Origin: Echinarachnius parma
Lineage: Eukaryota; Echinodermata; Echinoidea; Clypeasteroida; Echinarachniidae
Assembly (NCBI GenBank): GCA_037951105.1
Contig: JBAMJV010001825.1
Span: forward strand, 67,501-131,500
Direction of reading: 5' to 3'
Length of the DNA stretch: 64,000 nt
A program made the translations under genes and the position numbers. Shown piece by piece: positions 1 to 64,000 of the stretch. The notes under the pieces are model-generated. The model was not told where the DNA came from and did no database searches. It was given only the letters and a program-made list of their open reading frames with translations. Position 1 is the first letter of the stretch. Every line of letters begins with the position of its first letter.

Positions 1-2460
1 CACATTTTGAGATTGGCTCATTAACTACAATCTACATGTCCAAGCATTGATGAAGGCACTTCTAATCTTTACAAACTTAATTAAAGTCAATTACACAAAT
101 ATGAACCATCTGTTTACGTATATATGCTATTTTGACAAGAAGACAATTATGAAGGAAGATTACATCAAAAGTCAAAATCTAAAAGGAATCAACATAATAA
201 GTAAAGAAAGGTAAAAAGGAAAAGCAAGAAAAGAAAGGATTAGAGAAAGACAAAGCCAGAAAAGTCTTCAGAACTAGTTGATGATCAATACTTATATTTT
301 GAGGTACTTCCAAATCTACGATGAGAATAAAAATAACAAATTAATTTAAATGAAATGATCATCATGAAATGATGATAGAGAGTAAATATCTAAGAAGAAT
401 TAGCATCATAATGAGATAAGACAGCACGCAACACACAGCCACAGGTCCAGGGACAAAGACAACAAAATTGTTGATGAAATCTACGCTGAGAAAAAGAATG
501 TTCAAGAATATCGATGAATATGGAAGTCTGATAATAAAGATAAATTCACAGTGCAAACAAGGATTAACAAATAGATGGAAATGAAATTGATGTCATTGCA
601 AACAAAGGTGTGATAGGAATAAGTAATGGATGTTGAAATAAAAGTCATTTCAATCGAAGTTCGAATTCAAATTCAGTTACCATGCCATTGCACATCAAAG
701 GCAATGTAATGCAGCAGGTGCACTGTAGCGCATTGCTAGCCCACTCGTCGGCGAGAGCCTCTACTGTAAACGGTACAATAATGTGCGCTCCCCGACTTTT
801 TGTTCCTTGGTCTATTTCCCGTTTTGCTGCAATTTAAACAGAAATCACGCATTATATCCCAGATTTAAATTATCTGGGATTAGGATATTAAATTATCGAA
901 GACATTGTAAGGTACTCACTCTTATTTTGAATGTTCGTCTTGTGTTTGTCACCCTTCGCATGGCTCTTCACTATTCAGCGCTGCTTCACCCATGTTGCGT
1001 ATGCTGAAATTACACTGGCAAACACTGCATCTCGCTATTCAGTATTCCTGAATCTGTGCTTACTTTCAAAATCCATTCGCTGTAAGCTGAATTATTCAGC
1101 CAAGCTTCAATAAAATGGCAGTTTCCCGGCATTTTGGATTCAAACTGACAGCGACTCACGACGTATTCATCTCCAGACTCGTGTTCACGGCGTCTTGTTA
1201 CAATACAGTTCGATGTAATTCCACGTGCACCGTACCGTACGCACATGTGCAATAGAATATACACACATCGCATCACCTTATCACGGCCGGCGCGGCCGCA
1301 TGTATACACATGCAGACGTTCATTCAATGTACACTTCACGCTACACATACACCATACATCCCGTAGTTTATTTACAATGCCCGACAAACAATCGATCACC
1401 ACAAATGCATTTTAATTATTTTAAAATAATAACAAAGAAACGTAAAGTTTGAAATATGAAATCATTTGTTTATTATCATTTACATATCTCACAAAACAAC
1501 ACATTAATGTCACTATTTTTTTGCATTTCCATGACTTTCCATCAAAATATCAGTTTTCCATGACTTTCAAGGCCTGGAAATAGACTAAGCCAAATTCCAT
1601 GACTTTCAAGGTTTTCCATGACCCGTACGAACCCTGTAACAGCATGCTGCATTAACCCCTTACTCCATTGCCTTGAAAAAAGCCTGATAGTCAGCTGCCT
1701 TCATTGTCCAAGTAAACAATGGGGAATTCCCCTGTCTACAGCTACCTAGCCTTAAAACTAGATGTTTTTCACACTATTGATCAATATGATGCTGTGTATG
1801 TCTGTATAAATTGCATAATTGCTTTGGCCTTTGTTCAACAAACAATTATAGCATGCCTTCATTGAATCATTGTGTTAATCTGTTCAAAGCTGGTTGTAAA
1901 GAATTCCTTAGAGTCACAAATTGACCTATATTCATTGTTATATACTTTGGAATGCGATACAAAAGCCACATATATTGACTATTGTCTTGTCCAGACACCT
2001 ATTGAAATGCTGCACCCCTGCAAATAGTACAAGTCAGAGTACTTTGCAGAACCCATTGTCAGTTAGGTCATTCAGACACTAATCTCTGAAATAATCCCTT
2101 CAGCCTTTTGATAATACTGGCTGGCAGACAAGCCTAAACATGTAAACAACTGTTCTAAAAATGGGGTTGAGGGCTGCAGTCAGAAAGCTCAAGCTCAGAT
2201 TGGAGCTTCTAGTCATAGATCAAATAATTTAAAAACTGGAATTTAAAGTGATTCTGACATTGGAAAGCTCATGTAAGTTTTAAATTATATTCAATTCTAA
2301 CCCCCTGTTACTGTTAGTGTTATGTTAAGTTTGATTAATTGGTGAGATTTTAGCTAGAAATGATTTTATGATTTTTGCCAGTCTCACAAATTTGTTTACT
2401 GCAGCCTGCCTATGAGAGTGACCCTAGGGTGGTCCAGGACCATGTATCTGTAGATGTGAC
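1..2460. other. AT-rich non-coding stretch
   Basis: No convincing gene is visible. An open frame of 130 codons on the minus strand (1010-1402) has no recognisable domain and overlaps a CpG-rich patch near 1170-1330, so I read it as chance. If the candidate exon at 2667-2725 belongs to a real gene, this stretch would be its first intron or beyond. Confidence 0.5.
1500..1640 (-). mobile_element. hAT-like element end fragment
   Basis: Read on the minus strand, the segment begins with CAGGGTTCGTACGGGTCATG and repeats the phrase CATGGAAA / TTGAAAGTCATGG several times. Termini of the type CAGGG-TTCG are common in hAT-like MITEs. Only one end is recognisable and I found no target-site duplication, so it is a degraded or truncated copy. 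Confidence 0.35.
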
Positions 2461-2666
2461 TAATCTAACCATTTACAATACTTTGTCAAACTCTTTGTAG
2501 ATGTGGCTGGTAAGATGTCGACAAGAGGCGACATATAACGCAGTTTTGAACGCGTGGGACTGGGATATTTCATTTTTTCGATTCCACTTAATCTCGACCC
2601 CTTCTTTGGCTCTGAAAACGTAAAAAAAAATAGTTAGATCATCAATTTGTAAAAGTAAATCCCTAC

Positions 2667-2725
2667 CTTTCAAGTAGAAACGCATCAGACATGTAGTCAT
2701 CTTCTTCTTCTTCATTTCCCGGCAT
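2667..2725 (-). CDS. candidate first coding exon, GPATCH11-like
   Basis: Seen: an ATG at 2725 opens 19 codons, MPGNEEEEDDYMSDAFLLE, then AG and a good donor (gtaggg) at 2661-2666. The acidic run followed by DYMSDAFL resembles the N-terminus of GPATCH11 (CCDC75), a G-patch protein presumed to act in RNA processing or at kinetochores. The expected next segment (RPGL-like) is not visible in the 2.6 kb to the left, so the rest would lie outside the window. A frame continues across a possible acceptor at 2615 but shows no similarity I know. It could also be another protein with an acidic start, or chance. Confidence 0.35.
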
Positions 2726-3373
2726 TTTCACTCAGACGATATCGGCCTCAGCCTCAGACTCCCGATGCTTTTGTTGTTGTTGTCGTTGTTTTATCAAAAA
2801 CGCGCACGCGATCATATCGTATCGAGAACCTCACGAAAAAATAAGCCTCTAAACCAGTTACATGATCATTTAAACTCAGGCTAGGCGAGGAGTATTTGTT
2901 TACGAATTACTGTTTGTGATGTAAACATTATGCTTATGTCATTGATGCCTTTTAAGAGATGTGAAATAAAGTTAATTTGAATTGAATTTCTGTGAGATGG
3001 CAAAATATAGATGATATTTGAAAAAATACCTTGTGCATTAGATTTCTATAGCGCCTATACATATGAAAAATCTTCATGCTTCAAAAACGGACTTATTTGG
3101 GGTCATACATTTTGCTTGAAAAATTAACTACTTGTTCATAAAAGGAAATTAATCTTGAATTGAATTGAATTGAATTTATTGAATGTATTTATTTAAAAAA
3201 AACACACACATGAAATACAAACTAGACATGAAATTCGTCATAGACGAATTAGGTGATACGTACCCATTTGAAAATGTATCTTTTGAACCTTGAACCTTGA
3301 AGAAATTACTCTCCCAAAAGCGTTAACGCTGTCCTGGAGAGGGCTGTGCTGTGTTGCGTGCTGTTGGTGATGT

Positions 3374-3443
3374 GACCGGGCTGAAGTTAGTTACTTTTTC
3401 CTTATTGGATATTCGATCGTTTACTTATTCGATATTCATTTAC
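3374..3443 (+). repeat. outer inverted repeat, left copy
   Basis: The stretch starting ACCGGGCTGAAGTT and running through TTACTTTTTCCTTATTGGA to TTTACTTATTCGATATTC is found again in reverse complement at 10914-10975. One substitution and one 4-bp insertion (ATCG) separate the arms over about 60 bp. The pair brackets the whole satellite block. Confidence 0.75.
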
Positions 3444-3559
3444 TTTATTCGATATTCATTTACTTATTCGGTTTTTCGTCGTTCAACACACATCACTCGA
3501 TCACGCAGCCGTTATGCGTGCGTAGAGATTAGAGGGACCAGGTCCAGGAGCGGAGCTGC

Positions 3560-3625
3560 ATGAGGCTAAGGGAGGGGGGAGGGGGGGCGGAGGGGAGGGG
3601 GGGGGGGTGGGGGGGGGGGTGGGTC
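3560..3625 (+). repeat. G-rich tract flanking the satellite
   Basis: Almost pure G interrupted by single A, C or T. It sits just outside the left end of the satellite. A C-run (10629-10648) is in the mirror position on the right, so the G-rich strand points inward from the left and the C-rich strand from the right. Such runs can form G-quadruplexes. Confidence 0.8.
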
Positions 3626-3689
3626 AATTGAACATATTATTCACGGACATGCATATTAAAAGGGAAAAAAGCAAGAAAACATAATTTAT

Positions 3690-6640
3690 TCAAATATACG
3701 GTGCCCCAAAGTGCCCTAGTCCACATGGACCGGCGCGGGCAGCCACCTATCTCAGGTGGTCAAACGATCATAAGAGGAACCCAGAATGGGTCAGCTTGAC
3801 CCGGTCCATGTGGTTTAAGATGGTCAAATTGACCATTATTAAAGGACATGTATAATATTTAAAAAAATGAAAAAAAACAAATTATCACTAAAATATATAT
3901 AAGTGCCCCAAAGTGCCCTAGTCCACATGGACCGGGCAGCCACCTATCTCAAGTGGTCAAACATCATCAGAGGAACTCAGAATAGGTCAGCTTGACCCGG
4001 TCCATGTGGTTTGAGGTGGTCAAATTGACCGGTATTAAAGGACATGTATAATATTTAAAAATAGTAAATAACAAATTATCACTAAAATATATATATAAGT
4101 GCCCCAAAGTGCCCTAGTCCACATGGACCAGGCAGCCATCTATCTCAAATTGTCAAACATCATCAGAGGAACCCAGAATAGGTCAGCTTGACCCGGTCCA
4201 TGCGGTTTAAGGTGGTCAATTTGACCATTAGTAAAGGACATGTATATATTTTTTAAAAAATGAAAATATCAAATTATCAGTAAAATATATATAAGTGCCC
4301 CAAAGTGCCCTAGTCCACATGGACCGGGCAGCCACCTATCTCAAGTGGTCAAACATTATCAGAGGAACCCAGAATAGGTCAGCTTGACCCGGTCCATGTG
4401 GTTTACGGTGGTCAATTTGACCATTATTAAAGGACATGTATAATATCACAAAAATTGAAAATAACAAATTATCACTTAAATAAATATTAAGTGCCCACAA
4501 AGTGCCCTAGTCCACATGGACCCGGGCAGCCACCTATCTCAATTGGTCAAACATCATCAGAGGAACTCAGAATAGGTCAGCTTGACCCGGTCCATGTGGT
4601 TTGAACTGGTCAAATTGACCGGTATTAAAGGACATGTATAATATTTAAAAATTGAAAATATCAAATTATCAGTAAAATATTTATAAGTGCCCAAAGTGCC
4701 CTAGTCCACATGGACGGGCAGCCACCTATCTCAAGTTGTCGAACATCATCAGAGGAACACAGAATAGGTCAGCTTGACCCGGTTCATGTGGTTTGAGGTG
4801 GTGAAATTTGACCATTATTAAAGGACATGTATAATATTTAAAAAAAAATGAAAATATCAAATTATCAGTAAAATATATATAAGTGCCCCAAAGTGCCCTA
4901 GTCCACATGGACCGGGCAGCCACCTATCTCAAGTTGTCAAACATCATCAGAGAAACCCAGAATAGGTCAGCTTGACCCGGTCCATGTGGTTTGAGGTGGT
5001 CAAATTGACCCATTAATAAAGGACAATGTATAATATTTCAAAAAAAAAATGAAAAAAAAAACAAATTATACACTAAAATATATCTAAGTGTCCCAAAGTG
5101 CCCTAGTCCACATGGACCCGGGGCAGCCACCTATCTCAAGTGGTCAAACATTATCAGAGGAACCCAGAATAGGTCAGCTTGACCCGGTCCATGTGGTTTA
5201 CCGGTGGTCAAATTTGACCATTATTAAAGGACATGTATAATATCACAAAAATTGAAAATAACAAATTATCACTTAAATATATATAAGTGCCCCAAAGTGC
5301 CCTAGTCCACATGGACCGGGCAGCCACCTATCTCAATTGGTCAAACATCATCAGAGGAACTCAGAATAGGTCAGCTTGACCCTGGTCCATGTGGTTTGAA
5401 CTGGTCAAATTGACCGGTATTAAAGGACATGTATAATATTTAAATATAGAAAATAACAAATTATCACTAAAATATATATAAGTGCCCCCAAAGTGCCCTA
5501 GTCCCACATTTGACCGGGCAGCCATCTATCTCAAATTGTCAAACATCATCAGAGGAACCCAGAATAGGTCAGCTTGACCCGGTCCATAGCGGTTTAAGGT
5601 GGTCAATTTGACCATTATTAAAGGACATGTATAATATTTAAAAAAAAAGTGAAAATATCAAATTATCAGTAAAATAGTTATAAGTGCCCCAAAGTGCCCT
5701 AGTCCACATGGACCGGGCAAGCCCACCTATCTCAAGTTGTCGAACATCATCAGAGGAACACAGAATAGGTCAGCTTGACCCGGTCCATGTGGTTTGAGGT
5801 GGTCAAAATTGACCATTATTAAAGAACATGTATAACATCAAAACAATTGAAAATAACAAATTATCACTAAAATATATATAAGTGCCCCAAAGTGCCCTAG
5901 TCCACATGGACCGGGCAGCCACCCTATCTCAAGTGGTCAAACATCATCAGAGGAACTCAGAATAGGTCAGCTTGAACCCGGTCCATGTGGTTTGAGTTGG
6001 TCAAATTGACCGGTATTAAAGGACATGTATAATATTTAAATTAGAAAATAACAAATTATCACTAAAATATATATATAAGTGCCCCAAAGTGCCCTAGTCC
6101 ACATGGACCAGGCAGCCATCTATCTCAAATTGTCAAACATCATCAGAGGAACCCAGAATAGGTCAGCTTGACCCGGTCCATGCGGTTTAAGGTGGTCAAT
6201 TTGACCATTAGTAAAGGACATGTATAATATTTTTAATAAAATGAAAATATCAAATTATCAGTAAAATATATATAAGTGCCCCAAAGTGCCCTAGTCCACA
6301 TGGACCGGGCAGCCCACCTATCTCAAGTGGTCAAACATCATCAGAGGAACTCAGAATAGGTCAGCTTGACCCGGTCCATGTGGTTTGGAGTTGGTCAAAT
6401 TGACCGGTATTAAAGGACATGTATAATATTTAAAATTAGAAAATAACAAATTATCACTAAAATATATATATAAGTGCCCCCAAAGTGCCCTAGTCCACAT
6501 GGACCAGGCAGCCATCTATCTCAAATTGTCAAACATCATCAGAGGGAACCCAGAATAGGTCAGCTTGACCCCGGTCCATGCGGTTTAAGGTGGTCAATTT
6601 GACCATTAGTAAAGGACATGTATAATATTTTTAAAAAAAT
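3690..6640 (+). repeat. satellite array, about 15 forward monomers (~195 bp)
   Basis: Monomers start at a recurring GTGCCCCAAAGTGCCCTAGT (for example 3700, 3902, 4100, 4294, 4490, 4686, 4881, 5287, 5683, 5881, 6078, 6277 and 6474), giving a spacing of about 195-205 bp. Each has a conserved GC-richer half and an AT-rich spacer ending in TATATATAA. Inside each monomer CCACATGGACCGGG and its reverse complement CCCGGTCCATGTGG lie about 70 bp apart, so each unit can fold into a 14-bp stem. Single-base indels are frequent. No ORF of interest spans the units. Confidence 0.95.
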
Positions 6641-9600
6641 GAATTCTGAGTTCCTCTGATGATGTTTGACCACTTGAGATAGGTGGCTGCCCCGGTCCAT
6701 GTGGACTAGGGCACTTTGGGGCACTTAATATTAGTAATAATTTGTTATTTTCAATTTTGTTTAATATTATACATGTCCTTTAATAATGGTCAATTTGACC
6801 ACCTCAAACCACATGGACCGGGTCAAGCTGACCTATTCTGTGTTCCTCTGATGATGTTCGACAACTTGGAGATAGGTGGCTGCCCGGTCCATGTGGACTA
6901 GGGCACTTTGGGAGGCACTTATAAATATTTTACTGATAAATTTGATATTTTCACTTTTTTTTAAAAATATTATACATGTCCTTTAATAATGGTCAAATTG
7001 ACCACCTTAAACCGCATGGACCGGGTCAAGCTGACCTATTCTGGGTTCCTCTGATGATGTTTGACAACTTGAGATAGGTGGCTGCCCGGTCCATGTGGAC
7101 TAGGGCACTTTGGGGCACTTATATATATTTTAGTGATAATTTGTTTTTTTTCATTTTTTTAAATATTATACATGTCCTTTATTAATGGTCAAATTGACCA
7201 CCTTAAACCACATGGACCGGGTCAAGCTGACCTATTCTGGGTTCCTCTGATGATGTTTGACCACTTGAGATAGGTGGCTGCCAGGTCCATGTGGACTAGG
7301 GCACTTTGGGGCACTTATATATATTTAGTGATAATATGTAAATATTTTCCATTTTTTTAGATAATATACACGTCCTTTAATAAGGGTCAAATTGACCACA
7401 TTAAACCACATGGACCGGGCCAAGCTGACCTATTCTGGGTTCCTCTGATGATGTATGACCACTTGAGATAGGTGGCTGCCCGGTCCATGTGGACTAGGGC
7501 ACTTTGGGGCACTTAGCTATTTCAGTGATAATTTGTTATTTTCAATTTTTTCAATATTATTCATGTCCTTTAACATTGGTCAATTTGACAACCTTAAACC
7601 ACATGGACCGGGTCAATTTGACCTATTCTGGATTCCTCTGATGATGTTTGACCACTTGAGATAGGTGGCTGCCCGGTCCATGTGGACTAGGGCACTTGTA
7701 TATATTTTACTGATAATTGGTTTTTTTTCATTTTTTTAAATATTATACATGTCCTTTAATTATGGTCAAATTGACCACCTTAAACCACATGGACCGGGTC
7801 AAGCTGACCTATTCTGGGTTCCTCTGATGATGTTTGACAATTTGAGATAGATGGCTCCCCGGTCCATGTGGACTAGGGCACTTCGGGGCACTTATATATA
7901 TTTTAGTGATAATTTGTTATTTTTAATTTTTTTGATATTATACATGTCCTTTAATAATGGTCAATTTGATCACCTTAAACCACATGGACCGGGTCAAGCT
8001 GACCTATTCTGGGTTCCTCTAATGATGTTTGACTACTTGAGATAGGTGGCTGCCCGGTCCATGTGGACTAGGGCACTTTGGGGCATTTATATATATTTTA
8101 GTGATAATTTGTTTTTTTCATTTTTTTTACATATTATACATGTCCTTAATTAATGGTCAAATTGACCACCTTAAACCACATGGACCGGGTCAAGCTGACC
8201 TATTCTGGGTTTCTCTAATGATGTTTGACAACTTGAGATAGGTGGCTGCCCGGTCTATGTGGACTAGGGCACTTTGGGGCACTTATATATATTTTACTGA
8301 TAATTTTATATTTTCAATTTTTTTAAATATTATACATGTCCTTTAATAATGGTCAATTTGACCACCTTAAACCACATGGACCGGGTCAAGCTGACATATT
8401 CTGGGTTCCTCTGATGATGTTTGACAACTTGAGATAGGTGGCTGCCCGGTCCATGTGGACTAGGGCACTCTGGGGCATTTATATATATTTTAGTGATAAT
8501 TTGTTTTTTTCATTTTTTTAAATATTATACATGTCCTTAATTAATGGTCAAATTGACCACCTTAAACCACATGGACCGGGTCAAACTGACGTATTCTGTG
8601 TTCCTCTGATGATGTTTGACCACTTGAGATAGGTGGCTGCCCGGTCCATGTGGACTAGGGCACTTTGGGGCACTTATATATATTTTAGTGATAATTTGTT
8701 ATTTTCTATTTTAAAATATTATACATGTCCTTTAATAATGGTCAAATTGTACACCTTAAACCACATGGACCGGGTCAAGCTGACCTATTCTGGGTTCCTC
8801 TGATGATGTTTGACCACTTGAGATAGGTGGCTGCCCGGTCCATGTGGACTAGGGCACTTTGGGGCACTTATATATATTTTAGTGATAATTTGTTATTTTC
8901 TATTTTAAAATATTATACATGTCCTTTAATAATGGTCATATTGTACACCTTAAACCACATGGACCGGGTCAAGCTGACCTATTCTGGGTTCCTCTGATGA
9001 TGTTTGACCACTTGAGATAGGTGGCTGCCCGGTCCATGTGGACTAGGGCACTTTGGGGCACTTATATATATTTTACTGATAATTTTATATTTTCAATTTT
9101 TTTAAATATTATACATGTCCTTTAATAATGGTCAATTTGACCACCTTAAACCACATGGACCGGGTCAAGCTGACATATTCTGGGTTCCTCTGATGATGTT
9201 TGACAACTTGAGATAGGTGGCTGCCCGGTCCATGTGGACTAGGGCACTCTGGGGCATTTATATATATTTTAGTGATAATTTGTTTTTTTCATTTTTTTAA
9301 ATATTATACATGTCCTTAATTAATGGTCAAATTGACCACCTTAAACCACATGGACCGGGTCAAACTGACGTATTCTGTGTTCCTCTGATGATGTTTGACC
9401 ACTTGAGATAGGTGGCTGCCCGGTCCATGTGGACTAGGGCACTTTGGGGCACTTATATATATTTTAGTGATAATTTGTTATTTTCTATTTTAAAATATTA
9501 TACATGTCCTTTAATAATGGTCAAATTGTACACCTTAAACCACATGGACCGGGTCAAGCTGACCTATTCTGGGTTCCTCTGATGATGTTTGACCACTTGA

Positions 9601-10600
9601 GATAGGTGGCTGCCCGGTCCATGTGGACTAGGGCACTTTGGGGCACTTATATATATTTTAGTGATAATTTGTTATTTTCTATTTTAAAATATTATACATG
9701 TCCTTTAATAATGGTCATATTGTACACCTTAAACCACATGGACCGGGTCAAGCTGACCTATTCTGGGTTCCTCTGATGATGTTTGACCACTTGAGATAGG
9801 TGGCTGCCCGGTCCATGTGGACTAGGGCACTTTGGGGCACTTATATATATTTTAGTGATAATTTGTTATTTTCTATTTTAAAATATTATACATGTCCTTT
9901 AATAATGGTCAAATTGTACACCTTAAACTACATGGACCGGGTCAAGCTGACCTATTCTGGGTTCCTCTGATGATGTTTGACCACTTGAGATAGGTGGCTG
10001 CCCGGTCCATGTGGACTAGGGCACTTTGGGGCACTTATATATATTTAGTGATAATATGTAAATATTTTCCATTTTTAAAAATAATATACACGTCCTTTAA
10101 TAGTGGTCAAATTGACCACCTTAAACCACATGGACCGGGTCAAGCTGACCTATTCTGGGTTCCCCTAAAGATGTTTTACGACTTGAGATAGGTGGCTGCC
10201 CGGTCCATGTGGACTAGGGCACTTGTATATATTTTACTGATAATTTGTTTTTTTCATTTTTTTTAAATATTATACATGTCCTTTAATTATGGTCAAATTG
10301 ACCACCTTAAACCACATGGACCGGGTCAAGCTGACCTATTCTGGGTTCCACTGATGATGTTTGACAACTTGAGATAGGTGGCTGCCCGGTCCATGTGGAC
10401 TAGGGCACTTTGGGGGCACTTATATATATTTTAGTTAAAATATGTGTTAATATTTTTCATTTTTTAGAATAATATACATGTCCTCTTATAATGGTCAGTT
10501 TGACCACCTTCAACCTCATGGACCTATTCTTGGTTCCTCTTACGATGTTTGACGGGGTTTGACCACTTGAGATAACTAGGTGGCTGCCCGTGCCATGTGT
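6641..10600 (-). repeat. satellite array, about 20 reverse-oriented monomers
   Basis: The same ~195-bp monomer continues in the opposite orientation: GGGCACTTTGGGGCACTTAT recurs from about 6710 to 10404. The switch is abrupt near 6641, where the AT-rich spacer of the last forward unit joins the middle of a reversed unit. Part of this block is a four-monomer higher-order duplication: 8281 onward recurs at 9060 onward (offset 779 bp), sharing private variants such as the change to GACGTATTCTGTG. The last unit (10480-10600) is degraded. Confidence 0.95.
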
Positions 10601-10628
10601 ACAATGTTAGCGCCTTCATCGGAAGCAC

Positions 10629-10648
10629 CCCCCCCCCCCCCCCCCCCT
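10629..10648 (+). repeat. C-run flanking the satellite
   Basis: An uninterrupted run of about 20 C, just outside the right end of the satellite. It mirrors the G-rich tract at 3560-3625. Confidence 0.85.
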
Positions 10649-10913
10649 TGTGGATACGCCAATCAGAAATTATACAGCGTTTATTTCCTTATTATGTCTA
10701 CGTCTTGAGGTAGAATGCTGGATAAATGACACATAAATCGACACAAAACAGGTAAAAAAGATAACTACTTTGAAATCATGACGATTATTTGAGCAATTGT
10801 CGGAGATTATAGTTGATTTTGAGTACGTTATACTTATGTTTAGTAGGGTACTCTTCACGAGCGCGTCACGGGCAGCTAGCGGCGTAGCGTGCCGACACCG
10901 GTAGCGCCGAATA

Positions 10914-10975
10914 TCGAATAAGTAAACGAATATCCAATAAGGAAAAAGTAACCAACTTCAGCCCGGTGGTGAACC
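10914..10975 (-). repeat. outer inverted repeat, right copy
   Basis: Reverse complement of the left copy at 3374-3443. It ends with AACTTCAGCCCGGT. Sequence beyond it on both sides is GGTGA-rich but I cannot define a convincing target-site duplication. Confidence 0.75.
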
Positions 10976-10979
10976 GATG

Positions 10980-12170
10980 TGGTGTTGGTGAAGTGATGGT
11001 GGTTGTTCTCCGTGCACTATATACAATGTGCAGGGTGCAGTGTGCAGGTGGTGCAGGTGTGTCCCTCGTTACAACAATCTTAAACCGATTAGATTTGCAG
11101 GAAATCTTAATAAGGAAAAATTATTCAGAGGTCTATCAGTAAAGATTTGTTGTGAACACCTCAAAATCCAAGATGGTGTCCAATAAAGCAGCTGTTTTGA
11201 TTTGTTATAGATAATTGGTGAAATGTACCAAACGACACCTGTAATCAGCATGATTTTGCAGTTATATTAAAGACAATAGACGTTTCTATAATCTGATAAT
11301 AATCATTATTGGGTTCAAGATATGTTACATGGTTACTAGTAGTTGTAGTCCCAAACTTAAATTTTAGGCATTTTCCCCCAACAATAGAAAATTATTGATT
11401 TACATAATTTGGTGTAGATCAATAATTATATTAGTAGTTGGATTAATACTTTTTGAAGAACTGCCAAGTTATATTAGCAATACTATGTGAAAGTTTTAAG
11501 TGTGTACCATATCTGAACAAAAAGTTATAATATCTGGAAGTCAACATTTAATATCGACAAAAAAGGCAGTTTTGCACCATTTATCATGCTGAACAGGGTG
11601 TCTACAAAATTTGTAATCGTGATTATAGGATTTGTGTAGTCAATAGTTGCGTTAATCTTGGGACATCTTCATTTCTAGTTATGAACAAAACCAACTTTTT
11701 CTGTAATATGACGAATATTCCACCATCATTTTGTAATCCGCGTAGATGTTGTGTTTGTCTTGTATTAGTTTATGAATTTATCAATACTCAAGCGCTAGAA
11801 ATGAACTTAATTCCACTCCCCATGGAGCATTCAAATCAGCTGGATAATGACGCGCCTGCCAGGCCTATTGTGAATTTGAATCATACTGGGTGTTGCCCAT
11901 GATGTTTTTAAAGCATTGTCAAGATCATATTAATTATCTTAAGTAAGTATCTTATTGAAGTACACAATATTAGAGCGTATCTAGATTCGAACTCCATATT
12001 GATTGCAAGGCACGCACCTTTCATGCCCTACACATCTTATTGCATTTATCTGGAAACCATAAAGGTCTATACAAATGGCCGACTTAGTATTTAAAAAAAA
12101 TTAGATCTTTGCCTCCGGTATATACACTGTTATGGACAAATCACATCCTGAGTTAAACTTTTTGTTATAT
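10980..12170. other. non-coding stretch between satellite and retrotransposon
   Basis: AT-rich, with no ORF above chance length and no repeat recognised. Confidence 0.5.
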
Positions 12171-12174
12171 AATT

Positions 12175-14875
12175 TCTAGATGTTTATATAATTTATATAA
12201 TTTCTAGATGTTTTTATGTGTAATTCGATGTACCCAGTCATTCATTTTCCAACCCGTGTTTCTGATCATTCTGCTACTTTAATTGATAATATTTTTACAA
12301 ATGACTTAAACAATATTTTGTCTGGTATTATTTTAGTTGACGTTAGTGACCATTTTCCTATATATTGTATTCATAATGATTTTGTTAATGATACAAGTAG
12401 AATAACAAAGAAACGTGATTTATGTGATAGAAATATAAATATTTTTATTGAAAAATTGAAAAAAGTACCATGGCGTATTAATAATAATGACCCAAATGTT
12501 AAGTATGACAATTTTTTACATCAATTTATGGAAATATATGATGAATGTTTTCCTCTAAAAAATAAGATTGTTAAATTGCGTAAAGACAAGCCTTGGTTTA
12601 ATGAAGAGCTGCGTAAATTGTGTAAAAAGAGGTATGATTTATATAAAAAATTTATTAAGAATCCAACTGCTTATAGAGAACGTATTTATAAAGAATTTCG
12701 AAACAAGGTGAATAATGAAATTAAGCGTACAAAAAATGCCTATTTAAAAAAATTGTTTTCTGATGTTAAATATAATATGAAAAAAACATGGGATGTATTT
12801 AATAAAGCATTAGGAAAAACTTCAAAATCAAGTATGATCGATTGCATTGAAGTTAACGATCAGAAAATTACAGACGAATATGATATAGCACAATCGTTTA
12901 ATGAATATTTTGTAAATACAGGTATATCTCTTTCTAATCACCTTCAAAGTGATAATATTAATGAGAATGATTTTGTGCAATACTTGGAAGAAAATCCTCA
13001 GACAGCATTTTTTAAACCGATCACTCCTGGAGAGATTGTAACTATAATTTGTAATTTTCAGAATCGATCAAGTGCGGGTTGTGACGATATTAATATATCG
13101 ATTATTAAAAAGGTTATTCACATAATTTGTTTTCCATTGTGCAATATATTTAATTCTTCTTTGAACACTGGTATATTTCCGGATAAATTAAAGGTGGCAA
13201 AAGTAACGCCGGTTTATAAGAGTGGTCTGAGTTCAAGCCTGAACAATTATAGACCTATTTCAGTGTTACCTGTTTTTTCAAAGATTTTAGAAAAATGTAT
13301 ATATAATCGGCTTTTAAACTTCTTGGAAAAGTGTGATATTTTATCTAACACACAGTATGGTTTCAGAGCAGGGCACTCCACATCCTCTGCTATAATTGAT
13401 TTAGTTGCTAAAGTTTCTTCAGCCTTTAATTCTAAAAATATATTACTTGGTTTGTTTCTTGATTTGAGTAAGGCTTTCGATACTTTAGATCACTCCATTT
13501 TGTTATATAAGTTACATAATTACGGTATTCGTGGTGTCCTTTTAAAATTATTTCAAAGTTACTTGTCAAATCGTAAACAATATGTTGTCATTAATAATCA
13601 TAAATCTGATATGAGTGCAATTGAATGTGGAGTGCCCCAAGGCTCAATTCTTGGCCCACTTTTATTTCTTGTTTATATGAACGATATATGTAATGTCTCA
13701 AATAAGTTGCAATTTATTTTGTTTGCAGACGATACCAGTGTGTTTATGTCAGGTGACGATATTGATACTTTAATTTTGAATTTTAATTTTGAATTGTTTA
13801 AAATTAATCACTGGTTAATATTAAATAAATTGGTTCTTAATGTAAATAAAACTCGTTACATGTTTTTTACTCACAAGAAAATTGATTATGATAATGTTGT
13901 CATTTGTATGAATGATGAGAATATTCAACGTGCTAATTCATTTAAGTTTTTGGGTGTCTTGATCGATAGTAAGCTTGTTTGGCATGACCACATCGATACT
14001 GTCTGCAATAAACTTTCTAAATGTATTGGTATTTTAAATCGATTGAAATTTTTTCCACGAAATATTTTATTAATGATTTATAATGCAATTATTTCTCCAT
14101 ACCTCCATTATTGTAATACTACTTGGGCTAACAATTGTAATTATTCAATGATGAGATTGTTTCGTTTACAGAAGAAATCCGTAAGACTTGTATATCATGC
14201 CCACTACCTTGCCCATACCAAACCAATATTTTGTGATTTAAAATTATTGAATGTATTTGATCTTAATAATTTTAACATTGCTATATTTATGTATTTATGT
14301 TTTAAAGATTTGATTCCATGTAGTCTTGCAAATTTGTTTCATCTTAATTCCGATAAGTATACATACAATATGCGAAATCAATTAACTTATAGTTTACCGC
14401 GTGTACATAATAATGTAGCCATGAACTCAATCTGTTTTAAAGGACCAAAAATTTGGAATAAATTACCGATACATGTAAAACTAAGCCCCACTCTATCAGC
14501 TTTTAAACGGAGATATAGATTAATCTTGTTACAGTAAATGTTTATAATTTTTTTTTTTTTTTTAGGTCAGGCCTTTTAAAATTGTATATGTGTATGTTTT
14601 TTTTGTTTTTTTTGTTTTTTTGTTTTTTTGTTTTTTTTTGTTTTTTTTTTTTCATGTTGTATATGTCTATGTTATGTAGGTAGGTTTTAATTCAATTTTA
14701 TATATTCGGTGGCAGCATTAATAAGGCTATTTTGCTCTTTCTAGCTGTCTCCTCATTCTCATAATTGTATTTATCTGTTGTTATATTTTGTAAATTTTGA
14801 TGTGATTTGTTAATGTTATTGTTTTTATGAGATTTGAAATAAATGATCAATTCATTCATTCATTCATTCGATTAT
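12175..14875 (+). mobile_element. 5'-truncated non-LTR retrotransposon (CR1/Jockey-like group)
   Basis: The unit contains the distal end of an apurinic-type endonuclease, a complete reverse transcriptase and a T-rich 3' UTR. It ends at AATAAATGATCA followed by four to five ATTC repeats, a tail typical of CR1/L2/Jockey relatives that end in a short microsatellite rather than poly(A). The 5' end is truncated: the reading frame homologous to the endonuclease begins abruptly near 12190, beside a duplicated TTTCTAGATGTTT. No ORF1 or N-terminal endonuclease is visible upstream. Truncation of this kind is expected from incomplete target-primed reverse transcription. Confidence 0.85.
12216..14537 (+). 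CDS. endonuclease (partial) / reverse transcriptase ORF
   Basis: A 773-codon uninterrupted frame. Residues about 8-55 match the last part of an APE-type endonuclease, with FPTRVS, ATLIDNIF and the C-terminal SDH motif (DVSDHFPIY). The reverse transcriptase spans roughly residues 310-570. NNYRPIS is at 343-349, the first catalytic aspartate D416 is in FLDLSKAFDTLDH, GVPQGS is at 472-477, and FADD is at 503-506 with D505 and D506 completing the triad. After the RT comes the usual C-terminal region of this group (FKFLGV, a Y-N-A segment, a KIWNKLP-like end). Homology continues upstream of the first ATG in frame (FLDVF), so that ATG is internal. The RT looks enzymatically intact, so the copy is fairly young, but without the endonuclease N-terminus it cannot be autonomous. 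Confidence 0.9.
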   Translation: MCNSMYPVIHFPTRVSDHSATLIDNIFTNDLNNILSGIILVDVSDHFPIYCIHNDFVNDTSRITKKRDLCDRNINIFIEKLKKVPWRINNNDPNVKYDNFLHQFMEIYDECFPLKNKIVKLRKDKPWFNEELRKLCKKRYDLYKKFIKNPTAYRERIYKEFRNKVNNEIKRTKNAYLKKLFSDVKYNMKKTWDVFNKALGKTSKSSMIDCIEVNDQKITDEYDIAQSFNEYFVNTGISLSNHLQSDNINENDFVQYLEENPQTAFFKPITPGEIVTIICNFQNRSSAGCDDINISIIKKVIHIICFPLCNIFNSSLNTGIFPDKLKVAKVTPVYKSGLSSSLNNYRPISVLPVFSKILEKCIYNRLLNFLEKCDILSNTQYGFRAGHSTSSAIIDLVAKVSSAFNSKNILLGLFLDLSKAFDTLDHSILLYKLHNYGIRGVLLKLFQSYLSNRKQYVVINNHKSDMSAIECGVPQGSILGPLLFLVYMNDICNVSNKLQFILFADDTSVFMSGDDIDTLILNFNFELFKINHWLILNKLVLNVNKTRYMFFTHKKIDYDNVVICMNDENIQRANSFKFLGVLIDSKLVWHDHIDTVCNKLSKCIGILNRLKFFPRNILLMIYNAIISPYLHYCNTTWANNCNYSMMRLFRLQKKSVRLVYHAHYLAHTKPIFCDLKLLNVFDLNNFNIAIFMYLCFKDLIPCSLANLFHLNSDKYTYNMRNQLTYSLPRVHNNVAMNSICFKGPKIWNKLPIHVKLSPTLSAFKRRYRLILLQ

Positions 14876-14879
14876 ATTC

Positions 14880-16715
14880 TGTGCATATATGCTTGATAAA
14901 TCAAAATTGTTTTTTGATCTTTGATGTTAATTGACACAGTGAGTCAAGAAATAACGTTTATGATTTCATCTTATTTTGTTTATGATGTAACATTTTCTTA
15001 AACATATCAGTATTGTACAGTCAATTTATTTGTGATAGATCGGTTTACACAATTCTTATTTATTTAATTACTGAAATTCATGTCTATGATTGTATGTGAA
15101 TTCATAAATAAATGGTTTGTAATAGAGGTTGGTAGATTCTAAAGAAAAAAAAATGTTATAATTTTATTTGTTCTTTGGGATATGACATAACAGATTTGCT
15201 TTTATTGTTTTTTATATGGACATTTACACTATTCCAACATGTTCTGCATTTTTAAAATTTATATCCGTGTCCAAATACTATAGATATTGATTCTTAGACT
15301 GTAAAAGTGAAAATGTTTTAAGTAGTTCTTTTTTCTAGGTATTATTGTGAAATAGTTGAATGTACATCTAAGTTTCATTGTACGAGATAGTTTTCCATAA
15401 TACTTTTGTCATTCAATTTTGTCCCGAAAAATTAAGAATATCTTCTTTAATATTGTCTATTGTTGACCAAATATGTTCAACAATCAGTACGCTTTTCGAT
15501 GCACAAAAGACCTCTGGGCTGCCGGTCTAATGGTTGACATGTATAGAAAATAACAAACGACAAAGTAAAGACCCGGTTATCATTTTTGTTTAAATAGCTG
15601 TTACAACTCAAGAGGGTGCTTTCTAAGAAAGCAAAATTGTGCATGTGATGTTGTGTGAAAATAATGATTAGATGAAGATAGTATCAACTATTTAAAAACC
15701 TCTTTTTATTTTTTTAAGAAGTGATATATGCATTTTAAGTATTTAAAAACAAATCAAGATATCGATTGTCTAGACAATATATAAATAAAATATTTTTAAA
15801 TGAAATTTTACAATTATGAGAACATTTGAAAGGGAATGATTCTCATTTTACATGTTTTATTCAAGGAACTTTCTAATTGAATTAGAACCAACCAATTTTG
15901 TGTCATGGGGCATTTCGGGAAGTACCAATACTCAAGTGTACCTTTAAACCATGCAATTGTACAAAGTTATTCTTTTGGGAGGTTTCTCAGAGAAGCAAAT
16001 ACATCATCTTCCACAACACAAATTACCAGTCTTCCTAGTTATTCTATATTCCAGACAATTTGAATTACTATTCTAAGGTCAACTATGCATTGTGTACGTT
16101 TCGTCGATGTACAATACAAAATTATATACTAAATGGGTCTGATCCATAAGACTACACTTTGTCAACCATTTCGTGAATGAGACAGAATGCAGATATACGT
16201 TTGTTTATCTAAATTTTAGTTTCGGTAAGGGGCGATTGGAATAACTAAACCCTTTTCATACACACGGCTTTATGCTTTGGCTGGTTCCACAAATACAATC
16301 ATAAGTATAGGAGAACACACAGAAAAATAATTATAAGTCACGTTCACATCGAACATTCAAAGTTAATCTTCACTGTTCACAGCAGTACCTCATGCTAAAT
16401 CTTTATGCAACAGTATACTCACTTATAATATACATGTATTAATTCACAACTTGTGTCTCTCTTTTACATCAGATATTATTAATCAACCAGTATATAATTA
16501 TTACTTAGATAATTACCATAAACAATACAAAGATTATTCTCAATATTCAGCAAGTTATACAACTATAACTAGTATAATCTCTCTCAAACTCTTCCCTCAT
16601 AATTCCACTAGTTTCCATCTCATTCATTATAAATATATAACTTTAACATGACTACCTTAACATTATAAAATGCGATATAACTTCAATTATCCATGTAAGA
16701 TAGAAATTATATTGT
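14880..16715. other. AT-rich non-coding stretch
   Basis: No ORF, RNA gene or repeat family recognised. Confidence 0.5.
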
Positions 16716-16720
16716 CTTAC

Positions 16721-16887
16721 CTGTAAAATAACGTGTTGATCAGAGAAGAGACAAAAACTTTCCAGGCACAATACTTGATCCCCACTTCGTGTGTAGGAAG
16801 AGAGGGCCGTGTTATCGCGGTATATACTTCAGTTCGTAGGGATCGAATTACGTTGATACAGGTCGAGTCAAAATCACCTTTCTCCAT
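16721..16887 (-). CDS. possible unidentified exon
   Basis: On the minus strand an ATG at 16887 (MEKGDFDST) opens a frame that ends at CTTATTTTACAG followed by a consensus donor gtaaga at 16715-16720. The local GC content is higher than in the neighbouring 2 kb, and a GGGCG-containing patch lies just upstream (about 16960-17010). I do not recognise the peptide, and no downstream exon was found toward lower coordinates. It could equally be a 5' UTR exon or chance. Confidence 0.2.
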
Positions 16888-17439
16888 TATTGCAGCGCTA
16901 ATAGGGATTACTACATGCAAACGGTAGGGTTGAGAGATTATTTTGACCGTTACTGAAAGAGGTGGGCGTTATATGAAATTGTATGACGTAGTAATAGGGG
17001 CGAAGCCACATACTTTGGGGAGGGCGGCTTAGTCACGTTAATTAGCAAGGCATTATATGCATCAATATGTTGTGCTCTGTTTGGAGAACCAATTACTGTT
17101 TTCAAACATTTAATTAAAAACACCATAAGTTATGAAACAAAAGAAATATAACGGCTTACTCGGAATATCTTGAATTATTTGTATGCTACATTGCAATAGA
17201 GGGAAAACAAATGTTTCCATTATTTGAGCAACATAATAGGAACATATTAATTTTCCTCCAGATCTCCGCTACAACATATCAAAATTGTAGACGTATTCGA
17301 CCAGAATCGAAGGAGATAGACACACAACTGCACCTTCAAAACATAACACAAAATTTATGAAATCAATCAAAATTAAATTTTCGCTTTTCATGGCAGATTG
17401 ATGACGTCACGATGTCCGATTGGCGATTTTTGAATATCG

Positions 17440-18005
17440 CACCATATCTACAACTCGTACTCTGTCACGAATACACAACAACCAAAATACTGAACATGGA
17501 TTTTCAAATTTATGATCAATGAACAGGGCATGTTTTTACCACATTTTCACATATTTTACATATGGCAGCACGCGCGGATTTCATGTGTAGCACGCGCGCA
17601 TCGGCACATTTCCGGTCGGAAAGAGATAGTAATTGTTCAGAATCGTCCCAGCTACAAGATATCAAAACTTGGGACAGATTCAAGCAGAATTGACCGAGAT
17701 ATCGGAATCCAAACACGATATATACATAATCGCAAATGATAAAATCGTTGAAAACTGCTAATGTTAACTTCTCATGGTCATATGATTACATAATGAGGTT
17801 TGGTTGGCGATAAGGATGCATGACGTTGTATCTACAACTCATTCGTCTGCAAGGAAAAATATTTTTAACAAAATTGCCCGTGGATTTTAAAAATTATTAT
17901 CAATTAAAAAAGGGCATATTTTGTACATATTTTGTGCATAGCAGCACTCGCGGATTTTAAAGTTTTACGCACTCCTGTTCGAGCGTTTTTGGTCGAGGAG
18001 ATCTG
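17440..18005 (+). repeat. degenerate direct duplication, ~380 bp
   Basis: The block from TATCTACAACTCG (about 17448) to GGTCGGAAAGAGAT recurs from TATCTACAACTCAT (about 17829) to GGTCGAGGAGAT. The same landmarks come in order: GGATTTT, GATCAAT/TATCAAT, GGGCAT, TATTTT, GCAGCAC.CGCGGATTT. Identity is low, so the duplication is old. The function is unknown and no ORF is shared. Confidence 0.6.
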
Positions 18006-18544
18006 GAAACTGTTTTAATTTATCATAGAAAGTATTGGGAACAGTTTCCAAAAATAAAAACGCCATTTTTTTGTTCCGTGCGCGCTACGCGTGAAAAAGC
18101 GCGCGCGCAAACGCGCAAAATTTTGAAATGCTCGGAATGACCTGAAACGTATGGAAAATTGGTTCGCCGGTTGATTTGAGAATTTTTCAAGGATTTTACC
18201 CTTTGACGCGCGCGTACGCGTCCGTCGTTGTCCGTACGACCTTGGGTGCGACATTTTTATATAGCCCTTGAACTTAGCTTGCCATGTACAAAATTTGGTG
18301 AAAATATACCATTACGTAAGAAAGATATGGGCTGTTGAAATATTTCACAAAATGGCGTCTCCATGACGTCACAGGGTAGTACCGTCATAATCATTACCCA
18401 GGTGCACAATTTCGGACCAAGGTCTATTATGTTCACCAGGTTTCATTATCATATCCCCAGCCAAATTTTACAGACACGAGACACAAAAAACGTACAAAGA
18501 AAAAAAAAAAAAAAATTGTGTTTCCACAATTGCGGTATATTTGG

Positions 18545-18672
18545 AGATCGTAATGACCGCGGGAAATAAAGACGGATCGTGATAGCGTTATCAAAATGAT
18601 GTCGAATGAAATCGGAATGACCGCGGGAAATGACGACGGATCGTGGTAGCGTTATCAAATGATGTCGCATGA
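18545..18672 (+). repeat. two tandem ~63-bp units
   Basis: AATGACCGCGGGAAAT followed by GACGGATCGT and TAGCGTTATCAAA appears twice back to back, with a few substitutions. Confidence 0.8.
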
Positions 18673-18805
18673 TAATTTGATATGTTATGAACAAGATCTT
18701 ATCGAGATCGAGCCTTGTAACATGACATGAATTATATACACAAAGCCAGAGATGATCGTGAAGTATTGTGCGATTGTGGAAACACCCCGCTGAGTAATAA
18801 CAAAA

Positions 18806-18833
18806 GGTGATACGTATACGTACGTATCACCTA
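18806..18833. repeat. short perfect palindrome
   Basis: AGGTGATACGTA is followed by a 4-base spacer and its exact complement TACGTATCACCT. It could form a hairpin. It may be a remnant transposon end. Confidence 0.7.
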
Positions 18834-19439
18834 ATTATACACATACAGTACATCTAAATTGGTAACCAAACGACATGATTATTATTATTATTTATTCGGC
18901 AAATTAAATACACATGAAAAGTGTACAAAGTAGGGAAATTGCAAACACTGGAATGCCAGGGCTTGCAGTGGCGGATCTACGTTGGTGGAGGCATAATAAA
19001 ATATTGTGATTAGATAGAGAGATAGTCAATAACCATTTAAAAACCTCTTTTGTCATTTTTCGAAAAGAGGAAGCATTTAAAAAAAAAAATTTAACTGCTG
19101 GTTCAAAATTGTCGAATACTTTTTTATTACAAATGGTTATCATGGTTTATGGATATTTCAGCCATTTCTGAACCGATTTTGATCAATTAAAGTTTATTCT
19201 GTCATTAGAATTGTATGCTCTTTCAAAGTTGACTCAGTTTTTCATTATCTCACAACGAAATTATTTTGTGTAGCGCCTCTATACCAAAAACTCAACTATC
19301 GCTTTAAAATTCTTTTAAAAGGCGTAATATGTGGATTCAAATCATTAACATTTTCTATTTTCAAGGAGATGTCATGTTCGTAATGTAAAATTTATAAAAA
19401 TTCGAAAATACTTGCATTTTTCCTTTTGAATATATTTTA

Positions 19440-19945
19440 TTCCAATGCTACAAATGACTTACCATAATTTTGTAAGTCCAACTTAGATATAGGTTTAACT
19501 TACAGGCAATTCATACTTACGTCTAGCACTGGCTCGGCACTGGATTAATCCAGTGCTAGACGCAAATATGAATGGAAATGTCTAGCATCAGTCTTGGCTC
19601 AGCCTCAGCCTAGCCTGGCATAATTGTGATGCTAGACACTCATCTAGCACAACGTTGCGCATGCGCATTATGGTATTGCGCGATCAGAATTTGCAAGTCA
19701 TCGTTATGTCACAATAGAGGTTACGTCATATGAACACACTGCGCATGCCCAGACATGTCTAAGACATTTCCAAGCCACTGTTTGTATTCATACTTGCGCG
19801 TCAAATATCCACTGTTGATGCCAAGTATGAATGGTCGGCTTTTTCATCTAGCACTGGATTAATCCAGTGCCGAGCCAGTGCTAGACGTAAGTATGAATGG
19901 GATGTTAGAATCTTTGTGAAACACCCACCAGCATTTCACTGGCCT
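19440..19945 (+). mobile_element. MITE family A copy, split by a second MITE
   Basis: The right end of family A (CTACAAATG-CTTACCATAAT-GTAAGTCCAACTTAG ... CTTTGTGAAACACCC) is recognisable, but the element at 19509-19898 lies inside it. Other family A copies in the window show the uninterrupted order. Confidence 0.6.
19509..19898. mobile_element. MITE with ~50-bp terminal inverted repeats
   Basis: The left end, ATTCATACTTACGTCTAGCA followed by CTGGCTCGGCACTGG and ATTAATCCAGTGCTAGA, is mirrored at the right end (about 19847-19898). The terminal repeat contains its own small palindrome (CTGGATTAATCCAG). There is no coding capacity. The target-site duplication is unclear. Confidence 0.8.
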
Positions 19946-20099
19946 GTCAAAGTAAGCTGTTATAAAGGCATTTTGGGAAAATATAAAGTTAAGGATCACT
20001 TTATAGTGTTTTTGATTGTGTGTGTGTGTGTGTGTGTGAAGAAAAAATGAAGAAATATGGTAGACTAGAGTCAAATCAACTCATAATGCATCAATTAGT

Positions 20100-22440
20100 A
20101 CACAGAACATAAGTGGAAATATATTTTCATAATCCTTTTAATATACATTTATTTATATAACTTGAACCATGCTAGCAAATACACTCCTCTTTCCTCCTTT
20201 CTCAACAAATCATTGAAACATGATTGAATTGTACAGAAAACAATACAATATTGGATATTTTAAAGTAAATATATGATGGGGTTCATATTGGCGCTGCACG
20301 ATTATAATTAAAAATGTCAATTTGTAATAATTTTGAGAACAAAAATCCTTCACTCTTCATATAGTAGCATATGATGTTGCTGGCATGTTAACTCATTAAA
20401 GACTGGTCCCAAATGTGGTTTATGGAGAAGGTATAATTATAATATTATAATCAACCAAACCTGAACAGGTAAAGATTTGCTAAAAAGCTACATGGTACAG
20501 GTAATTAATCATATTAGACACTATTTAAATCCAACCTAAAATTACCATTATCATTTAATTAAAGCTCAGATAAAAGTGTGACGAGTATTATGCAGATGTC
20601 ATTAAATAATCAATACGAATCACAAGAAATATGAACGATTTTCTGTGCAAGTAAGAATGGGTAGAATAGAAGGAATAGAAGATATGGACAAGCAACAAAA
20701 CAAATAATGCATACAAATAAATTATACATACCTAAACAACAATGTACCAAAATACATTCATTTTTGACACAGAAATAATTATACAAAGTTAAAACAGTGT
20801 TTTCATGACTAGAAAATCATGTGGGGATTTTCCGGAACCCAAAATAACGTATAGCATTATTTTTAGCATCTTCTTAATCACTAAAAATCATTCCTAAAAT
20901 CGATTTTAGTGTTTAGTGGAACACTCTACAGGTGTAGACTGCATCAATTGTGAATTCCAGTTTGTTAAATCATGATTTGTATGATAGTCACATGCATGCA
21001 CATATTCTCTTTAAATGGTGAAAAGAAGCTTAAATAAAACAAAAAACTATGAAGAACATGAAAACATGAAATGGAAATGAAATCTATGCAACTGGCCTAA
21101 CAATTTATGGAGTACGAATCGAAATCTACATTATCGCAACATGAACAAAATTTAAACAGAATAACAGTAACTTTCATATAGATCTGTTGAGGGGCCAAAG
21201 TAATCATACATTTAAAGGTTTAATCCAATCCACTAAAAAGAACCATATCCAATTCTTTAAAAGTGAAGCAATACACCCAGATAAAAGATAAATAAAAACA
21301 GCTCATTTGGTAAAACACCAACTTTGAAAATGTCACTTTCAAATGACTCTACCCCGCTGATGTCTGCTTGAAAACTGTTTTTTAATAATTTTACATCTAA
21401 TGTAGACTTGTAAATTCATGCAAAGAGGCCAATAAATTGAATTGCAACTAGCGCCACTTTTGGCACAAAGAGAAGTCATTCATACATTGATTTATAGATG
21501 GAAACTCAATTTATTAATTATTTATTTATCTAACTAACTACAGAAATATAATCATCTTAAAATAATTCAATAAAGCAACATATTCATTATACTTTGAACA
21601 AGAGAAATAAAATAATGACACAAAGAATTGTGATAAATAATTGAAGGAAAACGAGCATAAAATATCCTACAAAGACTAGGGTCAAATCTTTTATCGGGGA
21701 TCCCTTCCTGCCACAGAGGTAGATCTCTATCAGCCCTTGCTTTTGTTCCGAAGGAATGATCAGTTCATTAAAACAAATGCCTGCAAATCTATGTCAGTGT
21801 CTGCAGCTGATAACCAACCAGAGTTGAATGTCCAAAGCAGTTCTCACTGGGGCAAGCATCCAATAAGAAGAAAACCTCATCGTGAGGAGGAGAATAATTC
21901 TCCCAGGATATTTCCACAAATTATTATTTTTTTTTAATTGCTCGTCAAATTTTTTTTTTTATTTGCAATTCTTTAGATGTTGACTTTCCGGAGAAGTTGG
22001 GTGCCTTTCAATGAGTTTATCATTGATAAATAGCACTATAAGAATGCAACTCCTCCTCATCATCATGCTGAAACTGAAAGCGATGGGTAAACATTCGGCT
22101 AGCATAATAAAAGAACAATAAATGCCATCGATACTTGTGTCACTTAATGCTGAATGAGTGTGCTCTCTAGCTGACAGCAATCACCACATTCCATTCCACG
22201 AGTTCTTGTTTTCACATTGATTAATTTTCTCCACCTCCAAATAGCAAAGGATTTAAGTCCATCGGGTCCAATGCTGTCAGCTTCCACTAGCAGAGTTCTC
22301 CTGCTTCCATCGTTCATCATTATCCACCTCCGAAAATCCCAGTTCTCTCATTCATTATCCAACTTCCAACTGCTGAGTTCTCTAGTTCACATTGTTCATT
22401 ATTTCACCATACATCTGCCGAGTCCTGTCATGACTACTGT
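20100..22440. other. 3' flank and probable 3' UTR of SRP54
   Basis: No gene is seen. The part adjacent to the SRP54 stop is presumably 3' UTR. Simple TG and T runs occur at 20019-20038 and 21930-21960. The rest is AT-rich unique sequence. Confidence 0.45.
21958..21963 (-). terminator. candidate SRP54 polyadenylation signal
   Basis: AATAAA on the minus strand, about 480 nt downstream of the SRP54 stop codon and followed by an A-rich run. It is placed by motif only. Confidence 0.35.
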
Positions 22441-22441
22441 G

Positions 22442-36905
<14,464 letters not shown>

Positions 36906-37676
36906 TTAGTGCTTTTTTTCCAGGAGAGAAAACAAATGTCGCTTCTCTGCTACCTTGTGAATGCTGCCTTGGTCACCCAGTCCTCCAGTTGTCTCTTGCT
37001 CTAAATTAATGATTGCTCCGAAAGATCTAAAGAGAGAAAAGAAGTACATGTTCATAAGTCATATTTCTACAACCCACCTGTTAATAAGACAAATTGAAAC
37101 ATTCCTTGTATCCCAGTTTTACCAACTGTATAAAATTGGGCCGACCTATTTATTCAGATGTGCCCAAAATAAGAGAAAATCCCAAGAATTTCTTTAGTGA
37201 GTACTTGTAGTCTAGGAAGACATTTCTTGGCCACAGTACCCTAAATTAGAGCATACCTGCCAAACCTCATATGTTACGTGTCATCAAATACAGATTCCTT
37301 GATAAAAATACTCAAAGATTAGCGATTGTAACTGCCATGATAGTATTGGCTATTGCCTTAGCTTGCCATTGACAAAGATTGTGTGTGCATGGTTTGTGTG
37401 GTGGCATTTGTGTGTGCGTGTGTGTGTTTGTTTGTGGGTGTGTGTGTGGTGTCACTATGCTTACAGTTATAGTGTTGATATGCATGAGGTATCGATAATA
37501 GGTTATGGGTCACAGGATAGAAACGTAAAGGTATTCAGGAAACTTTTATAATAGCCTTGCTGTTTGTTTAATTTTGTTTACTTGTGTCGTGTTTAGGTGG
37601 GAGAGGCTGGTTTGATTACTCGTAAGTTCTTTATGTTTTCTTCTTTAGACTTTAGTTCTCGATGGTGGACATGGTT

Positions 37677-38096
37677 GGCATAGCTGCCAACATTTGGAAT
37701 TTTAAATTAGTAACATTTAAGCAAAACTGAATATCATGTGCGCGAAGCACACATCACGAGCGCGAAGTCCCTTTAGCCGGGGTCCAGGTCTCGCTTTAGG
37801 GCTCTGGAGCGTGAAGCGCGGAGTCCATTGCGGCCGGCGTCCATGGCCCTATTTTTCATCATTTTTGCACAATTACTAGGTATGATTTGGTCAGATTCAC
37901 GTTTAAACGTTGTCTCTATACGTTTAAAAACGTGAAGAAGAAAAAAAGAAAAAAATAAAAAAATAAAAAATTAAAAAAAATTGTTTTGTTTTTTTGTTTT
38001 TTTTCAAAATTTGTAATTATAGGAGTATTCGTAATTTCGTAAAGAGGGTGGGAAATTCGTAACAATCACAAATTTTTCGTAACAGTTGGCAGCTAT
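37677..38096. mobile_element. MITE with CATAGCTGCCAAC ends
   Basis: CATAGCTGCCAAC at the left and GTTGGCAGCTATG at the right are inverted, with GGTTGG on both flanks. The interior has a GC-rich segment with repeated GCGAAGC / GCGCGAAG and then an A/T-rich run near 37930-38000. Confidence 0.65.
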
Positions 38097-38244
38097 GGGT
38101 TGGGTGGGGAGGGCTTCGTGTGTGTTGCGTGGTACGGGTTGAGGTCTGCAAACCTCTAACCTCTACCCCTACATGACCTTACATGTTGGTTTGTGTGCAT
38201 GGATAAATTATGTTTTGGTATGTACATGCATATGATGACACACG

Positions 38245-38279
38245 CGGTACCCCGGGGTACCGTTGTACCCCGGGGTACC
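38245..38279. repeat. paired perfect palindromes GGTACCCCGGGGTACC
   Basis: The 16-bp self-complementary GGTACCCCGGGGTACC occurs twice, three bases apart and sharing the sense of a larger inverted structure. A related GGTACCCCAGGGTACC lies at 38428-38443, and a looser GCTATACCCTGGTATAGC near 38363. I know of no factor for this site. It may be a transposon core. Confidence 0.8.
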
Positions 38280-38399
38280 GCGTTGTGTAGCGCCATCTTG
38301 TGTCCACTCGAAGCACAACCGTATTGCGTTGTGTATGCAGTGCAGCGCGCGATTGTATGCACGCTATACCCTGGTATAGCCCTAAAAAATAAATAAATA

Positions 38400-41300
38400 A
38401 TTAAACAAAATGGCGGATATTCGTTTGGTACCCCAGGGTACCATTTATGTCATCATATGTCAAGAATGACCATTTATCCCACACATAGCTACATTACAAT
38501 AGCGTTGTGTGGAGATCAACCTCTTCAGTCTTCTGCCTGCTGCACTATCCAATACAAAAACATTTTTGTTGGCAGATTCTCCCTCCATTTACCAGCAAAT
38601 GAAAAAAACTTTTGTTTATGTGATCCTCAATTCATATAATTTGATAATTTGTTTTGAAGACCGCAAAATGTAGGAAAAAAATGATTTTTTTTCCGTTCGA
38701 TTTCCTTACCGATGCATCCTAAAACACGGCGTTCAACTTTTGAACATCAGGCTACCAAATATGGCCCGTGCTGTAATATGGCCCCCCCTGTTTATCAGCT
38801 GATTAAGCGCATTAACACAGATAATTCCGCGCAGTGAACTTCTTTTGCTTATCTATTTCCTTTGTGGTTAAGCGCAATAAGACTCATCGCGCAATCAAAA
38901 ACCATCTTCTGCGCGCTAAAAGTCAAGTGTGTACAAATGAATGGGAAATTTGTTTGCACAGGGATAAATGACATCGTTTCAGAATCTGCTCAGATTCGGC
39001 AGATTTGTCAAGTTTATACAAATATTTTGTGGATAAATGTAATCTTGAAGATTTTAAGAACACTTTGATGGCACTTTTATTGGAAAAAGTTGATAATTTA
39101 TCAAGAAAACGGACCTTTGAAATCATGTAAATAGGGGGGCCATATTACGGCACCCTCTTTCAATGTGATTTGTTTGCGGAGTGAAATGCAAATCGCCATT
39201 ACGGGACAATTACGATCGCAGTCGGCAAATAAGGTATGGCATTGTCTTCATCTTCATTTGAAGTTCATTCTTGACAAATTTTGTGGCCTCTTCACAGATA
39301 TTTTTTTAGATATCGGTTGTTAAACATTAGGGGGGCCATATTCGGACACCGCATCATACAGACAATGAGACAGTGTACGAATGGGCGGTATGCTCACACA
39401 TAGGTCAATTAGCATTGCATATACGTGCGCCATATTTGACAACATGTTCAAGCCCGTCCAAGAAGTTTGTGTTTTTATTTGGGTCTTGAACATGTTTGTT
39501 CATGTAAATTTTTAATAATTAATAAAGTTAAACTACTATGCTTACCAAATATGCTGTTTTTGTTGTGGTTTGGATTCCGTATCGTAGCATGTGAGCTCTT
39601 TTTCTCTGGAAAAAATGAGTAGTTGCTGCAGTGTTGCACACCCTGAAACGTAGTCCGCATGTATACAAAGTATGAACCGTGATGAAGGGCCTATTTGCTC
39701 AAAATATAAATTTGCTAAATATCTCAATTTAAGACTAGGAATAGTTTACATTCGGATTTTATTAATTTGAGTCTGATCATCATCGTTCATATTTGTATCA
39801 TTTCAAGTTTTGATGAATTTGATCACACTTGACTTAATGAAATCGGAAGGTAAACTATTCAAATTCTTAAAAGGAGAATCTTTAGTAAACGTGTATTTTG
39901 AGTAAATACGCCCTTCATATATCGATTATTACGTCCGAAGCGTGCACGCCCACCCCGCGCTATAATATCCCATCGCAAAGAAGATCGGTCTCTCATAGAA
40001 TAACACGTGTTTCGTCGCGGCGGCGAGCGAGCTGCGCTACGCAGGCGGCGAAGCGAACACTCCGGGATTGAGAGCGCAAACGGACGCGTCTGAATACTCA
40101 CGCACTAGTATTCAAGAGCAAGCTTCCTGCGCGATTTCTTGTCGGTAGATGGCATCAGCTGGGTATGTCGATGCAACGCTATTTCCTATATGTTGCGTGT
40201 AAATGGTCCAGTTAACTGGACCTATTTACTAGTAGATGTGGGTATGCTCACATCTACACTGTAAGATGGTTCTGTATATACATACAGTAACCATTTACCT
40301 TACACTAGTGCTTATCGTGGTCGAAGCTACCTTTCCGATTTTTCTCTCTCACATACCTTCTCTTTCTCACTTCTTTTGCGCTCCAGCTATATATAGTTGC
40401 ATAGTGCAACATTTGATCATTTTTTATTATACAAATTTTAATCAAAATACGTTCTGCTATGCTCACCAAATCTGCATTTTCAGCGGCAAAATTTTGGTGC
40501 GTCCGTCTTCCTTCGGGAATTGGCAGGAAAAGGCCGACTGTACACGCGCCAGCTATGGCTGGCTATGGCATAACCATGTAAACATGTGATAACATGTAAA
40601 CATGAAAGTTCGTTCAACTAGTCTTTTACAAGGCGTAATCATTTAGTCACATGAATGTATGTTGGTAGCAGAGCGTGATGACATTGGTTCACATAATTAC
40701 GGCGTTAATAGTCAACGTCTTGATGGAAGATCAACATCTGATCTCGAATGGTCGACACTCGAAGAGAGTGCACAGTAGCAGCGTCACGTAACTAAACATC
40801 GCTATGCAATGCATTGTGTCGCATGTACGTAATTGCAGCGTAGCGAGCGCACTCGGACACGAACCAGAAAAAACCGAGTCGCCATTACAACACAGTCAGC
40901 ATGCTAGAAACGGGTATTCACGTCGACGTTAACGCTAAATGAGGTAAATTTACACATTTTGGACAAGAATTTTCATTTTGAAAGTTCCATCTGGAGTGAA
41001 ATGGTGAGTTAATGCATAAAACAAATATATTAGCGCCTGATTGTGATCGATAATGGTGATGATGCTGCTTACTGAAGTAGCATGATTTTGTGTAAGATGT
41101 GGTGCATGTCAACAGCACGTTCGAACACGTAAGTGAATGGCGATGAGTGTATGTGTGGTCGTAACCATTAACAACTCATTGTCAACTGGGTCAAAGTGAA
41201 TTCGCTCACACCCCTCGAACAATCAATTGCCCCGCCGAGCGAAAAAATAATGCACTACGTCAATGTGATTCCGTATGCTAAGCACAAACGGTATAGGTGG

Positions 41301-43860
41301 TGGTGCTGGTGGGTAGGTGTATGGACAGGTGTCTTAACTTCGCGAGTATCTCAACTTCGCGCATCATAGCGAGATATGCAAAAATTAGAACACGGACACG
41401 GCGACGGAAATTTTCAATGTCAACTGAAAGAGCACACATCAATTACTCATCAACCAAAACATTAGCAAATAAAGAGCGATATTTCTGAAGAAATACTTAC
41501 TTTTTGTGGTCTTTTTTTGTAAATCACAACTTTGGTGTTCCAACAAAATTATGAAGTATCAAGCAAATTAGACGGAAATCGTTCCAGTAGAACATATTTG
41601 TTGTCATTTCGGATCGCGCAATCTCCGTAGATAGCTTGACAACGCTGCGCGTGCTAAGATGCTAATGCGCGCAAAATGTTTGCATCATCACACTGCCATT
41701 GAAATGCGTGTTACGGTTTGCTACACGGGATACGTGTCACGTAGAACTTATCGCACTTAGCGTTGTACAGTGAGTTAGCGAGCTCCCATTGGTTGATCGC
41801 CCGATCTCCGGTCAATTACGTCAGAGCGCTCTCTCCCTGACTGGGCTCAATCAAGCAGAGAGCGCAGTGATGTTTCACCGAAATTGGACTTGTGGGCGGA
41901 GCCTTGCTCTACTGCTCGGGTCTTACATGCAGAGCGCTATGCATTATGGCTTCGGCTCTTGCGCGAAGCCACGCCCCATCTGTCAATCTTCATCCGTGCC
42001 AAGCAAAAACGGTGACCAAAACTCACTGACATGCCATACATTATACACGTGTCGCATCTCACCCATAGGTGCCGCACACTAATCATCGGTACACACAGAC
42101 AATAGAAAAATCAAAGAATCATTCAATACAACTCGCGAATTTATAAGTTAAATATTACGAAAATGAAAACTTACCAATCTGCTGAGAAGCCAATTAGTAG
42201 GAAGAATATCTCAGCTTTCGAATGGTGCAAAAAAATTCGTCAAAAATCGAGATTTGACTGGAATATCACGAGTTTGGTATCAGAATGTAGGGGCCATCGA
42301 CAGCTTTCTCCTCGCATACAAATGGTATAACGTTGAGTCTATGGCAGCATGCGAAAGCCAATCAGAAGGCGCCTTATAGCTGCAGCATGGGTTGGCTTTA
42401 TGCAAATGAGTCCGATCGGATCGCGAGCTGGTTTGAACGTAACGCGCATGCGCGGGATGGGAGGTATAGTTCTACGTGCGTGTTAAGTCAATGGCAGGGT
42501 GCCCTATGTATTGCACGCGAAGTTAGGAGACTACCGTACTCGGTGAAGAAGCTCTTGCTGATATGACATAGTCACGGAATCGGGCCATTAACACCACGAA
42601 TTGTGAGTTTAAATGAAATTGTTCAAGATAAATCGAATCCTCAGAAATTGAGGGGTAATTTATTATTGTTTCATTGAGATTACTGTAATTTTCTTGATCC
42701 TAAGCCACTTTGAAAAAATCCTAAATTTTCGTGCGCGAAGTTAGGATACACCTTCATACTACACATCGGCACTGTTTTTAATATCGGCACCCCGCGTAAT
42801 ATTTGTTTGTGCGCGTGTTGTACAACATCGCGCATGAGATGATGCGCGCTACCCTTAGAAACTGAACTGGTCGAAATTTTGAGGAGAAATAATGCGTAGA
42901 TCGTCCGCTACGAGTAATACAAGTAAATACGATAAATAATACCAACATCGCACAAGAAATTTTGAGTTGCGTGCATTGTCAATGAGGGTTGAGGGGGTGA
43001 CGGTATTAAAAACACTTCGAACTCGTGAAGCCAAAAAACAACGTGCGCGTTCGAGGGCGATATCTCAAAATAATATATCGCAAATCTGATCATTGCATCG
43101 GAATCTGCACTATTTTCTCAATATGTGAGTACAATTTCAAGAAATTTGAATGATTTTTAAGTCTTAAACTGTCGGAAATGTTTTAGGGTGTCGTTGCGGG
43201 GGTCACTCAATCATACTTACTCATGATCTTGTATTGAGCATGGCATGGTAGCAGTGGGGTTCAGTTTTATTTTAGTTTTAACTTTTAGTGTAACTTTTAG
43301 AGAACCAGATCGAGTCATGTGGTGTGTGATACTGAGTGATAGATTGTAAATGTAATATGACGTGTTGTTGTTGTTGTTGACGATGAGTTGTGCAAACACA
43401 TACATCAGTCACCAGCACCCAATACTACTAGTTCACTATATAGTAATTAAGATATAATTATGAGACAGTATAACAGCTGAATGAAAGAATGTCCACACAA
43501 GTCACAAGTAATGTAAATTTGGATAACGTCATTATTGAAATTATTGTTATCAATGGGCTAGTTGTGCATGGCTATATATAGTCTGCTGACTGCTGTTCAA
43601 ACTGAAGTGAGCCCCTACATACATGTAACAATCTAGACTAGGCTAGGCATTTCAGAAAATTGTGTTCTTATCCTTGACCTTATCCTTGACCTTGGGTTTG
43701 ACGTTAATACCGCTCACGCCCTGCCGCTAATGCGCTAGTCTGCTAGTGCAATGGCAGGCCAAGGAGTAGTGGATAAATAAGTCACGTATGCATTTACATC
43801 ATGTACACATGCCAAAATGCTACTTAACTCAATTGTTTGTCATCATTTTTGTTTTAATTT
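38400..43860. other. SRP54-CDC23 divergent intergenic region
   Basis: This should hold the 5' UTR exon of SRP54 and the first coding exon of CDC23, but neither could be fixed. CpG-rich patches at about 39940-40100, 41640-41990 and 42400-42550 are promoter candidates. Inverted copies of ATATGGCCCCCC (about 38785) and GGGGGGCCATAT (about 39137), plus a further GGGGGGCCATAT near 39331, suggest another degraded MITE. ATGGCATCAGCTGG before gtatgt at 40149-40162 could be a short CDC23 first exon, but it lacks the expected following peptide. Confidence 0.4.
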
Positions 43861-43864
43861 AAAG

Positions 43865-46800
43865 GTGTGCAGAGTTGTCGTACTCCCTTGGTAATGTGAA
43901 GCCATCAGCAGGAACTGTGGAGGAAGACTCTCTGGTAAGTGGATCGCTGACAGTTTTATATCACATTTAAGTTTTGAAATGTTGAAATGTCTATAGATGT
44001 GAAAATTGTTTTTAAAATTGGATTAAGTAAGTTAGACTTAAAACTTTGAACGAGAACATGAATAGCCCCTAAAAAGCACTGAAATTAGATAAAGTACATT
44101 TTTATTTGTAAATAATATTTCCAATTTTCTAATGGATGGAGAGATTACTGGCTTTCTTCTTTCTAGAATCAAATTTGTTGGGTAAATGGTAGAGCTGAGT
44201 CAAATCGAATGGCTATTCGATATCCGACCGTGAAGGTCGGTTACCGAATACAAATTTTCGGATACGAATATCCGAAAAAAAAAAAAGTTAAGGTATTTTA
44301 CATAAATTACAAATAAACAAAACAAATAATAAACCAAAGCCTTGGTAAGAGAATTGTATAGTGAGTGCCAAATTTAGAAGAATCTATGATGAGATATCAA
44401 AGTATTTCATCTTGACAGCAGTTTGTACACTAACATCACACTCTACTGCCGATTTTAATTGAAAAAAACGGACAGAATATTTATTTTAAAAAATTATGAA
44501 AAAACAAACTAACAAAAAAAAAACAACAAAAATGTATTTTTTTTTCTTTTTTTTTTTCGAATATTCGATATCCGACCGTTTTTACACGACTCATATTCGA
44601 AATGCAAAATATCCGGTTTGACTCAGCTCTAGTAAATGGTAAGTGGTAAAATCTCTGTTCACCATGCATTTTGTGTGTGTGTGTGTTTTCTAGGATTTTC
44701 AAATTTGTTTTGTTTGATTTGTAGATTTCTATTCTTTACAATTTTCTTTGAAAATATTGTGCCTGTTTAGGATTTTCTTGAGGAGTTTGACAAGTATACG
44801 CTGGCCAAAACGTTCTTTGACCTGCGGGAGTACGAAAGAGCTGCATTCTTCTTGGAAGACTGCAAGAGCAACAAGGCCTTCTTCTTGCACATGTATGGTA
44901 AATTCTTGGTGAGTCACAGACTTGTAGGGACCATTCATTTCATTTCATTTCAGTAGTTTATTTCAGTTCATTAAAAAGACAATAGCATAAAACATACGTG
45001 TACACAACATTAAACAAGGGGGAAAATGATTAACAATCAGGGTACAGAGATACAAAAATAAACTTGTTATCAATAATATTGTATTAAAGAATGAATGGAA
45101 AGGGAGATACACATAAAACGCCAAGGGTAGACTTGTAAAAGTGTACATTTCCATGTTATGTTACTCACAAACTACCTGCTCCTTTTTTTTGTTTGCCATG
45201 CAAGGCTTCTCACTACTGGCCCAATGAGACCAGTAATATAAATTCCACTCTGATGGATTGAAACAAAAATTTAGTGACCCCAAAATTTTGAGTAGCTCCT
45301 GTGTGTTAATGATAATAATCAGTGTAAAAAATACATGGTGCATCAGGGTATTTTCCTCAGACATGATTTGATTGATATATTTCACTATTTATTTTGTTTT
45401 GTTATTTTGCCACTGATGAGAATTCTGCTAGGATTCTTCTGGACTCAAATTCTACTTGGCAGACTTATAGTACATGCAGATGATATGTACAGCAAATTGT
45501 TTTCTGTTATCCTCTGCATTATTCAGGCTGGGGAGAAGAAGAAATATGACAACCTGACGGATGTGGTGGGACCGATCCAGTTCAAGACCATCAAGAACGA
45601 ATCGCTGAAGGAGCTACGAGTGGAGCTGGAGAGGAAGTACAATGAAGCAGATTGTGACGGGTTTACGCTGTACTTGTGAGTGCTGAACAAAAATATAACC
45701 TCTTGTTTCATAGATATTGTAGGATTGATCCCAGCTTGCAAATTGGATTGCAAAACCAACATTTACTGGAAGTACAATTGAGAAAAAAATACACTGTATT
45801 TGTGAGTTGTGAGTGCTGCCAAATATAGTAAGCTAGATATTGCTATTAATGAAGCTTGAAATGAGCAAAGAAATTTTACCTTCAATGAGAATCGAACCAA
45901 GACCTTGGGATTGTTTGACCAGTGCTGTAACCATTGAGCCACAAAGCTCTTATATGGTCCAGTCAAATGTCAAACCTGTTCTAGCAACCACCTGTATATG
46001 AAGACCACTAATCTTGACTCCCTTGAATGCAGTTTACGTGTAAATGAACTATCTGCTGATAAAGAACACCATTTTCGTCTTCCTTGAGTGGTCCCATGAA
46101 ACCCTTTTCCATGTATTGTTTGTGCTAAAGTTTGTTAGCACATTTCAAGTATTGACCTTATTATTGCTGTTTGTATCGTTAGTGTTGATATCCTTTTAAT
46201 TTTCTTTCTTCTTATTATCAATATGATGCAATAATTAGGCACTATGTAAATCAAAACATTGTCTATTCTTATGAGTATGTATTCATTATTCTAATTGTAT
46301 ATTTTTATCTTCGCTTGGACCCATTTGAAAAAACAGCTTGTAGCTGACAAGGGCAATCCATCTCATGAGTGGAGAATAAATAAATACAATAAAATGAAAT
46401 CAACATTATTTGTTTAATTTGTGTTTTAATAACATTATTATCATAATCATCATCATCACAGGTATGGAGTGATTCTGAAGAAACTGGAGCTGGTGAAGGA
46501 TGCAGAGAAGATTTTGGTGGAAGCGTTGCACAAGGAGCCACTGCACTGGGGAGCATGGACGGAGCTGGCTACTCTAGTCGTAGACTGGGACAAGGTAACC
46601 ATAGTAACAACCAACTCTATTGATAAACCAAGGCTTTCTCTGGGAAGGATATACAGGGTGGCCCCCAAAAAACGGAACGGGGCACTTCCCAAAATATAAT
46701 ACCATAATGTTTATGTTCATCGGATAGGGTGTCCTTTCCAATGAAAAACGATACCAAGAACAGTAATTTTGGTCAGGTCGTTTTTGTTTAAGGACGCAGT

Positions 46801-49800
46801 GAGTGAGACCATGTCAGGTGCCGATTTATGTCGATTTCGACCTAGTCAATGCCAGTTTAACCGCACTCCTTGCCCGTAATACCATTCAGCGACCATGCCC
46901 ATTCTCTCGGCACACGGCTGAGTGCACACTAACAATAGTGCGCAATGCTCAACGCTATGAACGGCGGTTCGTGCGATTCATCAAGCGCTGGCTCAATACA
47001 AATTGACAAAAAAGAGAACCTGACATGGTGTCACTCACAGCGCCCTAAAACAAAAACTACACGACCAAATTGACTGTTCTTGGTATCGCTGTTCATTTGA
47101 AAAGACACTCTATCCGATGGACATAATACATTTGTTACTATATTTTGGGAAGTGCCCCGTTCCGTTTTTTTTTGTGCCACCCTGTATAGTAACTTTTTGA
47201 TATGTGCAAAAACTGACAAAGGGTTGGTAACATTTGTATTTCTGTGTCTGTGTCAATCATAGGTAGAAAAAGTGTGTGGCACCTGTGCATTGTGACATAG
47301 GCATTACTAGGATGGTGCTTTTCCTGACTCATACCAATCTAGAGTTACAGCTGAACAAACACACCTAGAAGTGTTAAAGGGTACCACCACCCAAAAATAA
47401 TATTCTTTTAAATAAAAGGCAACATTTTGAGTAATCCATTCCACTAGAAAGTTCAGAAAAATAGGTTTTTAGAAAAAATATATAATTGGAAAAAAGCATC
47501 ACCGTACTACAACATGTGTTCAGGGGTCTGCGTACGAAGACTACCCTTTGTCTAGGACGAACGCATCGTCCTTGATTCTATTATCTCCAAACATACACGT
47601 GAATAGAGTTGGCGCGCTTTCAAATGTTTGGCGTGTACGGAACCATAAAATAATAATGGTTCCATAAACAGTATTAATTGGTGGTAATTAATTGCATTGT
47701 TTATGAATTACACAACCCTGTGCAAAATGTTGGGCATACAACAGTACCAAAACATATAATTATGTGATGTTCTTTACCTGGTGGTCCCCTTTAAACAGCT
47801 GTAGGTCTGACTATGTTGTAATCGACTTTTAACCCCACATGACCTCATCTGACCTCCGTTTCTTTCAACCATTCAGCTATCGGGTCTGAACCTCTCAGCT
47901 CACTGGACAAAGGAGCTTTTCCTGGGTCACACCTGTCTGGAGTTCCAGCTGCACTTAGAAGCTCTAAAAGTGTTACAAAGTTGTTGTTACTGTTTTGTAT
48001 TTGACCTTTAACCCCACATGACCTTATCTGACATCTGTTTCTTTCAACCAATCAGCTATCAGGTCTGAACTTCCCAGCTCACTGGATGGTGCTTTTCCTG
48101 ATTCACACCTGTCTGGATTAACAACTGACATAAGAAGCTCTAGAAATGTTACAAAGCTCTCAGTGTTACTATGTTGTATTTGACCTTTAACCCCACATGA
48201 CCTCATCTGACATCTGTTTCTTTCAACCATTCAGCTATCAGGTCTGAACCTCCCAGCTCACTGGATGAAGGAGTTTTTCCTGGCTCACACCTGTCTGGAG
48301 TTACAGCTGAATGAAGAAGCACTAAAAAGGTACACCGCTCTTGGCGAGGCCGGATTTAGCAAGAGCACCTACATCATCTCACAGGCTGCAAATGCTAATC
48401 ACAACCTTAGAGGTACAGTAGAAGATTTGTTTTATTTTTGTTTAATTAAAAAATAAATATATATGTTACAAAAGTGAAGCTCTAGAGTGCCAATCATATG
48501 GTCCAGTGCATTTAACTAAAAAAATTGTAATAAATGAAGATTAATTATACAAAATAAGTATCTTTACTAAAAAAAAGATATGTTTTGTTATGAGGTGTCC
48601 ATGTGCTGGGCCATTGAAAGATTGAATACTTTAGTTATATAAACTATGCAAAGATGCAAAGATTTGAATGATTATGATGCATTAATTGCTAGTAATACGG
48701 GTAATGTTTGATTTATTGATTAGTCAAGCTGTAATAAAAAGGCTATATACCCTCTGGACACCTTGTTGACAATCAACAAAATGGGGCTATAAATAACATT
48801 TGATCCATGGTAGATCAGATGGGCAAATGAATTGAACACTTACATTTCGATGACCCAAAACAGAAATTGGGTGTCTCCAAACAAAGACAAATATTGACAA
48901 TTCTGTTATATTTGGCGGCAGAGTCATGCAGGTGAAATAATGCTTTCATGAATGAAACTTTTGGGGCCGGAGGCTCTTTATTTTGGTGATCCTGGGCCAC
49001 GCGACTAGTGCCAATTTTGAGCATTTACTACAATGAATTGAATTGAAGTGTTTTTTTCTTATTCGTTGCAATTGTGGATCAAGGCCTAAGTCAAGACCAT
49101 TCAAGGAATACAAATAATGTGGTCCGAATGGACATTGAAGTTATTCAGATAGGCTGGCCCCTACCATCTGGAGAACGTAGAAACCTCTCCTAGACACTCA
49201 CTGAAATCAATTTGAATGGATGGAATAGAATTAGAATTGTGTCTGGTGCTAATCTAGTCTAGACAATCACTGTAATACATTCAATTTGATTTAATGAAAT
49301 GGAATTAGTGTCTTTCTTTTCTTGTTGGCAGCTGTGGCTCAAGCAGTGAAGCTGTTCAGCCCGCTGCAGAAGTTTGACGACTACTTTCTGGAGAACATGA
49401 AAACCTCTTCTAGACCATCACTGAATTAAATTCAATTCGATTTAATGAAATGGAATTGGTGTCTTTCTTTTCTTGTTTGCAGCTGTAGACCAAGCAGTGA
49501 AGCTGTTCAGCCAGCTGCAAAAGGTTGATCCATACCGACTGGAAAACATGGACACCTACTCAAACCTGCTCTATGTCAAGGTGAGATTAAAGGGATTCAA
49601 CACCCCAAAATAATGTTCCAATAAATGAAGGATAATAATAGTTTTAGTAGTCTATTCCACTAATAAGTTGAGAAAAAGTAGGTTTCCGGAACAATTATTT
49701 AATATGAAAAATCATTATTATACTAAGTTCATGTTCATGTGTCTGTAGAAGAAGATTAGTTTTTTTTCTAGGAAGTACACATACTATTGTCTCCTATTAT

Positions 49801-52800
49801 ACACATGTATAGAATTGACACACCCGCAAATGTTTGGCGCTTATGGAGCATAAGGGCATGTTAATTTTGTAAGTTTGGGTGATTAATAGCATTGTTTATG
49901 AATTACACAACTCTTGGAAAAGTGTTGAACATCTATTTAATATCCCTTTCCACTGCATACAATCCAAGATCCATCTAGGTTAATATATTATTAAGATAAC
50001 TGTATCACTGTATATCGAACGAGTTGAACTATTCTTATGCAACTGCTGTACTTTTCTTTTTGCGTGTAGGAAATGAAGGCAGAACTGAGCCATCTAGCAC
50101 ACCATGTTTGTGAGGTGGATAAATACAAAGTGGAAACATGTTGTGTGATAGGTAGGTATTCTACTTCTTCTTTATTTTATCATAATAATCATTTCTTCCT
50201 TGTCTTACTCTTTCTCTTTTCATCCTCTTCCTCCTCTTCTTCCTCCTCCTCCTCATTCTCTTCATTCTCCTCCTTATTCTCCACTTCCTCTTCTTCCTTC
50301 TCCTTCTATTCCTTCTCATCCTTTTCTTTCTCTTCATCTTTCCTTCCTAATGCTCCTCCTTCTCCTTTTCCTCCACCTCATCCACTTCTGTTTATCCTTG
50401 TCAATGTTATTATGCGGACGTTTCTCCACCATACATTCCTGCCCGTATATCCACCTGATATTACCATTGCAAACTTCATTCCTCTTCAACATATGTCTAT
50501 ACCATCACAATATTAACAACTTTCTGCATTTACATACAATAAAACTAGATTAAGGACAATTGTTTTTAGATTATATTTCCTCCGTTTTTCTTTGTTGCCA
50601 TTATTCAGCTGGAATTTATTAATTTATGGCTAAAAAATAGCACTCGCCCAATTGCCAGGGCCCATTAAAAGTTGATATCATTTAGAGAAAAAATTAATTC
50701 CTTACATGTAAATCTCATCTAAAACAAAGAAGAAATTAGTAAGACAAATTTACACGTTCACTGTTGCACTGTTTTTTTTTTTTTTGTGGGTTGGGGGGGG
50801 GGGGGGGGGGGAGGAGGCAAGTAACTATTCTGTTTTGGCAAGTAAAATGTGGAAATTCATAATTTTATGGGGGAGTAGTAAATAATGTTAGTGTGGATGC
50901 TTGCATAGTATACTAATCATACCTTCTTTTTAATTTGTCTACACATGATCACAGGTAACTACTACTCTCTGAGAGCCCAGCATGAGAAAGCAGTGCTGTA
51001 TTTCCAGAGGGCCCTGAAACTCAACCCCCACTACCTGTCAGCCTGGACCCTCATGGGCCACGAGTACATGGAGATGAAGAACACACCTGCTGCCATCGAG
51101 GCATACAGGCAGGCCATAGGTAATACATGATGATGAGGATGACTATGATGACGATGACAATGACGATGATGATGATGATGATGATTATGATGATGATGAT
51201 GATGATGATGAAGAGGATGATGGATGATGAGGATGAGGATGATGATGATTATGAGGATGAATAGGATGATGATGAGGATGATGATGATGACAATGATGAT
51301 GTTGATGATGATACACATCACAAAGATGATGAAGAGGAGGAGGAGGATGATTGATAACAATTCTAGATTTTTTCTGAATGTCAATGATTTTAACTGCTAC
51401 CCAGCATGAGAAAGCAGTGCTGTATTTCCAGAGGGCCCTGAAACTCAACCCCCACTACCTGTCTGCCTGGACCCTCATGGGACACGAGTACATGGAGATG
51501 AAGAACACACCTGCTGCCATCGAGGCATACAGACAGGCCATAGGTACTACATCATGATGATTAGGATGATGATGGTGATGGTGGCGGTGGCGGTAGCGAT
51601 GGCAGTGGCGATGACGATAACAATAATGATGATGACTGATTATCATTATCATGAAAAAGAATAAAATGAAATTAGAAGAAGTCATAATACTACTAATAAT
51701 AACAATGGTAATAATAATGATATCAATAGTACAAATAATAATGCAAACTATACTAATATTTTTGTGACTATCAATGATGTTAACCTTGTACCTCTAACAT
51801 TGATCCTGGTCGATTATTTTTCAGAGGTGAACAAGCGTGACTTCAGGGCGTGGTACGGTCTAGGTCAGACGTATGAGATACTCCGGATGCCATTCTACTG
51901 TCTCTACTACTACAGACAAGCTCAGCAACTCAGGTTCGTTGTTAGTCTTACGGTAGTCTTTTTATGCCTAAGCCCAGATAATGATTTTTCTTTGCTCATT
52001 TGATTTGATTCATTTTTTTCTGGTCAATTTTCTCTATGTTTAAATGCAAGTTATTTGATTAAAGGGATCTAGTAACTTTGTTGACATGTGCAAAAGGTGA
52101 TGAGTGGTTAATACAATGTATATTGTTGTTATCTGATATGTCCACTTGGTGCTGTGTGAACATGTCAAGTTAAATGGACGTTATATGGCTGAGTAATGAG
52201 CAAAAATGCAAAGTGATATTCACTAACTCATTGCACTCACTTTGTACACGGTTTTGCGGTCTAGTGGATAATTCAACATCTGAACACTTCAATCGTAAAT
52301 ATCTTTTTAACAAAAGGGACATTTGAAAAACTGAAACCTGTCCCGTACTTTTATTGTTAATACGAATACAACAAGGTATGAGGGAACCGTTAGAATTCCA
52401 ATTGGATTTTGAGGATTTGGACAATGTTCCAAGTCCCTTTAATGGTGGTACTACACATAAACCCTTTCAATGCTAGTGCTAGTCAGAAGCTATTTACACT
52501 GGACAACATTCTAAATGATTAGATAGTGGCTTTTCATTTTTTCGCTCTTTTTTTCTAAACTAAGCTGTTTGACAGAACATTTTCGCAGCCTATTCTGCAA
52601 GCAGAGGCAATAAAACATACATGACTTGCCCATTCAACTAATGTTTTTGTGCATAACAACATTGGTTCAAGGTGGATAAGGTCGTAGCCGACCTCTTGTG
52701 ACCCCTCTGTTCCTCTCTAGCCAGGTTTTTCCTCTCTTGCACATGTTTCAATGTTCTTAAATCCATCTCCATCATTTCCTTAAAAGGGATTCTAGTAACT

Positions 52801-55450
52801 AGTAACCTGTTGAAATGTGCAAAAAATGATAAATGGTTGATAAAATGTGCATTTAAAAAAACTTGATATGTCGACTGAGTAATGTGTGAACATATCACGT
52901 TAAATGGATATTATATAATTTCCTTTATAAACCATTACGTAACCTTAAATTGTGATGACAGGCCAAACGATTCCCGGATGCTGGTTGCTCTTGGTGAGAG
53001 TTACGAGCGACTGGAGAAGATTGCAGAGGCCAAGAAGTGCTACTGGAGAGCCTACTCTGTGGGGGACATCGAGGGCATGGCTCTGGTCAAGTTAGCAAGG
53101 TATATTCATCTATTTATTGGAAGGAATGCTCCCCAGGGAGTGGAGATGGTGCACGCAATGTGTGCTGGTTTGCATTGTATCCTACGACTAGTTTCCTAAT
53201 TTCAACCTATTAAAATATATGCCCTACCAACTAATAGTTTCATGCTAAGTTTGTGCTGTTGGATGTTAGTTCAAAGTTTGCAACAAGTATTTGTTTTAGT
53301 AGCCAACTAGGATTTAATACATTGTACACACTTGTGTTTCAAACTAAGCTGAGCTTCCTATAAATAATAATACCAAATAATAATGGTGGCTATTTATTCA
53401 TCAAATTATTTTCTTAAGAACTGAATCCTTGCAAATGAACCAATTCTGCATACAAAGTGTTACAATAACTCCATGAGTCCATTTTTTTCATGAGATGTAC
53501 AACATAGGAATATATCTTGAAAACATCGCGCACACCCATATCTCAAACTAACCTGAACTCTAAATCCATTCATCTCTTACACACTTGTACTGGATTCTTG
53601 CAAATAAATTGTTACAATTTTGTTTTCAAAGGTTGCACGAGAAGTTCAATGAAGATGAAAAAGCGGCATCTTTCTATTCCAAGTATGTGGAACAGATGGA
53701 GACGATGGGAGTAAGTATTGATGAATAATGATGGAAAATGACGTATAATAATTATAATATATACCAGGCGAATGACAAATTAAATAATTTCAATGTGAGC
53801 AGCGCTTGCTCCTATGCTATATTGGGTAAAATTTGAGCAGAATTGATGGAGAAATTAGAAAAATATATTATTGTTCCACTTCAATCATTCAAAATTGTTT
53901 TGTTTTCTCAAATTTTCACTGATTGTGAGGTACTCGGACATTATGATCAATCATTATGTTCAACATGAGCAAAGCATTATACAGTCAAACCTGCTCAAGC
54001 GACCACCTGTCTATAAAAAACCACCTCCTTATAAAGACCACTAATACTGATTCTCTTGAAGGCAAATCACAAGTGAAAGAACATGTCTATAAAGACTACC
54101 TGATCATTAAGACCACATTTTTTGTATCCCTTGGGTGGTCTTTATAGTCCGGTTTAACTATTTTAATATTATCATTATATGTGACCGGCTATAGCAAAAC
54201 CCTGCACTTGTCGTTAAAAATCAAAATGTAGATGTTCATACCATTAGAAAGGCCTCGTCACAAGCTTTCATTTGATGGTTTGTTCTAAAAAAATGGTCAA
54301 TAATTGGCGAAGATATGATTGTTTCAATTGTACAATCATAAGTCTTTTACACACATTATGTAAACTTAAAATGCCAATTTTTTCAAAACATGAATTACCA
54401 ACAAGTGCAGGGTTTTGCTATAGCCGATTAGCCGGTCACATATATATAAGTAGTACTATCATCATGAGCATATTTGTTTCTTCTAAACTATAATACTGAT
54501 ATTTGATCTCTCCTAGACGGCAGACTCGGAGGAGCAGTCCCAGGCGTACCGCTACCTGGCTCGCTACCACCTCAAGCAGAGCAACTTTGATGAGGCCACA
54601 AACTATGCTCACAAGTGCTGTGACCACACAGAGGTAACCTTTTATTACATATTACCCCTCTCTCCTCTCTCTCTTCCTCTCATTGATGAAAGATAATAAA
54701 TGAAAATATGCATTTAGAAGATCAGGGCAACCACATATATATTCAGATGAATTGTCGGGCTACTGTTGCTTGGCTCGCTACCACCTCAAGCAGAGCAACT
54801 TTGATGAGGCCACAAACTATGCTCACAAAGGCTGTGACCACACAGAGGTACAAATGAGTGACGCTGTACTGAATGGACAATGAACGATTAACAATAATTT
54901 GTTGGATCTATATACAAAGATAAACCCCGAGTTCGTTTCATTTTATTATATTTGATTCTACAAAATTTGTTGCTCATATGTTTACAAAAGATAGTATAAA
55001 AATAAAACATAATTCTGAAGTAAGGTAAGAATTGCAGATTATTTGTCCATTTTTGTTGCAACGACCTTGTTTAATTTTTGAGTTGTGTGATAATTTCCAC
55101 CAATTTGTCTTCAAAATATTGCCTTTATAGACATTTTTACAAGTTCAACATCCTTGTGAATTAAACAAAATAATATTATTTTTCTGCCTATGTATATTTG
55201 GCTCATTTTGTTGTTGTTGCTGAGGTAAGCTCTCTCTTGGATATCTAATGCATGATGTTAAAGCAACTTTCTTGCATCTTCTTTGAATGTTTAAATGTTT
55301 AAATGCTGTGTTGTGATATTATGGAATTATGCAATGCTCTTTACTATCTTTCCACTATATTCTGTACATACATAATGTGATCCTTCTTAATATTTTTTTT
55401 TGTACAGCACAGACACATATGTAATAAGTACTTTACAGTTTACAAATGTA

Positions 55451-55487
<37 letters not shown>

Positions 55488-55695
55488 ACAGACACGAGAA
55501 GAAGGGAAGGCCATCCTGCGGGAGATCTCCAGCCGGCGGCCCAACGGGGAAACCCCCAACGCCTCCACCCGCCCTGCCCCCGTGGAGGATGGGGGGTCTA
55601 TCACGCAGGGGCAACAGACGGTGAGTCGGACTGACAACGGAGCTTCGGACGTACTTAGCAGGGTGTCACCGATGAACCTTACTTTCACACCGTAA
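43865..55695 (+). CDS. CDC23: CDC23/APC8, anaphase-promoting complex TPR subunit (13 exons, N-terminus missing)
   Basis: A scaffold subunit of the APC/C ubiquitin ligase in the nucleus and cytosol. Stacked TPR repeats hold the complex and contribute to activator binding. Exons: 43865-43934, 44771-44908, 45527-45675, 46462-46594, 48235-48412, 49483-49580, 50070-50151, 50955-51119, 51825-51933, 52962-53099, 53632-53710, 54517-54633, 55492-55695 (stop TAA). All phases join and give about 552 residues, against 597 in human. Conserved blocks: [88 protein letters not shown] (a classic TPR), [41 protein letters not shown], and the C-terminal RVSPMNL. The first exon here begins in phase after a missing TG, presumably the K-W before C-A-E-L. 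About 45 N-terminal residues are not found. Identification is near certain. Confidence 0.96.
44190..44631. mobile_element. hAT MITE with 8-bp target duplication
   Basis: Perfect 15-bp ends TAGAGCTGAGTCAAA and TTTGACTCAGCTCTA, flanked by GTAAATGG on both sides (44182-44189, 44632-44639). The interior has inverted ATTCGATATCCGACCG segments. It lies in the first identified CDC23 intron. The TAGxGCTG ends relate it to 27970-28946 and 61725-62566. Confidence 0.92.
45885..45957 (-). repeat. tRNA-derived SINE-like segment
   Basis: On the minus strand TGGCTCAATGGTTACAGCAC (A box) and GGTTCGATTCTC (B box) occur at tRNA spacing, but the ends do not form an acceptor stem. Intronic in CDC23. Confidence 0.6.
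46652..47186. mobile_element. TIR element with ~165-bp inverted ends and TA duplication
   Basis: TACAGGGTGGC at the left and GCCACCCTGTA at the right, flanked by TA. The arms stay alignable for about 165 bp: ACGGAACGGGGCACTTCCCA, ATCGGAT, GATACCAAGAACAGT and ACCATGTCAGG all recur inverted. TA targets and long arms fit a Tc1/mariner-like derivative. The ~200-bp core has no transposase ORF. It lies in the CDC23 intron after exon 46462-46594. Confidence 0.88.
47374..47794. mobile_element. MITE family C copy 1
   Basis: Begins TTAAAGGGTACCACCACCC and ends GGTGGTCCCCTTTAA. The internal ACTACAACATGTGT, GTACGAAGACTACC and GAATTACACAACCCT are shared with 60315-60740 and, in decayed form, with 49585-49950. 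Confidence 0.8.
47825..48234 (+). pseudogene. two partial copies of CDC23 exon 48235-48412
   Basis: A 179-bp unit (intron tail, acceptor and the first ~75-95 bp of the exon) is repeated upstream of the real exon: CAGCTATC at 47874, 48053 and 48232. The first copy stays in frame ([20 protein letters not shown]) but has no donor. The second has a 6-base deletion and a TAA. Both end in a shared tail around CTCTA-AA-GTTACAAAG instead of the rest of the exon. Confidence 0.9.
49332..49440 (+). pseudogene. partial copy of CDC23 exon 49483-49580
   Basis: After an acceptor at 49330-49331 the copy encodes [19 protein letters not shown] sequence, then decays into CTGGAGAACATGAAAACC without a donor. The offset is 151 bp. 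The real exon reads [15 protein letters not shown]. Confidence 0.88.
49585..49950. mobile_element. MITE family C copy 2 (decayed)
   Basis: Recognised by ATTAAAGGGATTCAACACCCC, AGTAGTCTATTCCACTA and GAATTACACAACTCTTG in the same order as in copies 1 and 3. The right end is eroded (ATATCCCTTT). Confidence 0.55.
51125..51350 (+). repeat. GAT/GATGAG microsatellite
   Basis: Long imperfect runs of GAT and GAG triplets begin 6 bases after the donor of CDC23 exon 50955-51119. A similar shorter run follows the exon copy at 51543, so the microsatellite was part of the duplicated unit. Confidence 0.9.
51405..51543 (+). pseudogene. near-identical partial copy of CDC23 exon 50955-51119
   Basis: 139 bp from CATGAGAAAG to GCCATAG match the 3' part of the real exon with three differences (tca/tct, ggc/gga, agg/aga), all silent. 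It keeps a donor (gtacta) and has a CAG just before it, but that acceptor is in phase 0 while the preceding exon ends in phase 1, so splicing to it gives GCA TGA, a stop. The first 26 bases of the exon are missing. Confidence 0.9.
52059..52442. mobile_element. MITE family B copy
   Basis: TTAAAGGGATCTAGTAACTT at the left and AAGTCCCTTTAA at the right. The internal GATATGTCCACTTGG and AGTTAAATGGACGTTATATG are shared with 27003-27240 and 52779-52920. Confidence 0.7.
52779..52920. mobile_element. MITE family B fragment
   Basis: AAAGGGATTCTAGTAACTAG, then TGATATGTCGACTGAG and ACGTTAAATGGATATTATAT. It ends about 40 bp before the acceptor of CDC23 exon 52962-53099. Confidence 0.6.
53978..54155. mobile_element. 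MITE of the CAGTCAAACCTG family
   Basis: TACAGTCAAACCTGCTCAAG at the left and GGTCTTTATAGTCCGGTTTA at the right, with repeated AAGACCAC. A widespread Tc1/mariner-like MITE type. Intronic in CDC23. Confidence 0.55.
54177..54443. mobile_element. MITE with TGTGACCGGCTATAGC ends
   Basis: ATGTGACCGGCTATAGC then AAAACCCTGCACTTGT at the left is inverted at the right, where an extra 8 bases (ATTAGCCG) sit inside the repeat. TATA-rich flanks. Intronic in CDC23. Confidence 0.8.
54758..54847 (+). pseudogene. partial copy of CDC23 exon 54517-54633
   Basis: About 85 bp, from CTTGGCTCGCTACCACCTCA to CACACAGAG with a donor (gtacaa), repeat the 3' part of the exon at an offset of 214 bp. One Cys codon has changed (AAGTGC to AAAGGC). 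No acceptor or 5' half is present. Confidence 0.88.
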
Positions 55696-55779
55696 CCCGG
55701 TCGGCAATCGTGATCCATTGTGAATTAACAAGTTTATTTATTCATATCTTGTTTAAAGAGAGCGAATGGAACATTCTAG

Positions 55780-56262
55780 GAACGCAGACAGTGTGTAGGA
55801 CTGACAACAGAGCTTCGGACGTGCCTAAAGAATGGATGGACACTCAGATATTCTAAGAACATTCTAGAAACTGTCAGTTGAATGGACAATGAGGTTTGCA
55901 GTTTCTTCAATGAATCTCAAATTCATACCCAAAGACCATTCTCTGCAATAAGTCTAAGACTCCTCAAGATTTGCAGTGCTAGCGGACGGTCGGTTGAACA
56001 GAGCAGCAGAATAATGACGTTCTGAGCAGAGTTTCATTTATGAAAATCTCAAAATTAGGACCAAGTCTCTGCAATGGGTTTTGAGCCAAAGACCAATGGC
56101 TTCAGGATTGAAAACTCTGCATCGAGACCCAACGTCCGAAACAATCCAGAAAGCCATCACACACCCTAGGACCAGCAGATGGGGAGTGGTACTGAGAGTG
56201 GAGCTGCTCATGTCTTGAGTAGTGCCGCCCATTAACCTCACATTCCCATTCACACCCTATTA
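55780..56262 (+). pseudogene. decayed copies of the CDC23 terminal exon in its 3' flank
   Basis: CGCAGACAGTGTGTAGGACT, then GACAACAGAGCTTCGGACGTG (55780-55830), repeats the exon's last third. A second, poorer copy (about 56180-56262) runs GTGGTACTGAGAG, GGAGCTGCTCATG, CATTAACCTCACATTC, matching the exon's end including its ATGAACCTTACTTTC. A few weak echoes lie between them near 55985-56060. Confidence 0.7.
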
Positions 56263-57173
56263 AAGAACATTCTCTGCAGCAGATTTAGCCAAAGTTCGGC
56301 TAGATTGTAGACTTTGTAAGACCCAGAGGGTAGAGAATGAAACAATCCAGATATCTTTCATGCATCTTTTATGAGACGGAAACAAGTTTTTTCATGTTCT
56401 ATCATGTAATGATAGCGGATAGTTGGTCTAAGGAAGGGGGCATGCTTTATATATATATTTATCCCCCCCCCCCTCTTTTGGCAATTAATACTTTTGCCAG
56501 TTTGTTTCTGAGTTATTTTACCCCCACCCATCCACCACCACAATATGCCACTGTATGCCACTGTATGCATTAGTTCTATTATTTACTGTTTCTTGAAGAA
56601 AGAGAACCACCCCAGGACCATGAAACGTTTCCAGTTGTTGTAAATGCCCAATTATTGTAACCAACAAGGTTATATATAGCCAATCTGTATGGATCGTTAT
56701 AGATGTTTCCATAGAAGTTACAATGCGAATTTTTTAAAGAAACGGGGCCCAGATGATAACTGATCCAGCGCATGTATTGGGAGTGTTGGTGATCCATATT
56801 TGCAAAATTATTCATGATTTGCGTGTATATTACCTAAAAGCTTCAAAATTGCTTGCACATGTATTAATTTGTAAAGACCCCCCTCAATCATAAATTGTGA
56901 AAGGGATGAAATATTATTCTACATATTAATGTGATGAATATTTTTAAAAGAATTGACCGGTTAAATGATTCATGATTTTTATATGCCAGAAGAAATACAG
57001 CTACATTGACATTGTATGATGGACATTTGGCAGGTGTAAGAAATAGAGCAAAAGAGCAGAAGTAACCATTTAAATATTGGCAGACATTAAATGTTACAAG
57101 GAAAGACTGCAAGTCACAATTATGTACTGTATGAATTCTTTTTGATTTATTAGCAATTGGTTTATGATGAACC

Positions 57174-57179
57174 AATAAA
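57174..57179 (+). terminator. candidate CDC23 polyadenylation signal
   Basis: AATAAA followed by a T-rich stretch, about 1.5 kb after the stop codon. Motif only. Confidence 0.3.
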
Positions 57180-57682
57180 TATATATTTCTTTTTTTCAAG
57201 TACACTGTCTCTTGTCCATATTTCATTCTATAATTACATAATAATCAGCACATCATGGTTAAAAAACATAAGCATCGATGGATAGAAACATTTATGGATG
57301 GAATCATGGAGGAAATTAATTTGGTTTTAACCACCTCACACATCAATTAGAAAGGAATGTTCAAGTCAACATTTTTTTTTTCGAGGATCTATAATAACTG
57401 TAGCCTAAGAGCACGAGGAACAAGAGTGATGACAATTATTCATCGTCAGGGGCATCGGTTCTTAAAGTCATCTCTTGTACCTTATTGTTTGGCAACATAA
57501 GAATAGAACAGGCTTTGATTTTTCAAATATCTCCCTAATTATTCACATTCACTTATTCACTTTCACATATCATTCAGAAGGATATTATGATGATATAGTT
57601 GAATGAATGAAGTCTCAAATATCACTTTGGGAGAACAAAAATTATGTTATGAAGTTCATGGATCACTTTAATGTGTGACTAA

Positions 57683-57901
57683 AGCCCTTCGCACACAGAG
57701 CCGACCCGATCCGACTGGTTTTCAGTCGGTTCAGCTCAGTAAACATTGCCTCAGGACTCCTTTTTTGCTGGTCAAGAGCCAGTAGGAGATCATTCGAGGC
57801 CGGTGCAACATGTTGAATCGGCTCCGAATGAGCAAAAAACGACTCTAGCCTAACTGAAAACCAGTCGGATCTGGTCGAGTCGGCTCTGTGTGCGGAGGGC
57901 T
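57683..57901. mobile_element. PIF/Harbinger-like MITE
   Basis: Ends AGCCCTTCGCACACAGAGCC and GGCTCTGTGTGCGGAGGGCT are inverted, with TAA on both flanks (57680-57682, 57902-57904). Three-base TAA targets are typical of PIF/Harbinger. The arms extend about 45 bp through CCGACTGGTTTTCAGT. 219 bp, no ORF. Confidence 0.88.
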
Positions 57902-58844
57902 TAAGTGGTTAAAAAGGCCAACGCCATCTCCAAACCACTGAGCCCAAATAGGATAACAATATTTCTATGTTATAGCCCAATAATGTGATGACACTACTTT
58001 TGGTGGTGTTATGTTTCAAAGCTGGTAATTGAGCCTTTTCTATTAAAATAAAGATGCTATTCAAGGGGTTTGTCTCCCACTATTTGATCAATATATATCA
58101 AGAAACATTGTGGTGTGACGTATAATTCATAATTTTGATAATATAAATAAATATCTTTTATATACAGAGTAAAATATGTACTAGAATTGTTTGTACAAAA
58201 CAAATTATTTGAAATTCAAGGTGTTAATAACATCTTTAGCTTGGATATAGACTCATTCAAGACAGATTTTGTTGAGAATACAGGCCTGTAAATCTGACTA
58301 GGGGATGAATATCAAAGGTGTACGTGGACGGATTCTTGGATGGATGACATGAAAACACACACTAAAAACGCTCACAGTATCTAAAACGGGCACAAAGCTA
58401 CGTGTTACATTTGCATTAACACAGTTTGGTCTTTCAATACAAATAACTGGAAGAATATCAAAAGAAGTCAAGTGTCTCTCAAATAAAATCCCTCAGCAAA
58501 AAATGTGATGTCTTAGAAAACAAGTTGTAAATCTATCATCAACACATGCTGATGAAATGTTATTGCTACAAAAGTTGGCATTAAAAAGTAATCTTCTGGA
58601 ATGCTAACAGATGGCTATGGCTGGTGTCACATTTTGATAGGCACATGAAGTTCACACAAAAAAAGGCATCTTTCATTTTTCTTCATGGAACTCACTACAA
58701 CATTGTTTGATTAAACTACCAATGACTGTGCTAATGATAACCCCAAGTTATTGTGTTGTAACAGGCAAATTATTGCAATAACATATATAAATTAAATGTC
58801 AATTAACGTTGACACTTCACTCCATCATAATATCCGCCAGTGCT

Positions 58845-59575
58845 TGACAACTGATATTGTTTTGGGCTACTTAATGACGACCTCAAATGAATTTGTTGAC
58901 TAAAACAAATCGATTTCACTTCCCATGGCGTTTGTTGCAACAAGTGGTGCCCACTCAACTGTTCATGATTGCTAGATATTAATATAGGCTGCTAGATACT
59001 GCCTCAAATGAATTTGCTGGTGACAACAAATTAATTTCACATCCCATGGAAATTATCACAAGTGTATCCCACTCTAATGTTCATGATTGCTAGATATTTT
59101 TATAGGCTGCTAGATGACTGCCTTAAATGAATTTGCTGGCGACAACAAATTAATTTCACATCCCATGGAAATTATAACGAGCGTATCCCACTCTACTGTT
59201 CATAATTGGTAGATATTGTTATGGGCTGTTGGACAACTGCCTCAAATGAATTTGTTGCTGAAAACAAATTCATTTAACATCCCATGGAAATATCATGAGC
59301 GTATCCCTGTCCCACTCAACTATTCATAATGGTTAGATATTGTTATGGGCTGTTCGACCGCTGCCTCAAACAAATTGATCAAATGACATCAATTTAATTT
59401 CCCATGGAGCTCATTACAGCAAATCGTGAGTCGGTGCATCCCACTCTACTGTTCGCGATTCCTAAATATTGTTTTGTTCTGGGCTGTTCGACCGCTGCAT
59501 CAAACAAATTAGCCTTAATTCCCATGCGAGTTTATTATGACGAGTGCATCTCGTCATACAGTTCAAAATTGCCGG
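58845..59575. repeat. ~120-bp minisatellite, about six units
   Basis: CCCATGG (or CCCATGC) recurs at about 58923, 59043, 59163, 59281, 59401 and 59520, with TCAAATGAATTTG upstream and CCACTCTACTGTTC downstream in each unit. Divergence between units is moderate. The array stops next to the FAM184A stop codon, so it probably forms part of that 3' UTR. Confidence 0.88.
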
Positions 59576-59588
59576 ACGACAGTTTTCG

Positions 59589-61432
59589 TCACGTGTGGAT
59601 GAACTTCTTTGCACGAGGGGGTCTGGGTGGGTACAGGGTGCCATCATGCAGGGGTTTCTTTGGGTTGAGCTGGATGTCGTGGATGGGGGAGTCTGGGAGG
59701 GGGTCCAGACGGGTGCTGTTGCTCCCAGGGCTACCCCCCGCCGAGGAGTGCCCCATTCCCTTGCTGCTGCTACTGTTGCCGATGCTCATTCCCCCCATCT
59801 GGTTTAGGTTCGGTGCGCTGACGTACCGATGACTTGCCTCGTCGCTAGTGCTGCCTTTCTTTTTCTGCATGAAGGAGATTTATTTATTAAAATAATGTAT
59901 TAATTTTTTATTTCATTTATTTATTTACAGATTTTCAACAACATATAATATAATCAATATCGAATGTAAATTATATTTTATATTGTATTTGTACACAAAA
60001 ACAAAACGATTTTACACAGAGAGACAATAAATAGATTCAAGCTAAGAATAACTTTAGTGCCATAAACAAGGAACAGTTTTGTCAGCTGGAGATATTGCAA
60101 AAATGTTGTTGTCACTTTAACATTTATATACAACAAACTTTAATATTGGAGTTTAGCTCTGACAAATAACAATTCTAAATGCCAGGGGGGGAAATAGTTT
60201 CAATTACTTTTATAACAGGGAGTGGATTCAGAACTTGAATATTAGGGTTAGTTTTGACAAGAAATTGTTAATGTTAGAAACAAAGTTGTTGTCCTATACC
60301 TTTATATTGAGGGTTTTAAAGGGTACCACCACCCAAAAATAATATTCTTATAAATGAAAGGTAACATCTTTAGTAGTCCATTCCATCAACAAGTTCAGAA
60401 AAATATGTCTCCAGAAAAAAATATATAATTGGAAAATGCATCACCATACTACAACATGTGTATATGGGTCTGCATGTACGAAGACTACCTTTGTCCAGAG
60501 TGAACGAATCGTCCGGGATTCTATTGTCTCCAAACGTACGTGTGAATAGAATTGGCGCACTCGCAAATGTTTGGCGAGTACGGAACCAGGAAATAATAGT
60601 GGGTCCGTAAGTGGTGGTAATGAATTGCATTGATTATGAATTACACAACCCTTTGCAAAATGTTGGGTATCTATTTGATATCACAAAAGGGTACCAAAAC
60701 TTATAATTATGTGTTGTTCTTTACCTGGTGGTCCCCTATAACTCCAATATTGGACATAGCTTTGAGGAAAACTATTCTAATACCAGGGGGGTTTTACACA
60801 AAGATCCCAACTTAACACTAAGTTGGACTTACAAATTATGGCAAGCCATTAGTTTCTTTGTTAAATGATTTCTTTCAACATACCTTCAATTTTGATAAAA
60901 AAACATTAACATTTTCTTTGATCAAACAGACTTCCAGTGATTGATGTCAACTTGTGTTTAATATTTCAAATATTTGCTTATGGGGCTCTTGACTATGTTA
61001 AATTAAAAAGCTACAAATGGCTTTCCATAATTTTTAAGCCCAACTTAGTGTTCAGTTTGACTTTGGATCTTTGTGAAACACCCCCCAGAAACAAGGAAAA
61101 AATGGTTTCTATTACCTTCACAGCGAGAGGATACAGAACTCCAATATCTGGGCTTAGCTTTGATAACCATCAATTCTCAACACCAGAAACAAGAAACAAA
61201 GTTGATGTAACATACCATCATATGGGGGGGGGGGGGGGGGGGGTTAATTCCAATATTGGGGTTGGCTTTGACCATCGACTATTCCAAAGCAAGCAAACAA
61301 AACAAACGAAATGATTTGAATTACCTTCACAGCAAGTGGATTCAGAACTCCAATATTGGGGCTAGCGTTGAAAACTTTGTTGAAATTCGTCTCTCGGTTG
61401 ATGAGCTCCATTTGGAAGAACCGCTTGTCATC
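59589..61432 (-). CDS. FAM184A: FAM184A-like protein, last two coding exons
   Basis: Exon 61432-61325 encodes DDKRFFQMELINRETNFNKV, continuing to NPLAVK. Exon 59864-59589 starts KKKGSTSDEASHRYVSAPNL, contains RLDPLPDSPIHDI and ends KKFIHT. Both are in phase 0 (127 residues plus TGA). The order RFFQxEL-NRETNFNKVF, VS-PNL, RLDP-PxSPxHDI is that of the FAM184A C-terminus, downstream of its long coiled coil. Its molecular role is poorly known. The coiled-coil exons must lie beyond 64000. An intermediate serine/glycine-rich linker (MGGMSIGNSSSSKG) is variable. The assignment rests on recalled family motifs. Confidence 0.82.
60315..60740. mobile_element. MITE family C copy 3
   Basis: TTAAAGGGTACCACCACCCA at the left and ACCTGGTGGTCCCCTATA at the right, matching 47374-47794 along its length. 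Confidence 0.8.
60787..61087. mobile_element. MITE family A, best complete copy
   Basis: Left arm GGGGGGTTTTACACAAAGAT, then AACACTAAGTTGGACTTACA and ATTATGGCAAGCCATTAG. The right arm is its inverse (CTACAAATGGCTTTCCATAA ... ATCTTTGTGAAACACCCC). The arms are about 75 bp and the total about 300 bp. Confidence 0.75.
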
Positions 61433-61724
61433 CTGCAGGGGAACAAAATATGATTATTGCAAAATATCAATTTTCTTACTGTATTTCTTTAAAGCTAAAT
61501 GCCCTACACACAAAAAATGAAATGTACGCCCTGATTACCAACCATGTGAAAGAATATATTTTTACTAATATGGGATAATACAAATTTGGCCAGGAAACCG
61601 CCTACTAATTGATATATTTGCAAAGTTAGAAAACTATCAATGCATTGATCGCCTACGGTTGTATTTTGATAGGCAAAATGCGCTGCGTGCAAAGCCTATG
61701 GTAAATGCGGCACATGGTTTCACA

Positions 61725-62566
61725 TAGTGCTGTTATCCGATCCGATCCGAGAAGGGAATTCCCGGTGAACATGGCCTTCAACCGGGAAATTAGCGGTCCG
61801 AGAAATGGCCCTTTTTTTCTATAATTCTCGTTTTGGCAACCCATTTTTTCCAGTAATAATAACAAATTTGTATACTGTACATATAAGAAAAAAATGGCAT
61901 CAACTCAAGTAATTTGCAGTAGGTATGACAGATTTACGACTTATGGCTAGGACCAGGAGCAGAGAAGGTCACAATGTTTAAACAGGTTGAGCCTTGAAGT
62001 CAATTACCTGAATTTGTGCAGAGCTATACAAAGGGTTCAAGGAGAATGCCCCCACCTGTTGGAATGCTTACCCCCAGCCTTTGAATATACTTTTTTAGTC
62101 TTTTTCTTGACTCCCACAAACATATATTGTGAACTGGCTTTTCATGTGTATGCTTTATTGAACATAACTATAACAAAAAAAAACACACATAACTCTGCCC
62201 CAAACACTGGCACACCCCCCAAAATAAATTACCCCAATGCTGCCGCCCATTTTGTTTGGAAAAACTTTTTAAACATCGTGTTTCTTGTAGTCATAACAAA
62301 TTCGCCCAAACATGATCTTACACAGGCCCTGAGTTCACATGTGGTTGTGAGTTTGGTATGATATGCATGCTCACTGAACCTTGGCTAATATATATATATG
62401 GTATGTCTCCTCATAACTCCCCAAAATAGCAACTGTGTGTGCATGGGTACAGGCAGTGTTTTTGCTCATTCACAAGGGAACCGGGACGAACCGGGACCCG
62501 TTAATCATTTTTTATTTCTACGAGCCGGGATCCGAGACGGGATATTTTGTTTACCTAACAGCATTA
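61725..62566. mobile_element. hAT-type non-autonomous element, 8-bp target duplication
   Basis: Ends TAGTGCTGTTA and TAACAGCATTA (one mismatch) are flanked by a perfect GTTTCACA (61717-61724, 62567-62574). Just inside each end are GATCCGAGA/GGATCCGAGACGGGAT segments. 842 bp, no transposase. Related by its termini to 27970-28946. It lies in the FAM184A intron. Confidence 0.9.
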
Positions 62567-62574
62567 GTTTCACA

Positions 62575-63837
62575 CGCAAAGATGTGGCCAGCGTAGATGG
62601 GCTGAACTAGCGGTGAATTTAGGCTCAATTGTAACTGATATTTCTGCATTTAACGATACTAAGGTTCAGATTTGTCCACACAAGACCTTTAAATACTATT
62701 TCAACAATACTGATCAATCAAACATAACACAATATATAAAGATCCTTTAGATCCTGAAATCATCTGCAGTAATCGGATCCCCATGGGGTGGCAGCCAACA
62801 AGCGCACTTGTTGGTGCCGCTCATACTCATGATTGCATCAAGTGTGTAGACTGCACATTTGTGTCTGGCTTGTTTATTTTTCTATGTCCAAAATAGACGG
62901 ACATACCTTGGTTCTTGGAAGCTAAAATTTGCCTTAGAATCCACTCGATTTTTATCGCAATTTCATTAAAAGTAAAAATGAGTTTCTAAACTATTTTGAA
63001 TCTGTTGTGATGTGATCGACGATAGTTACTGATTCAGCAACTAACCCAATTAATAGTGTATAAAAGAAATGTTCCATCTAACCATCTTGCTGGTATAGAA
63101 ATCACCATTACTCTTCCAGCTATAGCTCTTGGCAACACCGACTGCTAATATTCATTAGATGACGTAATGCGCTGTTACCCTTCCCCCCTCGCAATATTTA
63201 GATTTTAATAACTAACAATATATACCAGGAAACCTTTGAAAATGCCTCTTCAAAATAATGATAATTTCTGTATACTGTTGGATATATATTGCTATACTTT
63301 ATGATGAATAATACCACATTAACCGTGGCGGAATATATAGATTAGCTAGGTGTTACAAGTAAATATACTGTTTAATTGTACTCTGTTCGTAGCATACTGA
63401 ATGTTTATCAAAATAAACTTTCCAATGACACAGTGCGGTATATAACCTTATGTATGTACCCCTAGTTATGCGAATTGTTAAAAAAATTTGCATAAAACGG
63501 GTCCCAAATGTACTAAGTATGTACGATAATAAACTCTACCATATTTCTTGTTCATGCATGATTATGTTAATGTTGCTTAAATTCGTTATGAGCTCATAAA
63601 ATACATAAATACCTTTTGTCCACTTTGTATAGAATGTAGAAATAATGTTTAATTTTTATAAATTTTGGCATGGATAATAATTCTTGCTTGCCTTTTAAGT
63701 GAAGATGTCAACTCACTCAGCAAAAGGCTAATTCTAAAGTGCATCACACAGACACGAACAACCTTGCATCTTAACCTGTAATCTTAGACAAGTTTCCATG
63801 GCAAGAAATAACTTGAAGCAGGAAGTTTACAGTACAC
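62575..63837. other. FAM184A intron, nothing recognised
   Basis: AT-rich sequence without ORF, repeat family or splice-bounded exon on either strand that I could support. Confidence 0.45.
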
Positions 63838-63839
63838 CC

Positions 63840-64000
63840 AGGGCTACAGCACATGCCCGCTTCAACGTAAAACTAGGTGTCGGGCAAAGTAAAATTGCAT
63901 AAATTGTGCAGTTCGCTTGCCCGATCGAGGAAATGTTATATTTGTTATATAAGTACAAATTTCCAAATTTATGATTTGACTTGCCCGACTGGCCAGTACA
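63840..64000. mobile_element. start of a hAT-like MITE cut by the window end
   Basis: CAGGGCTACAGCACATGCCC, then GTGTCGGGCAA, CTTGCCCGATCG and CTTGCCCGACTGGCC resemble the interior and left end of 26470-26720. The right end is outside the window. Confidence 0.5.

What the first reader, a model, noticed from the sequence alone, without database searches (positions are those of the whole stretch)
3374..10975. A 7.6-kb inverted superstructure built from one satellite, with its own terminal repeats
The satellite is not a simple array. About 15 forward monomers meet about 20 reversed monomers at one junction (6641). G-rich and C-rich tracts sit in mirror positions outside them, and a ~60-bp inverted repeat lies outside those. 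The nested symmetry (outer repeat, G-run, satellite, junction, satellite, C-run, outer repeat) suggests one unit that moves or amplifies as a whole, or a large foldback produced by replication repair. The stretches between outer repeat and homopolymer differ on the two sides (about 120 bp against 265 bp), so the symmetry is not perfect. I do not recognise this element as a described family.
Basis: partly seen in the sequence, partly recalled or inferred. Interest (0 to 1): 0.7.

Follow-up and report, generated by a model that had tools for sequence, protein, structure and literature searches.

The report
Mobile element made of opposed satellites
The 7.6-kb stretch is one young copy of a DNA transposon that consists almost entirely of two opposed satellite-DNA arrays and has jumped around a probable echinoderm genome; it is a new family of a known but little-studied kind (foldback transposons), and its ordered repeats record how such arrays are copied, flipped and cut.

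Summary
Observation confirmed, edges sharpened: the unit is 3375-10967, with ~60-bp terminal inverted repeats, unlike subterminal segments, ~15 forward and ~20 reversed ~196-bp monomers, junction 6642/6643. It moves as a whole. Many loci share the ends; 6 of 11 same-contig end pairs have perfect 9-bp target duplications (4 do not). The window's target is visible: eight uninterrupted host-repeat copies give the empty site; the right duplication carries a 5-bp insert. Monomer order is shared between loci (177 shared 4-grams, shuffled mean 8.3), so ordered arrays travelled inside the element. Ends are nearly identical, so the burst is recent. Five relatives carry all or most of a ~1.4-kb middle; in one it is inverted with adjoining monomers, as recombination between arms predicts. 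The window lacks the middle; seven bare copies, window included, show five or six different junctions, best read as deletions. No transposase was found. It works like Tetris and Rehavkus-1_TC (foldback type); the 9-bp duplication suggests a Mutator/Rehavkus transposase, unproven. A replication-repair foldback is not supported: the arms carry different monomer orders. New member of a known kind, with unusually long arms.

The parts
3283..3374 (-). Left part of the interrupted host repeat (short repeat with TTGAA-type repeats at this edge; read as the 3' fragment of a non-LTR element, by inference)
   Evidence: 83-92 bp identical to 8 uninterrupted copies
3366..3374 (.). Left target-site duplication GGTGATGTG
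3375..3437 (+). Left terminal inverted repeat, begins ACCGGGCTGAAGTT
3438..3693 (+). Left subterminal segment, with G-rich tract 3570-3623
   Evidence: outer 195 bp of the left end (terminal repeat included) almost identical in 15 copies; copies
3694..6642 (+). Forward array, about 15 monomers of about 196 bp
6642..6643 (.). Junction of the opposed arrays (1-bp microhomology); read as the scar of a deletion that removed the middle
   Evidence: middle present in relatives
6643..10553 (-). Reversed array, about 20 monomers of about 194 bp
8275..9833 (-). Recent tandem duplication of a four-monomer block (about 779 bp each); four monomer pairs with 0 differences
   Evidence: block present once in C4428
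10554..10908 (-). Right subterminal segment, with C-run 10628-10647
10909..10967 (-). Right terminal inverted repeat
   Evidence: last 63 bp found in 25 places at 100%, window included
10968..10981 (.). Right target-site duplication interrupted by 5 bp: GGTGA-ACCGA-TGTG
   Evidence: comparison with 8 empty sites
10982..11076 (-). Right part of the interrupted host repeat
   Evidence: 95 bp identical to 8 uninterrupted copies

Best explanation
The stretch 3375-10967 is one copy of a young, non-autonomous DNA transposon of the foldback type. Shown: it has defined ends, inserts as one unit with a 9-bp target duplication, and carries its two ordered, opposed satellite arrays with it. Shown in relatives: a ~1.4-kb middle lies between the arms in some copies; in one copy the middle is inverted together with adjoining monomers; arrays gain and lose blocks. 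Inferred: a transposase made elsewhere in the genome (most likely of the Mutator/Rehavkus group, from the 9-bp duplication) recognises the ~60-bp ends and cuts and pastes the unit; the opposed arms recombine with each other, which inverts the core and swaps monomers between arms; the hairpin-prone centre is repeatedly deleted, which gave the window copy its bare junction.
For: Same ends at many loci with sharp boundaries at 3375 and 10967. 9 of 9 matching flanks in 6 of 11 same-contig pairs, plus two cross-contig matches. Empty site in 8 of 8 fetched copies of the host repeat. Outer 315 bp of the right end: mean pairwise difference 0.0004 over 15 copies, 91 of 105 pairs identical; outer 195 bp of the left end 0.0007, 91 of 105 identical. 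Monomer order shared across loci: 16 of 16 left arms start with the same monomer type, 10 of 10 arms that reach the right end finish with the same two types, and shared 4-grams number 177 against a mean of 8.3 and a maximum of 24 in 500 shuffles. Inversion in C5263: the middle is reversed, and the monomers on its far side read as the reverse of the inner end of the C8547 forward arm. Five or six distinct junctions in seven bare copies.
Against: No transposase gene was found in the copies read; 24 MULE-domain matches in the genome lie on none of the contigs listed with these ends. 4 of 11 same-contig pairs have unmatched flanks (C1292, C4217, C1616, C4857), which needs chimeric assembly or ectopic exchange; 7 of 16 left ends have no partner among 26 right ends. 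Two of the seven bare junctions (C4217, C1292) lie in such contigs and could be assembly joins, and C1428 ends before its right end. C4217 and C880 share a junction and C4428's lies within a base of it, so the deletions are not all independent. The window's right duplication carries an unexplained 5-bp insert. The superfamily rests on the duplication length alone.
Confidence: 0.88

Rival explanations
1. A large foldback (inverted duplication) made by replication repair of a local satellite array, not a mobile unit.
For: Opposed arms about 90% alike; in C4428 the junction lies on a 14-bp inverted repeat inside the monomer, a place where a strand could fold back.
Against: Arms carry different monomer orders, not mirror copies; same ends and same orders at many loci; 9-bp duplications and empty site. 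The 14-bp sequence is also a direct repeat between a forward and a reversed monomer, so a deletion explains that junction equally well.
Confidence: 0.04
2. The opposed arrangement is an assembly artefact of collapsed or wrongly joined satellite reads.
For: 1.2-Gb assembly in 14,790 contigs; 4 of 11 same-contig end pairs have unmatched flanks, and the left flank of C4857 matches the right flank of C1616, as joins through near-identical satellite would give.
Against: Opposed arms in five further loci with perfect 9-bp duplications across the whole span (C10660, C880, C8547, C4428, C5263); ordered monomers reproduced between loci; the window's own flanks fit one empty site.
Confidence: 0.04
3. 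A foldback transposon moved by a transposase outside the Mutator group (for example P/Galileo-like, Merlin or an undescribed one).
For: FB-like anatomy arose in several superfamilies: the Tm1 paper (passages read) notes a P-type transposase in Galileo; no MULE gene is linked to these ends.
Against: 9-bp duplication in the matched pairs; the Mutator review gives 9 bp for Rehavkus and 8-11 bp for MULEs (passages); Galileo's 7 bp is recalled, not checked.
Confidence: 0.3
4. A Helitron/Helentron carrying a central satellite array, as in oysters.
For: Those also disperse satellite-like arrays (title and start of abstract of PMC7492417 seen in the listing).
Against: Terminal inverted repeats and 9-bp target duplications; Helitrons are recalled to have neither; the arrays here are opposed.
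Confidence: 0.01

Closest known systems
Tetris, foldback transposon of Drosophila virilis (PMC4079207; first parts of the results and discussion sections read)
   Same: Long inverted termini with ~220-bp tandem repeats inside a flanking domain, variable middle, target duplications of 8-10 bp, no transposase found, arrays that expand inside the element
   Different: Tetris termini are reported up to 1,735 bp, with arrays of up to 66 repeats in larger satellite-like stretches; here arms run from about 2 to more than 8 kb and elements with matching duplications from 7.4 to 31.6 kb; no sequence comparison was possible; a 37-bp likeness between flanking domain and monomer in Tetris has no significant counterpart here
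Rehavkus-1_TC of Tribolium (passages in PMC10218199; Rehavkus group in PMC6446971, passages)
   Same: [quoted passage not shown] 9-bp duplications for the group
   Different: Rehavkus encodes a transposase with a PHD finger; none found here; arrays here are longer; the review lists Rehavkus only from arthropods and annelids
Tm1, Mutator/Foldback family of root-knot nematodes (passages in PMC3169594)
   Same: Composite inverted termini of variable length, 9-bp duplications, many non-autonomous copies
   Different: Repeat motif of ~14 bp, asymmetric 7-bp end motifs, Phantom-like putative transposase known
TU elements of sea urchin and FB of Drosophila (recalled; FB and a sea urchin foldback are only named)
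   Same: Foldback class with tandem repeats in the inverted termini; TU is from an echinoderm
   Different: Recalled: repeat units of 10-31 bp (FB) and ~15 bp (TU), TU duplications of 8 bp; no sequence was compared

Membership tests
Foldback-type transposon (structural class) | Dispersed copies with the same ends | tested here: met
Foldback-type transposon (structural class) | Long inverted termini built of tandem repeats, variable in number | tested here: met
Foldback-type transposon (structural class) | Short fixed-length target duplication | tested here: met
   9 bp in 6 of 11 same-contig pairs and by empty site in the window; 4 of 11 pairs unmatched
Mutator superfamily (MULE) | Target duplication of 8-11 bp | tested here: met
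   range from passages
Mutator superfamily (MULE) | MULE-type DDE transposase within the same ends | tested here: inconclusive
   24 MULE-domain matches in the genome, none on the contigs listed with these ends; the lists are capped and the assembly is in pieces
Rehavkus | Transposase with PHD finger | tested here: inconclusive
   no open frame over 145 aa in the middles of C8547 and C13824; no model of the Rehavkus transposase was searched
Rehavkus | 9-bp duplication and minisatellite by the terminus | tested here: met
   definition from passages
Tetris | Sequence identity of ends or repeats to Tetris | not testable with these tools
   no Drosophila genome or Repbase held
TU elements | Outer domain of ~15-bp tandem repeats (recalled) | tested here: not met
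   repeat unit is 194-196 bp; the left terminal repeat has only 2.6 copies of a ~20-bp unit

The most novel reading that the evidence does not exclude
The transposon is an invertible, self-editing carrier of satellite DNA: its opposed arms recombine in cis as part of the normal life of the family, which flips the core, shuffles monomers between arms and trims the centre, while transposition spreads each edited, ordered array to new sites. Satellite arrays in this genome would then descend by copying of whole ordered arrays rather than by homogenisation in place.
Probability: 0.3. Interest if true: 0.62.

Novelty: new member of a known kind. Interest (0 to 1): 0.45.

Why it matters
It gives a young, multi-copy foldback family in which most monomers can be typed, so that array growth, loss, inversion and arm exchange can be read as events on a pedigree of copies. 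That bears on an open question: whether satellites arise from tandem repeats already present in transposons, and how arrays are copied. It also explains, without any special process, why this satellite sits in mirror image, and warns that assemblies may be mis-joined through such elements.

Tried and rejected
Likeness between the terminal repeat and the monomer (a possible reiterated transposase site): best shared stretch 7 bp; 854 of 1000 dinucleotide shuffles of the monomer score as high. Rejected as evidence.

Coding content: no open frame over 145 aa in the middle of C8547 or C13824. Pfam at E up to 0.1 on three of the C13824 frames gave none for two and, for the third, one below-threshold match to a phage protein (Kyano_Gp96, E 0.068, 13.7 bits against a cut-off of 27), taken as chance. 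MULE domain PF10551: 24 matches, no shared contig; the fetched region of one of them (C8713) shows no terminal repeat at up to 3 mismatches.

First idea that the host repeat was LTR-like was dropped: its left edge varies among copies and ends in TTGAA-type repeats, which looks like the 3' end of a non-LTR element; not proven.

A test whether the ~5-kb extra segment in the C13824 middle was captured from elsewhere in the genome and a second family model, which I recalled as Mutator-like, did not complete.

The mean distance between monomers of the same arm is about the same within a locus (0.062) as between loci (0.062 forward, 0.071 reversed): no sign of homogenisation by locus.

Monomers without two clean anchors 170-215 bp apart were dropped before clustering; they show as gaps, most in C4428.
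Full report
What is there. The window holds two opposed tandem arrays of one ~196-bp monomer: 3701-6643 (14.8 copies) and 6643-10524 (19.9 copies). The arms align as inverted repeats at about 90%. Outside them lie unlike subterminal segments with a G-rich and a C-rich tract, and outside those a ~60-bp terminal inverted repeat beginning ACCGGGCTGAAGTT, from 3375 on the left and to 10967 on the right. G/C runs also occur elsewhere in the window and in flanks of other loci and add little alone.

Edges and copies. A search of the window's genome (1.2 Gb, 14,790 contigs) with 3300-3700 gave 14 other loci at 94-97% starting at or within two bases of the same edge, two more in part (C4409, cut by the contig start; C8547, split), and 14 at 74-81% (40 of 439 candidates scored). 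The right end gave 24 other loci at 99-100%, one at 97% and 14 at 90-91%, stopping at 10967 or within seven bases of it (40 of 772 candidates scored). The last 63 bp alone gave 25 places at 100%, window included, 2 at 98%, 13 at 95% and a further piece at 86% (40 of 90 candidates scored). These are lower bounds. Twelve contigs carry both a left end of the main family and a right end. In the 11 with both ends complete the spans run from about 7.4 kb (C4428) to 31.6 kb (C2625) (coordinates, subtraction mine). Both of these have matching duplications, but C2625's is a simple repeat (AAG); the next longest with a matching duplication is C10660, 15.4 kb.

Target duplications. Flanks of these 11 pairs were compared: 6 match 9 of 9 (C10660, C2625, C5263, C880, C8547, C4428), 5 do not (window, C1292, C4217, C1616, C4857). 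With 11 further right ends added, 16 left ends were tested against 26 right ends; two more exact matches appeared: C10215 left with C2231 right, whose contigs break inside the element, and C4857 left with C1616 right. The latter means that these two contigs join halves of different insertions, by chimeric assembly or by ectopic exchange; I cannot tell which. Seven left ends besides the window's have no partner in this set.

The window's empty site. The left flank is part of a short repeat. Eight other copies, those listed, were fetched, and all eight read ...GTTGGTGATGTG|GTGTTGGTGAAG... without interruption. In the window the right flank reads GGTGA-ACCGA-TGTG and then continues as the repeat. 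So the element sits in a 9-bp duplication GGTGATGTG whose right copy has a 5-bp insert that I cannot explain. The match to the host repeat runs 83-92 bp to the left and 95 bp to the right.

Age. Outer right ends of 15 copies differ by 0.0004 on average (91 of 105 pairs identical); outer left ends of 15 copies by 0.0007 (91 of 105 identical). The burst is recent.

Ordered arrays. 596 monomers from 16 loci, later 662 from 23 stretches of 20 contigs, were clustered at 2%; monomers without clean anchors were dropped. The nearest relative of a monomer is in another locus for 525 of 596. All 16 left arms start with the same type and 13 of 16 with the same three in a row (my count); 10 of 10 arms that reach the right end finish with the same two types. 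Shared ordered 4-grams with at least three different types number 177 against a shuffled mean of 8.3 and maximum of 24 (500 shuffles). Hence ordered arrays were copied as parts of the element. The two arms have different orders, so they are not recent mirror copies of each other. In the window's reversed arm a block of four monomers is duplicated without a difference; C4428 has it once.

The middle and its inversion. Four fetched loci have a shared middle between the arms (C13824, C5329, C8547, C5263), and a genome search adds C4409; apart from a ~350-bp stretch near its end, which belongs to a very common short repeat, the scored matches to this middle lie only in these five (40 of 8097 candidates scored, so others may be missed). 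It has the same direction relative to the ends in four and is reversed in C5263. The C5263 forward arm ends with monomer types that elsewhere lie mostly in the reversed arm (some also in the forward arm of C10660), and beyond the reversed middle the arm reads 5, 50, a ~454-bp gap, 0, which is the reverse of the inner end of the C8547 forward arm. This is what recombination between the opposed arms would make. The forward arms of C10215 and C2625 also hold a run of types of the outer reversed arm. In C13824 the middle is about 6 kb and has 1,073 bp of the shared sequence, with no frame over 145 aa; whether the extra part was captured from elsewhere was not settled. In C5697 the forward array is followed by a different sequence, not resolved.

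Junctions. Seven fetched copies have a bare forward-to-reversed junction: window (1-bp microhomology), C10660 (1 bp), C4217 and C880 (identical), C4428 (14 bp, at the monomer's own inverted repeat, within a base of the C4217/C880 place), C1292 (6 bp), C1428 (6 bp). That is six by sequence, five if C4428 is counted with C4217/C880. C4217 and C1292 have unmatched flanks, so their junctions could be assembly joins, and C1428's right end is beyond the contig. Window, C10660, C880 and C4428 are free of that doubt. With the middle known from relatives, deletions of the centre are the simplest reading. That the middle-bearing form is ancestral is inferred.

Organism. The only COX1 match (C14600) reads well with TGA=W, AGA=S, ATA=I and AAA=N. 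The AAA=N point rests on one codon and a recalled motif. With the general likeness, also recalled, this suggests an echinoderm; the species is unknown.

How it works. Shown: insertion as a unit, ordered arrays carried along, a reversed core in one copy, variable junctions. Inferred: a transposase supplied in trans, cut and paste, recombination between arms, deletion at the hairpin-prone centre. No transposase was found: 24 MULE-domain matches lie on none of the contigs listed with these ends. The 9-bp duplication is the only ground for a Mutator/Rehavkus assignment; the review gives 9 bp for Rehavkus and 8-11 bp for MULEs (PMC6446971, passages).

Comparison. Tetris (PMC4079207, sections partly read) and Rehavkus-1_TC (passages of PMC10218199) have the same plan at smaller scale; Tm1 (PMC3169594, passages) links foldback-like termini and 9-bp duplications to a Phantom-like Mutator transposase. 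A claim that this family is unpublished cannot be made: the listings of five searches of the paper library (some capped) showed no echinoderm account of it, but Repbase is not held.

Verdict. A real, ordinary kind of thing in an unusually large, young and readable form.

Noticed in passing
10968-10981: Right target duplication carries a 5-bp insert (ACCGA or a shifted equivalent) that resembles the first bases of the terminal repeat; unexplained.
   Followed up: partly
L020 and L041 (contigs C4857, C1616): Left flank of C4857 and right flank of C1616 share the same 9-mer, so the two contigs join halves of different insertions: assembly chimera or ectopic exchange.
   Followed up: partly
12201-14537 (+): 778-codon open frame with a reverse transcriptase domain (RVT_1, E 3.3e-34): a retroelement, probably non-LTR, just outside the element.
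   Followed up: partly
23481-24381: Two perfect tandem copies of a 450-bp unit (100%); very recent duplication or assembly artefact, with a 48-base A run nearby at 23149-23196.
   Followed up: no
25250-25970 and 34411-35438: Two further tandem arrays, 155 bp x 4.7 (97%) and 151 bp x 6.8 (96%).
   Followed up: no
51665-53199 (+): Two open frames that look by recall like exons of CDC23/APC8; Pfam gives only weak, below-threshold TPR matches for 52879-53199 and none for 51665-52003.
   Followed up: no
L024-L028 (contigs C2594, C3388, C8743, C5004, C80): Diverged subfamily (76-81% in the left end) with a directly doubled ~39-bp terminal unit and related monomers; C3388 has a 730-codon frame, reverse-transcriptase-like by eye, inside its array; C80 shows a ~4-kb higher-order duplication.
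   Followed up: partly
L023 9185-9535 (contig C8547, middle): A ~350-bp stretch near the end of the middle belongs to a very abundant short repeat (8097 first-look candidates).
   Followed up: no
L066, L067 (contigs C609, C7960): Second right-end subfamily (90-91%) with long reversed arrays, about 43 and 31 monomer matches in the fetched parts.
   Followed up: partly
L010 9050-9901 (contig C5697): Forward array ends in a sequence that is not the shared middle but is 77-83% like window 31213-31657; another middle or a nested element.
   Followed up: no
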